DNA from: Planctomycetales bacterium | GTDB lineage: Bacteria > Planctomycetota > Planctomycetia > Isosphaerales > Isosphaeraceae | Length of the DNA stretch: 59,231 nucleotides | Reading direction: 5' to 3' | Assembly: GCA_027449865.1 (NCBI GenBank) | Contig: DAIDKV010000261.1 | Location: 1-59,231, forward strand | Part shown: one piece after another, positions 1-59,231 of the stretch | Position numbering within the stretch: the first letter of the stretch is position 1 | How the letters are laid out: every line of letters starts with the position of its first letter | Program-made: the position numbers and the translations under genes | Notes under the pieces: model-generated | Databases searched by the model: none | Told to the model about the DNA's origin: nothing | What the model saw: only the letters and a program-made list of their open reading frames with translations

Positions 1-89
1 GATGCATGAGGGAAGATGAGGCCGGATCGAAGGACGGGGCCCGAGGGCTCCGGGTCGTAGAAGGTACGTTCAATGATAATCCGATACAT
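1..89 (-). CDS. Possible 5' end of a leftward gene (partial)
   Basis: An ATG on the minus strand (bases 89-87) opens about 29 codons, beginning MYRIIIERTFYDPEPSG, without a stop before the window edge. There is no clear ribosome binding site and no recognisable domain. If real, it diverges from the methyltransferase gene that starts 43 bases away. The short length makes this weak; the stretch could equally be plain intergenic sequence. Confidence 0.25.
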   Translation of the reverse strand, partial: MYRIIIERTFYDPEPSGPVLRSGLIFPHA

Positions 90-131
90 GTGATGCCGTG
101 CCGCTCGGCCGACTAATATATAACGCTTGTT

Positions 132-1277
132 TTGGGTCTAGATAGCACCGCGACCATGGGTGATCTCCGAGCCGACGGTTTCAGTAGCTCAGCCAAACCG
201 GGCTCCGCGGCCGGCGAGAACCTCCATGGGGGTGGATGGCCCTCGGATGTTCGCTCGCAGCAGGGCACGGTGGCCGCTTCGGTTGAGAGTTCGGTCGCCG
301 CCGAGCCATCGTGCCTGATCTGCAACGGCTCGGTGCGGCCGCGCTATGGGCTTCCGGGCCTCTCGCGTCGGTTTTCGCTGGAGACAGTTGCCACGGTCTC
401 CTGGTGCGATGTGTGCGACGTCGGCTTCCTGTTCCCACGCCCCAGCCCCGAGGCCAACGCGCTGCTCTACGACGAGTATTTCGACCGGAAGAACCGCGGT
501 GCGGCGCTTTCGGTGCGACCGCACCCGACGTTGCTGAATCGCCTCCGCGTCCATCTCGCCTATCGCCTCGATTGGGGGTCAGGGAGCCAGATCGACCTGA
601 TTCGGAAGCACGTCAGTCAGGGCGAAGTGGATATGTGCGAGATCGGTTGCGGCACGGGTGACATGCTGTCGGCCTTCGCGCGCGCTGGGTTCCGGACCGT
701 GGGGGTCGAGCCCACCGCGTCGGCGATCCGCCAGGCGCGGGAGAAGGGCCTGGAGGTCCTGGCAGGGAGCGCCGAGGAACTCCCCGCCGCGCTGCCCCGC
801 GCTGCCTTCGATATCGTCTTGCTCACGCAGGTACTGGAACATTGCCATGACCCGATCCGGGCCATCCGCGGCGCGCTGTCTCTGTTGCGGCCGAGAGGGG
901 TGCTCGCCGTGGACGTTCCCAATTGCGGCTCGTTCCAGTTCCGGGATCGCGGCATGGACTGGTTCCATGCCGATCCCGGTCGGCATGTCAACTACTTCAC
1001 GCCCGGCGCCCTGCAGGCGCTGATGGGGCGAGTGGGAGCCGAGGTGCTCGACCGCTACTACTACCAGTACCTGGACCATTTCCTCGAAGAGCGGATTGAG
1101 GTAGAGCGCGTCGGCTGGGAGAGGACACAGCGTGGCGAGGGCTCCAGCGAGCCGTCGGGCTCGCCGCCGGTCAGCCGGCTCCGGCTGCTTGGGACGCTGG
1201 CGCGCACCTGCTTCCTGCCGCACGATCAGAAGTACGGGCTCGTGGGAGTGATCGCACGGCGCGTGGGGACAGTGTGA
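132..1277 (+). CDS. Class I SAM-dependent methyltransferase with N-terminal zinc ribbon
   Basis: The product is 381 residues from a TTG at 132; an in-frame ATG at 156 is an alternative start. A treble-clef-like zinc ribbon is visible as C61-x2-C64 and C92-x2-C95. It is followed by a Methyltransf_11/23-type Rossmann domain with motif I EIGCGTG (about 170-176), GVEP (about 191-194) and DIVLLTQVLEHCHDP (about 238-252). This zinc-ribbon plus methyltransferase layout is typical of sugar or natural-product C/O-methyltransferases and of methyltransferases in polysaccharide clusters. The acceptor cannot be read from the sequence. No glycan cluster surrounds it and it appears to be transcribed alone. 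The first 55 residues are low-complexity and may not all be translated. Confidence 0.85.
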   Translation: MGLDSTATMGDLRADGFSSSAKPGSAAGENLHGGGWPSDVRSQQGTVAASVESSVAAEPSCLICNGSVRPRYGLPGLSRRFSLETVATVSWCDVCDVGFLFPRPSPEANALLYDEYFDRKNRGAALSVRPHPTLLNRLRVHLAYRLDWGSGSQIDLIRKHVSQGEVDMCEIGCGTGDMLSAFARAGFRTVGVEPTASAIRQAREKGLEVLAGSAEELPAALPRAAFDIVLLTQVLEHCHDPIRAIRGALSLLRPRGVLAVDVPNCGSFQFRDRGMDWFHADPGRHVNYFTPGALQALMGRVGAEVLDRYYYQYLDHFLEERIEVERVGWERTQRGEGSSEPSGSPPVSRLRLLGTLARTCFLPHDQKYGLVGVIARRVGTV

Positions 1278-1301
1278 TTCCAGGTCCACCGCGCCAGGTT
1301 T

Positions 1302-1487
1302 GTGCCGCCGGCTCTTGAACAGGCGACGAGTCGCGAGGCACCGTCGCCCCGGACGATCGCGCCGAAGGTCCCAGCGCGACTGGCCGCGATCTGCCTGCGA
1401 GCGATCGCCCGACGCCCCGAGGATCGCTTTCCCTCCTGTGCCGATTTCGCCGAAGTCCTTCGCCGATGGATTCGCGACGGCCGGTGA
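1302..1487 (+). pseudogene. Remnant of a serine/threonine protein kinase (C-terminal lobe end)
   Basis: A 61-codon open stretch encodes VPARLAAICLRAIARRPEDR followed by FPSCADFAEVLRRW. This matches the end of the kinase C-lobe in bacterial Pkn-type kinases, where the pattern is 'P..L..IC.K.L...P..R..S...L...L..W'. The rest of the kinase domain (P-loop, HRD, DFG) is absent. The bases upstream belong to the methyltransferase gene and a short spacer. I infer a decayed gene of which only the last piece is left. A functional small protein is unlikely. Confidence 0.55.
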
Positions 1488-1520
1488 TGAGCCCACGCTG
1501 TCGGTGGGGCGCCCGAGGGT

Positions 1521-1552
1521 TGAACACGAAAATCACGAAAGGCACGAAAGGG
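1521..1552. repeat. CACGAAA 9-nt-period intergenic repeat, copy A
   Basis: Three CACGAAA heptamers spaced nine bases apart (aacacgaaaatcacgaaagg, then cacgaaag). The same motif appears inverted at 2425-2459, so the pair brackets the macro-domain gene. See the other copies at 5582, 5687, 38711, 38856, 39004, 50841 and 50994. Confidence 0.7.
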
Positions 1553-1733
1553 GAGAGCCCCGATCGGAGGCCGATCGTCCGGGCGGCCGGCGATGGAGCC
1601 GGCGCCGGGCGAGGGCGTCAGTGTTGAATATGTTGGCGGGCCGGCCGGCTTCGGATACGATGCGCCCGGGATGGAGGTAAGGCCACCCTCGCGATGTCGC
1701 GCGGGCGGTCGGGCCATCCGGGGAGCGTAAACG

Positions 1734-2348
1734 ATGCTCGAAACACTCTGGCTGGTCCACCCCGAAGAGGCGATGTGCGACGCCTTCCGGCGCCGGTTTC
1801 ACGGGTCATCGGGCGTCCGGGTGATCCGGGGGACGTTCGAGGAACTCGGGCCGCATGATGCGTTTGTCACCGCCGGGAATGCCTTCGGGATCATGACCGC
1901 CGGGATCGATGCGGCCGTCGTTCGGTACTTCGGCGAGTCGCTCATGCGGGGCGTCCAGCATCGGATTCTGGACGACTTCTTCGGCGAGCAACCGGTCGGG
2001 ACGGCCTTCGTGATCCCGACCGGCGATCGGTCGATCCCGTTCCTTGTCCACGCCCCGACGATGCGGGTCCCGGGGAGCATCGAGGGAACCGACAAGGTCT
2101 ACAACGCGACCTGGGCGGCGATCCTGGCGATCCACGCGCACAATCGGGTTTCGGGACAGAAGATCGAGGTGGCGGCGATGCCGGCGATGGGGACGGGCTT
2201 CGGCGGCGTCCCGTACGACGAGGCGGCCCGGCAGATGGCGGCGGCCTACCGACACTATCGCGAGCCACCCCACCGGCTCGACTGGGACTTCGTCGTCGAG
2301 CGGCAGAAGGCCATTCATTACGATGGCGGTCGACAGGTGGTCCGGTGA
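1734..2348 (+). CDS. Macro-domain protein (ADP-ribose binding / deacylation)
   Basis: The product is 204 residues from ATG 1734. It has the macro-domain signature: TAGNAFGIMTAGIDAAVVRY (about 47-66), where Asn49 and the Gly-rich turn contact ADP-ribose in family members, and a second phosphate-binding loop MPAMGTGFGGVP (about 149-160). Known macro proteins bind ADP-ribose or hydrolyse ADP-ribosylated protein, nucleic acid or O-acetyl-ADP-ribose. Which of these applies here is not visible. The gene stands alone, between inverted copies of the CACGAAA repeat. No ADP-ribosyltransferase toxin or NAD-consuming partner lies next to it, so a DarTG-like pairing is not supported. Confidence 0.85.
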   Translation: MLETLWLVHPEEAMCDAFRRRFHGSSGVRVIRGTFEELGPHDAFVTAGNAFGIMTAGIDAAVVRYFGESLMRGVQHRILDDFFGEQPVGTAFVIPTGDRSIPFLVHAPTMRVPGSIEGTDKVYNATWAAILAIHAHNRVSGQKIEVAAMPAMGTGFGGVPYDEAARQMAAAYRHYREPPHRLDWDFVVERQKAIHYDGGRQVVR

Positions 2349-2424
2349 GCGGCTCGGAGGATGGATAGCCCGGGTTTGAGAATGGTGCGAACGATGTCGG
2401 AAGTCGATTCGATCGAGCCTCGGC

Positions 2425-2459
2425 CTTCTTTCGTGTCTTTCGTACTTTTCGTGTTCGAT
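2425..2459. repeat. CACGAAA repeat, copy B (inverted)
   Basis: The reverse complement reads atcgaacacgaaaagtacga then aagacacgaaag, matching copy A in the opposite orientation. It lies between the macro-domain gene and the DUF6624 gene. Confidence 0.65.
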
Positions 2460-2614
2460 GGTCTTCAGGATTCGGTCCGCGGCATCCGGTCGGCCCTCAA
2501 CCGAGGGCGATCGCTCTGGCCCCCGGAGGCTCCGGCGTCTGCGACGCCTCCGTCCCCGGCCACCCCGACTCCGGTCGAGTCCCGCGCTCCATTCGATCGA
2601 TAGGATAGACCTTC

Positions 2615-3286
2615 ATGAAACGGCACGTTTTCGCGATCGTCGGCCTGATCTTCGTCGTCCCCGCCGCCGCTGATGGACCAAAGCCGAAGATCAAGGATCC
2701 CGACCTTCGGGCCGAGCTGCTCCGACGCATGAAGGCTGATCAGGACGCCCGGGGCGCGATCGTCGAATGGATGAAGCAGAACGCCCGGGGAAATCTCTCC
2801 AGCGAGGCAGCGATCATGGCCTCGCTGGACGCGATCCAACGGGCCGAGCTAAAGCGACTCGGCGAGCTTTGCCATCGGGTCGACGAGGAGAACACCCGGC
2901 GCCTCGGTCAAATCGTCGAACGACAAGGATGGCCGACGTTCTCGCTCGTCGGCAAGGACGGCGCGAAGGCCGCCTGGATCCTCGTCCAGCACGCCGATCA
3001 CGATCCGAGATTCCAGCGAAAATGCCTCGACCTCATGAAGAAAGAGCCACACGATCAGATCTTCCGGGACGATCTCGCGTACCTGACCGATCGCGTGCTG
3101 CTTGCCGAGGGGAAGAAGCAGGTCTATGGGACGCAGTTCGACCTGGTCGACGGCAAGTGTCGGCCGCGTCCGCTGGAAGATCCGGCGAACGTCGATCGTC
3201 GGCGGAAGGACGTCGGCCTCTCGCCGCTCGCCGAGTATCTCCGCGATGCGGAGAGAGCTTACACGGGCACACCGTCTGGGAAGTGA
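2615..3286 (+). CDS. Secreted DUF6624-family protein
   Basis: The product is 223 residues with a short signal peptide (KRHVFAIVGLIFVVPAAA, cleavage near residue 20). The body matches the DUF6624 pattern: an Arg-Met-Lys-rich first helix (LLRRMKADQDAR), then NTRRLGQIVERQGWPTFSLV, AAWILVQHADHDPRFQRKCL, YLTDRVLLAEGKKQVYGTQF and a final helix. These blocks recur across planctomycete and Bacteroidota members. No catalytic function is established for the family. The gene is monocistronic as far as the spacing shows. Confidence 0.75.
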   Translation: MKRHVFAIVGLIFVVPAAADGPKPKIKDPDLRAELLRRMKADQDARGAIVEWMKQNARGNLSSEAAIMASLDAIQRAELKRLGELCHRVDEENTRRLGQIVERQGWPTFSLVGKDGAKAAWILVQHADHDPRFQRKCLDLMKKEPHDQIFRDDLAYLTDRVLLAEGKKQVYGTQFDLVDGKCRPRPLEDPANVDRRRKDVGLSPLAEYLRDAERAYTGTPSGK

Positions 3287-3455
3287 ATGACCGCCGCGCT
3301 CCACGAAACTCTTACGGAGGCACTCCTGCGGGGTCGTCGCCTGATGCGCAGCCTGGGTGGACCAGGCCGTCGTGTCCGGCGCCGCGGCCAGGATCAACAA
3401 CGTCCTCGTTCCAGACTCCCGCGGACTCACCCTGTCGGCGAACGAGTGGGGGGAG

Positions 3456-4430
3456 TCAGTCGTCCAGGCGGAGTTCTTCAAGGGTTTGCGCATCAACGAG
3501 ATCGAGTTGGAGCTGAGCCAGCGCCTCCGGCGAGAGAGCTTCGACTCGCCGTTCGACCTCGGCCGGCAACGGGCCGAACTTCTTCCCCATCATCAGCAAG
3601 GCCGATCGCCGCATGCCCTGTTCGATGCCGCGTTCGATGCCCTGTTTGATGCCCTGTTTGATGCCCTGCTCCATGCCACGTTCATATGTGGTCTGCATGA
3701 GAGGCTTGACCTCGCGATAGGCTTCGGTCTGCAACAGCGTTTGCAACCGTTCCTTCTGCGTCTCGTCCAGGTCCGCGTATGCTTCCAGGCATTCCGTCAG
3801 CAGGAACCGTCGAAAGTCATTTTCGCTCGAACCGGCGATCCGCTTCAAGCCCTCCGCATACATCTCGGCCCGACGTTCGGCCGACTGCCGCATCAGGGCA
3901 CTGAGCGCCACTCCCAGCAGGTTCTCGCCCGTCACATACGTCTCCGCCTCAAGACCCGGCAGGCCGACGTAGGTGTACGCGAACCGGAGGATCGGCTCTT
4001 CCCAGAAGTGCTCTTCGTACACATCCCGGCCGATTCCATCCAGCCCAACCCGAAGCAGCAAGGCGATGGGGAGGACCGGCAAGCCGGTGTCGCGACGCAG
4101 TTGGACGTAGTCGTCGAACATCCGGGGTCGGAAGGTCGCGACGCTGTCGCGCGACTCGACCTCGATGTGGACCAGCGCCACCAGGTCGGTGGCGCCGGCG
4201 CTGGGCGGCGGGGCGTCGGGCCGGAGCTTCAGCAGGGCGATCAGGTCGAGCAGGCGTTTTTCACCCTGGGGCGGACTGGTGAACAGTTCCTTGTCCAGCT
4301 ATTCGATCTTGGTGAATTCAAAGCGAGCCGCCCAGAGCGGGAAGAAGCAGAGGAAAAACACATCGAAGAACTCTTTCAGGAGGACCTTGAGGCGTTGATC
4401 GTGGTCCTGAGATTCGGGCGCTGACATCAT
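3456..4430 (-). pseudogene. Rpn/DUF4351-type putative nuclease, interrupted by an in-frame TAG
   Basis: Read from ATG 4430, the frame runs 43 codons (MMSAPESQDHDQRLKVLLKE...RFEFTKIE), meets TAG at 4301-4299, and continues in the same frame for about 280 codons (LDKELFTSPPQGEKRLLDLI...) to the stop at 3456. Relatives usually have a Trp at this point (IEWLDKE), so TGG to TAG is the simplest explanation. The C-terminal part has the PD-(D/E)XK-like VALVHIEVESR core, a run of GIKQG/GIERG repeats (about 261-275), and a DUF4351-like tail. The family comprises recombination-promoting nuclease (Rpn)-like proteins that are often mobile. Without readthrough, only a fragment starting at an internal codon could be made. 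Confidence 0.75.
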
Positions 4431-4458
4431 TGAGTTCCCCAGGAGCCTCGGGCCCGAA

Positions 4459-5535
4459 TCAATGCCCGACGATCCTGAGGATGCGGTTGTTGCTGCTGTC
4501 GGAGATGTAGAGGGTGCCGTCGGCGGTGATGTAAACGCCGTGCGGTTGGGCCAGTTCGGCGGCGGTGGGTGGACCGTGAAGGCCCTTTGAACCCTTCCGG
4601 CCCGTCCCGGCGACCGCGACGATCGTCCCATTCTCGGGGCGGTAGAGGCGGATGCGGTGGTTTTCAGTGTCGGCGATGTAAACAAGCCCATGCGAGTCGG
4701 TGCAAAGATGCTTCGGACCGTTCATCCGCGCCTTGCGGGCGTCGCCGCCGTCGCCGGAGTCGCCCTTCTTGCCGTCGCCGGCGACCGTCCGGATCCGCCC
4801 CGATCGGTCGACGACCCGGAGCGCATGGCCGCCTCGTTCGAGGATGTAGACATTACCCTGTCCGTCGAGGGCGACGGCTCTCGGGTCGACCAGCGGCGCT
4901 GAGCGGGCGTCGTCGCCATCGCGCGGGACGCCCTTCTTGCCGTTGCCCGCGACCGTCGAGACGATCCCGGTGTCGAGGTCGACCCGTCGGACGCGTCGGT
5001 TGTCGAGATCGGCCAGGACGATCGCGTTCGCGGCGCGATCGACGGCGATGCAGTAAATCCCGCCGAAGTCCGCGCGGGTCGCCGGGCCGCCGTCGCCCGA
5101 GAAGCCTTTCTTACCGGTCCCGACGATCGTCTCGATCCGGCCGGTGTGAGCGTCGACCTTCCGGACGCGGTTGTTCCACGAGTCGGCGACCAGGATATCA
5201 CCGTTTTTGAGCATCGCCAGGTGATGCGGCCCGTTGAGCCGGGCCGTTGACGCCGGCCCGCCGTCGCCCTGGTCGCCGGGCTGGCCGTCGCCGGCGATCG
5301 TCGAGACGATCCCGTCGGGGCCGATCTTGCGGAGGCGGTGGCCGGTCATCTCGACGAAGTAAAGCGTCCCGTCGGCGCCGAAGTCGACCGCGAATGGCGA
5401 GACCAGCTTCGCGCGATCGGCCGGGGCGCCGTCGCCGCCGGTCCCGCCGCCGGCGACCAGTTCCAGTCGGGTTGCCGGCGCCTCGGCCTGGGCGGCCTGT
5501 CCGACGATCGCGAGCATTAGCAGGATCGGGGCCAT
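4459..5535 (-). CDS. Secreted NHL-repeat beta-propeller protein
   Basis: The start is set at ATG 5535, preceded by AAAGGAAC at good spacing, giving 358 residues with signal peptide MAPILLMLAIVGQAAQAEA. The chain contains about six NHL repeats. Each pairs a VAGDG/VAGNGKKG...GDGG.A loop (e.g. STIAGDGQPGDQGDGGPAS) with a strand like GTLYFVEMTGHRLRKIGPDG. They should form a six-bladed propeller. NHL proteins of this type in planctomycetes are exported and of unknown ligand. The stop is 28 bases from the start of the broken Rpn gene, but nothing else ties them together. Further upstream in-frame codons run into repeat DNA and are probably not translated. Confidence 0.8.
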   Translation of the reverse strand: MAPILLMLAIVGQAAQAEAPATRLELVAGGGTGGDGAPADRAKLVSPFAVDFGADGTLYFVEMTGHRLRKIGPDGIVSTIAGDGQPGDQGDGGPASTARLNGPHHLAMLKNGDILVADSWNNRVRKVDAHTGRIETIVGTGKKGFSGDGGPATRADFGGIYCIAVDRAANAIVLADLDNRRVRRVDLDTGIVSTVAGNGKKGVPRDGDDARSAPLVDPRAVALDGQGNVYILERGGHALRVVDRSGRIRTVAGDGKKGDSGDGGDARKARMNGPKHLCTDSHGLVYIADTENHRIRLYRPENGTIVAVAGTGRKGSKGLHGPPTAAELAQPHGVYITADGTLYISDSSNNRILRIVGH

Positions 5536-5581
5536 GGATCGTTCCTTTCGAAGTTGTTGCCGTCTCTGGTCGGCCGGCGAA

Positions 5582-5720
5582 GGATCGAACACGAAAATCA
5601 CGAAAATCACGAAAGGGGATAACGGCGCAACACTGGAGAGATCGTTCGAACGCCGCCAGTCGCGAACCGGCTCGTACCCTGGTCTTCTTTCGTGAATTTC
5701 GTGATTTTCGTGTTCGATCC
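5582..5720. repeat. CACGAAA repeats C and D as a 34-bp inverted pair
   Basis: The left arm 5582-5615 (ggatcgaacacgaaaatcac...) and right arm 5687-5720 are reverse complements over 34 bases with one mismatch, separated by 71 bases. They lie upstream of the NHL gene and could form a long cruciform or RNA hairpin. The rest of the 5536-6100 spacer holds no gene I can support. Confidence 0.75.
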
Positions 5721-6100
5721 CTCCGAGATCCGCCCGGGGGTGGGTCACCCGTTTGGACTGCCCGCCGATGATATCCCATCTCCCTGGCGCCGACGATCCC
5801 CAGCCGATCCCGGCTCGTTAAACAATTGTCACGCTGGCGGACCGACACACTTTCTTCGTAAGATGGGTCTTCACAGGCGACGACCTGTCACGGCCCCGTT
5901 GCGCTGCATCGGGTGTGCGAGCCGGGATCGGGCGTCGCGATGTGGACGACTATGAGACGAGACGAGAGGACCATCCCGCCCGGGGCGACGGGCCCCGACT
6001 CGGTTTCCCGCCGGTTTCGATCGACCTGCTTCCGACAATGAACCGGGCGATGGTGATGCGACCGGCCGACTCGCGGATCGCGATACGTGGAGCCTCCCAG

Positions 6101-9100
6101 ATGATGAAGATCAAGGCGAGGGGCAGTTGCGGGCTCGGGGCCGTCGCGGTCCTGCTCTCGATGACGATGGCGACGACAATGGCTGGCGACACGAAGCCGG
6201 CCGCGAAAAAGACGAAGGCCGTTGTGAAGGCGGGAGGGCCGAAGGTCAGCTACGACAAGCAGATCCGGCCGATCTTCCAGGCGCACTGCCAGGGTTGTCA
6301 TCAGCCGGCGAAGGCCGGCGGCGCCTACGTGATGACCGCCTTCGACCGGATGCTCAAGGGCGGTGAGAGCGGCGAGAAGGCGATCAACCCCGGCCATGCC
6401 GACGCCAGTTTCCTGATCGACAAGATCACTCCCGAGGACGGCAAGGCCGAGATGCCCCAGGATCAGCCGCCGCTCTCGGGCGCCGAGATCGAGCTGATCG
6501 CGCAGTGGATCCAGCAGGGAGCCGCCGACGACACCCCTGTCAACGCCCGCGCGAAGTACGACCTGGAGCATCCGCCCGAATACACCCGGCTGCCGGTCAT
6601 CCCCGCCGTCGCGTTCTCGCCGGATGGTTCGCTGCTCGCCGTCGCCGGGTTCCACGAGGTCCTTCTCTGGAAGGCCGACGGCTCCGCGCTCGTCGCCCGA
6701 CTGATCGGGCTCTCGCAGCGGATCGAGTCGCTCGCGTTCTCGCCCGATGGCAAGCGGCTTGCCGTGACCGGCGGCCGGCCGGCGCGGATGGGTGAGGTCC
6801 AGGTCTGGAGCGTCGCGAAGCGGAAGCTCGTGCTCTCCGTTCCCGTCACGTATGACACCGTCTACGGTGTGAGCTGGTCGCCCGACGGATCGAAGATCGC
6901 TTTTGGATGCGCCGACAACACCGTCCGCGCGATCGATTCGAAGACCGGCGAGCAGGTGCTTTTCATGGGGTCGCACGCCGACTGGGCGCTCGACACCGTT
7001 TTCTCGGCGGACGGCAAGAATTTGATCTCGGTTGGTCGGGACATGACGGCGAAGCTCACCGAGGTCGCCACGCAGCGGTTTGTCGACAACATTACCTCGA
7101 TCACTCCGGGCGCCCTCAAGGGCGGTCTTGGGGCGCTGGCGCGGCATCCGAATCGGGATGAGATCGTGGTCGGCGGCTCCGACGGCGAGCCGAAGCTTTA
7201 CCGCGTCTTTCGTCAGACGGCCCGCGTGATCGGCGACGACTCGAACCTGATCCGCGAGTTTCCGCCGCTCACCGGGCGTGTCACCAGCGTCGCCGTGAGC
7301 GACGACGGCAAGCGGATCGCCGCCAGCAGCAGCCTTGATGGCGCCGGTGAGGTGGTCGTTTATGGCTACGAGTTCGACACCGGATACCCCGACGAGCTGA
7401 AGAAGATCAATCAAAAGGTGGTGAGCTCGCGGTCGGCCGAGGAGAAGGCGAAGCTCGAGAAGTACCACAAGGAAGGCGTTCGCGAGATCGCCCGGGTGAA
7501 GGTTCCGCAGGGCGGGATCTACTCGGTCGCGTTCCGGCCCGATGGCAAGGTTCTCGCCGCCGCGGGTGCCGACGGAGTCATCCGGCTGATCGACCCCGAG
7601 AAGGGGACGACCCTCAAGGAGTTCGCCCCGGTCACGGTGAAGCCCTCCTCGATCGCGCAGGGACCGCCGCCCGCGCCCGTCGCGCCGAAGCAGGAAGAGG
7701 CCGTCGCCGCCGAGGCGCTGCCGAAGGATGCGAGCGTCCGAGCTCTTGAGGTCACGCCGAAGGCGCTTCGGCTGAACCATCGATTTGCTTATGCCCAGAT
7801 GCTGGTCACCGCCCGGCTCGCCTCGGGCGAGAAGATCGACGCGACCCGGATGGTCGAGGCGGTGCTCTCGTCGCCGGTTGCCGAGGTTTCGCGGTCGGGG
7901 CTGGTTCGGCCGATCGCCGATGGAAAGGCGACGCTTTCGCTTCGGCTGGCGGGGCAGTCGGTCGAGGTTCCGTTGACGGTTCTGGGTGTGAACACGTCGC
8001 CGAAGGTGGATTTTGTGCACGATGTCGCGCCGGTGCTCTCGCGGCTTGGCTGCAACGCCGGGACGTGTCACGGGAGTGCGCAGGGGAAGGCCGGCTTCAA
8101 GCTTTCGCTCCGCGGTTACGACCCGATCTTCGACGTCCGGGCCCTGACCGACGATCACGCGGCGCGTCGGGTCAACGTGGCCTCGCCCGACGATAGTCTG
8201 ATGCTTCTGAAGCCGACCGGTGCCGCGCCTCACGCGGGCGGGGTGCTGATGCAGCCTGGCGAGCCGTATTACGAGATGATCCGATCGTGGGTTTCCGACG
8301 GAGCCCGGCTCGATCTGACCTCGCCGAAGGTCGCTCGAATCGAGGTGGCGCCGGTGAACCCGGTCGTCGAGCGGATCGGGACGAGGCAGCAGCTTCGCGT
8401 GCTGGCGACCTACGCGAATGGCGAGGTCCGCGACGTCACCCGCGAGGCGTTCCTGGAAAGCGGCAACTCCGAGGTCGCGACCGCCGGGCGATCGGGCCTG
8501 ATGACGGCCATCCGTCGCGGCGAGGCGCCCGTGCTGGCCCGGTTCGAGGGGAATTATGCCTCGACAACCCTCACCGTGATGGGCGATCGGTCGGGCTTTG
8601 TCTGGTCGGAGCCGCCAGCTTACGGAACGATCGACAGGCTGGTCGCCGCGAAGTGGAGGCGGATGAAGATCCTGCCGTCGGGCCTTTGCACCGACGCCGA
8701 GTACATCCGGCGCGTGTCTCTCGATCTGACCGGCCTGCCGCCGTCGTCGGCCGACGTCCGGAAGTTCCTGGCCGATCCGCGTCCCAGCCAGGTGAAGCGC
8801 GACGAGCTGGTCGATCGACTGATCGGCAACCCGGATTTCGTCGATTACTGGACGAACAAGTGGGCCGACCTGCTTCAGGTCAACCGGAAGTTCCTGGGCG
8901 TCGAGGGCTCGCTGGCCTTCCGAGACTGGATTCGGAAGCAGGTCGCGACCAACACGCCGTATGACCGGTTCGTCCGAGAAATCCTCACGGCGGCCGGATC
9001 GAACCGCCAGAACCCGGCGGCCTCGTACTTCAAGATCCTCCGCGAGCCGACCGCCACGATGGAGAACACCACTCAGCTCTTCCTGGCGATCCGGTTCAAC

Positions 9101-11254
9101 TGCAACAAGTGCCACGACCACCCATTCGAGCGGTGGACCCAGGACCAGTATTATCAGACCGCCGCCTACTTCGCTCAGGTCGATCTGAAGGCCGACCCCG
9201 AAGGCAAGGGACAGATGATCGGCGGATCGGCCGTCGAGGGCGCCAAGCCGCTCTTTGAGATCGTCGCCGATACCAGCAAGGCGGAGGTCGTTCACGACCG
9301 GACCCGGAAAGTCACCGCGCCGAAGTTCCCGTATGAGAATGCCTATCCCCATCCGCCCGCCGGCTCGCCCCGACGGCTCGAACTGGCCGACTGGCTCACC
9401 TCGAAGGAAAACCCCTACTTCGCCCGGAGCTACGTGAACCGACTCTGGGGCTACCTCCTCGGCGCGGGGATCATCGAGCCGCTCGACGATATCCGGGCCG
9501 GGAACCCGCCGAGCAACCCCGAACTGCTCGACCACCTGACCAGCGAATTTATCAAGAGCGGCTTCGACGTCCGCCACGTGATGCGGCAAATCTGCAAGTC
9601 GCGGACCTATCAACTCTCGGTCGATTCCAACAAGTGGAACGCCGACGACCGGGTCAATTATTCGCACGCGCTGGCGCGTCGGCTGCCGGCCGAGGTGCTG
9701 CTTGACGCGGTTTACCGGGTGACAGGCTCGGTTTCGAAGATCCCGGGCGTGGCGCCGGGGACACGGGCCGCGGCGCTGCCGGACTCGGGCGTGGAGCTGC
9801 CGAGCGGGTTCCTGGCGACCTTCGGCCGCCCGGTTCGCGAGAGCGCCTGCGAGTGCGAACGATCGAGCGGGATGCAGCTTGGGCCGGTCATGGCGCTGGT
9901 GAGCGGCCCGACGCTGGCCGACGCGCTGGTGGACCCGTCGAGCGAGCTGAGCAAGCTGGTCGCCGGTCAGGGCGACGACGCGAAGCTGATCGACGAGCTT
10001 TTCGTGAGGATTCTCAACCGGGCGCCGACCTCGGCCGAGGTCGCGACCTGCCGGAAGGAGATCCAGGCGATCGAGGAGGATCACCGCCGGCTTGCCGAGG
10101 AGCTGGGTCGTCGCGAGGCCGCGTTCGCGATCCAGCGTCCCGCGCTCGAGCGTGAGCGACTCGCCCGGATCGCCGCGGCCGAGTCGGCCCTGGCGTCGTA
10201 TGAGCGCGGGCTCGGCACGAAGCTTGCCGAACAGCAGAAGAAGAAGGCCGAGGAGACCGCGCGGCTCCAGGCCGATCTCAAGAATTACGAGTCGACCGGC
10301 CTGGTGAAGGCGATGGCCGACTGGGAGAAGGCGCACGCCTCGTCGCTCGTCGATCGGTGGGTGGTGCTCGCCCCGAAGGCGACGACCACGACGAACCGGT
10401 CGGTCGCCGAGAAGTTGCCCGACGGCTCGATCCGGGTCTCGGGGCGGAACAAGAACGGGGTCGTCACGCTCCAGGTGGAGACCGAGCTGACCGGAATCAC
10501 CGGGTTCCGGCTGGAGGTTCTGCCGGATTCGAAGCTGCCGAACAACGGTCCCGGCCGGGCCACCGACGGCAACTTCGTGCTGAACGAGCTGGAAATTCTC
10601 GCCGGGCCGAAGGCCGACCCGAAGGCGTCGAAGCCGGTGAAGCTCAGCAATGCGCTGGCCGACTTCAGCCAGGGCAACTTCCCGGTCGCCAATGCGATCG
10701 ACGGCAACGCGAAGCAGCCGGCCAACGGCTGGGCGGTCTCGCCGATGACCGGGACCGTTCACTGGGCGACGTTTGAATCGGCCCAGCCGATCGGCGGTCC
10801 GGGCGGGACCGTTCTGACGATCAAGCTGCACCATCGGTATCGCGACGACTGGACGCTCGGCCGGTTCCGGATCTCCGCGACCCGAGGCCCCACTCCGATC
10901 GGCCTGAGCCTTCCCGAAACCCTCCGGGCCGCCATCGCCGTGGCACCCGAGATCCGAACCGAGGCTCAAAAAGCCGCTCTGCTGTCCTACTTCCGCGTGA
11001 TGGATGCCGGCTACCGATCGCGAACCGAGGCCCTCACCGCGAGCCAGGCGCCGATCCCGGTCGATCCGAAGTTGCAGACGCTTCGGGCCGCCATCGAGGC
11101 CGCCCGCAAGCCGATCGCCCCCGACCCCGCGCTCCTGGCGCTTCGCCGCGACGTGGAGATGAGCGTCGAACAGGTCGCCACCCGCCGGCTCACCGCCGCG
11201 CAGGACATCGCCTGGGCCCTCATCAACAGCCCGGCGTTCCTGTTCAACCATTGA
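6101..11254 (+). CDS. Planctomycete cytochrome c / WD40 / DUF1549-DUF1553 fusion protein
   Basis: The product is 1717 residues from ATG 6101, chosen because a signal peptide (KIKARGSCGLGAVAVLLSM...) follows directly; the frame is open to 5915. Domains in order: PSCyt1-type cytochrome c with CQGCH (Cys63/Cys66/His67); a WD40-like propeller (about 163-506, repeats such as AFSPDGKRLAV); Ig-like segments around a second cytochrome-like box CNAGTCHG (about 650); DUF1549 (about 840-1030, with DLTGLPPSSADV and CNKCHDHPFERWT); DUF1553 (about 1090-1290, RSYVNRLWGYLLGAGI); a charged coiled coil (about 1310-1400); and a discoidin/lectin-like segment containing ATDGNFVLNELEI. The family is large and exported, with unknown substrate; haem binding and polysaccharide handling are common proposals. 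A DUF1501 gene usually follows in planctomycetes but is missing here. Confidence 0.88.
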   Translation: MMKIKARGSCGLGAVAVLLSMTMATTMAGDTKPAAKKTKAVVKAGGPKVSYDKQIRPIFQAHCQGCHQPAKAGGAYVMTAFDRMLKGGESGEKAINPGHADASFLIDKITPEDGKAEMPQDQPPLSGAEIELIAQWIQQGAADDTPVNARAKYDLEHPPEYTRLPVIPAVAFSPDGSLLAVAGFHEVLLWKADGSALVARLIGLSQRIESLAFSPDGKRLAVTGGRPARMGEVQVWSVAKRKLVLSVPVTYDTVYGVSWSPDGSKIAFGCADNTVRAIDSKTGEQVLFMGSHADWALDTVFSADGKNLISVGRDMTAKLTEVATQRFVDNITSITPGALKGGLGALARHPNRDEIVVGGSDGEPKLYRVFRQTARVIGDDSNLIREFPPLTGRVTSVAVSDDGKRIAASSSLDGAGEVVVYGYEFDTGYPDELKKINQKVVSSRSAEEKAKLEKYHKEGVREIARVKVPQGGIYSVAFRPDGKVLAAAGADGVIRLIDPEKGTTLKEFAPVTVKPSSIAQGPPPAPVAPKQEEAVAAEALPKDASVRALEVTPKALRLNHRFAYAQMLVTARLASGEKIDATRMVEAVLSSPVAEVSRSGLVRPIADGKATLSLRLAGQSVEVPLTVLGVNTSPKVDFVHDVAPVLSRLGCNAGTCHGSAQGKAGFKLSLRGYDPIFDVRALTDDHAARRVNVASPDDSLMLLKPTGAAPHAGGVLMQPGEPYYEMIRSWVSDGARLDLTSPKVARIEVAPVNPVVERIGTRQQLRVLATYANGEVRDVTREAFLESGNSEVATAGRSGLMTAIRRGEAPVLARFEGNYASTTLTVMGDRSGFVWSEPPAYGTIDRLVAAKWRRMKILPSGLCTDAEYIRRVSLDLTGLPPSSADVRKFLADPRPSQVKRDELVDRLIGNPDFVDYWTNKWADLLQVNRKFLGVEGSLAFRDWIRKQVATNTPYDRFVREILTAAGSNRQNPAASYFKILREPTATMENTTQLFLAIRFNCNKCHDHPFERWTQDQYYQTAAYFAQVDLKADPEGKGQMIGGSAVEGAKPLFEIVADTSKAEVVHDRTRKVTAPKFPYENAYPHPPAGSPRRLELADWLTSKENPYFARSYVNRLWGYLLGAGIIEPLDDIRAGNPPSNPELLDHLTSEFIKSGFDVRHVMRQICKSRTYQLSVDSNKWNADDRVNYSHALARRLPAEVLLDAVYRVTGSVSKIPGVAPGTRAAALPDSGVELPSGFLATFGRPVRESACECERSSGMQLGPVMALVSGPTLADALVDPSSELSKLVAGQGDDAKLIDELFVRILNRAPTSAEVATCRKEIQAIEEDHRRLAEELGRREAAFAIQRPALERERLARIAAAESALASYERGLGTKLAEQQKKKAEETARLQADLKNYESTGLVKAMADWEKAHASSLVDRWVVLAPKATTTTNRSVAEKLPDGSIRVSGRNKNGVVTLQVETELTGITGFRLEVLPDSKLPNNGPGRATDGNFVLNELEILAGPKADPKASKPVKLSNALADFSQGNFPVANAIDGNAKQPANGWAVSPMTGTVHWATFESAQPIGGPGGTVLTIKLHHRYRDDWTLGRFRISATRGPTPIGLSLPETLRAAIAVAPEIRTEAQKAALLSYFRVMDAGYRSRTEALTASQAPIPVDPKLQTLRAAIEAARKPIAPDPALLALRRDVEMSVEQVATRRLTAAQDIAWALINSPAFLFNH

Positions 11255-11809
11255 AACACGCGTGCGAGGCGAAAAACACGCCTCGCCCTGTTTTTTTCTC
11301 CAGATCGCCCCCCGAGCCCGCCTCTCGACGCCGAGGACGGGTCGAGGAGGGCGGTGGCGCGCCCGGAAAATGCGTGCAGCCGTCAGGATTCCTGCGGTGC
11401 AGCGGAATGGAGAGCCGATCAGGGTCTACCGACTCTCCCGGCGCGTCGGACAGGGCCGAGAAAAAAAGTCGCGAATTCGGCCGGGGTGGTCGGGGCCGAA
11501 TTTTGATCGACGCCGCATTGTTAATAAGAGTTGCGCGGCGGCCCCTCGGAAAATCAGGACGGAGCCACGTTCCCGGACGTGGAACATCCGACCTCCTGAA
11601 GGGTCTGGATCGCCATCCGACGGATCGTCCCGGAAAACCCGGTGAGATTCGAGGAGCGAACTCTTGAGAAATGTTGCGGAATCGGGTAAAGAGAAGTTTG
11701 ATCCATCGCCCTGACGCCACTCTCTGGTCTCTCATGGAGAGCAACGGCGACAGTGCGGAGGGAGCGTTTCATCAAGTCTTTTTGAAAGACATGGTACTGA
11801 GGGTCTCAA
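11255..11809. other. Intergenic region, mostly without recognisable content
   Basis: This 555-base spacer between the cytochrome fusion gene and the small lipoprotein gene has no supported gene. A hairpin at 11474-11502 (arms aattcggcc/ggccgaatt, 11-base loop) is flanked by an A7 run on its left and TTTT overlapping its right arm. It could act as a terminator in either direction, although it is about 220 bases past the upstream stop. Confidence 0.4.
11474..11502. terminator. Candidate terminator hairpin
   Basis: Perfect 9-bp arms aattcggcc (11474-11482) and ggccgaatt (11494-11502), with an 11-base loop. The top strand shows ttttga at the end of the stem. The bottom strand has a T7 run about six bases beyond the stem. 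Assignment to a particular gene is uncertain. Confidence 0.3.
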
Positions 11810-12019
11810 ATGCGCAAGTCACCGTTCGTGTTGCGGTCGTTGACGTGGCGAGTCAGCCCCCTGGTGGTGTCGGCCCTGTTGATCGCCGGTTGCGATCAAT
11901 CCCCGACAAACCAGACGGCAGCATTCCCCGATGTGCCGAAGGTTGACATGAATACCAAGACACCTCCGAAGCCGGCGCCGGGGATGGACCGGGTGGGCTC
12001 GGATATCGCCCCGAAGTAA
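11810..12019 (+). CDS. Small lipoprotein next to a DUF1559 gene
   Basis: The product is 69 residues: positively charged N-terminus (MRKSPFVLRSLTWR), hydrophobic stretch VSPLVVSALL and lipobox LIAG-C29, then a Pro/Lys/Asp-rich tail (FPDVPKVDMNTKTPPKPAPG). After lipidation the mature peptide would be about 41 residues, anchored in a membrane. The DUF1559 gene starts 343 bases downstream on the same strand. A second lipoprotein of the same size and layout sits upstream of the other DUF1559 gene (22962-23168), which supports both being real. Function unknown. Confidence 0.7.
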   Translation: MRKSPFVLRSLTWRVSPLVVSALLIAGCDQSPTNQTAAFPDVPKVDMNTKTPPKPAPGMDRVGSDIAPK

Positions 12020-12362
12020 TCCGTGAGTAGTTGAGGGCAGGCCGATCCAAGGGGATGGCCTGAACCGTCCCGGGTTTCTGGCGCGTGATCGCGGCGATGG
12101 GTCGTTTGCCGTCGAGCGCACGATTGGACGCCCGGGGAGATTCGGTCGGAGCACGATTCGCCGATCCTGTCTGTCGGTGGAAGGCCCTGCTCCTAATTTC
12201 TTGGGATCGATCCGATCCGATTCAGCTCTGGGTGTGTGTATGCGCGCCCTTCGTATCCTTGATGCGGGATGACCGGGCTTCTGGTCACGCGTCGACGTCG
12301 TTATCGTCGTTCTCTACTCATCACTTCTCGATTGGCTTCTCGGTTTTTTGGAGGCTGAATTC
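12020..12362. other. Leader region between lipoprotein and DUF1559 gene
   Basis: I see no gene in these 343 bases. The last part (12340-12362) carries a T-run and the GGAGG ribosome binding site of the DUF1559 gene. The length would allow a separate promoter, but no clear -35/-10 pair stands out. Confidence 0.4.
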
Positions 12363-13529
12363 ATGCGAGGAAATCCGTTCCTTTCCCGGACCAGGCGTCC
12401 GGGCCGCACCGTTCGGGGGTTCACCCTGATCGAGCTGCTGGTGGTCATCGCCATCATCGCCGTTCTGATCGCGCTTTTGCTTCCGGCGGTGCAGGCCGCG
12501 CGCGAGGCCGCTCGCCGCGCCCAGTGCACCAACAATTTGAAGCAGCTCGGCCTGGGCCTGCACAACTACCATTCGGCGAACAACGCATTTCCGCCGGGCG
12601 GTTGCCGGACTTTCGGCGGCGGTAACAACAATCTCTGGGGCTCGTGGAGCCCTCAGGCGATGATGCTCCCCTACCTGGAGCAGACGCCGGCCTACAACGC
12701 GCTCAACTTCTCGTGGGAGATCTGGAATAACGGGACCGGCTCGGCGATCAACGCCACCGGGATCTCGATGAAGATCAACTCCTTCATCTGCCCGTCGTCG
12801 ATCACGGTGCCCGCCGGCCAGGGCTTCTTCTACAACATGCCCCTGCCCGGCTATTACCTGCCCGGCAACAACTACTTCATGTGCACCGGCTCGAGCGTCA
12901 TGTGGCGGTGCGACCCGGGTGCCACGAGCAACGGCCAGCGGTGCGTCCCCAACGGGTTGTTCTGCGTCGGCGGCGGGGCTTACTCGATCAGCGACGTCAC
13001 CGACGGGACCTCGAACACCATCGCCGCAGGCGAGTGGCGGACCGGCGACTGGAACAATTTCCAGAAGTCGATCCAGGACTTCATCGGCAACCAGAATTAC
13101 TCGGACTGGCAAGCCACCTCACGCGACCTGATCTCGCCGTACGGCAACATGCCCCTTGGCGGCAGCCTGGTGCAGACGGCCCTCAACCAGTGCTCCACGA
13201 TCTGGCAGACCGGGAGCGACTCGAGCTACGGCACTGGCGGTCAGCGGAGCTGGAACGGCCCGTTCTGGGCGATGGGGCTCTACGCCTACTCCCTGGGTAA
13301 CGTCGTCGTCCCGCCCAACTCGCAGTATCCTTATTGCGAGTTCTGGAGCACCAACGCCGACTGGGACGCCGGTGGCATCATCGGCCTGACCAGCTTCCAC
13401 CCGGGCGGCGCCAACATCATGATGGCCGACGGCTCGGTTCGCTTCCTCAAGTCGAGCGTGGCCTGGAACACCCTCTGGGGCCTCGGTTCCCGGGCCCAGG
13501 GCGAGGTCATCAGCTCTGACTCGTATTGA
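12363..13529 (+). CDS. DUF1559 prepilin-like surface protein (first copy)
   Basis: The start is ATG 12363, placed by GGAGG eight bases upstream; the product is 388 residues. It has a type IV prepilin N-terminus: basic leader RPGRTVRG, processing site G/FTLIELLVVIAIIAVLIALL, and the conserved AVQAAREAARRAQCTNNLKQ helix. The DUF1559 domain follows, ending with FHPGGANIMMADGSVRFLK and GSRAQGEV. Members are abundant in planctomycetes, look like pseudopilins (H-x-G landmark near the C-terminus), and are thought to be processed by a prepilin peptidase; their job is unproven. The upstream small lipoprotein is the likely partner. No pilus assembly ATPase or peptidase gene is nearby. Confidence 0.9.
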   Translation: MRGNPFLSRTRRPGRTVRGFTLIELLVVIAIIAVLIALLLPAVQAAREAARRAQCTNNLKQLGLGLHNYHSANNAFPPGGCRTFGGGNNNLWGSWSPQAMMLPYLEQTPAYNALNFSWEIWNNGTGSAINATGISMKINSFICPSSITVPAGQGFFYNMPLPGYYLPGNNYFMCTGSSVMWRCDPGATSNGQRCVPNGLFCVGGGAYSISDVTDGTSNTIAAGEWRTGDWNNFQKSIQDFIGNQNYSDWQATSRDLISPYGNMPLGGSLVQTALNQCSTIWQTGSDSSYGTGGQRSWNGPFWAMGLYAYSLGNVVVPPNSQYPYCEFWSTNADWDAGGIIGLTSFHPGGANIMMADGSVRFLKSSVAWNTLWGLGSRAQGEVISSDSY

Positions 13530-13654
13530 GCGTTGTCCTTCGGTTCGTCGTCGGGTCGGGAGGCTGAGGCCGTCTCGACCCGACCGGCCCGCGATTCCAA
13601 ACGCCGTCCGATCGCCCAATCTCCGGGCGGCCGGGCGGCGTTCGCGTTTCGATC

Positions 13655-14644
13655 CTACTTGCTCGGAAGATCCTGGACCGTCGTCCGGGCGAAGTGGCTC
13701 CAGCGCTCGTTGATGGCGTCAACGCCCGGAACTCCGCCATGGACGTAGAGGCCGTATCGGAGCCGGAGCGGCTGGCCCGGCTGGATGGTGATCGGCCGAT
13801 CGAAGGTCAGACTGGCTCCCATCCAGCCGTCGTCGCGGACGTGGAACGGAGTCGGGTGGCCGGGGTTCGACGGGTGGTCGAAAAGCGTGATCCCCTCAGC
13901 CGCCTTCGGAGTGATCGGGCCCGAGTAATCCACCCAGCGCGCTCGCTTCCAGAAGACGCCGTGGGAACCCTTCTCGCCGATATTTCCCTCGGAATTGCGG
14001 ATCAGGCCGCCGCCGTCGTTCACGCCGATGGTCTTCGCCATCCTCACGCCGATCGGGCCGAAAGGCGTCTTGCCGAGCGTGGCGGGTTGACCCTGCGCCT
14101 CGAACTGAAGGTCGAGGATCAAAAGCCATTCCTCCCGCGGAAGCGGCTGCACGACCATCCCCCTGCGCTCCATCATGTGGGTCTTTCCGCCCTTCCCGAC
14201 CCAGGCGTTCAGCGCGACGATCGAGGCGCCGGCGTCGGCGTCGTCGTAGCGGATGATCCGGCGATGGACGATCCGGCCCGCGCCTCGATCGTCCCAGAAG
14301 GAGTCGCCATTCACGTCGTGGTGAGCGATCCAGACGGAGTTGTGGTGGCTGTGCGTCACCGGATCGTGAGGGTGTCCCATCCGGGTCAATGACCGGCCCG
14401 AGGGACCGACGATTGGGTAGAGAAACGGACGGTGGAGGGTCGGGCCGAAAAAGTAGCGGGTTCGCTCCACACCGTCGCGCTGGATCGACGCCTGATCGTC
14501 CGGAAGCGGGAGCACCTGCATCCGGGGGATGGGTTTGGCGTCGGGCAGCGGCACCTGCGCCTCGGCGGGATGGCCGACCAGAACAAGGACCAGGGAAGCC
14601 AAAAGGCGGCCGGGGCGCCCCGCGAAGAATGGACTTTTCATCAT
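13655..14644 (-). CDS. Secreted DUF6807 (PmoA-like) family protein
   Basis: The product is 329 residues with signal peptide GRLLASLVLVLVGHPAEAQ. A His-rich block, GHPHDPVTHSHHNSVWIAHH (about 92-111), then FWDD and the pattern RDDGWMGASLTFDRPITI...RYGLYVHGG near the end fit the DUF6807/'PmoA' Pfam family. Despite that name, the family is not methane monooxygenase. It is frequent next to sugar-catabolism genes in planctomycetes and Bacteroidota. The gene begins 48 bases after the stop of the 14693-16501 gene on the same strand, suggesting co-transcription. The His cluster suggests metal or sugar binding (inference). Confidence 0.75.
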   Translation of the reverse strand: MMKSPFFAGRPGRLLASLVLVLVGHPAEAQVPLPDAKPIPRMQVLPLPDDQASIQRDGVERTRYFFGPTLHRPFLYPIVGPSGRSLTRMGHPHDPVTHSHHNSVWIAHHDVNGDSFWDDRGAGRIVHRRIIRYDDADAGASIVALNAWVGKGGKTHMMERRGMVVQPLPREEWLLILDLQFEAQGQPATLGKTPFGPIGVRMAKTIGVNDGGGLIRNSEGNIGEKGSHGVFWKRARWVDYSGPITPKAAEGITLFDHPSNPGHPTPFHVRDDGWMGASLTFDRPITIQPGQPLRLRYGLYVHGGVPGVDAINERWSHFARTTVQDLPSK

Positions 14645-14692
14645 GACTGGTCGTCCTGATAAGAAATGGGAAATCCATCACCGAAAGAAATC

Positions 14693-16501
14693 TTACCTGT
14701 TCGGGCGCTGGCCGATGACGATGGGGACATAACCGGTTTCCATCCCCTTTGGCGGGGTGACGATCAGGGCCGGGTCGAGCCGGACGAGGGAGCCCGAACG
14801 GGGTGGCGGCATGTAGTCGCGATCGATGGTCCAGCGCTCGTGGATCGCGGCGACCAGTTTTTGAAGGCGCTCCCTTTTCGTGTTGTCCCAGTGGTATTGC
14901 TGGAAGACGGGCTGATCGATGAAGCGATACCAGGCATAGGTCACCCTGGAGCCATCAATCAGGGTGACGGTGGTGGCGGGAGTCGCCGGACCCGGGGTTT
15001 TCCAGGCGGGGGAAGTCGGGGTGATGTAGGCCGAGCCCTTCGTCGACGCGGGGAAGCTCTGGGTCGTCAGGCCGGTCTCGGGTGGGACGTCGCTCGATCG
15101 GATGGGAATCCGCTTCTCGCCCTCGTGGCGGAAGTATTCGGGGAAATCGCCTGGCCGGGTGATGCCGTTGCGCGACCATTTCATCCCCCAACGATTTCCT
15201 GGGAAAATCTGGGTTGAGCAAATGGCCTCGACACCGGTGATCAGCTTGCCGCCCTGGTCGTATCGCGTCGGGCTGGTGGTGAGTGTGGGCTTCGAGATAC
15301 CAGCGGGATCGAACGCACCTGTGCAGGGAACACCCTCGTCACGCCAGCGCTGGATGGCATGGGAAAGCGCCGCTTTTGAGAAATAGGTCACATCCTGCAC
15401 CAGGACCGCCTCGCCCCGGGAATCGACAGGAAAGTGTAGCCTGGGGATGCGAGAATACACCGTGCCCTTGCCATCGCCAGCTTCGAGGCGAGGCACCGTG
15501 TTGATCTCGATCGCGCCGCCGCCTACCACGCCGGGCCGGGCATCCAGCCCTCGCCCGTGGAGGAACGGTTCGTGGAAGATCGCGCCGATCTTGCTCCAGG
15601 TTTCCGGGACGTAGAACGCGATCGGGCCCTTGAAGTTAGCGGCGTTGAGGAAGCAGGTCCAGCTCTGGTCGCCTGTCGGCGGGTCGTTCGAGGTTGGGGC
15701 GGTGAAGGGGAGGGCCAGCCAGGCGTACCCAAGGAATTGCCCGTCGCGGCGGTCGCGAAAGGGAAGTCCGTCGGGCGGGATCAGCAGGCGATTACTGAGC
15801 TGGGCGATCCCAAGGCGATCGTCCGGCAGCGACTCGTCATGGTAAAAGAAGGACCACCCCGGCGAGCCGACCTCGTAATCGTAACACTGGGGTGTGGCAT
15901 TCATGCTGAACTTCGGCCAGTCGTAACGGAAATGATTCCCTGCCCAGTAACCGAGCCCGCCCTCGACCGTTTGAAAAACACTCCCCCAGGTGGGTCCACG
16001 TTCCTTCCAGTTTCGGGCGAGCGTGCCCACGGGAGCCAGCGGACGATCCTTGTTATCCGAATTGTCGGGAAGGATCCAGCAGCCCGGTAGGCCGATCTGA
16101 AATCCCGTGTAGGGCCGGTCGATCAAAGCCCAGACGGCCGAATAAAAGCCAATACCCGCGGTGTATTTCGCCTTCTCGGGGTCTGGCCGTGTACTGTAAT
16201 GGATATAGCCGTGAAGGCCGTTGGAATGCGTGGTGATCGCCGGCGGCTCGGCCCAGGCATGGGACGGACGAAAAACGACCGCCAGAGACAACAGAAAAAA
16301 GAGGCAAATCCGTCGGACCGGCCCGAGAATGGGTCTGGACGCGGAGCTTTCACGATCACCGCTTGCCGTCCATTTCTGGGATTCGGTTGACCCCCGAATC
16401 TGGTGATCCTCATCGCGTTTCCAGGGGACGGTTCCACTCGGGCTGACGCCCAATTCGCCGAAGGGTCCGCTCCAGGTCGATTGTCGTTTCGTGGTTGGCA
16501 T
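14693..16501 (-). CDS. Secreted protein of unknown family
   Basis: The frame gives 602 residues from ATG 16501. The first ~63 residues look non-native, and the apparent signal sequence (RRICLFFLLSLAVVFRPSHAWA) starts near residue 64. A TTG near codon 17 is another possible start. The mature part is rich in Trp, Tyr and Phe (e.g. WSFFYHDESLPDDRLG, GGLGYWAGNHFRYDWPKFSM), like exported carbohydrate-active or lectin-like proteins. I recognise no domain or catalytic motif. It precedes the DUF6807 gene by 48 bases on the same strand, so the two may act together outside the cytoplasm. Confidence 0.6.
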   Translation of the reverse strand: MPTTKRQSTWSGPFGELGVSPSGTVPWKRDEDHQIRGSTESQKWTASGDRESSASRPILGPVRRICLFFLLSLAVVFRPSHAWAEPPAITTHSNGLHGYIHYSTRPDPEKAKYTAGIGFYSAVWALIDRPYTGFQIGLPGCWILPDNSDNKDRPLAPVGTLARNWKERGPTWGSVFQTVEGGLGYWAGNHFRYDWPKFSMNATPQCYDYEVGSPGWSFFYHDESLPDDRLGIAQLSNRLLIPPDGLPFRDRRDGQFLGYAWLALPFTAPTSNDPPTGDQSWTCFLNAANFKGPIAFYVPETWSKIGAIFHEPFLHGRGLDARPGVVGGGAIEINTVPRLEAGDGKGTVYSRIPRLHFPVDSRGEAVLVQDVTYFSKAALSHAIQRWRDEGVPCTGAFDPAGISKPTLTTSPTRYDQGGKLITGVEAICSTQIFPGNRWGMKWSRNGITRPGDFPEYFRHEGEKRIPIRSSDVPPETGLTTQSFPASTKGSAYITPTSPAWKTPGPATPATTVTLIDGSRVTYAWYRFIDQPVFQQYHWDNTKRERLQKLVAAIHERWTIDRDYMPPPRSGSLVRLDPALIVTPPKGMETGYVPIVIGQRPNR

Positions 16502-16603
16502 TGGGCACCTGTCGGCGAAGTGATCGTTGGTCCACGACGATGGACCACCCTGCTCTTGAGTTTACTCGCAAAGGCTGGACGAATCAGCAGAGAGTCAGAG
16601 CGA

Positions 16604-16735
16604 GGTCGAGTCGCAATCGATCGGAATGGATTCACCACGGAGTCAGCGCACGGTCGAGTCGCGATCGATCGGAATGGATTCACCACAGAGTCACAGAGGG
16701 CACAGAGAATACAGAGTAAGAAGGGGGCACAGAGG
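16604..16735. repeat. 48-bp tandem direct repeat running into a CACAGAG 9-nt repeat
   Basis: Two 42-base copies (16604-16645 and 16652-16693, both starting ggtcgagtcgc) differ at two positions and repeat with a 48-base period. Each ends in ggattcaccac(g/a)gagtca. The second continues into cacagagggcacagagaata, a 9-nt-period variant of the CACGAAA repeats elsewhere in the window. Confidence 0.75.
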
Positions 16736-16758
16736 ACGATTACGGAGGCAAGAAAGTG

Positions 16759-16812
16759 GGTCAGTCTTTCCAGCCTGACCCACTCGAAATGGTCAGGCTG
16801 GAAAGACTGACC
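16759..16812. repeat. Perfect 22-bp inverted repeat beyond the histidine kinase gene
   Basis: The arms ggtcagtctttccagcctga(cc) at 16759-16780 and its exact reverse complement at 16791-16812 enclose a 10-base loop. The stem begins 17 bases after the stop codon of the leftward kinase gene. There is no T-run immediately after it, so it is a strong hairpin that might stabilise the mRNA 3' end or be a small mobile palindrome rather than a classical terminator. Confidence 0.7.
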
Positions 16813-16828
16813 TACTTGAACTTCTACT

Positions 16829-19800
16829 TTAATCTTCTTGTGCCTCCTGGGGTGGAACCAGTGTGGAGAGCCGGCGTTTCAACTCGCGGAAATCGACCGG
16901 CTTGACCAGATGATCGTCGAAGCCGGCCTCGGCGGCTTGACGGCGGTCTTCTTCCTGGCCCCATCCGGTCAGCGCGATCAGGACCATCGTGGCGCCCCAC
17001 GATTCGCCCCGGATCCGACGCGCGGCCTCGTAACCGTTCAGGTGAGGCATTCCAATGTCCAGCAAGACAAGGTCCGGGCGCTCGGCCTCGGCGCGGTCGA
17101 CGGCCTGGGCTCCGTCGTAGGCCGTGAAGACCTCGTGGCCAAGGATGCGGAGCATGCGCGCGAGGCTATCGGCCGCGTCTCGATTGTCGTCGGCGACCAC
17201 GATTCGAAGGCCCGTCGGGATCGAGGTCCGTGTGGGGTCGGGCGTCGGCGATGGGGCGGGCGCTGGAGCCGCCTCGGGCGCGATCGGAAGCCGGACCACG
17301 AACTCGCTTCCACGGTCGGCGCCCTCGCTTCGCGCCTCGACCGTTCCGCCGTGCATCTCCACCAGTCCGCGAACCAGCGAAAGGCCGATCCCCAGCCCAC
17401 CCTGCGAACGCTCGAGCGCGGGTGCCGCCTGGGCGAACATTTCAAAAAGCCGAGGCAACATTTCGGGCGCGATGCCGATCCCGGTGTCCTGGATCGCGAC
17501 CACCGCGCGGTCTCCCTCTCGCGTGGCGGAGAGCGTGATTCGTCCGCCGGCCGGTGTGTATTTCGCGGCGTTGTTCAGCAGGTTGGCGAGCACCTGGGCC
17601 AGTCGAACCGGGTCGGCGTTGAGCGGGATGGGGCGGCTCGGAAGCTGGAGCTCCAGCGAGTGGACACCGGCGTCGATGAGCGGGCGGCTGGTCTCGATCG
17701 CCGCTTCGATCACCTCGGCCAGATCCACGCGCCTGGGCTTCAAAACAAGTTTGTCGCGTGTGATCCGGCTGACGTCGAGCAGGTCGTCGAGCAGGCGAGC
17801 CATCTGGTCGACCTGGCGGCCGATAACGTCGCGGGCCCAGGCGATGTCGTCGTCGCCGTTGGCGATCCGGTCGCGCAGGAGTTCCACGGCGCTTCGGATG
17901 GGCGAGAGGGGATTGCGGAGCTCGTGGGCGAGGGTGGCGAGGAAGTCGTCCTTGCGGCGGTCGGCCAGGCGAAGGCGGGCGACGAGTTGCATTCGTTCGT
18001 AGGCGACCGAGACGTATCGGCCGAGGGTTTCCAGGAATTCGAGGTCCTCGGCGTCGAAGGCGTCGCGCGATCGGCTGGCGAAGGCCAGGATGCCGAGCCG
18101 TCGGCCATCGGCCGAGAGCGGCGCCGCGACGCAGGCGCGCAGTCCGTCGGCCCGGATCGCCTCCAGTCGGGTGCAGACGGCGCGGGCGAGGTCGGCCAGC
18201 ACGAGCGATGGCCCGTTGGTGGTCTCGCGGTCCGACTCCAGCGCGAGGTGGGCGATGGCCTCGGCGGAATCGGCGCGCAGGCCCGAGCCCGAGACGACTC
18301 GCGGCGAGCCGGTTGTCTCGTCGAGCATGGCGTGGAGGTAGGCGTCGATCCCGAGGTTGGGACTGATCGCGGCGAAGAGTTCGCGGGGCATGGCGTCGGG
18401 GTCGTCGGCCTCGAGCAGGAGCGCGGCGGCCCGGGAGAGGAGTCGGAGCCGCTCGTGGCGCCGGCGAAGCGACTCCTCGGCGGCCTTGCGTTCGGTGATG
18501 TCGATGACGACGCCGGTCAGGCGGACGCTTCCGCCTGGTCCGCCGGAGAGGGCCTGTCCGCGGTCTTCCAGCCAGAGGATCGAGCCGTCGTCGGGACGGA
18601 CCAGGCGGAACTGGCTGACGTATCCGTCGACCGTCTGGATCGCCGTTTCGACGGCCTTGCGGTGGCGTGGCCGGTCGGCGGGGTGGATCAGGCGATAGGC
18701 GGCGACCGCGCGGTCGGGGATGGCCTCTCGGGGGAGGTTGTAGAGCGAGGCGGCGTCGCCGGAGATCGCCAGGCGGCCGGCATTCAGGTCGTACTCCCAG
18801 GCGATCATTCGGGCGGCGGCCAGGGCCATTCGCAGCCGGGCCTCGCTGGCGCGAAGCTGCTCGTCGGACCGGTCGCGGAGGATGGCGATCGCCACGAGCT
18901 GGCGGGCCACCTCGATCAGGTCGGGATCGAACCGCGATGGGTCGCCGGGCGTCCGCCGGTAGACGGCGAACGTTGCGAGCACCTCGCCGGAGGGGGCCAG
19001 CACCGGCGTCGTCCGGCACGATCGGAGGCGGTAAGACCCGAGCAGAGCCCGCCAGTCGTCGCCCCACCGGTCGTCGGTCTCGGCGTCGGTGACCACGATC
19101 GTCCGGCCGGTGGTGAGGGCCATTCCGCAGGGGCCGAGGTAGGGGGGATCGATCGAGGCGCCGTCGAGCGCCTGAAGGTAGTCGGGCGGGAGGCTCGGCC
19201 CGGCGCCGATTCGGATGCGGCGCCCTCCGCGCTCGAGGATCAGAACTGAGGCGAGGAGGCTCTCATCTTGCCGCTCGATTCCGGTGCAGACCTTCGCGAG
19301 AACCTGGTCGAGCGGGGCGCCCGTGGCGACCGCTTCGAGGACCTGATTCTGGCAGGCAAGGATGGCCTCGGCCCGCTTCGACGCGGTCACGTCCTGAAAG
19401 GCGACGACCGCGGCGCGGATGGTGCCGTCCTGGTCGCGGACCGGGGCCGCATTGGCCAGGACCGAGGCGCGCGAGCCGTCGCCCCGGATCAGGTCGATCG
19501 GCTCTCCGGCGATGATCTCGCCGCGGAGGGCGCGGGCCAGCGGCCAGTCGACCGGCTCCAGCGGTCGGCCGTCGGTCCGGAAGCCGCGAAGGGTCATCCG
19601 GCCGGCGTTTTCCTGGAGGGTCACGCCCAGCTCATGCTGGAACCCGGTGATCCGCGCGGCCGCCTCGTTGGTCAGAAGGAGCCGGCCCGTCCCGCCCTCC
19701 GCGGCGATGATCCCGACCGGAACCTCGCGGAGGATGCCCTCCAGGAGCGAGGCGTCGGTTTGCAGTCGGGCGAGAATCCGGCGCCTGAGGCCCGAATCTT

Positions 19801-20131
19801 GGAGGCGTCGGGGCCGGTCGACCGGTCGGCGAACCCCCGCCGAGAGCCGGGCGACACCCAGTCCCGCTGCGACGAACAGCAGCCAGCCGATGGCATCGAA
19901 GGAACGCGCTGGTGCCGGACTGAGCGCTCCGAAGAGCGAGCCGACGGCCGTTGCCAGCATTGCCGAGGTGGGTCCGCCGAGCCATCCGGCCGCGATGACC
20001 GCCAGCAGCATCGCGGCGGTCGAGGACGCCGGGTTGGGCGTCATCCGACCCGTCGCGATCCCAGCGACCGCGATGATCGCCAGAGCCACCCCGCCCGATC
20101 GGGCCACGGCGGCGATTGGGAGACGATTCAT
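16829..20131 (-). CDS. Membrane hybrid sensor histidine kinase (PAS-GAF-PAS-GAF-HisKA-HATPase-REC)
   Basis: The start is ATG 20131, behind GAGGATG; the product is 1100 residues. Approximate layout: four hydrophobic N-terminal segments (7-100); PAS (125-240, EGILREVPVGIIAAEG); GAF (254-424); PAS/PAC (424-550, RMIAWEYDL...VVIDITERK); GAF (564-714); HisKA with phospho-acceptor His in FLATLAHELRNPLSPIRSAV (about 733); HATPase with N box NLLNNAAKYTP, G1 DTGIGIAPEML and G2 GGLGIGLSLV; a Pro/Ala linker; and a receiver domain with LVLLDIGMPHLNGYEAARRI and the conserved Lys in LVKPVD. All catalytic boxes look intact. The input signal is unknown, and no separate response regulator or output gene is adjacent, so phosphotransfer goes to a distant partner. 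Confidence 0.92.
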   Translation of the reverse strand: MNRLPIAAVARSGGVALAIIAVAGIATGRMTPNPASSTAAMLLAVIAAGWLGGPTSAMLATAVGSLFGALSPAPARSFDAIGWLLFVAAGLGVARLSAGVRRPVDRPRRLQDSGLRRRILARLQTDASLLEGILREVPVGIIAAEGGTGRLLLTNEAAARITGFQHELGVTLQENAGRMTLRGFRTDGRPLEPVDWPLARALRGEIIAGEPIDLIRGDGSRASVLANAAPVRDQDGTIRAAVVAFQDVTASKRAEAILACQNQVLEAVATGAPLDQVLAKVCTGIERQDESLLASVLILERGGRRIRIGAGPSLPPDYLQALDGASIDPPYLGPCGMALTTGRTIVVTDAETDDRWGDDWRALLGSYRLRSCRTTPVLAPSGEVLATFAVYRRTPGDPSRFDPDLIEVARQLVAIAILRDRSDEQLRASEARLRMALAAARMIAWEYDLNAGRLAISGDAASLYNLPREAIPDRAVAAYRLIHPADRPRHRKAVETAIQTVDGYVSQFRLVRPDDGSILWLEDRGQALSGGPGGSVRLTGVVIDITERKAAEESLRRRHERLRLLSRAAALLLEADDPDAMPRELFAAISPNLGIDAYLHAMLDETTGSPRVVSGSGLRADSAEAIAHLALESDRETTNGPSLVLADLARAVCTRLEAIRADGLRACVAAPLSADGRRLGILAFASRSRDAFDAEDLEFLETLGRYVSVAYERMQLVARLRLADRRKDDFLATLAHELRNPLSPIRSAVELLRDRIANGDDDIAWARDVIGRQVDQMARLLDDLLDVSRITRDKLVLKPRRVDLAEVIEAAIETSRPLIDAGVHSLELQLPSRPIPLNADPVRLAQVLANLLNNAAKYTPAGGRITLSATREGDRAVVAIQDTGIGIAPEMLPRLFEMFAQAAPALERSQGGLGIGLSLVRGLVEMHGGTVEARSEGADRGSEFVVRLPIAPEAAPAPAPSPTPDPTRTSIPTGLRIVVADDNRDAADSLARMLRILGHEVFTAYDGAQAVDRAEAERPDLVLLDIGMPHLNGYEAARRIRGESWGATMVLIALTGWGQEEDRRQAAEAGFDDHLVKPVDFRELKRRLSTLVPPQEAQED

Positions 20132-20454
20132 GGGGCATCCTCGTGCCCGCAAACGACCCCCACCCGGCCGTTGCGAGAAACGAATTTTGTCGGATCGAAC
20201 GTCGACCAACGCGGGGAGGCGCCGTGAGGCCGTCCTCACCCTTCGCTCTCGATCCACCGAGTATAATCTTGCCGGAAGGCCATCTCCACCATGAGGCGGC
20301 ACAAGATCGCTGGATGCGAGATCCGGCCGGGAAAGGCTGACCGACTGAGGTGTCTGTAAGTCTCAGGGCAGGAAGATATTTGATTTATAGAATCATGCAA
20401 ATGCAAGTTTCGATATGATGGTTTCGCAAACTTTTAACGTTGAGGATCGCGCCG
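20132..20454. other. Intergenic region with an AT-rich tract
   Basis: Between the kinase start and the DUF3179 stop I see no gene. About 20360-20440 is clearly AT-rich (gatatttgatttatagaatc, cttttaacgttg) and could hold the 3' untranslated region of the DUF3179 operon or regulatory DNA. Confidence 0.35.
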
Positions 20455-21540
20455 TCACTCCCGGGTGAGATCGGGGGATTGCCAGGCCCGGCTCTCGGGG
20501 TGGTGGGCGTTCCAGGCCCGCCGGGTGGAGACGGTGCCGATGACCGGCGAGAGCCGATCTCCCGCGAGCGGGCCGGAGAGGGCGCGGCCGGTCAGCGGGT
20601 CCCAGGTTGAGCGGGTCTCGGCGTCGACGAGTTTGTCACCGCGGCGGGTGAAGTTCAGAACGCGGTTGTTGGTTCGGCGGTCGAACGCGGTGGTGCTGAG
20701 CGAGTCGGCATGGAAGGTGAGAAGAAGAGGGAGGCCGGCGAAGGTATCGTTGATGACCGGGTGCGCGGCCATCGCCGCGAACGGCCAGGAGCCGGTTTGA
20801 CCGTTGCGCGCCAGGCCCCATTGCATGGCGTCGAGCCAGGCCGCCCGTGACGCGGCCGACTTTCCGGTGATGGTCCGGGAGTACTTTCGGCTCCCACGCG
20901 AGAGCAGGACGGCTGTGGTGCTGGGATGGGCTGTCCGCCAGGCCTTCCAGTCGATCCAGAGGGCGGGAAACTGGTCCAGCATCTTTCCCTGGAGCGGACC
21001 CTCGATGGCACGGCCCTCGATCTGGATCCATCCTGAGCGGGTCTCCACGTCCTCGATCAGCATGCTGGAGTCGACGGCGAGGCCCGAGACGTAGAAGGTG
21101 AGGGTGCGGTTGTTGACCTGTCGCGAGAAGACAAGTGGGGCCTCGCAGAGGCCGCAGAAGGTCGCGACGATCGGTTGCCCGCCGAGGGAGTCGTTGACGA
21201 CCTCGCTGCCCGGCTTTCCGAGCATGTTGAGCGGATAGGCGCGCGACTCGCCGCCGACCTCGGCGCCCAGGACGAACTCGTCGTCGGCGATCCTCGGACC
21301 GACCTCCACGGCTGGGACGACCTCGAATCGGACCAGCGGGGGAAAAGCCGAGAAGGTCATCATGTATTCGTGACGCGGTCCGTCGGGCTTTCGCTCGCCG
21401 CTGGGCACCGAGGTCAAGACGGCCGGTTCAGGGGTCTGGGGAGTGAGCCATTCCAGCAGCCCGGGGAGAAGCGAAAGGGTTGCCGTCGCGGTGATGGCCG
21501 CGATGGCAACCCAGAACAGTCGTGGCCTGGGTACGTTCAT
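20455..21540 (-). CDS. DUF3179-domain membrane-anchored protein
   Basis: The product is 361 residues from ATG 21540, with N-terminal signal anchor RLFWVAIAAITATATLSLLP. It carries DUF3179 blocks: DDEFVLGAEVGGESRAYPLN, VVNDSLGGQPIVATFCGLCE (family norm CPLC) and DVETRSGWIQIEGRAIEGPL. It also has a second, related half: HPVINDTFAGLPLLLTFHAD and DAETRSTWDPLTGRALSGPL. The internal symmetry suggests duplication. The family has no established biochemical role; the two Cys in CGLC may bind metal or form a disulfide (inference). Its start lies 17 bases after the DUF1559 stop, so it is probably the third gene of a lipoprotein-DUF1559-DUF3179 operon. Confidence 0.85.
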   Translation of the reverse strand: MNVPRPRLFWVAIAAITATATLSLLPGLLEWLTPQTPEPAVLTSVPSGERKPDGPRHEYMMTFSAFPPLVRFEVVPAVEVGPRIADDEFVLGAEVGGESRAYPLNMLGKPGSEVVNDSLGGQPIVATFCGLCEAPLVFSRQVNNRTLTFYVSGLAVDSSMLIEDVETRSGWIQIEGRAIEGPLQGKMLDQFPALWIDWKAWRTAHPSTTAVLLSRGSRKYSRTITGKSAASRAAWLDAMQWGLARNGQTGSWPFAAMAAHPVINDTFAGLPLLLTFHADSLSTTAFDRRTNNRVLNFTRRGDKLVDAETRSTWDPLTGRALSGPLAGDRLSPVIGTVSTRRAWNAHHPESRAWQSPDLTRE

Positions 21541-21556
21541 CACTCGCCTGAATGAA

Positions 21557-22708
21557 TCAGTAGGAGCCGCTGCTGACGACCTCACCCTGGGCCCGCGAGC
21601 CCAGTTGCCAGATGGTGATCTGATTGACGGACGACTTCAGGAAGTGGACCGAACCGTCGAGCATTGCCACGTTGGCCCCGCCTGGGTGATAGCTGCTCAG
21701 GCCGTAGCTGCCGTACGAGCCGTCGTTGTCGCCGCCGTACAGGTAAATGGCGCAGTTGGGATAGTTGCTGTTCGGGGCCACGAGGGTATTCCCCACCGTG
21801 TCGCCGAAAAGGCCCTGACACCAGAACTGGCCGAGTCCGCTCCAGTTGTTCGAGGAATTCACCGTGCCGAGCGCCGAGCCGGCGCAACCGACGAGCCAGG
21901 TGTTCAAATAAGAGCCGCCCCCGGGCATGTTCATGTAGGGGCCGAGGGTCATGCCGCCCGGTAGAGAGCTGCCGACCCGGATGACGTCCTGCGGGATGGA
22001 GAGCTTGGATTGGTTGCCGTCGCCGGAGCGCCACTCGCCGAAGCCGATGGTGTTCGAGGTGCCGTCGAGGATGTCGGAGATCCGGAAAGTTGGGCCGAAG
22101 ACCTCGAACGGACCGTTAGGGGCGGCGGATGCACCGTTGGGGCCCATGAAAGACACGCCGGCCGGGTTGCCGCCGTACTGGCAGAGGCTCGAGCCCACGG
22201 AGGCGAAATAGTTGATGTTGGGGTAGGGGACGCCGTAATAAGTGTTCCAGTTGCCCCCCTGAAGCAGCGGCGACGACGGGCACTGGAAAGCCTTGATCGT
22301 CGTGCGCGTGGCGGTCGAGTTGACCATGCCGTCGATACCGCTGCCGTAGCCCTGGTTCACCAGCATGAAGTTGCAGGCGTTGTAAATCGACTGCTGTTCG
22401 ACGAAGGGGAGCATCATCGAGAAGGCGCTCCAGTTGCCCCAGGCACCGCTGCCCCCAGGGCTCTCGGCGATTCCCGTGTTACTGCCGCCAGGAGGGAGAC
22501 TGCCGACCGCCGAAACATAGTTCATCGCGGCCAGGCCAATCTGCTTCAAATTATTGGTACACTGAGCGCGCCGAGCCGCCTCACGCGCCGCCTGCACGGC
22601 CGGTAAGAGAAGTGCGATCAGCACGGCGATGATCGCAATCACCACCAGCAACTCAATCAGTGTAAAACCGGTTCGATGGCTCTTCAGAGAGTTCTGTGCC
22701 CCTGTCAT
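21557..22708 (-). CDS. DUF1559 prepilin-like surface protein (second copy)
   Basis: The start is ATG 22708, with AGGAGA about eight bases upstream; the product is 383 residues. The leader NSLKSHRTG/FTLIELLVVI and the helix up to ARRAQCTNNLKQIGLAAMNY are nearly identical to the first copy. The middle diverges, and the tail again reads YHPGGANVAMLDGSVHFLKS then GSRAQGEVVSSGSY. The domain is likely exposed after prepilin-peptidase cleavage. It is tightly followed by the DUF3179 gene and preceded by a small lipoprotein gene on the same strand. Confidence 0.9.
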   Translation of the reverse strand: MTGAQNSLKSHRTGFTLIELLVVIAIIAVLIALLLPAVQAAREAARRAQCTNNLKQIGLAAMNYVSAVGSLPPGGSNTGIAESPGGSGAWGNWSAFSMMLPFVEQQSIYNACNFMLVNQGYGSGIDGMVNSTATRTTIKAFQCPSSPLLQGGNWNTYYGVPYPNINYFASVGSSLCQYGGNPAGVSFMGPNGASAAPNGPFEVFGPTFRISDILDGTSNTIGFGEWRSGDGNQSKLSIPQDVIRVGSSLPGGMTLGPYMNMPGGGSYLNTWLVGCAGSALGTVNSSNNWSGLGQFWCQGLFGDTVGNTLVAPNSNYPNCAIYLYGGDNDGSYGSYGLSSYHPGGANVAMLDGSVHFLKSSVNQITIWQLGSRAQGEVVSSGSY

Positions 22709-22845
22709 CTGATTGTCTCCTGGATGTGACAGAAAAAATGAGGATACCATCCAGAGGCCAACCCACTCGGGAAGGTGGATGCTCCATTTTGGTGTCGTTG
22801 TGTAGCTCGAAACCTGGTCGCGAAACACTCTCGGTGTTGTTGCTT

Positions 22846-22877
22846 ATGCATCCATTATTGCTCAATAGTGGATGCAT
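22846..22877. repeat. Hairpin between lipoprotein and DUF1559 genes
   Basis: The arms atgcatccattatt (22846-22859) and aatagtggatgcat (22864-22877) pair with one mismatch around a 4-base loop. It lies 84 bases after the lipoprotein stop and about 140 bases before the DUF1559 start, so it could terminate, attenuate or process the shared transcript. No T-run follows. Confidence 0.5.
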
Positions 22878-22961
22878 TTGAGGATGCGCGCTGAGAATCC
22901 CGAAGAGGCGGGATTCCTGGCCTTACCAGCGATGGGTCACCGCGCAGACTTGTGGGGGACT

Positions 22962-23168
22962 TCAAAGCCGCCGTGCGGTGGCATTTTCCGGGCTGGCGCC
23001 GGAGGGGATTTTGCTCGACTTCTGGACGTTTCCGAAGCCATCCGGAGGCGGTGGTACCTTGGCGAGCGGAATCTCCTCGCCGCCGCTGTTGCATCCCGTG
23101 GTCAGGCCGAGGCAGGTTGATGCGAACAGGGCGCAGAGGAGGGCGATGACGGCACGGGGGGGCTTCAT
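22962..23168 (-). CDS. Small lipoprotein upstream of the second DUF1559 gene
   Basis: The product is 68 residues from ATG 23168: MKPPRAVIALLCALFASTCL, lipobox LTTG-C26, then a short polar tail (NSGGEEIPLAKVPPPPDGFG...). Size, lipobox position and Pro/Lys-rich tail parallel the lipoprotein at 11810-12019, which also precedes a DUF1559 gene. The tails are not alignable beyond composition. Earlier in-frame codons (to 23228) lack a plausible signal and are excluded. I infer a membrane-anchored accessory to the pilin-like protein. Confidence 0.7.
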   Translation of the reverse strand: MKPPRAVIALLCALFASTCLGLTTGCNSGGEEIPLAKVPPPPDGFGNVQKSSKIPSGASPENATARRL

Positions 23169-23537
23169 GGGAGAAGGTCTCGCGAGGGATTTCAGGGGCG
23201 GTTTGTGGCGAGTGCAGGCCGGCGGCAAGGGGGAGGCGGTGTGGCGATCCAGGACTGGCGGAGATTCGGGATTGCGGAGGACCGAGGCGAGCTCATCTTA
23301 TAGGTAGGTGCGTAACGTTGTTGATCCCGGTGGCTCGCACATCCCATGGATGCGAGAATCACAGGGTTTGGACCGTCACCCCAACCTGGCTTCTTGATGC
23401 ACGACAATCAACCGGAGGCACACGGAGGTATGCTATTAGAGAGGCGATTCTGCCTCGCGTGTCGGTTCAGCTAAATTCTTAGTTAACCGCCGAATGACCC
23501 AATATCAAGAGGTTTCCCAGAATTCTCAGAATTTCCT
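23169..23537. other. Intergenic region between divergent genes
   Basis: No gene is supported in these 369 bases. The right half is AT-rich (taaattcttagttaaccgcc) and probably carries the promoters of the divergent lipoprotein and FkbM genes. A small hairpin, ttctca/tgagaa, surrounds the proposed TTG start at 23538. Confidence 0.35.
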
Positions 23538-24410
23538 TTGAGAATCTCTGGAGCTGAGGATGGGAGACGAGACATCGGAATCCTGGAACGTGCCCGGCAA
23601 TCGGCCAAGATTCTCTTTCATCTTCGGAGGCGTCCGCGGCCGAGGACGCTGGAGGAGCAGGTTTACGCGGCGGCGGTTCGCGAGGGCGACGCCTGCCTTG
23701 ACCTGGGTGCGAATGTTGGGTGGATCGCGCTGTTTCTGGCCCGGACGGCGGGTCCCGAGGGATCTGTGATCGCTTTTGAGCCGGTCTGGCCCACCTATCG
23801 GCGGATGTGCCAGAACATCCAGGCAACCATCAACATTCGCGCGCCCATTTACACCGTGCCGATGGGCGTGGCCGACGTCGATCGGGTTGCGACGGTGCAT
23901 GTTCCCCGGGGTCGGCCCGAGGCGGCCTCGATCGCGACGGCGGCCGACGACGAGACGGTTCCGGTCGACCGGTACGAGTGCCGGTTCGTGAGGCTCGACG
24001 GCTTCCTCGGCGCCCGAGGCGAGCCGCCCGGCGATTTCTGGAAGATCGATGTCGAGGGGGCCGAGTTGATGGTCGTGCGTGGGGCGTCGGGTCTCTTCGC
24101 CGATGGGCACCGGCCCATGATCGCGGCCGAGGTCTTCGCCCCCTGGCAGCGCCGGTGCGGATATGAACCGTGGGACCTGCTTGGGCCGATGCTCGACCTC
24201 GGCTACCGGTTTTTGTTCCTCTGCCCGGGCGGGCTGGTCGAACATCGGCCGAGATCCGATCAACCGTTCCCGGCGGGCTTTCAGGACGGGTATAACCTCC
24301 TCGCGTATGTTCCCGGCCGGCACGAGGACCGGGTTCGCGCCCTCGGGCCCCTTCGCGAGGGGACCGGTCGGGCGCTCCGGGTCGGACGGGCCCCGCGTCC
24401 CAATCAATAA
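23538..24410 (+). CDS. FkbM-family methyltransferase
   Basis: The product is 290 residues if the TTG at 23538 is used; no in-frame ATG precedes the domain, so the start is uncertain. The Rossmann motif ACLDLGANVGWIALFLARTA (about 52-71) and the post-motif GSVIAFEPVWPTYRRMCQNI are followed by the FkbM hallmark DFWKIDVEGAELMVVRGA. Family members O-methylate sugars or other small molecules (FkbM itself acts in FK506 synthesis). The substrate here is unknown. It precedes a secreted esterase-like gene by 62 bases on the same strand. Confidence 0.82.
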   Translation: MRISGAEDGRRDIGILERARQSAKILFHLRRRPRPRTLEEQVYAAAVREGDACLDLGANVGWIALFLARTAGPEGSVIAFEPVWPTYRRMCQNIQATINIRAPIYTVPMGVADVDRVATVHVPRGRPEAASIATAADDETVPVDRYECRFVRLDGFLGARGEPPGDFWKIDVEGAELMVVRGASGLFADGHRPMIAAEVFAPWQRRCGYEPWDLLGPMLDLGYRFLFLCPGGLVEHRPRSDQPFPAGFQDGYNLLAYVPGRHEDRVRALGPLREGTGRALRVGRAPRPNQ

Positions 24411-24472
24411 TTCACGATGTTTGATGATGTTCTCTGAGAGTCGGCGCGATTCGCACAGGAGGGGGGGAACCG

Positions 24473-25609
24473 ATGAGATGGCGGTCTGGTCTGGTGCCTG
24501 GCGTGGGCGTGTTGGTGGTGGCGACGGCCGGGGCGATGGCCCTGGCGATCGATCAGGGGAAGCCTCACGAGGCGCCTCCGGCCGCGATCGCCTCGGCGTT
24601 TGGGCCTCCGGCCGAGTTTCGCGAGGATCCCAGCGCCTATCGGTCGCCCCTGATCTTTCACGACGGCCGTCGGGTCCGCGACGCGGCCGACTGGCCGGCC
24701 CGGCGCCGGGAGATTCTTACGGACTGGCAGGCGATCCTGGGGGCCTGGCCGCCGCTGATCGATCGGCCGAAAGTTGAGGTTCTTGGGAGACACCGGCGCG
24801 AGAACTTCGAGCAGCGCCGGGTGCGTGTCGAGGTCGCCCAGGGGCAGACGATGGAGGGCTACCTGCTCGTTCCCGATCTCAAAGGACCGGCTCCCGCCGT
24901 GCTGGTGGTTTTTTACGAGCCGGAATCGGCCATCGGAGAAGGCAAGCCCGGGCGCGACTTCGCCCTCCTGCTGGCTCGACGCGGGTTCGTCGCGCTTTCC
25001 CTGGGGATCTCGCCGTTCGCGATCAGGCCCGGCCAGGGCTATCCCGAGATCCAGCCGCTTTCGTATCTCGCCTACGTCGCGGCCAATAGCTATAACGCCC
25101 TGTCGCATCTGCCCGAGGTCGATCCGAAGCGGGTCGGCGTGATGGGCCACTCCTACGGCGGGAAGTGGGCGATGTTCGCTTCGTGCCTTTACGAAAAGTT
25201 TGCCTGTGGCGTCTGGTCCGATCCGGGAGTGGTTTTTGATGAATCGCGGCCCGACGTGAATTACTGGGAACCGTGGTATCTCGGCTGGGAGCCTGGCCGA
25301 ACCCGCAAGCGAGGTCTTCTCACGGCGGAATACCCGAGGATCGGAGCCTACAAAACGTTGATCGAGTCGGGCCACGATCTGCACGAGTTGCACGCGCTAA
25401 TGGCCCCTCGACCGTTCCTGGTCTCGGGCGGCTCGGAGGACACGCCGAATCGGTGGCAGGCGCTCCATCACGCCCTCGCGGTGAACCGGTTGCTGGGTGA
25501 GGAAAACCGGGTGGCGATGACCAACCGGCCCTCGCACAACCCGACCGAGGCGTCGAACGAGCAAATCGTCCAGTTCCTCACGATGGTCTTGAAGCCGGGC
25601 GGACGATAG
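24473..25609 (+). CDS. Secreted alpha/beta-hydrolase (dienelactone hydrolase / acetyl-xylan esterase type)
   Basis: The product is 378 residues from ATG 24473, behind a very strong AGGAGGGGGG site. The signal peptide is LVPGVGVLVVATAGAMALAI. The hydrolase core shows VLVVFYEPESAIG (oxyanion strand), GVMGHSYGGKWAMFASCLY with nucleophile Ser in GHSYG (about 227), a likely acid in SGGSEDTPNRW, and a late His in TNRPSHNPTE. Related planctomycete proteins are annotated as dienelactone hydrolase-like or acetyl-xylan esterase-like. The substrate is not determined by sequence, but export favours a polymer side chain or ester in the periplasm. Confidence 0.8.
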   Translation: MRWRSGLVPGVGVLVVATAGAMALAIDQGKPHEAPPAAIASAFGPPAEFREDPSAYRSPLIFHDGRRVRDAADWPARRREILTDWQAILGAWPPLIDRPKVEVLGRHRRENFEQRRVRVEVAQGQTMEGYLLVPDLKGPAPAVLVVFYEPESAIGEGKPGRDFALLLARRGFVALSLGISPFAIRPGQGYPEIQPLSYLAYVAANSYNALSHLPEVDPKRVGVMGHSYGGKWAMFASCLYEKFACGVWSDPGVVFDESRPDVNYWEPWYLGWEPGRTRKRGLLTAEYPRIGAYKTLIESGHDLHELHALMAPRPFLVSGGSEDTPNRWQALHHALAVNRLLGEENRVAMTNRPSHNPTEASNEQIVQFLTMVLKPGGR

Positions 25610-25810
25610 CCGGCGGTCGGCCGGATGGCGAGACTGGGATTGTGTTTTCTCTTCCTGGAAAATATGAAGGGAAGGAATTCCAGCGGGAAGATTTCAGATG
25701 AAAAATGAAAGATGCCATGTCATCCTCATTCGATCTGGAATCTGTTTGGATTGATCGGAAGTTTTTAGAGATTCTCATATATGTGTATATTGATAATGCC
25801 CGATCGGTTC

Positions 25811-26016
25811 CCATGTAGGAGCCGGCTCCAGCCGGCGATCTTCGCGAGACCTTTGGCTTCGTCCAGGTCGCCAGCTGGAGCTGGCTCCTACATGGGCGAT
25901 TGGCCCGGTCCTTCGCCATTGGCTGATCGATTTGACTCACGAGAGCTTCCGCCGGCGATCTTCGCGTGACCTTTGACTTCGTCCGGGTCGATCACCCTTG
26001 TAGGAGCCGACTCCTG
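25811..26016. repeat. REP-like palindromic element (inverted pair plus a degenerate copy)
   Basis: The arms beginning ccatgtaggagccggctcca (25811-25832) and their reverse complement (25873-25894) match over 22 bases with one mismatch, with about 40 bases between. A second, weaker copy runs from the gccggcgatcttcgcgtgac stretch near 25948 to tgtaggagccgactcct near 26010. The rest of the 25610-26094 spacer is AT-rich and gene-free. Confidence 0.75.
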
Positions 26017-26094
26017 TCCCCCGAGGCTGTGGTCCGGTGGGTCGCGACGCCCTGGGTGAGCCGAGAAATCTTCTTTCAAGAGGACTGTCCACCG

Positions 26095-26793
26095 ATGCTC
26101 TGGCTCGATCAACTCCTGATTCTGCTTCCCGGCCTGGCGCTGGTGATCTGGGCGCGGGTCCGGATCGCCCGGGCGCGGGCGGACGCCGGGAAAATCCCGG
26201 CCGATCTCCGCGGTGCCGAGGCCGCGGAGCGGGTGTTGCGGGCCGGAGGAGTGGGAAACCTCGCGATCGAGCCCGCCTCGGGCGCGCTGAGCGACTATTA
26301 CGACCCGCGCAGAAGAGTGCTCCGCCTCTCGCCAAAAACGCACGACGGCCGATCGCTCGCCGCGATCGGAACCGCGGTCCACGAGGCCGGCCACGCCTTC
26401 CAGCAAGCGGCCCGATCGCCCTGGCGATTTGTGCGCAATGCCCTCGCACCCATCGCCGGAATCGGCGCGAAGGTCGTCGCGATGCTGATCGTCGCCGGAG
26501 TGGTGATCGACATGTTCCGGCTGGTCGAGATCGGGATCGACCTCTTCCTCGGGCTCGTGGTGATCCAGTTAATCAACGTCCCGGCCGAGCGTGACGCGGC
26601 CCGTCGCGGTCGTGAAGCGATGTTCGCCGCCGGGCTCCTGAGCGACGAGGACCGCCCCGCCCTCGACCGCCTGCTCAACGCCTCGGCCTGGAAATACGTC
26701 GCCCAGACACTCCCCTACCCCAGCGCGCCTCGATTCGGGAACCGGACCGAGACCGGGCCCCAGCCCATCGAGCCGGTTCCCGGCGCCCGGTAA
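26095..26793 (+). CDS. Membrane zinc metallopeptidase (Zn_peptidase_2 / YugP type)
   Basis: The product is 232 residues from ATG 26095 (AGAGGA upstream). An N-terminal membrane helix (LDQLLILLPGLALVIWARV) precedes the catalytic core: HEAGHAFQQA gives the HExxH zinc site (His131, Glu132, His135 approximately). Two further hydrophobic helices (IGAKVVAMLIVAGVVIDMFR; LFLGLVVIQLI) follow, and then NVPAERDAARR, where the family has P-x-E-x-[DN]-A-[S/A]-R and the Glu is the third ligand. This is close to the B. subtilis YugP family of membrane proteases of uncertain substrate. The protein lacks some of the C-terminal extension of other members. Confidence 0.85.
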   Translation: MLWLDQLLILLPGLALVIWARVRIARARADAGKIPADLRGAEAAERVLRAGGVGNLAIEPASGALSDYYDPRRRVLRLSPKTHDGRSLAAIGTAVHEAGHAFQQAARSPWRFVRNALAPIAGIGAKVVAMLIVAGVVIDMFRLVEIGIDLFLGLVVIQLINVPAERDAARRGREAMFAAGLLSDEDRPALDRLLNASAWKYVAQTLPYPSAPRFGNRTETGPQPIEPVPGAR

Positions 26794-26851
26794 CGAGCCA
26801 CGCGCACACCGATAGGGTCGCATCCACCGACGACAGAGAGGGACCGGATCG

Positions 26852-28132
26852 TCAGGCCGTCGCGCTATCCAGCGGGCTGCGCCAGATGTCGTTTCTGGGG
26901 AAGAGGATGCGGGCGGCGTCGATGGCCGTGCTGGCCGAGGCGACGAAACCGTCTTCCTCGGTCGCGGCGTCGATTCCGGTGTGGCCGAGGATCAGCCGGG
27001 TCATCGCCGAGGGAGTGAGCGTCAGGTACCGACGGCTCAGCTTCTCGCGCTCGATCCGGGCGTCGCGGGGTCCGGCGTGGATCAGCCAGCGTTCGTCGGC
27101 CACGCAGAGCCCCAGCTCCAGCGGGAGCGAGACTCCCGACTCGATCGCCCGCCGCGAAAGCTCCGGAAGGATCGCCTCCAGGAGCCGGCCCAGGTCCGGG
27201 ACGTGATACATCGACGAGGTCCCGTCGTACGTATCCTGGTCGATGATCCGGCCGTTCGAACTCCGGACAATCTCCATCGCTGGGTGCGAGGTGGGCGCGT
27301 GGATCGTCACCTCGGGATACGCCCGCTCCAGCGCCTCGGCCCGGACACGGCCGAGCAGGATCCGCATGGCCTGCGGATAGGCCGGGTCGTAGGCCAGTTC
27401 GAGGATCTTGTGGTCCTTGATGAACGCGTAACCGCGGACCGCCTCGCCCTGGCAAGCGACCCAGATCACGTGCGCGTATCGCCGGCCAATGATCCAGCGC
27501 CAGTATTCCTCGGTGCGCACGACCGAGCCGGTCGTGCGCGCGTACTGGCCCTCGTAGAGCCTCATCAGGTCGCCCAGTTCCACCTGCCGCCACGGTCGGA
27601 CGTGCCAGAAGGCGCCGCGGCCCTCGAGAACTCCGTCGCTCACCTGCGGGAGGTTCCGGCTGAGGATCTGGCCGAACGTCTGCCGGCCACAGACGGCCCA
27701 TCCGAGCGGCCGGTAAAACTGCGGCATCCCGGTGGTGAGCGCCTGGAGCACGGCCCCGCCACGACGGGCTCGGTCGCTCGCCAGCCGCATCAGGTTCTGC
27801 GCGAAGCCCATCCCCCGGAACTCCGGGAGCGTTCCGACCCACATCACTCCATTGACCGGGAGAGTCGCCGCGCCATACCGGATCGTCCGGTCCGTCAGAT
27901 GCACGTGACTGACGACCTTGCCGTCGACCTTCGCCAGCAGTCGCGCGTCGGGCCGGTACGCCGGATCTCCGAGCGCTCCGAGAAACGAGTCGCGATCGGG
28001 CCCGTGGAAGACGTGCAGCAATGTCTGGTAGACGGCCTCATGGTCGGCCTCGGACCCCGGCCCATATTCGACCGTTCCCCGGGCGATCGGTAGCCGTAAT
28101 CCAGGCGTGGGGGATTTCATGGGTTCTGCCAT
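26852..28132 (-). CDS. Eis-like GNAT N-acetyltransferase
   Basis: The product is 426 residues from ATG 28132, with ATG 28120 as an alternative; neither has a strong ribosome binding site. The N-terminal GNAT fold has VNGVMWVGTLPEFRGMGFAQ, containing the acetyl-CoA loop (R-G-M-G), and FYRPLGWAVCG. A second GNAT-like half follows (YAFIKDHKILELAYDP), and the C-terminal part (LELGLCVADERWLIHAG onward) is SCP2-like. This three-part organisation is that of Eis and related acetyltransferases, which modify amines including aminoglycosides. The natural substrate here is unknown. It converges with the metallopeptidase gene (59-base gap). Confidence 0.8.
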   Translation of the reverse strand: MAEPMKSPTPGLRLPIARGTVEYGPGSEADHEAVYQTLLHVFHGPDRDSFLGALGDPAYRPDARLLAKVDGKVVSHVHLTDRTIRYGAATLPVNGVMWVGTLPEFRGMGFAQNLMRLASDRARRGGAVLQALTTGMPQFYRPLGWAVCGRQTFGQILSRNLPQVSDGVLEGRGAFWHVRPWRQVELGDLMRLYEGQYARTTGSVVRTEEYWRWIIGRRYAHVIWVACQGEAVRGYAFIKDHKILELAYDPAYPQAMRILLGRVRAEALERAYPEVTIHAPTSHPAMEIVRSSNGRIIDQDTYDGTSSMYHVPDLGRLLEAILPELSRRAIESGVSLPLELGLCVADERWLIHAGPRDARIEREKLSRRYLTLTPSAMTRLILGHTGIDAATEEDGFVASASTAIDAARILFPRNDIWRSPLDSATA

Positions 28133-28579
28133 ACCAGGACCGGGGCTTCGACGAGCAACACGCGGGGCTTCCGACGACTTCCAGGGACGTTCTATCGGGG
28201 AACCCGACCGATTCTTTGTTCTCATTGTACGTGCTCGCTGAACGCTCCGCCGCTATCCAGAATGGGAAAATCTCAGGGTCAGGCCGCATCTCCCGGCAAA
28301 CCGGACCGGGGCCAGCCCTTGGATCGCTCGAACCCACCATTTCTTTCTGCTTCGGGCCCGTCCTGGAATCCTGCACATTGCGATCCCGCCGGTCTCTCTT
28401 CGGAATCCTTCCCCCGGCATATTTTGAGAAGCCGCCAAAAAAACGGCCCGGGATCACCGCTTCCCGCGTGCTCGATCGACGGAACTTCCTGCCCGCCCGA
28501 ATTTTCTGTCGACTACTACACCCTTCTCGCGGCCTTCCTTCGCAAGTCCCGCGGACGGTGCTCTCTCGGAGATCCTGTC

Positions 28580-28818
28580 CCGAGCCGGCTCCCGCCGGCG
28601 ATCGGCGCGTCACCCTGAGCTTCGTTCACGTCTCTCGGCTGTAGGAGCCGGCTCCAGCCGGCGATCAGAGCGTCACCCTGGGCTTCGTCCGGTCGGGAGC
28701 TGGAGCTCCCTCCTACATGGGAATGGGATCATTCCATCTATCACGTCCCTCTCGGCTGTAGGAGCCGGCTCCAGCCGGCGATCGGCGCGTCACCCCGGGC
28801 TTCGTCCGGTCGGGAGTG
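28580..28818. repeat. Cluster of REP-like palindromes
   Basis: Three successive copies of a unit reading gtaggagccggctccagccg-gcgatc-(n)-gcgtcaccctgggcttcgtc occur at about 28581-28640, 28641-28720 and 28757-28815. The middle copy also has an inverted half (gggagctggagctccctcct). The 5' part of the spacer (28133-28580) shows no gene I can support despite open frames on both strands. Confidence 0.75.
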
Positions 28819-28867
28819 ACACGCGCTCATTCCCGGCCCGTTCCGGCAGGAACTTTCGCCCGAGCTT

Positions 28868-30493
28868 TCAGGATCGGGCCTTCCATCCCCCGACATCCCG
28901 AAACGCCCCGCGAAGCCGATCCTCGGAATGCAGCACCGAGGCAAACTCGCGACTCCCGGCCATCCGGCTCGACCGAAGCCCGGCCAGGATCGATCGCCGA
29001 CGCTCCAGCATTTCCGCTCGCTGTTCCGCAACCCACGGCTGCATGGCCGCGTTGATCCGGCGCAGGGCCACCGCCCGGGCGACGCGATCGCGACGGGTGG
29101 AAATCGGTCCGGCGAGGGCCGCGCGCTTCTCCTCTATTAGTTTACGAAGCTCGGGCGAGGAGGGTTCGGGAAGGTCTCGATCCGGATTGAAGGTGAGGTC
29201 GCGGAGCCGTCGGTCGATTTCGAGAACATCCGCCGGGGTGACCGGCTCAACCGGAAGGCCAAGGCGCGCCGTCATCGAGATCGCCAGAAATCCAGGCGGC
29301 TCGATCCCGAAAAATCGGGCGGAGATGGCGTCGCCCAGTTCGTCGTACTTGGCGCCTCCGATCCCGTGCAGGAAGAGGTCTCCCAGGAAGAACCGGGCGA
29401 AGGCGGTGGTGGTCAGGGCTCGGGTCCGGATTCGGACCGAATCCGCGGGGAGATCCCGCAGCCGTTCCACGGCGCAACAGGCTTCGCCGTCGGCGTGGAG
29501 GGGCAATTCGACGAGGATCTCGTCCTCGCCGCCGATCCTCAGCTCCATCGTCCGCCCGCGTTGCCGGGCCAGGAGCGGACGACGACGCGCCCGCGAACCG
29601 GCCCGCCAGGCCCAGAACGGCGCCTCCAGCCAGTCGCCCTCGCGCCCGAGCGCGGCGACCGGGTGATGCCGGCTCCGAATCCGGTGCGCCGATCGGTACT
29701 CGGCCAGGCAGCCGTTGTGAACTTCCTGGTAACGCGGAAGCTGCGCGATCAGGTGCGAGGCGAACCAGAGAAAACCCTCGGTCTGGCAGAGCTGACCCAG
29801 CGGCAACTCCAAATTGGCGACGCCCCAATCGGCCTCGATCTCGCGACGGGCCAGCGAGAACCGCATCCCAACCGCGTCGACCTCTCGCCCCCGTCGCACG
29901 GCTCTCGGCCAGAAATTCTCCAGGAGCGGATGGGCGATCGCTCCATCAAGAACGTCGCGTGCTCGATCGGCGAAGGTGGTGAAAACCGACTCGTCGACGA
30001 CCTTCCAGTCCTCGTACGGAATCTCGCCGTGCCAGGTGTCGAACGGAACGGGAACGCCGGTCCATCGTCCGTCGCGAAGCGCCGGGACGCGGATATCGGA
30101 GCCCTTGGGAATATCGTTGTCGACGATCAGATTGAGCGCCAGCCCGCCGGCGGCGTGGGCCAGGCCGGCGGTGGCGAAGTTCTTGCCCCAGACGCCCGGG
30201 TGGAACAGCTCGGGCTGGTGTCCGGTGACGACGAGCGGCCGGTCGGCGTCGGCATCGGTCTCGCGCTCGGGAGCGGCGTCGAAACCATATCGGCGAAGGA
30301 ACGCCCGGGCCAGCGTGAGAACCTCGCGACGCGTCTGAGCCCGAAGCCAGTGGGCCGATCGCCCCTGAACGTCGTAATCCCAGCCCGAGAGGGTCTGGGC
30401 GTTGGCGGCGAGCAGCCCGAGGGCCTCGTCCCCAGGCGGGTCGACCAGCAAACCGCCGTCGGTCGCGGGGGCACGAAGGCGGCGGGCCGTCAT
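28868..30493 (-). CDS. BshC-like protein of unknown function
   Basis: The start is ATG 30493, which overlaps the preceding glycosyltransferase stop as ATGA, indicating translational coupling; the product is 541 residues. The block RPLVVTGHQPELFHPGVWGK...LIVDNDIPKGSDIRVPAL resembles the 'VVTGQQ.GL..GP.Y..YK' and 'DDHDF' regions of BshC, the cysteine-adding enzyme of bacillithiol synthesis. A later block, GGAKYDELGDAISARFFGIE, resembles the second conserved region, and the C-terminal ~130 residues are coiled-coil-like. Similarity is partial and no bshA/bshB gene is seen nearby, so a role in bacillithiol synthesis is a hypothesis only. Confidence 0.6.
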   Translation of the reverse strand: MTARRLRAPATDGGLLVDPPGDEALGLLAANAQTLSGWDYDVQGRSAHWLRAQTRREVLTLARAFLRRYGFDAAPERETDADADRPLVVTGHQPELFHPGVWGKNFATAGLAHAAGGLALNLIVDNDIPKGSDIRVPALRDGRWTGVPVPFDTWHGEIPYEDWKVVDESVFTTFADRARDVLDGAIAHPLLENFWPRAVRRGREVDAVGMRFSLARREIEADWGVANLELPLGQLCQTEGFLWFASHLIAQLPRYQEVHNGCLAEYRSAHRIRSRHHPVAALGREGDWLEAPFWAWRAGSRARRRPLLARQRGRTMELRIGGEDEILVELPLHADGEACCAVERLRDLPADSVRIRTRALTTTAFARFFLGDLFLHGIGGAKYDELGDAISARFFGIEPPGFLAISMTARLGLPVEPVTPADVLEIDRRLRDLTFNPDRDLPEPSSPELRKLIEEKRAALAGPISTRRDRVARAVALRRINAAMQPWVAEQRAEMLERRRSILAGLRSSRMAGSREFASVLHSEDRLRGAFRDVGGWKARS

Positions 30494-31209
30494 CCCAGAC
30501 ACTCCCCGGCCGCCGACATCCCCGCCCGATCGAGCGCCTCGCGGAAAACCTTCCGATAGTGCGCCAGCCGATACGCGGCATCGTCAAGCGACCCACCGAA
30601 CGCCCGCGATTCATCCAGATAAATCAGCGGGACCGCAACCTCGACAACGCTCATCTTCCGCGCCGCAGCCTGCACCCAAACTTGCAGGGGCATGGCGTAG
30701 CCGTCGTCGGTGATCTCGAATTGTTGGAGGGCCGAGGTCCGATACGCCTTGAAGCCGCAAAAGGCGTCGGTAACATTGAGCCCGAGGCATTCGTTGAGCC
30801 ATCGGGTGACCTCGACGTTGATCCGCCGGCGCTCCTCGGGCGGGCGCTGCGACGGGTCGAAGACGTGCAGGTATCGGCTTCCGGAGACGATCTCGGCGTC
30901 GGCCAGCCGGGCGGCGACGTCGGGGATCATCGAGGGCTCGTGCTGGCCGTCGCAATCGAGAGTGACCAGCCCGTCGTACCGGCCCTCGATGGCGGCCTTG
31001 AAGGCCGACTGCAACCCGGCTCCGTATCCCCGGTTGCGCTCGTGGCGGATGGTCTGGATCGTCGGGAACTTGCGAAGAAGTTCGGGCGTTCGATCGCTCG
31101 ACCCGTCATCCACGACCAGCACATCGCCCGCGTACCGGAGGACCTCGGTGAGGACCGGTTCGAGGTACTTCTCCTCGTTGTAAACGGGAATGGCGGTGAG
31201 GAGATGCAT
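30490..31209 (-). CDS. Family 2 glycosyltransferase (dolichol-phosphate mannosyltransferase-like)
   Basis: The product is 239 residues from ATG 31209. It has GT-A motifs: TAIPVYNEEKYLEPVLTEVL, VLVVDDGSSDRTPELL (nucleotide-binding DDGS.D), GYGAGLQSAFKAAIEGRYDG, then LDCDGQHEP with the metal-binding D-x-D, and GSRYLHVFDP. This is closest to the DPM1/polyprenyl-phosphate sugar transferase subgroup. It lacks a C-terminal membrane tail, so it would act at the cytoplasmic face as a soluble or peripheral enzyme. It is the first gene of a coupled pair with the BshC-like protein. Confidence 0.87.
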   Translation of the reverse strand: MHLLTAIPVYNEEKYLEPVLTEVLRYAGDVLVVDDGSSDRTPELLRKFPTIQTIRHERNRGYGAGLQSAFKAAIEGRYDGLVTLDCDGQHEPSMIPDVAARLADAEIVSGSRYLHVFDPSQRPPEERRRINVEVTRWLNECLGLNVTDAFCGFKAYRTSALQQFEITDDGYAMPLQVWVQAAARKMSVVEVAVPLIYLDESRAFGGSLDDAAYRLAHYRKVFREALDRAGMSAAGECLG

Positions 31210-31326
31210 GATGAGATCGGGGCGCCGGTTGTGTCCAAAATCGATGAAAATCCGGGGAAGCGAGTCCCCGCATTGTAGGACACGAGGGGCGAAAGTCAAC
31301 GAACGCGGACGAGCCCGGATGGGGGC

Positions 31327-31443
31327 TCAGGAGAGTGTTGCAATCGCCACGCCGCCGCCGGGTCGGACCTCGATACCGATCTGGTGATCGGCCAGCAGGC
31401 CCATGCCGATGAGGGCCTCATTTCCGACGGTCCAGCCAGATCA
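31327..31443 (-). pseudogene. C-terminal remnant of a clan AA aspartic protease
   Basis: A 37-codon fragment between stops reads WTVGNEALIGMGLLADHQIG then IEVRPGGGVAIATLS. It resembles the last blade of retropepsin-like clan AA proteases (GxxLIGMxLLxxHxLxIxVxPGGxVxIxxL), which are common small genes in planctomycetes. The N-terminal D-T/S-G active-site half is missing upstream. I infer a decayed gene. The rest of 31210-31624 shows nothing else. Confidence 0.5.
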
Positions 31444-31624
31444 GGAAACCGGCGAGGGAGGCGCCTGCATCGTCGGAAATCGGGGACGGGAGACCACGAA
31501 CCGAGAGCGGCCGTCGCCGACAGGATGTTCACCGGCTCCAGGCTGGACCCGGATTCCGACGTGTCGGGCGACGGCCGGAGGCAGGTCAGGCGAGAAAGCC
31601 TGACCGGACGGACTTCGGATTTCC

Positions 31625-32692
31625 TCAACTCGCCCGCCGCCGCCAGGTCCACGCCGCGACCGGCAGGGCGAGGCCCAGCAGGATCAGGCTCGACGGCTCG
31701 GGGACCGACGCGGGGGCGAGTCGGTCTATGACCAGCACGCCGTCGCCGCCGTTGCTGATGCGCAAAGATCCCGTCCCGCCGGCCAGGTTGGCGAAGTTCC
31801 CGCTCCCTGAGGCCGTGAAGGAATCGGTCTCGATCAGGATACGTCCCCCGCCACCGCCGCCCGTTAGGACCGGATCCGTGCCAACATAACCCGAACCCCC
31901 GGTACCCATACCCCCATTACCACCGCTGACGTCCAGGACATCGGAACCGACGAGACTTACGGTGCCGGCATGAAGAAAGATCCCTCCGCCGCCCCCGCCG
32001 CCGCCGTCGAGAAAGTTGGTGCCGCCAACCGCCGAGATCGTGCCGCCATTGATGCTCAGCAAACCGATAGCTCCGATCTCGATGGCTCCTCCTCCACCGC
32101 CGCCCACAGTGGAAACGCCACCGCCACCACTGCCACCGACGAGTTGAAGGCCCAGATTCCCGTACGGCTGTCCGGTGCTCGCGGAGCCGAACCCATAGCC
32201 GGCACCGCCGAACCCTCCGCCACCGCCGACCACGCCGCCGACCCCACCCCCGGGGCCGTCCCCGGCACCGCCCTGACGACCGCCGGCATAGCCTCCCGGC
32301 CCGGCGATCCCACCGCCCGCGAATCCGACGCCACCATCGAGATTGACCATCGTGTCGGTGAGACTGATGCCGCCGCGCGAGAGGAGCGCCAGCGGGGCAT
32401 TCCCGATCGTGTTGAAGTACGCGCCGCTGAGCGTAATCTCACTAAAGTCGAAGACAGCGATCCCGTTCGACGTCACCCCCGTCGATAAAACCGCCCCGTT
32501 TGAGTCATCGGTCAGCGTGTCGTTCGTTGTGTTGAATGTGTATCCTCCATAGGAATTGTTACTCGTGATATCGAGCGTCCCCAGCGACGCGAAGGCATTC
32601 GGGTCGAGCGGACCGGCCTCCGCCCTCGGCGTCCCCATCGCCACCGCCAGCGCCATCGGGAGCGCCAGCACGGCCGTCATCGGTCGCCTCAT
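31625..32692 (-). CDS. PEP-CTERM sorted, glycine-rich exported protein
   Basis: The start is ATG 32692, behind AGGAAAGGGA; the product is 355 residues. Signal peptide: RPMTAVLALPMALAVAMGTPRAEA. The middle (about 100-290) is extremely Gly-rich, with GGxGG and GGGGGxIxI repeats that alternate with beta-strand-like hydrophobics, suggesting a repetitive beta fold. The C-terminus is a canonical PEP-CTERM signal: VPEPSSLILLGLALPVAAW plus TWRRR. Such proteins are cut by an exosortase and displayed or secreted with exopolysaccharide; no exosortase gene is in this window. It is divergent from the beta-helix gene, separated by 413 bases. Confidence 0.85.
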   Translation of the reverse strand: MRRPMTAVLALPMALAVAMGTPRAEAGPLDPNAFASLGTLDITSNNSYGGYTFNTTNDTLTDDSNGAVLSTGVTSNGIAVFDFSEITLSGAYFNTIGNAPLALLSRGGISLTDTMVNLDGGVGFAGGGIAGPGGYAGGRQGGAGDGPGGGVGGVVGGGGGFGGAGYGFGSASTGQPYGNLGLQLVGGSGGGGVSTVGGGGGGAIEIGAIGLLSINGGTISAVGGTNFLDGGGGGGGGIFLHAGTVSLVGSDVLDVSGGNGGMGTGGSGYVGTDPVLTGGGGGGRILIETDSFTASGSGNFANLAGGTGSLRISNGGDGVLVIDRLAPASVPEPSSLILLGLALPVAAWTWRRRAS

Positions 32693-33105
32693 CGAATCGT
32701 CCCTTTCCTGTTGCCGACTCGGCCCGTCCCCCGTGCGCGCGGGCGGCCGGGGCCCTCGCCCGGCCTCCATCTCTCCGCAGCGTTCTCGACGCGCCGCTAT
32801 CGGCCGCATCGGGACGGCCCGGCACGGTCTTGTGTGCCATCCCATGTTATACAACAACCCATGCACACTCGCGAAGGGGCCTGAATCCAATCCTCCTCGT
32901 TCCCACGGATCCGCTCTCGATGTCCGCGGATCATCCGCACGGCCCGACATCGCGATCGAGGCCATCCCTCCCGCGCGAGTTCTCCTCATCCGCCGAGCCG
33001 TCCTAGATTCCCTCGTATCGCACTGGCCGCTTTCCGGATGAAAACGTCCAGATCAGACTCGGCCATCCACGCAATCTCTCCGCGCACCAGGAGGAAGCCT
33101 CCCCG
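32693..33105. other. Divergent promoter region of two surface-protein genes
   Basis: I see no gene in these 413 bases. The region should hold both promoters for the PEP-CTERM and beta-helix genes; no obvious operator or motif stands out. An AGGAGGAAG ribosome binding site lies just before ATG 33106. Confidence 0.35.
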
Positions 33106-36078
33106 ATGAAGGCCACACCCGCCCGCCGACGCCCCCGGACCCGACGATTCGAGCCGGTCGAGGCCCTGGAATCTCGCGAGCTGCTCAGCACGTTCACCGT
33201 GACGAGCCTCAAGGCCACCGGGCCGGGGACGTTCCGACAGGCGATCCTCTCGGCCAACGCCCATCCGGGCGCCGATACGATCGACTTCGCCGTCGACGGG
33301 ACGATTCAGACCGGCCGGCGCTCGCTCCCCGCCATCACGAGCCCGGTCGCGATCGACGGCACCTCGGCGCCTCACTTCAACGGCTCGCCGGTCGTCACGG
33401 TGAACTTCCAGGGATCGAACGGGCTCCGATTCGCACCGGGGTCGGACGGTTCAACCCTCCAATCGCTGGCTCTGGTGCGCGCCGGCGGCGCGGGTGTCAC
33501 GCTCGCCGCCTCGAACGTCACCGTGCAGGGGAACGACATCGGCGTCCTCGCCAACGGCACCACTCGCGCCGGCAACCATGGCGACGGCATCAAGATCCTG
33601 GCCTCGTCGCACGGCGACCTCATCGGCCAGCTCAACCCGGTCACGGGGGTTTCGTACTACAATTCCGATTCCGTCGGGTTGCAGCCGGTCTCGGGCTGGC
33701 AGGGAATCCGCGATTCGGGGACGCCCGGCCAGTACCTGATCACCGGGACCTCGGGCACCAACGGCCTGCTCTACGTCGGCCCGATCTCGGGCGCCGGCGG
33801 GACGAGCTACGCGGTGAATTATCCGGGCGCGACTTCCACCAGCCTCTACGGCCCGGACATCGTCGCGGGGGATGTCCTCCGGCTGGTCGGCAGCTACAAG
33901 ACCGGCAACGGGCAGGTTCAGGGCTTCTCGTTCCAGGGGACGACCGCCGACCTCTCCAACCCCGCCGATTACACGACGATTGACTATCCGGGCGCCTCGA
34001 TCACCTACGTCCACAGCACGGCGGGGGGGCTCGCGGTCGGCAACGGCGGCGACGTCGCGGCCTCAAGTTACCACGCCTTCATCTATAACGACACAAGCAG
34101 CCAGTTCACCGAGATCGTCTATCCGGGCGCGACGACCACCTCGGCGTATGGGATCTGGTTCAACGGCGGGACGAGCTACACCATCGCCGGCGGCTACAAC
34201 ACGTTGGGCGGTTCCGGCCTGCCGACCGCCGCGGGCTACCTGGTCGACTACAACGCCTCGACAGGCCAGTTCTCCAACTGGACCTCGATCTCCGGCCCCG
34301 GCGCCTCGCCGACCGGCTCGGCGATCGGCACCCACTTCGAGGGGATCAGCGGCCCTCAGCAGGGCGTCTACACCCTCGCCGCCGGCACCACCGACCTTTC
34401 CTCGGGAGCCCCTCTTGGAGCGTATCTCGCGACCGTCTCCCGCAACCCTGACGGCACCTTCGGCCCCGCCAGTTGGGTCCCGCTCCACTACCCCGGCGCG
34501 ACCGGCTCGCAGTTCTCCAACTCCGTCGCCGACAACCAGATCGTCGGGATCGTCACCGTCGATACCGGGATCATCTCGTACCAGGCGACCGTCAACACCA
34601 GCTTCCAGCTCTCCAACGTGATCTCGGGCAACGGCGGTAACGGGATCGGGATCTACGGCGCCTCGGGCAACCAAATCGCGATGAACAACATCGGAACCGA
34701 CGCCTCCGGAACGCGGGCCGTCGGCAACCGCCAGAACGGCATCCTGGTCACGAAGGGAGCATCGCACAACCTGATCGGCGGGACCGCCAGCGGCGGCAAC
34801 GACCCGACCGCCGGCGTGATCGTCCGCCCGACGCAGGGCAACCTGATCTCGGGCAACCAGGGCAACGGCGTTTTGATCACCGGAGGCGCCACCGACAACA
34901 CGCTCAGCGGCAACTTCGTCGGCACGACCGCCACCGGAAACGCAGCGCTGGGGAACCGGGGCGACGGCGTCGCCATCGTCCGGGCGAATGGGAACGCACT
35001 GATCGGCTGCCAGCTCCAGGATCATCCCTTCATTTACTACAACGTCCTCAGCGGCAACGGCGGCAACGGCCTCCGGATCACCAACTCCAACAATACGACG
35101 GTCCAGGCGAACTTCCTGGGCGCCGGGGCGAACAACGCAACGGTGGTCGCCAATCGCCGAGACGGCCTGCTCGTTTCGGGCTCGTCCGCGAACACGGAGG
35201 TCGGCGGCGTGATCCCGCTCGGCAACGTGATCTCGGGGAACAACCAGAACGGGATCGAGGTGACCGGCCGGGCCAGCGGGTTCACGTCGTTCAACACGTT
35301 TGGCGGCGTCTTCGCCTTCGCCGGAGCCGCGCCCAACCGTCGCGACGGCATTTTGATCACGTCGAGCGGCGGCAACAACCAGATCCGCACCTGCATCATC
35401 GCGGGGAACGGCGGCAACGGAATCGAGATCGGCGGCAAGGCCACCGGCGTGCAGGTGACGCAGACGGCCACCGGCACCAACACCGCGATCAACGCGCCCA
35501 TTCCCAACGGCGGCGACGGGATCAAGATCGACGGCCAGGCCCATCAGATCGCGATCGGCGGATTCCAGCCGTCGATCGAGCCAGCGACGACCGCCTCGTC
35601 CAACGCCCGATACGGAATCGAGGTCGCCGGGCACGCCCACGACATCGCGATCTTCCACACCAACATCGGAACCAGCGCCCTGGGAACACAACCGCTGGGC
35701 AACGCCCTGGGCGGGATCGCGATCGGTCCAGGAACGTCATCGGTGACCATCGGCGGCGCGGCGGCCCCGTTCCAGGACACGATTCGTTACAATATCGGGT
35801 CGGGCGTGATCGTCCATTCGTCGAGAGGCGACCGGGTGTACGGCTCGACGATCGGCAACAACACCGGCGACGGCCTGACGCTGATCAACGCCCGGCAAAC
35901 GACCATCGGCGGACCGCTCGCGTCCGGCCTGGGCAACCGAATCCTTTCGAACGGCGGATACGGCCTGACGGCCCTCGGCGCCAGCAACGGATCGGTGGTC
36001 CAGGGCAACACGATCGTGGGCAACACCCTGGGCACCGTGAACATCAGCAGGGCCCGCGGCCTGACCTACATTCCCTGA
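33106..36078 (+). CDS. Right-handed beta-helix surface protein with LEPR-XLL-like N-terminus
   Basis: The product is 990 residues from ATG 33106, with AGGAGGAAG upstream. The N-terminus RRRPRTRRFEPVEALESREL plus LS matches the planctomycete LEPR-XLL-type export/anchor signature (here LESRELLS). Residues about 25-175 and 510-985 are parallel beta-helix coils: NVISGNGGNGIGIYGASGNQ, GNRQNGILVTKGASHNLIGG, NGGNGIEIGGKATGVQV and similar, with N-G-I turns every ~22 residues. Between about 180 and 505 an inserted domain interrupts the helix, with four YPGA-containing motifs (NYPGATSTS, DYPGASITY, VYPGATTTS, HYPGATGSQ), which resembles the HAF extracellular repeat. Role: likely cell-surface adhesion or glycan contact (inference). 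Confidence 0.85.
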   Translation: MKATPARRRPRTRRFEPVEALESRELLSTFTVTSLKATGPGTFRQAILSANAHPGADTIDFAVDGTIQTGRRSLPAITSPVAIDGTSAPHFNGSPVVTVNFQGSNGLRFAPGSDGSTLQSLALVRAGGAGVTLAASNVTVQGNDIGVLANGTTRAGNHGDGIKILASSHGDLIGQLNPVTGVSYYNSDSVGLQPVSGWQGIRDSGTPGQYLITGTSGTNGLLYVGPISGAGGTSYAVNYPGATSTSLYGPDIVAGDVLRLVGSYKTGNGQVQGFSFQGTTADLSNPADYTTIDYPGASITYVHSTAGGLAVGNGGDVAASSYHAFIYNDTSSQFTEIVYPGATTTSAYGIWFNGGTSYTIAGGYNTLGGSGLPTAAGYLVDYNASTGQFSNWTSISGPGASPTGSAIGTHFEGISGPQQGVYTLAAGTTDLSSGAPLGAYLATVSRNPDGTFGPASWVPLHYPGATGSQFSNSVADNQIVGIVTVDTGIISYQATVNTSFQLSNVISGNGGNGIGIYGASGNQIAMNNIGTDASGTRAVGNRQNGILVTKGASHNLIGGTASGGNDPTAGVIVRPTQGNLISGNQGNGVLITGGATDNTLSGNFVGTTATGNAALGNRGDGVAIVRANGNALIGCQLQDHPFIYYNVLSGNGGNGLRITNSNNTTVQANFLGAGANNATVVANRRDGLLVSGSSANTEVGGVIPLGNVISGNNQNGIEVTGRASGFTSFNTFGGVFAFAGAAPNRRDGILITSSGGNNQIRTCIIAGNGGNGIEIGGKATGVQVTQTATGTNTAINAPIPNGGDGIKIDGQAHQIAIGGFQPSIEPATTASSNARYGIEVAGHAHDIAIFHTNIGTSALGTQPLGNALGGIAIGPGTSSVTIGGAAAPFQDTIRYNIGSGVIVHSSRGDRVYGSTIGNNTGDGLTLINARQTTIGGPLASGLGNRILSNGGYGLTALGASNGSVVQGNTIVGNTLGTVNISRARGLTYIP

Positions 36079-36397
36079 TCCCACCCCTTGAATGGCTCGA
36101 TCGCGGGCTCCCCCAGACGCCCGCGATCGAGCCCGTCGCAACTCGATTCTCCACATCCCAACGCCCGTCGATCCTCCGCCCGATCGACCCTTCAGACCCC
36201 CGGCCCTGGCACCCGGGTTGCCGACCTCGGCAGAACCCCAATAGCCATCCGGGTCGGGTCGTCGGTAAAATGAAGGGTCGAACCGTTTGCTGGAGGGTTG
36301 TGTCCGCTCCGGTGGGGTTCGTCCTGGTCCCTGGTCCCAGGAACATCAGCCGAGGGGGTGATCTGGCCCGGCCCTCCCGGCGCACCGGAAGAATGGA
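36079..36397. other. Intergenic region upstream of rsfS
   Basis: No gene is supported in these 319 bases. The region upstream of rsfS is GC-rich with a single weak GGAAG site before ATG 36398; no riboswitch-like fold was evident. Confidence 0.35.
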
Positions 36398-36931
36398 ATG
36401 GTCGAGCAAAACCCGACGAACAGCCTGCCCGTTTCGGAAACCACCACCCCACGACGCACGCGGTCGCTCCGCTCCCGAGAGTCGCACGACCTCCAGGACG
36501 AGGTGCCGCACCACGCCACCGACCGACGAGAGCCCAACCGCATGGGCCTCGCGCTCGAACACGCCCGGCGCTGCGCCCGGATCGCCGATGACAACCGCGC
36601 GAAGGATATCGTCCTGCTCGACCTCCACAAGGCCACCCCGCTGGTCGACTACTTCGTCATCGCCACCGCCGGCTCCCGCCGACAGAGCAACGCCATCGTC
36701 GTCGAGATCGACCAGGAAATGAAGAAACTCGGCGAGCACAAGCTCGGCATCGAGGGCTCCGAGGAAGGACGCTGGACCCTCATCGACTACGGCGACTTCG
36801 TCGTCCACGTCTTCTCCCCCGAAGACCGCGCCTATTACAGCCTCGAGGATATCTGGGGCGACGCCCCTCGCCTCGACTGGCAAAATTCCTCGGATGCCGG
36901 GGCCGATCGCAAGGATGAGCCCGTCCGGTAA
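36398..36931 (+). CDS. rsfS: Ribosomal silencing factor RsfS
   Basis: The product is 177 residues with a ~50-residue Arg/Ser/Thr-rich N-terminal extension, then the RsfS core: AKDIVLLDLHKATPLVDYFV (about 68-87), IATAGSRRQSNAIV, LGIEGSEEGRWTLIDYGDFV and VHVFSPEDRAYYSLEDIWGD. RsfS binds ribosomal protein L14 and blocks subunit joining when nutrients are short. An internal Met at residue 49 (MGLALEHARRCARI) could be the true start if the extension is not translated. argS begins 39 bases downstream, so the two may be co-transcribed. Confidence 0.92.
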   Translation: MVEQNPTNSLPVSETTTPRRTRSLRSRESHDLQDEVPHHATDRREPNRMGLALEHARRCARIADDNRAKDIVLLDLHKATPLVDYFVIATAGSRRQSNAIVVEIDQEMKKLGEHKLGIEGSEEGRWTLIDYGDFVVHVFSPEDRAYYSLEDIWGDAPRLDWQNSSDAGADRKDEPVR

Positions 36932-36969
36932 TTTGTTATTAGTAATTGTTTATTTGTGGCTGGGGATCG

Positions 36970-38688
36970 ATGAACGTACTCGACCTGTTGAAAGCCCGGT
37001 TCGGGACCGCGCTCCCGGAAGGCGCCGATCGTTCGGCGTTCTCGGCGGCGGTCCGGCCGGCGACCGATCCGAAGTTTGGCGACTATCAGGCCAACGGCTG
37101 CATGGGCCTCGCGAAGGCGACCGGCAAGAAGCCGCGCGACCTCGCCGCCGAGATCGCCGGAGCCGTCGACCTTGCCCCGATCGCCGGGCCGCCCGAGATC
37201 GCCGGGCCCGGGTTCCTCAACATCCGCCTCCAGGATGACTGGATCGCCGGGGCACTCGGCGAGCTGTTGAACGACGACCGCCTCGGGCTCGTCGCCCCCG
37301 AGAAGCCGAAGACGATCGTGGTCGACTTCTCGTCGCCGAACGTCGCCAAGCCGATGCACGTCGGGCATCTGCGCTCCACCGTGATCGGCGACAGCCTCGC
37401 CCGAATTTTGACCGCCGCCGGGCACAGGGTCATCCGCGACAACCACCTCGGCGACTGGGGATCGCAGTTCGGGATGATCCTCTGGGGCTGGAAGAACGCC
37501 CGCGACGAGGAAGCTTTTGCGACCGATCCCGTCGGCGAGCTCGCCCGGCTGTATCGGATGGTGAATACCCGGATCTCCCAGGGAGAAAAGGACGTCGAGG
37601 AAGCAGCGCGCCAGGAAACCGCCAGGCTCCACGCCGGCGACCCCGAAAACCGGGCTCTCTGGGATCGGTTCATGCCGCATTGCCTGGGCGCCCTCCGGAG
37701 GATGTACGACCGGATGGGCGTCACCTTCGACGCCTGGCTCGGCGAAAGCTTCTATGATTCCAGGCTCGCCCCGGTCGTCGAGGACCTCCAGAAGAAGGGG
37801 CTGGCCGTCGAAAGCGAGGGCGCGACGGTGGTTTTTGTCGAGGGGATCAAGGCCCCGTTCCTCGTCCGCAAAAGCGACGGCGCCTTCACCTACGCCACAA
37901 CTGACCTCGCCACGATCCAGTATCGGATGGAGACCTGGAAGCCAGACCAGATGCTCTATGTCGTCGATTCGAGGCAGGCCGACCACTTCAAGCTGCTCTT
38001 CTCGGTGGCCCGGAAGTGGGGATACGACTCGGTCGATTTGCAGCACATCGCCTTCGGGACGATCATGGGCGCCGATCGCCGACCCTTCAAAACCCGGGAC
38101 GGCGACGTCGTCGGCCTGGAATCGCTCCTGGACGAATCGGCGGCCGAAGCCTACAAGGTCGTCCAGGAAAATAGCCCCGACCTCGATCCCGACGAACAGC
38201 GACGCGTGGCCGTGGTCGTCGGCATGGGCGCGATCAAGTACGCGGATCTCTGCCAGAATCGCGTGAGCGATTACGTCTTCGACTGGCAGAAGATGATGGC
38301 GAAGAACGGAAACACCGGAACGTACCTGCAATACGCCTATGCCCGGACGCAGAGTATCTTCCGTAGGGGGAATGTTGACCCGCGATCGATCCGCGAGGCC
38401 CGTCCGGTGATCCTCCTGACCCACCCAGCCGAGCGGGCGCTCGGTGTCAAGCTGCTGCGGCTCCCTGAAGTGATCGAACTGGCGTCGGAGGACCTCAAGC
38501 CGAACATCCTAACGGATCACCTGTTCGAACTCGCCCAGACGTTCAGCACGTTCTTCGAGGAATGCCCGGTGCTGAAGGCCGAGTCGCCCGAGCGCCGCGA
38601 TAGCCGACTGGCCCTCTGCGAGCTGACCGGCCGGACCCTGAAGCTCGGCGCCGGGCTGCTGGGAATCGACGTCGTCGACCGCATGTGA
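36970..38688 (+). CDS. argS: Arginyl-tRNA synthetase
   Basis: The product is 572 residues from ATG 36970 (MNVLDLLKARF), with GGGG just upstream. The N-terminal Add1 domain is followed by the class I catalytic core, with the HIGH-like HVGH in NVAKPMHVGHLRSTVIGDSL (about 125-144). DNHLGDWGSQFGMIL and TYATTDLATIQYRMETW are also visible. There is no KMSK; instead FKTRDGDVVGLESLLDE is present, which is normal for the ArgRS type lacking KMSK. The C-terminal DALR anticodon-binding domain is present (QYAYARTQSIFRRG to the end). It charges tRNA-Arg; essential. Confidence 0.95.
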   Translation: MNVLDLLKARFGTALPEGADRSAFSAAVRPATDPKFGDYQANGCMGLAKATGKKPRDLAAEIAGAVDLAPIAGPPEIAGPGFLNIRLQDDWIAGALGELLNDDRLGLVAPEKPKTIVVDFSSPNVAKPMHVGHLRSTVIGDSLARILTAAGHRVIRDNHLGDWGSQFGMILWGWKNARDEEAFATDPVGELARLYRMVNTRISQGEKDVEEAARQETARLHAGDPENRALWDRFMPHCLGALRRMYDRMGVTFDAWLGESFYDSRLAPVVEDLQKKGLAVESEGATVVFVEGIKAPFLVRKSDGAFTYATTDLATIQYRMETWKPDQMLYVVDSRQADHFKLLFSVARKWGYDSVDLQHIAFGTIMGADRRPFKTRDGDVVGLESLLDESAAEAYKVVQENSPDLDPDEQRRVAVVVGMGAIKYADLCQNRVSDYVFDWQKMMAKNGNTGTYLQYAYARTQSIFRRGNVDPRSIREARPVILLTHPAERALGVKLLRLPEVIELASEDLKPNILTDHLFELAQTFSTFFEECPVLKAESPERRDSRLALCELTGRTLKLGAGLLGIDVVDRM

Positions 38689-38705
38689 AGAAAATCAAAA
38701 ACCAA

Positions 38706-39041
38706 AGTCAGCAACCACGAAATAACACGGAAAGCACGAAAAAAGACAGAAATTATCGAACTCACCAAGGTTTCAAGCCAGGGGTCGCGAGGCGACTGGG
38801 GAGATCCTTGAAACCACGAACTTATGTCGAAATACCCAATGAAAATACCCTAAGTCAGGAACCACGAAATAACACGGAGAACACGGAAAAGACAGAAATC
38901 CAAATATCGAACTCACCAAGGTTTCAAGCCAGGGGTCGCGAGGCGACTGGGGGGATTCTCGGCCCGCCACGGCCCCAAATGACGCTTCCTTCTTTGTCTC
39001 CGGGTCTTTTCCGTGTTCTCCGTGTTATTTCGTGGTTCCTG
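38706..39041. repeat. Tandemly duplicated CACGAAA element and perfect 38-bp inverted repeat
   Basis: Two units, starting agtcagcaaccacgaaataa (38706) and agtcaggaaccacgaaataa (38853), repeat with a ~147-base period. Each includes a CACGAAA-type tract and then a shared ~45-base stretch, aactcaccaaggtttcaagc and onward. The second unit's tract (38856-38893) has an exact 38-base reverse complement at 39004-39041, 110 bases apart. The remaining bases of the argS/cytochrome spacer show no gene. Confidence 0.8.
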
Positions 39042-39119
39042 CCTTTTGTCTTTCCGATTGTCTTTCCCCTGGCCTTTTGTCTTTCCGATTCGACTTCGTG
39101 GTGACGGGAGCCTTCTTCC

Positions 39120-40949
39120 ATGCTTGGCAGACGAATCGGGGCGCGGATGGTCCTCGGATGGGCCGTGTTTTTCGCGGTGCCCGTGGTGGTTCGGGCGGAT
39201 GGCGATGGGCCGCATCGGTCGCCGGTCGCCCTGGCACTCTCGGTCGATGGGAAGCGGTTGCTCACCGCTAACCAGACGGCCGATTCCGTCTCGCTCGTCG
39301 ATACCGCCTCGGGGCGAGTTCTCGACGAGGTCAAAACCGGGGAAAAGCCCGCTGGCGTGGCGATCGCTTCCGACGGTCGGCGCGCGGTGGTCGCGCACTG
39401 GTACGGCTACGATCTCGCGGTGATCGAGGTCGGTGGAGATAAGCTGAAGGTGGTCGGCCGGGTTGAGGTCGGACCCGAGCCGCGCGGGGTGGCGATCTCG
39501 TGGGATGGCGCGACGGCTTATGTCGCCGTTGGGGTCGAGAACGAGGTCGTCCGCGTCGATCTGGACGGCCGGAAGGTCACGGGTCGGATCGGGGTGGGTC
39601 GCGAGCCTCGGGGCGTTGCGCTTTCGCCCGACGGGTCGAAGCTGGTCGTCGGCAATGCCCGTTCGGGCGATGTTTCGATCGTGGATTTGAAAAAATGGGT
39701 CGTTGAGCAAACCATCTCGATCGACGGGACCAATCTTCGTCAGGTGATCGTGGCGCCCGATGGGAAGACGGCGTACGTCGCCAACATGAAGAATCGTCGG
39801 TTCGCGACGACGAAGAACAACATCGACCTGGGCTGGGTGCTCGGCCAGCGACTGACCCGGGTGGCGCTCGACGGCTCTTCGCCGACGTTTTCCACGATCT
39901 CGCTCGACCCTCGCGGCCAGGCGGCCTCCGATGCGCACGGGGTCGGGGTGAGTCGGGACGGGCGGCTGATCGTCGTGAGTCTGGGCGGAACGCACGAGCT
40001 GATGGTTTTTCGGACCGATCGCAAGCGGCTCCCCTGGCGCGACGAGAACTCTCGCGATTTGATGGCCTCGGAGCTGCTCACCGGCGACGGCCGGTTCCGT
40101 CGGGTCGCGCTCGGCGGGCGGCCGACCGAGATCGTTTTTGCCCCCGACGCGAAGACGGTCTACGTCGCCAATTATCTGGAAGACGCCGTGCAGGTCGTGG
40201 ACGCCTCGGCGGCGAAGCTCGTTCGGACGATCCCGCTCGGCGGGCCGAAGACACCCTCACTGGCGCGCAGGGGAGAGAGAGTCTTCCACGACGCGACCCG
40301 GTCGTTCAACCAGTGGTATAGCTGCAACACCTGCCACAGCGACGGACACACCGCCGGACTCGACTTCGACACATTGAACGACGGCCGGCAGGATCTCAGC
40401 ACGTTCCACCTCAAAAGCCGAAAGAAGGCGCCCACGCTGCGCGGGGTGACTCAAACGGGCCCCTGGACCTGGCACGGCTGGCAAAAGAATCTCGACCATG
40501 CGATGGTGGAATCGTTCACCAAGAGCATGCAGGGCCCCCGGCCGTCGGAGGAAGACGTCCGGGCGCTGGTCGCTTACCTGGGGACGCTCGAATACCCCCG
40601 CAATCCGTATCGAAATCCCGACGGTAGCCTCACCCCCGCGGCCAGGCGCGGGCAGGACATTTTTCGATCGTCGAAGGCCGGGTGCGCGACCTGCCACAAG
40701 GGCCCCGAGCTGACCGACGGCAAGATTCACATCGCCGGACTCGAAGAACCCGACGATGCCTATGAAGGTTACAATCCCCCCTCGCTCCGCGGCCTCTACG
40801 ACAAGGATCCCTACCTGCACGACGGCCGCTCGAAGACCCTGCGCGAGGCTCTTTCCGGCCCGCACAGCCCCGAAACGGTCGTCAGCGGCTCGGGCGAACT
40901 CTCCAGCCAGGAAATGGACGATCTGATCGCTTATTTGAAGAGCCTTTAA
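39120..40949 (+). CDS. Exported beta-propeller / di-heme cytochrome c protein
   Basis: The product is 609 residues. Signal peptide: ARMVLGWAVFFAVPVVVRAD. N-terminal half (about 35-370): a YVTN/lactonase-type seven-bladed propeller (GPEPRGVAISWDGATAYVAV, REPRGVALSPDGSKLVVGNA, ...). C-terminal half (about 380-609): two haem-binding sites, CNTCH (about 402-406) and CATCH (about 522-526), with MauG/cytochrome-c-peroxidase-like context: FNQWYSCNTCHSDG, ...SLRGLYDKDPYLHDGRSKTL and SGSGELSSQEMDDLIAYLKS. Periplasmic; probably a peroxidase or an electron-transfer protein for oxidising an unknown substrate. Confidence 0.85.
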   Translation: MLGRRIGARMVLGWAVFFAVPVVVRADGDGPHRSPVALALSVDGKRLLTANQTADSVSLVDTASGRVLDEVKTGEKPAGVAIASDGRRAVVAHWYGYDLAVIEVGGDKLKVVGRVEVGPEPRGVAISWDGATAYVAVGVENEVVRVDLDGRKVTGRIGVGREPRGVALSPDGSKLVVGNARSGDVSIVDLKKWVVEQTISIDGTNLRQVIVAPDGKTAYVANMKNRRFATTKNNIDLGWVLGQRLTRVALDGSSPTFSTISLDPRGQAASDAHGVGVSRDGRLIVVSLGGTHELMVFRTDRKRLPWRDENSRDLMASELLTGDGRFRRVALGGRPTEIVFAPDAKTVYVANYLEDAVQVVDASAAKLVRTIPLGGPKTPSLARRGERVFHDATRSFNQWYSCNTCHSDGHTAGLDFDTLNDGRQDLSTFHLKSRKKAPTLRGVTQTGPWTWHGWQKNLDHAMVESFTKSMQGPRPSEEDVRALVAYLGTLEYPRNPYRNPDGSLTPAARRGQDIFRSSKAGCATCHKGPELTDGKIHIAGLEEPDDAYEGYNPPSLRGLYDKDPYLHDGRSKTLREALSGPHSPETVVSGSGELSSQEMDDLIAYLKSL

Positions 40950-40970
40950 CCCTTTTCCGAAAGCGAACCG

Positions 40971-41582
40971 TCAGGGCAAGAGCGTCTCGACGGCGATCCG
41001 TCCGATCTCCTGGCCATCGATGACGATCGGAACCGTCGCGCCGGCCTGGTAGACGGTCCGGCTCGTATAACCCGACGGTCCCGGATCGGTCTGAACCTCG
41101 ATCTGGCGGTCGACCAGGTTGACGATCCAGTAGACCGGTAGGCCCGCCGGCCCATAGACCTCAGCGCCCACTTCTCGGTCATCCGCCAGGGATGAGTCGG
41201 AGACCTCCACAACCAGGACGATCTCGGACGGTTCCGGATGTCGGTTCCTGTACTGGCGGGCCGGACCGCGGACGACACAACGATCGGGCTCGGGCGCGCT
41301 TGACTGTTCGGGGAGTCGGATCGGCTTGGCCGATCGGATGTACCAGCCGGGCAAGGCCCGGGCGAGTTCCTGGCCGCAAAGGTCGTCCGCGATCGCGTGC
41401 GGGGGGTTCTGGGTCATCTTTTCCACGAGCAGCCCGCGGATGAGGTGCACACGCTTCCGCTCCGGAAAAAGCCCCGAGGCCACCATCGCCTCATACTCCT
41501 CGACACTCATCCGATAGAGCGGCGAGGGAATCCAGCCGGGCGCGCCGGGTGGTGAGGACATCGGCGTCGCGACCGTGGCCAT
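40971..41582 (-). CDS. Uma2-family restriction-endonuclease-like protein
   Basis: The start is ATG 41582, after AGGAGAA; the product is 203 residues. It shows the Uma2/DUF820 (PD-(D/E)XK) layout: MSVEEYEAMVASGLFPERKR, LIRGLLVEKMTQNPPHAI, then EPDRCVVRG (catalytic Asp strand), EIVLVVEVSDSSLADDRE (E-x-[EK] strand), YGPAGLPVYWIVNL and IEVQTDPGPSGYTSR. The family is widespread in cyanobacteria, planctomycetes and Chloroflexi and its role is unproven; genes are often mobile or clustered. It ends 21 bases from the stop of the convergent cytochrome gene. Confidence 0.85.
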   Translation of the reverse strand: MATVATPMSSPPGAPGWIPSPLYRMSVEEYEAMVASGLFPERKRVHLIRGLLVEKMTQNPPHAIADDLCGQELARALPGWYIRSAKPIRLPEQSSAPEPDRCVVRGPARQYRNRHPEPSEIVLVVEVSDSSLADDREVGAEVYGPAGLPVYWIVNLVDRQIEVQTDPGPSGYTSRTVYQAGATVPIVIDGQEIGRIAVETLLP

Positions 41583-41891
41583 GATTCGGTTCTCCTGGCT
41601 CGCCTCGTGGATCGTTCCCATCGGTCATTTTCTCCCGCCAGCCCCCCACTGGCAACGCGCCCGGGGCGATCGCCCGAGGAACGGATCAAGCCGGGGGGTT
41701 CGACGGGCCGAGCCAGGATCCGATCGGCTCGCGGGTCAGCGACGGGGGCGCGATTGCCAGGGGGCCGATGAGCCGGTAATCTTGGGGGGAGCAAGGGTTC
41801 GGTGAAGGGGGACGGTCGTGCCGATCCTCGCGTGCGTCGTCTCGCCGACGGGGCGCCCCCCTCGACTCCAGGACCGGAGAGAATCGCGCGA
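41583..41891. other. Intergenic region before the glucan synthase gene
   Basis: No separate gene is supported in these 309 bases. The glucan-synthase frame is already open from a GTG at 41802, but that stretch (Arg/Pro-rich) is unlike the domain and the GGAGAG near 41876-41881 supports ATG 41892. Confidence 0.4.
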
Positions 41892-44800
41892 ATGAATGCG
41901 ACGTCCGTCGAGTGGGCCGCCCCGTCGGGTCAAGGGGCGGAAGCGGCCCCGGCCGCGCTGATCGACCCCCGCGGCGAGGCCCCAATCCGCGCCGATCGGC
42001 TCGGGCTGGATGGGCTCGACGCCCGCGCCGCCCAGCTCGCCTCGGCCTGCCAGATCGCCCCGCACCGGAGAGCCCCCAGCCCCCTGCTCCGCCGGTTCGT
42101 GGAGAACAAAAAGGTTCTCGAGGACGTTCATCGTCGACTGGTCGCCGTGGGCGACCGCCGCCGCCTCCCGGGCATCGACGCCGAATGGCTCGTGGATAAC
42201 TTCCACATCATCGCCGATTCGCTTCGCGAGGTCAGGCGCGATCTTCCGCCGGGCTACGACGCGCTCCTCCCGAAGCTGGAAGCGGCGCCGATGGCCGGCT
42301 ATCCGCGGGTTCACGCCCTCGCGATGGCGCTCGTCGCCCACTCGGATAGTGACCTCGACGAGGCCCGAATCGCCCGGTTCGTCCGGGCCTTCCAGGAGGT
42401 CGCTCCGCTCACCATCGGCGAGCTCTGGGCCCTCCCCACCATGCTCCGCCTGGTCCTGCTGGAGAACCTCAGGCGCCTCGCCGATCGGATGATGTTCGGC
42501 TGGGAAGAACGCCGGCGCGCCGAACGCTGGGCGGCCGACGTCGTCGCCCGGATTCGAGCCCGGGCCGCACGAGCCAACGACCCGCCCGCCCACGTCGATG
42601 ACAACACCCTCCCCGACTTCGGCGGCCTCAGCGATCCGTTCGTCGTCCAGCTTCTGAGAATCCTCCGCGACCAGGAAGGCTCCGCCGACGTCCTCGACCG
42701 CCTCGAATCGGCCCTCTCCGCGCGCGGGAGCGACCCAAACGAGGTCCTCCGCCGCGAACACCACGACCAGGCCGCCAATCAGGTCACCGTCGGCAACGCC
42801 GTTCTCTCGCTCCGCCTGCTCTCGGCCGTCGACTGGAACGCCTTCTTCGAACAGTGCAGCCGGGTCGAGGCGATCCTCCGCGACGATCCCTCCGGCGTCT
42901 ATCCCTTGCAGGATTTCCCGACCAGCGACCGATACCGACGAATCGTCGAGGCCATCTCGCGAGGCTCGGGCGCCGACGAGGTCGAGGTCGCCCGCTTCGC
43001 GATCGACCTGGCCCGCCGCGCTCGCCAGGACTCGGCCGACGCCTCGCCGAAAGACCACGTCGGCTATTACCTGATCGATCGCGGCCGACGCGACCTGGAA
43101 GCCCACTTCGGATACAAACCCGGCCTCTGGCCCCGGCTCCTCGGCGCCATGCTCGACCATCCCAGCGCCACCTACTTCGGCTCGATCGGACTGGCGCTGG
43201 CTTTCTTCGTCACGGCGGCCATCGGCCTGGTCGTCGGCGCGGGGACCGGGTGGGGATGGCTTCTCCTCGCGGTCGCCGTGGTCCTGCTCCCACTCTCCGA
43301 GCTGGCCGTCGGACTGGTCAATCACAAGCTGACCCTCTTCCTGCCCCCAAGAGTTCTCCCCAAGCTCGACTTCAAGGAAGGTATCCCCGCCGAGCACATG
43401 GCGTTCGTCGTTATTCCCGGAATGCTCGCACGCCACTCGAGCGCCGCGGTCCTGATCGAACGGATGGAGACACACTACCTCTCCAACCCCGACCCGAACC
43501 TGCGGTTCGCCCTGCTGACCGACTTCAGCGACGCCCCCGCCGAGTTCATGCCCGACGACGAGGCCTTCCTCCGCGACGCGATCGATCGGATCCGAATCCT
43601 CAACGACCGCCACCGCGCCGGCGACCCGCTCGGACGGACCTCCACCTCGGGCGGCGACCACCCGACCGGCCCCGACCGCTTCTTTCTCTTCCATCGAAAG
43701 CGGCTCTGGAACCCCTCGCAGGGCGTCTGGATGGGCTGGGAACGAAAGCGCGGGAAGCTCCAGGAATTCAACCGGATGCTCCGCGGCGCCCGCGACACCA
43801 GCTACACCACCTTCAGCGTCGACCCCTCCGAGCTGCCCCAGGTCCGCTACGTGATCACGCTCGACGCCGATACCCGCATGCCGCGCGACGCGGCGGGCCG
43901 GCTCGTCGGCGCCATGGCCCACGCGCTGAACCGGCCGAAATTCGACCCGAAGGCCGGCCGGGTGGTCTCCGGCTACGGCGTTCTTCAGCCAAGGGTGAGC
44001 TTCCACCTCACCGCCGCGACCCGGTCCCGGTTCGCGGCGATGCTCGCGACCTCCGGCGGAATCGACCCCTACTCGACGGCCGCCTCCGACTCCTACATGG
44101 ACCTCTACGGCATCGGCACGTTCACCGGCAAGGGGATCTACGACGTCGACGCCTTCGAGGCCGCGACCGCCCACGCCTTCCCCGAAAACGCGATCCTCAG
44201 CCACGACCTCATTGAGGGAAACTTCTCCCGCTGCGGCCTGCTCAGCGATACCGAACTTTTTGATGACTTCCCGGCCCGATACAATGCCTACTCCAGGCGC
44301 GAGCATCGGTGGGTCCGCGGCGACTGGCAGCTTCTCCCCTGGCTCGCCCCCCGCGTACCGACCTCCGAGGGCCCGAGCGCCCGGCGTCCGAACCCGCTCC
44401 CGGCCCTGGAGCGCTGGAAGCTGCTCGACAACCTCCGCCGAAGCCTCGTCCCGCCGGCGCTTCTGGTCCTGCTGGTCCTCGGCTGGACCCTCCTTCCCGG
44501 CTCGCCCTGGGCCTGGACCATCCTCGGAGTGCTGGTCCTCTCGGTCCCACTCTGGCAGGTGGCCATGTCGATCGCGGTCGCCATCCCTCGCCAGGGGCTC
44601 CTCTCGCCGCTCCGGGCCGCGCGCGAGACCGTCCCGGCGATGGTCGGACAGATCTTCATGGAACTGGTCCTGCTCGCCTACCGGTCGTCCGTGCTGGTCG
44701 ACGCCATCGCCCGAACACTCGCGCGACTCTACGTGAGCCGGAAAAAACTGCTGGAATGGGAAACGGCCGCCTCGACCGAACAACGGCTGGGAACCGATTT

Positions 44801-47800
44801 GCGGCACTTCATCCAGGGGATGTGGACCGGCCCCACGCTCGCCCTCGCGATCGGGGCGATCGTCGCGGTGGTTCGTCCCGACGCCCTGCCGGCCGCCTCG
44901 CCGATTCTGCTCGCCTGGCTGATCTCGCCGGGATGGGCGTACTTCCTCAGCCGACCGCCGGCCGTCGAGCGAACCGTCCTCACCGACGACGAGCGGAAAG
45001 CCCTCCGCCGCGTCGCGCGCAAGACCTGGCTCTTCTTCGAGACTTTCGTCGGCGACGAGGACAACTGGCTCCCGCCCGACAACTTCCAGGAATACCCCGA
45101 CGGCCGGATCGCCCACCGAACCTCGCCAACCAACAAGGGCTTGCTCCTTCTATCCACCCTCTCCGCGGCCGACTTCGGCTACATCGGCCCGTTCCGGCTG
45201 GTCGACCGCCTGGAAAAAACCCTGCGAACCCTCCAGAAGCTGGAAAAGCACTGGGGACATATCCTCAACTGGTACGATACGAAAACCTTGCAGCCGTTGA
45301 CCCCTCGATACGTCTCGACGGTCGACAGCGGCAACCTGCTCGGCTGCCTGGTCACGCTCTCGCACGGACTCCGCGAGAAGGCCACCGCGCCGATCCTCGA
45401 CGCCTCGATCGCGCGCGGCCTCGAAGACGCCTTCCGGCTCGCGACCGAATCCCCCTCGGCGCCGAGGGAGCCGGCGCGTCGGCTCGCCTCGCTCTTCGCC
45501 GGCCCGATTCCGGCCGACCTGGCCCAGTGGGACGAATGGCTCGCCTCGGTCGAGACCGCGGCGCGCGACCTCGCGGCGCGGACGTCGAGAGCGACGGATT
45601 CCCCGACGACCTGGGCCGATCGGCTGGTCGAGCAGACGACCGGCTGGCGGGCCGAGCTGGCCTCGCTGGCACCCTGGATCACGGGCTTGATCGCGATCGA
45701 GAACCGCAGCCACGCGTTGTTCCCGTCCGACGACGACGCCAGGCGATGGTCCTCGATCCGGGCCGAACTGCTCGCCCCCTCGCCGCTCCGGGTGATCGCC
45801 GAGCGGTCCGACAGAATCGCCTCCGAGCTGGAAACCCTGGCGGAGCGGGCAAGGACTCCGTCGATGGTCGAGACGCTCCGCGCCCTCATCGCCGCCGTGC
45901 GCGACCCGGTCCCAGGCGAGGTTTTGACCCGTCTGCATCAGGCGGCCGACGCCGCCCGCGACCTCGCCGCCGGGATGGACTTCCGACCGCTCTACCGAAC
46001 CGATCGCCAGCTCTTCAGCATCGGCTACAACCTGACCGAAGGCCGGCTCGACAGCGCCTGTTACGACCTGCTCGCCTCCGAGGCGAGCCTGACCTGCTAC
46101 CTTGCCGTCGCGCGCGGCGAGGCGCCCCGGAAGCACTGGTTCCAGCTCGGCCGGCCGTTCATCCGGGCCGCCGGACGACTCGGGCTGATCTCCTGGGGCG
46201 GGACCATGTTTGAATATCTGATGCCCCGGCTGATGCTCCGCACCCTCCCCGGCACCACCCTCGCCGAGGCCTGCAAAACCGCGGTCGCCCGCCAGATCGA
46301 ATACGGCCGGGAACTCGGCCTGCCGTGGGGAATCTCCGAGTCGAGCTACGGCGAGCAGAACATCGCCGGCGACTACCACTACCAGGCGTTCGGAACGCCG
46401 GGCCTCGGGCTCAAGCAGGGGCTCGAACTCGACCGCGTCTTCGCCCCCTACGCCACAATGATGGCCGTGATGCTCGCCCCGCGCGAGGCGCTGGAGAACC
46501 TCCGGCACCTCACCCGGGAAGGCGCCGAGGGCGAGTACGGCTACTACGAGGCCATCGACTACACACCCGGTCGCGTCCCCGAGGGGAAGCGGTCGGTGGT
46601 CGTTCAGTCGTACATGGCGCACCACCAGGGGATGGGGCTGGTCGCGCTGAACAACGCCCTTCATGCCGATGTGATGACCCATCGATTCTCGGCCGAGCCG
46701 ATGGTCCGCGCGATCGACCTTTTGCTGGAAGAGCGGCTGCCGGCCGACCCTCCGATCCTCGAACGGGCGCTCACCGCGGCCGAGGCCGCCGCCGAGCTTC
46801 GCGACGAGGGCGAGTCCGCCGCCGAGGAATCCGCCGAGGGCGCCGCCCCCTCGGCGCCGACCGCCGCGCCGATGAGCCGGCGGCTGACCACGCCCTTCAC
46901 ACCGGCGCCTCGAACCCACATCCTCTCCAACGGCCAGTATCACGTTCTGCTGACCAACGCGGGATCGGGCGTCAGCACCTGCCGCGGGCTCGACATCACC
47001 CGGTGGCGCGAGGACGCGGCGAAGGAAGGCCACGGTTCGTTCCTCTACATTCGCGACGTCGGCAAGGGCTCGGCCTGGTCGGCCGGCTTCCAGCCAACCT
47101 GCCGGGTTCCCGAGAGTTTCGAGGCCATCTTTGCCGCCGACAAGGCGTCGTTCCGCCGCCGCGATTACGGAATCGAGACCACCCTGGAGGTGATCGTCTC
47201 GCCCGAGCATCGCGCCGAGGTCCGCCGGCTCACGCTGGTCAACCACGACGCCTCGCCCCGCGAGATCGAGGTCACCAGCTATGCCGAGATCGTCCTCGCC
47301 CCGCGCGCCAGCGACGTCGTCCACCCGGCGTTTTCGAAGCTCTTCGTCGAGACCGAATGGCTCGGCGGTCCAGGCGCGATTCTGGCCAGGCGCCGGATGC
47401 GCTCCGCCTCGGAAGAACCACTCTGGGCGGTCCACGTCTCGGCCGTCGACCGGGCGACCCGCGGCGGCACCGCCATCGGACCGATCCAGTTCGAGACCGA
47501 CCGCGCCCGCTTCCTCGGCCGGGGCCGAACCGTCGCGAATCCGGCAGCCGTTGACACCGGCGCCACCCTCTCGGGAACCGCCGGACCGGTGCTCGACCCC
47601 GTGTTGAGCCTCCGCCGCCGGGTGAAGCTCGAAGCCGGAGGGACCGCCGTCCTCTCGTTCGTCACGGCGTTCGCCGAGTCGCGCGACGAGGCCCTCGGAA
47701 TCGCCGATCAGTTCCGCGAGATCGCCGCGTCCACCCGCGCCTTCGAACTCGCCTGGGCCCGAATCCAGGTCGAGCACCGGCATCAGGACCAGTCGGGCTC

Positions 47801-50800
47801 GGAAGCCCACCTCTACCAGCGGCTCGCCGCGCACGTCGTCTTCGCCGGCGGAGCCCTGCGCGGCGACCCCTCGGCGATCCAGCGCAACCAGCTCGGGCAG
47901 CCAGCCCTCTGGCGGTTCGGGATCTCCGGCGACCGGCCCATCGTCCTGGCCCGGATCGGCGAGGGAGGCGAGCTTCACCTCGCCCGACAACTCGTCGCCG
48001 CTCATGCTTATCTGACCGCGCGTGGACTCGACTTCGACCTCGTCCTGATCGACCAGCAGGCAGGCAGCTACCTCGACGCGATGAACCGGCAATTGCTCGA
48101 CGCCGTTCGCGCCGGCGGCTCGGCCGACCGGCTCGACAAACCGGGCGGCGTCTTCGTCCGCCGCTCCTCGCAGATGACCGAGGAAGAACGGACCCTCCTG
48201 GAAGCCACGGCGCGCGTCGTTCTGGTCGGCGACCGCGGGCCGCTCTCAACCCAGCTCGACCGGACCGAGCACCACGCGCCAGCACCCCCTCGATTGAATC
48301 CGACCCGCGACCCGGTCGTCCCTCACGACGAGCCGGTCCGACTCCCCGACGACCTGCTTTTCGCGAACGGAACCGGCGGCTTCACCCCCGACGGCCGCGA
48401 GTACTGCATCCTGGTCGAGGGCTCGCCGCCCCCCTCGGCGGGCCGGAACGGACCGCTGGCGCACGGGCCCTCGCCCTACCCCGCGCCCGCCTCGCACCTC
48501 CGGCTCCCACCCGCGCCCTGGGCCAACGTGGTGGCCAACGCCACCGCCGGATTCGTCGCGACCGAGTCGGGACCCGGCTTCACCTGGTCGGCCAATAGCC
48601 AGGGCAACCGCCTCACCCCCTGGAGCAACGACCCGGTCTCCGACCCGCCCGGCGAGGCCATCTACCTCCGCGACGAGGAAACCGGCGAGGTCTGGTCGCC
48701 CACCCCGCTCCCCATCGCCGGCCCCGAGCCCACCCTCGTCCGACACGGCCAGGGCTACACGTCCTATCAAAAAGTCGCCCACGGAATCGAGCACGAGCTG
48801 ACGCTGTTTGTCCCGCCCGACGACCCGGTGAAACTCTTCCGCCTCCGCCTCCGCGCCAGCGGCGAGAGCGGACCCCGGCGCATCTCCGCGACGTTCTACG
48901 CCGAGTGGGTCCTCGGCCCCAACCGCGACGCCTCCTCAATGCACGTCGTCACCGAGATCGACGAGGAAACCGGCGCACTCCTGGCCCGCAACGCCTACCG
49001 AATCGACCTCGCCGATCGAGTCGCGTTCGCCGATGTCGACCGGCGGCCAAGATCGCTGACCACCGACCGCCTGGTCTTCCTCGGCCGCCACGGCTCGCTC
49101 TCGACACCCGCCGCGTTGACTCGCGCCGGCCTCGCCGAACAGCTCGGCGCCGGCTTCGACCCCTGCGCCGCCATCCAGGTCCAGATCGACCTGCGCCCAG
49201 GCGCCTGGTCCGAAATCGTCTTCCTGCTCGGCGAGGCCGACAACCTCGAATCGGCCCGCGCCGTCGTCCGCCGACACCGCGAGCGCGGCCGCGCCGACCA
49301 AACATTGACCGAGGTCCGCGAAAACTGGGACCGCATCCTCGGCACCGTCCATATCCGTACGCCCGACGCCTCCATCGACCTGCTCGCCAACCGATGGCTG
49401 CTCTATCAGGTGCTTTCGTGCCGATACCTGGGCCGATCCGGCTTCTACCAGTCGGGCGGCGCCTTCGGCTTCCGCGACCAGCTCCAGGACGTGATGGCGA
49501 TGGTCCACGCCGCGCCCGAGGTCGCGCGGGCGCACATCCTCCGCGCGGCCGCGCACCAGTTCCTCGAAGGCGATGTCCAGCACTGGTGGCACCCTCCGGT
49601 CGGACGCGGCATCCGAACCCGGATCTCCGACGATCCCGCCTGGCTCGGCCTGGCCGCCAGCCATTACGTTGAAGTCACCGGCGACGCGAGCCTCCTCGAC
49701 GAACCCGTCGACTTCCTGAGCGCTCCACCCCTGAAGCCAGGCCAGGAAGACGATTACGGACTCCCTGACCCAGCCCACAAGCCGGCCTCCCTCTACGACC
49801 ACATCCTCAAGGGCCTCGACCGGGTCGACCGCCTCGGTCCCCACGGCCTCCCGCTGATCGGCCACGGCGACTGGAACGACGGAATGAACCGCGTGGGCGC
49901 GGAAGGGAAGGGCGAAAGCGTCTGGCTCGCCTGGTTCGCGGCGACCGTCTTCCGCCGAATCGCCACGATCGCCGATTCACGCGGCGACGCCACCAAAGCC
50001 GCCCACCTCCGCCAGCGCGCCGACGCCTTCACCTCCGCCTGCGAATCCACCGCCTGGGACGGCGAATGGTATCGCCGCGCCTACTTCGACAACGGAACCC
50101 CACTGGGCTCATCGTCCAACCCAGCCTGCCAGATCGACTCGCTCCCGCAATCCTGGGCGGTGCTCGCCGGATCGGCCAATCCCGACCGCGCCCGGCGCGC
50201 GATGGAGTCGGTCGACCGCCTGCTGGTCGACCGCGAGGGCCGGCTCATTCTGCTCTTCACCCCGCCGTTCGACGCCGAACCGATGGACCCCGGTTACATC
50301 AAGGGATACGTCCCGGGGATTCGTGAAAACGGCGGCCAGTACACGCACGCGGCGACCTGGGTGATCCAGGCCTTCGCCGCGCTCGGCGAGGGCCGCCGCG
50401 CCTTCGAGCTTCTCTCGCTGATCAACCCGATCCGCCACGCCGATGACCCAGCCTCGGTCGAGCGGTACAAGGTCGAACCGTATGTGGTGGCGGGCGACGT
50501 CTACGGCCGACCGCCGCACGTCGGCCGGGGCGGCTGGACCTGGTACACCGGCTCGGCCTCGTGGCTCTACCGGACGATTGTTGAGTCGATCCTCGGCCTG
50601 AAGCGACAGGGCGACCGACTCACCATCGAGCCCCGCATCCCGCCCGACTGGACCGGCTTCTCGATCGCATACCGATATGGATCCACCACATATCGAATGG
50701 AGATCGCAAACCCGCGCGGCGTGGAGTCGGGCACAACCGAGATGCACCTCGACGGCCGCCCCCTACCCGACCGCATGATCCCCCTGATCGACGACGGCCG

Positions 50801-50828
50801 CAACCACGAAGTCCGTATCTCGATGTAG
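41892..50828 (+). CDS. ndvB: Cyclic beta-1,2-glucan synthase (NdvB/Cgs-type)
   Basis: The product is 2978 residues from ATG 41892, close to the 2800-2900 usual for the family. Order: N-terminal soluble region; membrane segments (about 426-455 and four more at 847-1020); GT84 glycosyltransferase with ITLDADTRMPRDAAG (about 655), YGIGTFTGKGIYDVDAFE, and RWVRGDWQLLPWL; glucoamylase-like domain (about 1330-1590) with PWGISESSYGEQNIAGDYHY and MAHHQGMGLVALN; two GH94-type sugar-binding modules; and a GH94 phosphorylase/chain-length control domain with GHGDWNDGMNRVGAEG (about 2656-2671) and GGWTWYTGSASWLYRTIVES. In Brucella and Agrobacterium the enzyme makes periplasmic cyclic glucans from UDP-glucose at the inner membrane. 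No ndvA exporter is adjacent. The product in a planctomycete is inferred only. Confidence 0.9.
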   Translation: MNATSVEWAAPSGQGAEAAPAALIDPRGEAPIRADRLGLDGLDARAAQLASACQIAPHRRAPSPLLRRFVENKKVLEDVHRRLVAVGDRRRLPGIDAEWLVDNFHIIADSLREVRRDLPPGYDALLPKLEAAPMAGYPRVHALAMALVAHSDSDLDEARIARFVRAFQEVAPLTIGELWALPTMLRLVLLENLRRLADRMMFGWEERRRAERWAADVVARIRARAARANDPPAHVDDNTLPDFGGLSDPFVVQLLRILRDQEGSADVLDRLESALSARGSDPNEVLRREHHDQAANQVTVGNAVLSLRLLSAVDWNAFFEQCSRVEAILRDDPSGVYPLQDFPTSDRYRRIVEAISRGSGADEVEVARFAIDLARRARQDSADASPKDHVGYYLIDRGRRDLEAHFGYKPGLWPRLLGAMLDHPSATYFGSIGLALAFFVTAAIGLVVGAGTGWGWLLLAVAVVLLPLSELAVGLVNHKLTLFLPPRVLPKLDFKEGIPAEHMAFVVIPGMLARHSSAAVLIERMETHYLSNPDPNLRFALLTDFSDAPAEFMPDDEAFLRDAIDRIRILNDRHRAGDPLGRTSTSGGDHPTGPDRFFLFHRKRLWNPSQGVWMGWERKRGKLQEFNRMLRGARDTSYTTFSVDPSELPQVRYVITLDADTRMPRDAAGRLVGAMAHALNRPKFDPKAGRVVSGYGVLQPRVSFHLTAATRSRFAAMLATSGGIDPYSTAASDSYMDLYGIGTFTGKGIYDVDAFEAATAHAFPENAILSHDLIEGNFSRCGLLSDTELFDDFPARYNAYSRREHRWVRGDWQLLPWLAPRVPTSEGPSARRPNPLPALERWKLLDNLRRSLVPPALLVLLVLGWTLLPGSPWAWTILGVLVLSVPLWQVAMSIAVAIPRQGLLSPLRAARETVPAMVGQIFMELVLLAYRSSVLVDAIARTLARLYVSRKKLLEWETAASTEQRLGTDLRHFIQGMWTGPTLALAIGAIVAVVRPDALPAASPILLAWLISPGWAYFLSRPPAVERTVLTDDERKALRRVARKTWLFFETFVGDEDNWLPPDNFQEYPDGRIAHRTSPTNKGLLLLSTLSAADFGYIGPFRLVDRLEKTLRTLQKLEKHWGHILNWYDTKTLQPLTPRYVSTVDSGNLLGCLVTLSHGLREKATAPILDASIARGLEDAFRLATESPSAPREPARRLASLFAGPIPADLAQWDEWLASVETAARDLAARTSRATDSPTTWADRLVEQTTGWRAELASLAPWITGLIAIENRSHALFPSDDDARRWSSIRAELLAPSPLRVIAERSDRIASELETLAERARTPSMVETLRALIAAVRDPVPGEVLTRLHQAADAARDLAAGMDFRPLYRTDRQLFSIGYNLTEGRLDSACYDLLASEASLTCYLAVARGEAPRKHWFQLGRPFIRAAGRLGLISWGGTMFEYLMPRLMLRTLPGTTLAEACKTAVARQIEYGRELGLPWGISESSYGEQNIAGDYHYQAFGTPGLGLKQGLELDRVFAPYATMMAVMLAPREALENLRHLTREGAEGEYGYYEAIDYTPGRVPEGKRSVVVQSYMAHHQGMGLVALNNALHADVMTHRFSAEPMVRAIDLLLEERLPADPPILERALTAAEAAAELRDEGESAAEESAEGAAPSAPTAAPMSRRLTTPFTPAPRTHILSNGQYHVLLTNAGSGVSTCRGLDITRWREDAAKEGHGSFLYIRDVGKGSAWSAGFQPTCRVPESFEAIFAADKASFRRRDYGIETTLEVIVSPEHRAEVRRLTLVNHDASPREIEVTSYAEIVLAPRASDVVHPAFSKLFVETEWLGGPGAILARRRMRSASEEPLWAVHVSAVDRATRGGTAIGPIQFETDRARFLGRGRTVANPAAVDTGATLSGTAGPVLDPVLSLRRRVKLEAGGTAVLSFVTAFAESRDEALGIADQFREIAASTRAFELAWARIQVEHRHQDQSGSEAHLYQRLAAHVVFAGGALRGDPSAIQRNQLGQPALWRFGISGDRPIVLARIGEGGELHLARQLVAAHAYLTARGLDFDLVLIDQQAGSYLDAMNRQLLDAVRAGGSADRLDKPGGVFVRRSSQMTEEERTLLEATARVVLVGDRGPLSTQLDRTEHHAPAPPRLNPTRDPVVPHDEPVRLPDDLLFANGTGGFTPDGREYCILVEGSPPPSAGRNGPLAHGPSPYPAPASHLRLPPAPWANVVANATAGFVATESGPGFTWSANSQGNRLTPWSNDPVSDPPGEAIYLRDEETGEVWSPTPLPIAGPEPTLVRHGQGYTSYQKVAHGIEHELTLFVPPDDPVKLFRLRLRASGESGPRRISATFYAEWVLGPNRDASSMHVVTEIDEETGALLARNAYRIDLADRVAFADVDRRPRSLTTDRLVFLGRHGSLSTPAALTRAGLAEQLGAGFDPCAAIQVQIDLRPGAWSEIVFLLGEADNLESARAVVRRHRERGRADQTLTEVRENWDRILGTVHIRTPDASIDLLANRWLLYQVLSCRYLGRSGFYQSGGAFGFRDQLQDVMAMVHAAPEVARAHILRAAAHQFLEGDVQHWWHPPVGRGIRTRISDDPAWLGLAASHYVEVTGDASLLDEPVDFLSAPPLKPGQEDDYGLPDPAHKPASLYDHILKGLDRVDRLGPHGLPLIGHGDWNDGMNRVGAEGKGESVWLAWFAATVFRRIATIADSRGDATKAAHLRQRADAFTSACESTAWDGEWYRRAYFDNGTPLGSSSNPACQIDSLPQSWAVLAGSANPDRARRAMESVDRLLVDREGRLILLFTPPFDAEPMDPGYIKGYVPGIRENGGQYTHAATWVIQAFAALGEGRRAFELLSLINPIRHADDPASVERYKVEPYVVAGDVYGRPPHVGRGGWTWYTGSASWLYRTIVESILGLKRQGDRLTIEPRIPPDWTGFSIAYRYGSTTYRMEIANPRGVESGTTEMHLDGRPLPDRMIPLIDDGRNHEVRISM

Positions 50829-50840
50829 AAGGAAATTCGG

Positions 50841-51030
50841 AGGAACCACGGAAAACACGGAGGACACGAAAGAAGACGAACCGCGAGCGGAACGCTAACA
50901 TCGATTCAATATATCAAATCATGTGTTGAATCTTGAATCTTGAATCTTGAATCGATTCTACCCGCCGCACGATCAGCCAGCCCCAGGCCCTTTGTCTTTT
51001 TTCGTGCCCTTCGTGTTTTTCGTGGTTCCT
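50841..51030. repeat. CACGAAA repeat pair I/J with a 7-nt tandem repeat between
   Basis: Left copy 50841-50880 (aggaaccacggaaaacacgg...) and right copy 50994-51030 are imperfect reverse complements. Between them, at 50926-50953, ttgaatc is repeated four times. This is the same paired arrangement as in the 5.6-kb and 39-kb copies. Confidence 0.7.
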
Positions 51031-51104
51031 GCCTTTGGATTATTCGTAGTGGTTCCCACCTTTGGATTATCCGTAGTGGTTCCCGCCTTTGGATTATCCG
51101 TAGT
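51024..51104. repeat. 27-bp tandem repeat, three copies
   Basis: Units of 27 bases (ggttcctgcctttggattat-tcgtagt, with few substitutions) at 51024-51050, 51051-51077 and 51078-51104. The stop codon and last residues of the neighbouring small lipoprotein gene lie inside the third unit. Confidence 0.85.
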
Positions 51105-51219
51105 TACCGTGCTGGTCCTCGTGCTGTGGGGCGCGGGCGTCGGGGCGTTCGTTCTGGACGTCCTCCGAGGCGCACCCGTTGATCCAGACAACGATCGCCA
51201 CCAGGAACCATCTCCACAT
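51094..51219 (-). CDS. Tiny putative lipoprotein
   Basis: The product is 41 residues from ATG 51219, preceded by a strong GGGGAGGG site. Signal MWRWFLVAIVVWING with lipobox I-N-G-C16, then a charged tail ASEDVQNERPDARAPQHEDQ... The mature peptide is only about 26 residues. Its 3' end merges with the 27-bp tandem repeat, so the tail may be shortened by repeat insertion. The nitrilase gene ends 77 bases upstream on the same strand. A function cannot be assigned. Confidence 0.5.
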   Translation of the reverse strand: MWRWFLVAIVVWINGCASEDVQNERPDARAPQHEDQHGNYG

Positions 51220-51296
51220 GGCATCCCTCCCCGACCCGACGGGCCGCACACATCGATCCTTTTGGGCGGGGAGGGTATCGGAGAACGGTCCGCGGA

Positions 51297-52715
51297 TCAA
51301 GGCCGGGTTTCGCCCGTCGCGGCTTGCGACGGCGGGGCTGGGCGGTGTCGGGGCAGTTCGGCCTTGAAGTCGCCCAGGCTCGGCCATCGCACCGGCTGGT
51401 TCAAATCCACTTCCGAAATCGCCACGGTCCCCCAGTCCCGGGCCGTCGCGATCGGCTCACCCGTGTGGTCGAAGATCGCCGAGGTCATCCAGTCTCGCGA
51501 AACATCCTCATACGTGCTGCTGACAAGATAAACATGATTCTCGCACGCCCGGGCGCGAGCGAGCGTCGGGTTGCAGCCCCAGACCGGCCAGGCGATCACC
51601 TCGGCCCCTCGATTGGTCAGCTCGCGCGCGACCTCGGGGAAGAACCCGTCGTAGCAGACCATCATCCCCACGGTGCCAAACCGGGTCGGAAAAACCGGAT
51701 AATCCGTGCCGGGGGTAATCCCGTCGTCGATCTCCCCGCGCGGCAGGCAGACCTTCCGATACTTCCCGACGAGTTCCCCATCCGGCCCGATTAGCGCCGC
51801 GACGTTGTAAAGCAGCCGGCCGTCGCGCTCGACCAGCCCCGCGACGATGTACAGATGATGTTCCTTCGCCAGCCGTCCGAAATGCTCGGTCGACGGACCC
51901 GGCACCGGCTCGGCGACCTCGGCAAACGACTTCCTCAACCCGGCGTAAGTCAGCGTCTCGCCCAGGACGACGAGATCGGCCTTCTTCCGGGCGGCCTCGG
52001 CGATCAGGGGCTCGTACATCCTCCGGTTATCGTCGGGCGTCTTGCCGCCGGACGGCCGGAAATGCACGGTCGCCAGCCGGACCTTCCTCGGCGAGAGCGG
52101 CTGGGTCTCGGCCAGCGTCGGAACGCTCCAGCAGACCGAGCTCTCCGGCGACCATCTCAGATGCAGCTCGACGATCGCCCGCGACGCCCCCGACGGCGCC
52201 CGATACGTCCCGGAGACCTCGGTCCAGCCCCGATCATCGGCACCAAGCGTGGCGGGGAACTCGGGCTCGGCCATCGAGGTGAACCCGCGAAGGACCTTCA
52301 ACCGGGGCGGGTTGTCGAGCGGGACCGACCGGCCGCGATCGTCGGTCCACCGGATCTCGGCGACGACGCTCCGACGGGGAACAGCCACACCCTCGGCCCG
52401 GTAATCGGTCCGAAACTGATACCAGCGCCCGCCGACAACCGAGAACTCCTTGCGCCAGCATCCGTCGAGTCCCTCGCGACGATCGGCCGAGATCACCAGC
52501 CCGCCGCGACCCTCGGGCCCGCCTCCTGGTTTGTAGGCAAAATCCGGCCGGATCTCGTCCCGGAGCGAGGCGCCCGACCACCCCTCGGGGGCCGTCGCGG
52601 CGGTCGACGGCTCGCCGCCACGCGACACCCCGACGACGAGCAAAAGCCCCGCGATCGCCAACGTTCCGCGAAGCCTCATCCGTGTCCCCGCCCCGCGCCC
52701 AGTTCGTCCGTTCAT
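51297..52715 (-). CDS. Exported nitrilase-superfamily amidohydrolase
   Basis: The product is 472 residues from ATG 52715 (GGGAGGG six bases upstream). Signal: RLRGTLAIAGLLLVVGVSRG. The N-terminal ~200 residues form a carbohydrate-binding-like beta module (WYQFRTDYRAEGVAVPRRSV...). The C-terminal C-N hydrolase domain keeps the catalytic triad: Glu in VVLGETLTYAG (about 250), Lys in GKYRKVCLP (about 320) and Cys in MMVCYDGFFPEV (about 352). Ligand-pocket motifs WPVWGCNPTLARARACENHV and SAIFDHTGEPIA match aliphatic-amidase/carbamoyl-type members. Export with a binding module is unusual for this mostly cytoplasmic superfamily but recurrent in planctomycetes. Confidence 0.85.
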   Translation of the reverse strand: MNGRTGRGAGTRMRLRGTLAIAGLLLVVGVSRGGEPSTAATAPEGWSGASLRDEIRPDFAYKPGGGPEGRGGLVISADRREGLDGCWRKEFSVVGGRWYQFRTDYRAEGVAVPRRSVVAEIRWTDDRGRSVPLDNPPRLKVLRGFTSMAEPEFPATLGADDRGWTEVSGTYRAPSGASRAIVELHLRWSPESSVCWSVPTLAETQPLSPRKVRLATVHFRPSGGKTPDDNRRMYEPLIAEAARKKADLVVLGETLTYAGLRKSFAEVAEPVPGPSTEHFGRLAKEHHLYIVAGLVERDGRLLYNVAALIGPDGELVGKYRKVCLPRGEIDDGITPGTDYPVFPTRFGTVGMMVCYDGFFPEVARELTNRGAEVIAWPVWGCNPTLARARACENHVYLVSSTYEDVSRDWMTSAIFDHTGEPIATARDWGTVAISEVDLNQPVRWPSLGDFKAELPRHRPAPPSQAATGETRP

Positions 52716-53095
52716 GGGAACCCTCCCGCCGGGATCTCCCGGCGCCATTGAGATGCGACCTCGCCAGGATATCCGAGCCATCCCCGCCCGGACGAGCCCC
52801 CAACTCCTGGAGGATCACCTCGCGTTCTCTCGCACGAAGGCAAGGGCAAACCGCGGGGTCGAGATCGCGAAACCGCGAATGGGCAAAACCGCGAAACGCA
52901 ACACGTCCGACCCGCACATTTCCGTTTCGCGCTTTCGACGGCTCGTGCCCACCGCCCGCGGCGCTGGACCCGCGATCGGTCCCCTTCCGACCGGATCGCG
53001 GCCGGCATGGTCCGGCCCTGGGATCGGCTGGCGGAAGGGTGCGCCGCGGAGGTAAAATCGGTCGCAACGACATCCGATTCCCGGGGAATGACGTT
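52716..53095. other. Intergenic region
   Basis: I see no supported gene in these 380 bases. Long open frames in both directions here are extensions of neighbours or GC-driven. The divergent promoters of the nitrilase-family and PH-like genes presumably lie here. Confidence 0.35.
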
Positions 53096-53998
53096 ATGGA
53101 ACCGAAGGTGTTTCCGATCGCCCGGGGCTCCTCGGCCCCGCTCTGGTTCTGCGGCATCCTCGGCTTGCTGACGCTCGGCGTCGCCTTGATCGTGGGAATC
53201 CCGGCGTTCTTCGGTTCGCGGATGGTGAAGTTCGAGGTTTCCCACGGGGGCCTGCGTGTCCGCGGCGACATCTACGGCCGGCTCATCCCTGCCTCGGCCC
53301 TGCAACCCGGAAAAGCCCGGACGCTCGATCCCGGCGCCGAGGCGGGTTACGCGCCCGACTCTCGCACGAACGGGATCGGCCTGCCGAACTACCAGTCGGG
53401 CTGGTTCCGGCTCGCCCGGGGCTCGAAGGCCCTGCTCTTCATGACCGACTGGAGCCGGGCGGTGCTGGTGCCGACGACCGAGGGCTACGACCTCCTGATC
53501 AGCCCGGCCGACCCTCGGGCGTTCCTGGCCGCGATCGAGCGGCCGACCGCGGCCGTCGCGACCTTCCCCATCGCCGCCGGCGCACCGACATCGACCTTAG
53601 CCCTCCCCGCGCTGATCGCCCTGGTCCCATTGGCCATCACGATCCTGCTGGGCTTCCTCGCCTACTCCACGCGGGCGGTCCGATTCGTGGTCTCGGACGA
53701 GGGTCTCCGCATCCGTGGCGACCTCTTCGGCCGACTGATCCCCAGGGGCTCGCTCCGGATCGACGAGGCGCGGATCCTGAACCTCAAACAGGAGCCGACA
53801 CACCGGCCCTGGCTGCGGACGTTCGGCACGGGGATGCCGGGCTACAGTTCAGGATGGTTCCGACTGAAGGATCGCGGCAAGGGGTTGCTCTTCCTCACCG
53901 ACCCCTCCCACGCCATCGACCTGCCGACGACCGAGGGCTACTCCCTCCTGATCAGCCCGGCCGACCCGGAAGCATTCCTGGCCGCCTTTAAAGAGTGA
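53096..53998 (+). CDS. Membrane protein with two tandem PH-like (bPH) repeats
   Basis: The product is 300 residues from ATG 53096 (GGGGAA upstream). Two homologous halves each consist of a membrane segment (LGLLTLGVALIVGIPAFFGS; LVPLAITILLGFLAY) followed by a ~105-residue domain. In half one: VKFEVSHGGLRVRGDIYGRL, IGLPNYQSGWFRLARGSKAL and TTEGYDLLISPADPRAFLAA. In half two: VRFVVSDEGLRIRGDLFGRL, GMPGYSSGWFRLKDRGKGLL and TTEGYSLLISPADPEAFLAA. The repeated unit fits the bacterial PH-domain family (bPH_6). Internal duplication in one gene is clear. Ligand unknown. Confidence 0.75.
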   Translation: MEPKVFPIARGSSAPLWFCGILGLLTLGVALIVGIPAFFGSRMVKFEVSHGGLRVRGDIYGRLIPASALQPGKARTLDPGAEAGYAPDSRTNGIGLPNYQSGWFRLARGSKALLFMTDWSRAVLVPTTEGYDLLISPADPRAFLAAIERPTAAVATFPIAAGAPTSTLALPALIALVPLAITILLGFLAYSTRAVRFVVSDEGLRIRGDLFGRLIPRGSLRIDEARILNLKQEPTHRPWLRTFGTGMPGYSSGWFRLKDRGKGLLFLTDPSHAIDLPTTEGYSLLISPADPEAFLAAFKE

Positions 53999-54003
53999 AA
54001 CTC

Positions 54004-54092
54004 GAATGAAAAAGTGGTATCCGGTGGGCCGAGTGGAGCGCACGCCGTCCCTGAGGCCGTTGCCGGCCTGCCGGATACCACCTTCTTCATTT
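54004..54092. repeat. Long imperfect inverted repeat after the PH-like gene
   Basis: The left arm gaatgaaaaagtggtatccg(gtgggcc) at 54004-54030 pairs with 54064-54092 (ggcctgccggataccacctt...) with few mismatches and a ~33-base loop. It begins six bases after the stop codon, so it may act as the transcript terminator or be a mobile palindrome. The remainder of 53999-54319 holds no gene. Confidence 0.65.
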
Positions 54093-54319
54093 CCGTCCCG
54101 TTTTCCCCACCGACCCAATGATCTCCGTCCCGTCTTCCCCACCACGGCGTCTTGGTTGCTTGTCGACTGTTGGCGACTTCAAGGTCTTTGCCTGGTCTTG
54201 CCGGCTCTTAAGTTGTATATTTTCCCTGGATATTCAACGGACGCCGGGCGGGGTGAGGGTCCTGTCGATGCCGGCTGAGTCTGAGTCCGAGAGAATTCGG
54301 ACTCAGATCGGGGTCAGGA

Positions 54320-54700
54320 TTGGCGGAGGTCCGCCACCGGGTTACCAAATGGAACGTGAAGATCCTCCATCAGGTCAGAGATGAGGCGTTGGAGTTCTTG
54401 AACGAGGATCAATACGCCCACCTCTTCCGACAGGTCCGAGGGCTTGCCAGGCACAAGGATCCGACGCACAGCGAGACGCTCGACATCCGACCGGTGGGAG
54501 ACACCTACGAGATTCGCGACAAGGGGGGCGTTCTGAGGAAACTCAACGTTCGCGTGTTCTACTTCGTCTCTCGGGATGAGCGGACCATCGTCATCCTGGG
54601 TACCTTCTCCAAGCAGAATGACGGCCCCACCCCGCGGGGCGATCTCTGGCGGATGGAAACTCGGATGAGGCGGTATCTCGAGACGGCGGGCTCAGCCTGA
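54320..54700 (+). CDS. HigB/Gp49-type toxin of a toxin-antitoxin pair
   Basis: The product is 126 residues if the TTG at 54320 is used; GTG 54356 is the alternative start. RelE/HigB-like (Gp49) features: KWNVKILHQVRDEALEFLNE, FRQVRGLARHKDPTHSETL, LRKLNVRVFYFVSRDERTIV and ILGTFSKQNDGPTPRGDLWR near the C-terminus, where basic and Arg residues normally contact mRNA. HigB toxins cleave mRNA on the ribosome. The XRE-family gene starts 30 bases downstream, giving the toxin-first order typical of HigBA. Confidence 0.75.
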   Translation: MAEVRHRVTKWNVKILHQVRDEALEFLNEDQYAHLFRQVRGLARHKDPTHSETLDIRPVGDTYEIRDKGGVLRKLNVRVFYFVSRDERTIVILGTFSKQNDGPTPRGDLWRMETRMRRYLETAGSA

Positions 54701-54730
54701 ACCGAATGGGGTCCGCGGAGGGGTTTGACC

Positions 54731-55192
54731 ATGCTGACCGAAGATCGATCGATGCAAGACGGCTTAACCCATCCGGCCGTGATAGCCCTCGCCCGACGCA
54801 TCAAACGGCTCTCCCCGGCCGAGTTCGACGAATTGTTCTCACTGGTCCGCGAGTTGCGCCAGGCGGACGATCAAGAGGACTACGATTCGTGGATTCGCGC
54901 GATCGCGGAACTTCTCGGGGCGCAACCGATCCGCGCCGAGCCGTTTCCATTGGAAGACGAGGAGATGCCCACCGGGCTGAAGAGGTGGGCTGATCATGTC
55001 GGTGCGAAGATCCGGGAACTCCGAGAGAAGGCCGGGATCACTCAAGTTGAGCTTGCCGCTGCCGCAGGTCTGACCCAGAGCCACGTCAGCCGACTGGAGA
55101 ATGCCGAGCACAGCGCAACCCATCTGACCCTGACGAAGATTGCCAGGGCCCTTGGTGTCGATCTCGGCGAGATCGATCCCGGTGCTGACTGA
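54731..55192 (+). CDS. XRE-family antitoxin (HigA-type)
   Basis: The product is 153 residues from ATG 54731 (GGAGGGG upstream). An ~85-residue acidic N-terminal region precedes the helix-turn-helix: GAKIRELREKAGITQVELAA, AAGLTQSHVSRLENAEHSAT and LTLTKIARALGVDL. It likely neutralises the toxin from the upstream gene and represses their shared promoter. The N-terminal half is longer than in standard HigA and may be the toxin-binding part. Confidence 0.78.
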   Translation: MLTEDRSMQDGLTHPAVIALARRIKRLSPAEFDELFSLVRELRQADDQEDYDSWIRAIAELLGAQPIRAEPFPLEDEEMPTGLKRWADHVGAKIRELREKAGITQVELAAAAGLTQSHVSRLENAEHSATHLTLTKIARALGVDLGEIDPGAD

Positions 55193-55538
55193 ACATCCAG
55201 GGGCGGGGAAAAAGTGTCCGGGCCGGGAAAAGACGTCTGCATTCGTTTTTAAACCCCAGCCCCGCGACCTGCTAGCATGCCGGCTAAAGGGTTATTGACA
55301 CCTTATCTTCGGCCGCTGTATCCCGCCCGAGAAACGGACGCTGCGATCAGGCTTTACGGGAATAGCAACTTTTTGTATAGTAGTAAGAGTCGCTTCGCCC
55401 GTACCGACAAGACAAGGGTTCGCGCGGGATCAGTCCCGTCCATCGAGAATGTCGACTGTCAAGATGGATCGGCGAGCCGGTCGATCAATCTCGGATGGGT
55501 CTTCTGATCACCGCGAACAAGTACCTGGAGAGCCTTTT
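55193..55538. repeat. Intergenic region holding a TGACACC-type repeat half
   Basis: No gene is supported in these 346 bases. Bases 55252-55302 (agccccgcgacctgctagca... ending gggttattgacacc) align with 57796-57839, the right half of an inverted repeat farther right. The region otherwise is AT-richer than the window average, and a GGAG site precedes ATG 55539. Confidence 0.5.
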
Positions 55539-55877
55539 ATGCCCAGACACAAGACCCTTGTCGCTCTCCCTTGCAAGCTTTCGCCTGGGGCCTTCTCGGG
55601 TGAGCGAGTGATTGACATAAAACTGGCAAATGGACAAATTTACACAAGTGTGGCTCCTCGCCACTTTTGCTGGAATGCCTCTGGGAAGTTGGTCGGTGAG
55701 AGAGAACCTTCGACCGAGGTCGATGGGATGGTAGCGGCGCGAGTTACCGATGAAATCGACGAGAATCAAGTTGCCGTCGAGATCCCCGACGGCGAGGTTA
55801 TTGCGGTCGATCGTGGTCTGGTCAGCGACCGCCCGACCCCGATCACGCCTCCGTCGCGCTTGATCTCATCAATGTGA
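55539..55877 (+). CDS. Small hypothetical protein paired with the dCTP-deaminase gene
   Basis: The product is 112 residues from ATG 55539 (GGAG eight bases upstream). No domain is recognised. The sequence is beta-rich (RVIDIKLANGQIYTSVAPRH, VAVEIPDGEVIAVDRGLVSD), which suggests a small SH3-like or OB-like barrel (inference). It starts with HKTLVALPCKLSPGAFSGER. It lies 24 bases before the dCTP-deaminase-like gene on the same strand, so co-transcription is likely. Confidence 0.6.
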   Translation: MPRHKTLVALPCKLSPGAFSGERVIDIKLANGQIYTSVAPRHFCWNASGKLVGEREPSTEVDGMVAARVTDEIDENQVAVEIPDGEVIAVDRGLVSDRPTPITPPSRLISSM

Positions 55878-55901
55878 AATTTCGCTCGAGAGACAACGAC
55901 G

Positions 55902-56543
55902 ATGTACCTCTCGGATCGAGATCTTCGTTTTGCTCTTGAGTCTGGCCAGCTAATCGTGGCCCCACCTCCCGCGGAGATTGATACCACCTCGATCGATCTG
56001 CACCTTGATAAGATCGAAGAGGCGAAGGTGTGGGATGTTATCGCATTCGAGGAGCAACAGAGAGAAGCGGGTGCCCCACCGTTCCTGGGGGTTGGCAAAT
56101 TCAATCACAAGGCCTTTGCGAAGAAGTTTGCCGTACCTGTTCCCCCGGAGGAACAAGCTGGGCCCGATGCCAAGGTCTATCGGGATGGAACCAGAGTCAT
56201 TGTCAAGTCCGGTGGATTTTTTCTCTGGCAAACTCGGGAAAGCGTTGGAACGCCCGAAATTGATCCTCGCCTGATTTGTTTCATCGACGGGAAGAGCACA
56301 CGAGCGAGGACGGGATTGGTCGTCCATATGACCGCCCCTACGATCCACGCCGGCTGGTGGGGACAGGTCACCCTCGAAATAGGCAATCTCGGCCCGTTCA
56401 CCCTCGCTCTTTGCGAGGGGGATGCGATTGCCCAGATTGTCGTAGCGGCCATCTCGAGCCCGCCTTTGAAAAAGAAAAAGGCCCAGGGGATCGCCATCGG
56501 ACAACGTAATGTGGCCGGTGGGAAGGAGACAGAACAAAAATAA
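55902..56543 (+). CDS. dCTP deaminase / dUTPase family protein
   Basis: The product is 213 residues from ATG 55902. N-terminal MYLSDRDLRFALESGQLIVA and PAEIDTTSIDLHLDK match the Dcd 'SD..I...I..G.I.I.P' and 'S.DL.LG' motifs. The catalytic core retains GKSTRARTGLVVHMTAPTIH, GWWGQVTLEIGNLGPF (Trp and the Glu used for water activation in Dcd) and LALCEGDAIAQIV. An insertion around residues 45-95 (AKKFAVPVPPEEQAGPDAKV) separates it from housekeeping Dcd. It would make dUMP/dUTP precursors, or may be a nucleotide-depleting defence enzyme; context (toxin-antitoxin, AT-rich island) favours an accessory role (inference). Confidence 0.75.
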   Translation: MYLSDRDLRFALESGQLIVAPPPAEIDTTSIDLHLDKIEEAKVWDVIAFEEQQREAGAPPFLGVGKFNHKAFAKKFAVPVPPEEQAGPDAKVYRDGTRVIVKSGGFFLWQTRESVGTPEIDPRLICFIDGKSTRARTGLVVHMTAPTIHAGWWGQVTLEIGNLGPFTLALCEGDAIAQIVVAAISSPPLKKKKAQGIAIGQRNVAGGKETEQK

Positions 56544-56789
56544 TTGACGTCAGCAGATTTTACGCGTCTGTACAACGGCAAAAGGAACTGACACCAATTA
56601 GTGTCCACGGCCGACCTGAATGGCTTCAAGCTCCGGGCGAAGGACTTTGTGGAGGCGGGTCATACACGACGATAGGCCACCGTCTCAACTCGAATCGCCG
56701 GCCCGCCGTTGCTCGGAACTCCGGCCGCTGCTAGGATGTGGGTTGATGGGGCCGACCGATTCCTATCCCCATAGCCATCGGGAAATCAC

Positions 56790-57350
56790 ATGTCCTCCAC
56801 AGCTCAGGTGGCCGCCACGCTTGATGACCTCTATGGCGTGGAGGGCAAGGCCGAACTGATCAACGGGAGGATCGTCCACCTAATGCCCACGGGCTTCCGT
56901 CCTGGAAGAGTCGGTGCCCGGATCTTCCGGAGCCTCGACGATCACGCCGAAGCGGTCGGCCGAGGCGTCGCCCTTCCGGACAATGTCGGGTTCGCCGTCC
57001 CGATGCTCTCTTCCGGGCGCGAGTCGTTCTCCCCCGATGCGGCATATTTCCTCGGGCCGCTCCCTTCCAATCCGATGAGATTCCTCCCCGGACCGCCGAC
57101 CTTTGCCGCGGAGGTCCGGAGCGAGAACGACTATGGCGACGCCGCCGAAGCGAAGATGGATGCCAAGCGAGCCGACTACTTCGAGGCCGGTACGGAGGTC
57201 GTCTGGGACGTCGATCCGGTCAATGAAGTGATCCGGAAGTATCGGAGGAGTTTTCCCGATCGAGCGGAGGTTTTCATCCGCGGCCAACAGGCCGATGCCG
57301 AGCCCGCCGTTCCCGGCTGGAGAGTGGGCGTGGACCGTGTCTTCGCCTAA
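56790..57350 (+). CDS. Uma2-family restriction-endonuclease-like protein
   Basis: The product is 186 residues from ATG 56790. Uma2/DUF820 pattern: YGVEGKAELINGRIVHLMPT, VGARIFRSLDDHAEAVGRGV, SFSPDAAYFLG (Asp strand), PTFAAEVRSENDYGD (Glu strand), and KRADYFEAGTEVVWDVDPVN. PD-(D/E)XK-fold with unproven target. It is unlike the copy at 40971 in length and motif detail, so the two are not recent duplicates. A TGACACC repeat lies about 195 bases upstream. Confidence 0.8.
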   Translation: MSSTAQVAATLDDLYGVEGKAELINGRIVHLMPTGFRPGRVGARIFRSLDDHAEAVGRGVALPDNVGFAVPMLSSGRESFSPDAAYFLGPLPSNPMRFLPGPPTFAAEVRSENDYGDAAEAKMDAKRADYFEAGTEVVWDVDPVNEVIRKYRRSFPDRAEVFIRGQQADAEPAVPGWRVGVDRVFA

Positions 57351-57383
57351 CATTGCGATCCGGCCTGCGGCCGGCCGCTGAAT

Positions 57384-57725
57384 TTGGGCGTTAGGGGGCG
57401 TTCTGCGAGGGCCGAGGGGTCGAATAGTCTGGAGATCGCGCCGAGCGATCGGGAAGCGTTCGTCCTCTGCCTGGCCCTCGGGACGCTGGAGGCCACGAGA
57501 GACGGGTCCTGGCCCCTGGAGGCCGGCATCTGGACGCTCGGCCGCCCGGCGTTCCGGCGACCGCTGGTCGGATCAGGCGGCGGGGCCGTAAAGTTGCTTG
57601 GGGCCGTCGATGAGCTGTCGGCGCTGACGAAACTCGGCGGACGGGCGGTCGCGGAGCAGACCCTCGACCGCATGATCGCCGAGGTTCGGTCGCGGCTTTC
57701 GGCGCTCCCGGAGAAATCCTGGTAG
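57384..57725 (+). CDS. Hypothetical protein
   Basis: The product is up to 113 residues from a TTG at 57384; the N-terminal 15 residues are doubtful. The remainder (LEIAPSDREAFVLCLALGTL, then GSWPLEAGIWTLGRPAFRRP and AVDELSALTKLGGRAVAEQT) is helical with a W/P-rich middle and looks like a genuine protein, but I cannot name a family. It follows the Uma2 gene by 33 bases on the same strand and might be co-expressed. Confidence 0.5.
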   Translation: MGVRGRSARAEGSNSLEIAPSDREAFVLCLALGTLEATRDGSWPLEAGIWTLGRPAFRRPLVGSGGGAVKLLGAVDELSALTKLGGRAVAEQTLDRMIAEVRSRLSALPEKSW

Positions 57726-57768
57726 GCTCGCTGGTCGGGCGAAACCGACGCCTAACGATCCCGGTAAA

Positions 57769-57839
57769 GGTATCAGGAACCGTTATTGACTCTCAGCCCC
57801 ACAACCTGTTCTCGTCTCGGTTTAACGGTACCTGACACC
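57769..57839. repeat. Inverted GGT(A/G)TCAGG...CCTGACACC element
   Basis: The arms ggtatcaggaaccgtta (57769-57785) and taacggtacctgacacc (57823-57839) pair in 15 of 17 positions around a 37-base loop. The right half matches 55252-55302, and TGACACC/GGTGTCA also occurs at 56589-56595 and 58423-58429. This indicates a dispersed element in this region. Confidence 0.65.
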
Positions 57840-57980
57840 TTGTCATAGCCCCGGACACATTATCACAGCCCCGGCGTGTTTCGCGAGGGATGTTCTTTCG
57901 GTAAAATCGGCCCCACCGGTAGGATAGAATGGGGAATCCAGAGACTCCTCGCTGACCACCACCTGGAAGAGCGGGGCGAG

Positions 57981-58070
57981 GCCCACCAACCCGAAGCGCC
58001 AGCGAGGGTTCCGGAGACCGCTGCGGGCCGAGCGTGGGAGGCCCCTCGCTGGCGCTTCGGGCTGGTGGGC
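57981..58070. repeat. 28-bp inverted repeat with cccgaagcgccagcgaggg core
   Basis: Left arm 57981-58008 (gcccaccaacccgaagcgcc...) and right arm 58043-58070 match as reverse complements with one mismatch, enclosing 34 bases. This motif resembles palindromic elements I recall from other planctomycete genomes (from memory, unchecked). The surrounding spacer 57726-58177 holds no supported gene. Confidence 0.7.
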
Positions 58071-58177
58071 GAGGCTCGAGGGCCAAGCCAGTGCGCAGGG
58101 GCGCCGGCCGTCGCTCAGGGTGGTCTTGAGCGAGGAGTCTCGGAATCCATCGCCGCGAGACCCAGGGGGAGCGAGGC

Positions 58178-58273
58178 ATGATCCAGGTCACGATCGAGGA
58201 GGCCCAGCGCCGATTGCCGGAGCTCCTGGCAATCGACGCGCCGCTGGACGAACTGCGCGAGTCCATGGAATGA
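58178..58273 (+). pseudogene. VapB/Phd-type antitoxin with an internal deletion
   Basis: ATG 58178 (GGGGGAGCGAGG upstream) encodes 31 residues: MIQVTIEEAQRRLPELL, typical of Phd/YefM-like antitoxin N-termini, joined directly to APLDELRESME, typical of their C-terminal toxin-binding end. Roughly 40-50 central residues are missing, in frame. The stop overlaps the toxin start (ATGA), as in intact pairs. DNA binding is probably lost. Confidence 0.6.
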
Positions 58274-58440
58274 ACCTTCTGCTCGACACCCACGCCCTGC
58301 TCTGGTTCCTGGCGGGCAGTCCCCTCCTCTCGGCGGCTGCTCTCGAAACCATCGAGGATAGGGCGAACGTTCTCTGGCTGTCTCCCATCCGTCTCGTCGA
58401 GATTGCCATCAGGGGGATATTTGGTGTCAGCTCGTTTTGA
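58270..58440 (+). pseudogene. Truncated VapC-type PIN-domain toxin
   Basis: ATG 58270 (inside the antitoxin stop) encodes 56 residues: MNLLLDTHALLWFLAGSPLL gives the first PIN aspartate (D6), and VLWLSPIRLVEIAIRG the conserved Glu strand (Glu44). The frame then leaves the family (IFGVSSF, stop) exactly where a GGTGTCA repeat begins at 58423. Full-length VapC has about 125-130 residues with two more acidic residues, so the toxin is inactive. Confidence 0.7.
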
Positions 58441-58461
58441 AATTAGCGTCCGAGACCGTGA

Positions 58462-59231
58462 TTATGCGACCCCCATTAGCTCCACCGCCGATTGTTTCAT
58501 CGCCGACCGCTCCATCTCTGACTGCGACTCCCACGGCGCCACAGCCGACGGCAAGCTGATGTTGGCCCATATCGGCTCCGACTCGGGAGCCTCCACAGGT
58601 GTAGCCTGCTCCACAGACTGGCTCGTCACAACCGAGTGGCCAGGCGCCAGAAGCTCGCTCAAATGCAACCTCACAACTTTATCATCAAGTAAGATCAATA
58701 TCCACTCTTTGCAAGCAAGCGTGAAGTCGATGGCTTCCAGGGGCAGATGACGCACGGTCACCATCTCAAATCCGACGCGAAGTTCCCCACGCAGGAAGCG
58801 ACTAACAACATCCACGCACACATCAATCCCATGACTGGTCAGAATGAATAGATGTCCCCAAGCTGCCGCCATCGAATAAGCGACGCCGATGCCATCCTTG
58901 TGATGAAAATGCCATGTCAGCGGCGTCCTGTCCCTCAGGAGGTCCATGAAAAAGTCCACCTCGCCGTTGCGACTCAAGCTCACGGCCGCGAACGGCATCG
59001 CCGAAGTACCAATAGAACACGCACATATATAGTCTTTCGGCTTCAAGGCGGATTGCATCAGTCGCGGCTGCCGCCGAACGCGGTTTCCTTCCAACGTAAT
59101 GGCCATCAACCCGTCCGAGCGTGCAGCGCACGACCACAATTCCTGTTTCCTATCCGAAGACGCAATCAAACACATGGAGTAAAAATTCATGGTATTTCTT
59201 GAATCATTGAATACAGCTTCCTCGACCTCCC
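58462..59231 (-). CDS. Unidentified protein, N-terminus beyond the window (partial)
   Basis: The frame has an ATG at 59190 (242 residues to the stop), but it stays open to the window edge, so the true start is likely outside. Visible sequence: IASSDRKQELWSCAARSDGL, ...SRNGEVDFFMDLLRD..., AAAWGHLFILTSHGIDVCV and VVRLHLSELLAPGHS. The alternating beta-strand pattern resembles the end of a beta-propeller or bacterial WD40-like protein (inference). No known motif is seen. Base composition is AT-richer than most genes here and codon use differs, consistent with recent acquisition. Confidence 0.55.
   Translation of the reverse strand, partial: EVEEAVFNDSRNTMNFYSMCLIASSDRKQELWSCAARSDGLMAITLEGNRVRRQPRLMQSALKPKDYICACSIGTSAMPFAAVSLSRNGEVDFFMDLLRDRTPLTWHFHHKDGIGVAYSMAAAWGHLFILTSHGIDVCVDVVSRFLRGELRVGFEMVTVRHLPLEAIDFTLACKEWILILLDDKVVRLHLSELLAPGHSVVTSQSVEQATPVEAPESEPIWANISLPSAVAPWESQSEMERSAMKQSAVELMGVA

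Follow-up and report, generated by a model that had tools for sequence, protein, structure and literature searches.

The window, by which we mean the whole stretch of 59,231 nucleotides that was analyzed, lies on contig C261 (DAIDKV010000261.1) of the Planctomycetales genome GCA_027449865.1 (hereafter G000). It carries five intact hairpins of one pattern—GTAG-GA-(6-bp stem)-TCCA-(stem)-GA—together with about three degraded ones, arranged as two REP/inverted-REP dimers and extra copies spread over two intergenic gaps (Table 1). The first-pass annotation had described REP-like palindromes in at least five copies, in pairs and a triple cluster, and this description holds: the five intact copies form one inverted pair and one inverted pair with a third copy beside it.

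Table 1. Hairpin features of the two window clusters (contig C261) and the RAYT gene on contig C33 of the same genome
Feature	Contig	Position	Strand	Basis
REP head type A, stem GCCGGC, exact consensus GTAGGAGCCGGCTCCAGCCGGCGA	C261	25815..25838	+	scaffold search
Spacer of REP/inverted-REP dimer, conserved in dimers genome-wide	C261	25839..25867	+	
Inverted REP type B, stem GCCAGC/GCTGGC, 53 bp from partner	C261	25868..25891	-	
Remnant: 3' half of type A REP plus spacer, 89% identical to first copy (family D2)	C261	25945..25990	+	
Degenerate type A REP (GTAGGAGCCGACTCC...)	C261	about 26000..26023	+	
Degenerate type A REP, GTAG tag lost, spacer after	C261	about 28578..28601	+	
REP head type A, exact consensus	C261	28641..28664	+	
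Inverted REP type C, stem GGGAGC/GCTCCC, 52 bp from partner	C261	28693..28716	-	
REP head type A, exact consensus	C261	28758..28781	+	
RAYT P0001, 169 aa, frame intact	C33	29537-30046	-	NCBIfam REP_Tyr_transpos

An alpha/beta hydrolase gene and a zinc metallopeptidase gene (PF04298) flank the first cluster, each at a distance of about 205 bp. The second cluster occupies the long gap that separates a GNAT acetyltransferase gene from an unknown gene, whose 3' end is 86 bp away. The spacer of the last intact copy runs to about position 28814, ending where an inverted REP would start. Searching the window for the core GTAGGAGCCGGCTCC with up to 3 mismatches gave 19 matches, against 3.9 ± 2.2 in shuffled sequences (maximum 9). 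Folded as single-stranded DNA, the A-B unit at 25811–25896 reaches −35.4 kcal/mol (z −9.0), while folding of the A-C dimer in the second cluster is unremarkable (z −1.6). A pseudoknot between GGAG and a loop CTCC, considered because GGAG...CTCC is conserved, was discarded, as there is no room for the connecting loops. Farther along the window, a 3008-aa open frame on the plus strand (41802–50828), with GH94 supersandwich and catalytic domains and a glucoamylase-like domain, resembles a cyclic beta-1,2-glucan synthase.

How large is the population to which these hairpins belong? Within 3 mismatches, the 8.48-Mb genome has 216 copies of the 24-mer head repeat—the first-pass annotation had set about ten copies as the level below which its REP reading would fall—and the reversed pattern does not occur at all. 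Architecture and context were read from 431 kb of the genome picked around listed copies, a choice that favors exact copies; in this sample we found 178 hairpins with the scaffold, against 2 in the reversed sequence and 0–3 in shuffles. Four covarying stem types are present: A (GCCGGC, 124 copies), B (GCCAGC/GCTGGC, 23), C (GGGAGC/GCTCCC, 19), and D (GGGGGC/GCCCCC, 7). Across all four, the GTAG tag, the tag-proximal GA, the loop TCC, and the 3' GA are fixed or nearly so, and the loop is mostly TCCA. Type A stands alone, in head-to-tail tandems with a period of 62–69 bp, or facing B, C, or D. Nearly all inverted pairs set type A opposite one of these three at 53 bp; an A-A inversion was seen once. 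In 31 such A-B/C/D dimers, conservation runs from TGTAGG to CCTACA, being moderate in the spacer and absent from the flanks, and gives units of ~79 bp (TGTAGGAG...CTCCTACA). This layout is REPIN anatomy. The population thus has the features by which GTAG-tagged REP/REPIN families are recognized: a short hairpin with a 5' GT[AG]G tag, more than 100 extragenic copies, and sharp-edged inverted dimers. The same genome contains 117 genes of the SBP_bac_10/DUF1559 family, a planctomycete hallmark, which was absent from 14 control genomes.

Which enzyme could have spread these repeats? A domain search of the contigs returned six Y1_Tnp matches in the genome and none on C261, so the first-pass statement that no RAYT gene is present stands for the window but not for the genome, which encodes one on contig C33. 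This protein, P0001, has a Pfam Y1_Tnp match, scores 122.1 bits against the NCBIfam model for REP-associated tyrosine transposases (NF047646; cut-off 80), and matches E. coli TnpA-REP (PDB 4er8) at E 8.5e-12. It carries an HUH motif, WQ, and a single catalytic Tyr in Y-x-x-x-N-P; residues P70, H72, H74, W111, Q112, Y133, N137, and P138 are invariant in a 14-row alignment. (An AlphaFold model computed without an alignment was set aside, with a pLDDT of 41.) Five type A copies surround the gene. Three are on its 3' side, where a gap of 8 bp separates the nearest from the gene; the other two, on the 5' side, precede the gene start by about 65 and 130 bp. The RAYT flanked by the same palindrome that the first-pass annotation had proposed to look for is therefore found in the very genome that contains the window.

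We also asked whether enzyme and hairpin occur together more widely. At E 1e-25 or better, orthologous RAYT genes were detected in 10 of the 397 genomes of the class (G000 included), and each of the 10 genes has a hairpin of this scaffold in its flanks, in most cases with copies in facing orientation on the two sides. The stems of these flanking REPs differ by lineage yet stay complementary, each orthologue having its own version, which extends the association to sister genomes and, with the copy number, supports the first-pass reading of the palindromes as resembling REP/BIME sequences, a kind mobilized by RAYTs in other bacteria. Among 24 hairpin variants from these lineages, 95.8% of stem cells pair, falling below 46% when partners are shifted by one column, and 37 cells are changed on both sides against a shuffled mean of 10.1; as the variants were picked to represent each lineage, these counts speak for the retention of pairing and not for the frequency of change. 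Genomes with at least 10 exact-scaffold copies make up 7 of the 10 RAYT carriers and 10 of the 387 others (Fisher P 7e-9, with shared ancestry ignored). Most of these 10 copy-rich genomes with no RAYT detected belong to a genus or family that also holds a carrier, and in the three carriers with a zero count the hairpins match the scaffold only if a loop of 3 bases or an altered one is allowed. Copy number across lineages ranges from 241 down to 0. No orthologous RAYT was detected at E 1e-25 in G014 (79 copies), G226 (92), or G017 (149), the last being a fragmented assembly, estimated at 89% complete, in which the gene may have been lost or may have failed to assemble.

Two orthologues from outside this set, in a KSB1 MAG and an unplaced MAG, are also REP-flanked. 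The same REPtron is seen in the KSB1 and UBA2214 MAGs (L074, 5826–6608; L075, 5884–6557), with stems GGCCTC/GAGGCC and GCGCTC/GAGCGC. In the tree their RAYTs sit inside the planctomycete ones, with weak support (86/81), a position hinting at transfer between phyla. Separately, three Y1 proteins from the same bacterial family as G000 (L049, L050, and L051, in G043, G036, and G030) group with E. coli RayT (98/100), suggesting that a second, group-2-like RAYT type may exist in this family.

Taken together, we consider it very probable that the hairpins are non-autonomous REPs—mostly REPIN/BIME dimers and tandem arrays—spread by a cognate RAYT (TnpA-REP), the HUH/Y1 single-strand endonuclease encoded once, on C33. 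Copy number, hairpin covariation, sharp-edged dimers, and a RAYT flanked by the same REP in this genome and in every orthologue found are the basis of this reading. The joint occurrence of enzyme and repeat across genomes, the position of the REPs between genes, and the way arrays differ from one related species to another add to it. Cleavage, mobility, and any effects of the REPs on expression are what we infer. By analogy with characterized RAYTs (PMC8266576), a REP would fold when its DNA becomes single-stranded (e.g., on the lagging-strand template), and the enzyme would recognize the folded strand by its tag, stem, and loop. The HUH motif and Tyr133 would then cut nearby, at CT sites if known systems are a guide, and the excised piece would be religated elsewhere (PMC8266576). 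Local expansion and loss of arrays probably also involve homologous recombination or slippage between copies.

How dynamic are the arrays? The orthologue of the C33 gap in G017, a genome of the same genus, is on contig C915; it has no RAYT, and its REP array is differently composed. The gene was either gained in G000 or lost in G017. At another locus, C154, both genomes have additional repeat units that differ between them, while G018 has one REP. The first window cluster has an extra tandem unit in G017, and at the second G018 keeps only degenerate relatives. In G016–G019 we looked for empty sites of the window copies at base resolution and found no clean one. The gap near 28256–28926 is ~470 bp shorter in G019 and G016, with edges too diverged to align; upstream of the GNAT gene, these two genomes join the flanks of this gap in ~194 bp, and the ~470 bp that they lack is partly non-REP sequence. 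Recombination between the REPs on either side of the RAYT gene might let the gene enter and leave arrays, which would then act as exchange sites for it; repeats and enzyme would in that case be separable partners, an idea to which we give a rather low probability. If it were true, REPs would outlast the enzyme in some species and be rearmed once a RAYT cassette landed in any array.

The alternative that survives best keeps the RAYT but places its action in the past: the REPs would now be an inert population changing only by homologous recombination between copies. Abundant REPs with no detected RAYT in several genomes of the same genus would fit this scenario, as would the degenerate copies in the window, and recombination between tandem copies can explain the array differences between species. 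Against it, 109 of the 178 sampled hairpins are identical stem-loops and the GA tail is kept in more than 95%, both in a set sampled via near-exact matches, and the RAYT frame is intact with its active-site residues present. We regard a wholly inert population as unlikely.

Do the copies instead serve the host? They could be regulatory structures (terminators, mRNA-stability hairpins, or sites for nucleoid proteins) kept for host benefit, with the RAYT neighborhood secondary. All credible REP clusters that could be placed are extragenic, none falling inside a called gene (as called by a simple codon-score gene finder). Gaps with REPs are convergent more often than background (11/32 against 29/161, P 0.054) and divergent less often (4/32 against 42/161, P 0.12), neither difference being significant. 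This placement, together with the strong long hairpin that the A-B unit forms, is what a host role would have in its favor. However, promoter-avoiding insertions would yield the same gene context, and extragenic placement with a mild, nonsignificant convergent lean is what insertion followed by purifying selection would leave. Copies and arrays differ at orthologous sites among species of one genus, and abundance is specific to lineages. A terminator would not need the tag and loop bases to be as conserved as they are, and inspection by eye showed no U-tract at the window copies. A host function as the explanation of the whole population is thus very improbable in our judgment. Some REP copies may have been domesticated, and a terminator or mRNA-stability role is possible for some; those in the window probably sit between genes as passive inserts.

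The weakest alternative, that the palindromes are MITEs or the ends of a classical IS200/IS605-type or DDE insertion sequence, can draw on a second Y1 protein on C10 with the look of a plain IS200 transposase, but we give it next to no credence, as the REP-adjacent protein scores above the RAYT equivalog cut-off and below the IS200 one (NF033573; 30.5 bits against 55), the Y1 proteins on C179 and C202 fall under the RAYT cut-off (NF047646), and no palindrome (up to 6 mismatches) lies beside the Y1 genes on C10, C202, C179, C192, or C80, which were thereby also rejected as partners of the repeats. The Y1_Tnp domain on C192 (41853–42188; L035) lies inside a 711-aa open frame at the contig end, adjoins no REP, and is nearest in the tree to a similar protein of G012.

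The repeats also leave a mark on the assembly. Contigs C7, C60, C75, C83, C114, C146, C153, and C198 of G000 have REP arrays at their starts or ends, with copies at the very edge (e.g., C7:18-167, C60:19-168, and C75:2-25). With so many contigs starting or ending within arrays, the assembly was probably broken at these repeats, a warning for genomes of this kind. Large arrays are accordingly under-read in our sample, where 23 of 63 clusters lie within 150 bp of the end of a fetched stretch, mostly a contig end.

The REPs described here, with their probable cognate RAYT, add a planctomycete lineage and two MAGs from elsewhere to the range of a well-defined enzyme–repeat pair. The dozen matched pairs, in which stems covary while tag, loop, and tail stay fixed, form a data set for asking which hairpin bases short-REP enzymes read, and related genomes that have the array without the enzyme could be used to test how long REPs persist once their RAYT is gone.

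How does this system compare with known ones? GTAG repeats and REPs have already been reported in Planctomycetes (PMC3733652), and the hairpins resemble the GTAG-1 and GTAG-2 families of Pseudomonas, Xanthomonas, and others (PMC3733652) in their GTAG tag, the unpaired dinucleotide between tag and stem, the short stem, the conserved 3-base motif on the far side, and subfamilies that arise by complementary stem changes; the dinucleotide and the far-side motif are features of the GTAG-1 type (PMC3733652). The loop differs, being TCCA/CTCCNN here and TT in the Pseudomonas example. Dimers are almost always heterodimers, unlike the GTAG-1 dimers of Pseudomonas putida and P. entomophila, which are mostly homodimers, and head-to-tail tandems are common, whereas they are rare in most reported families (PMC3733652). 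Pairing of two REP types as inverted heterodimers instead recalls the Y/Z2 pairs of E. coli, whose RayT (group 2, subclass 2.2; 4er8) is likewise an HUH/Y1 endonuclease beside its REPs, the Y and Z REPs of BIMEs. That enzyme, however, belongs to another clade, and the stems of its REPs are long and bulged, the tag lying at their foot.

Short REPs go with enzymes of group 3, which equals subclass 2.5 (PMC6006769; PMC8266576), and with these our system shares the short REP, a tag 1–2 nt from the stem, the WQ motif, and a D at the position equivalent to E100 of E. coli (FYDH). In a tree of 48 Y1 proteins, the flanked orthologues group with a Pseudomonas RAYT that has this REP type and with Pseudoalteromonas and Chloroflexota proteins (94/77), apart from E. 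coli RayT. This RAYT, encoded on a Pseudomonas plasmid, has GTGGGAGCGAGCTTGCTCGCGA repeats in its 5' flank, which follow the same scaffold with a two-base loop, though P0001 and the Pseudomonas comparator share only about 30% identity. Binding and cleavage of REPs have been assayed for the E. coli, Stenotrophomonas maltophilia, and Marinomonas enzymes (PMC8266576); in the Marinomonas system T13 of the loop is reported to be essential, and T is invariant at loop position 13 in our 24 aligned variants. Departing from subclass 2.5, the protein has a C-terminal extension ending in LDWDWW, and its HUH and Tyr motifs, DHYH and YVHYNP, are off the listed consensus (DH[LF]H and YI[VI]ANP), so we place it close to, not inside, that subclass. 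The population is thus best read as a GTAG-1-type REP/REPIN family with a cognate RAYT close to Bertels group 3/Quentin subclass 2.5.
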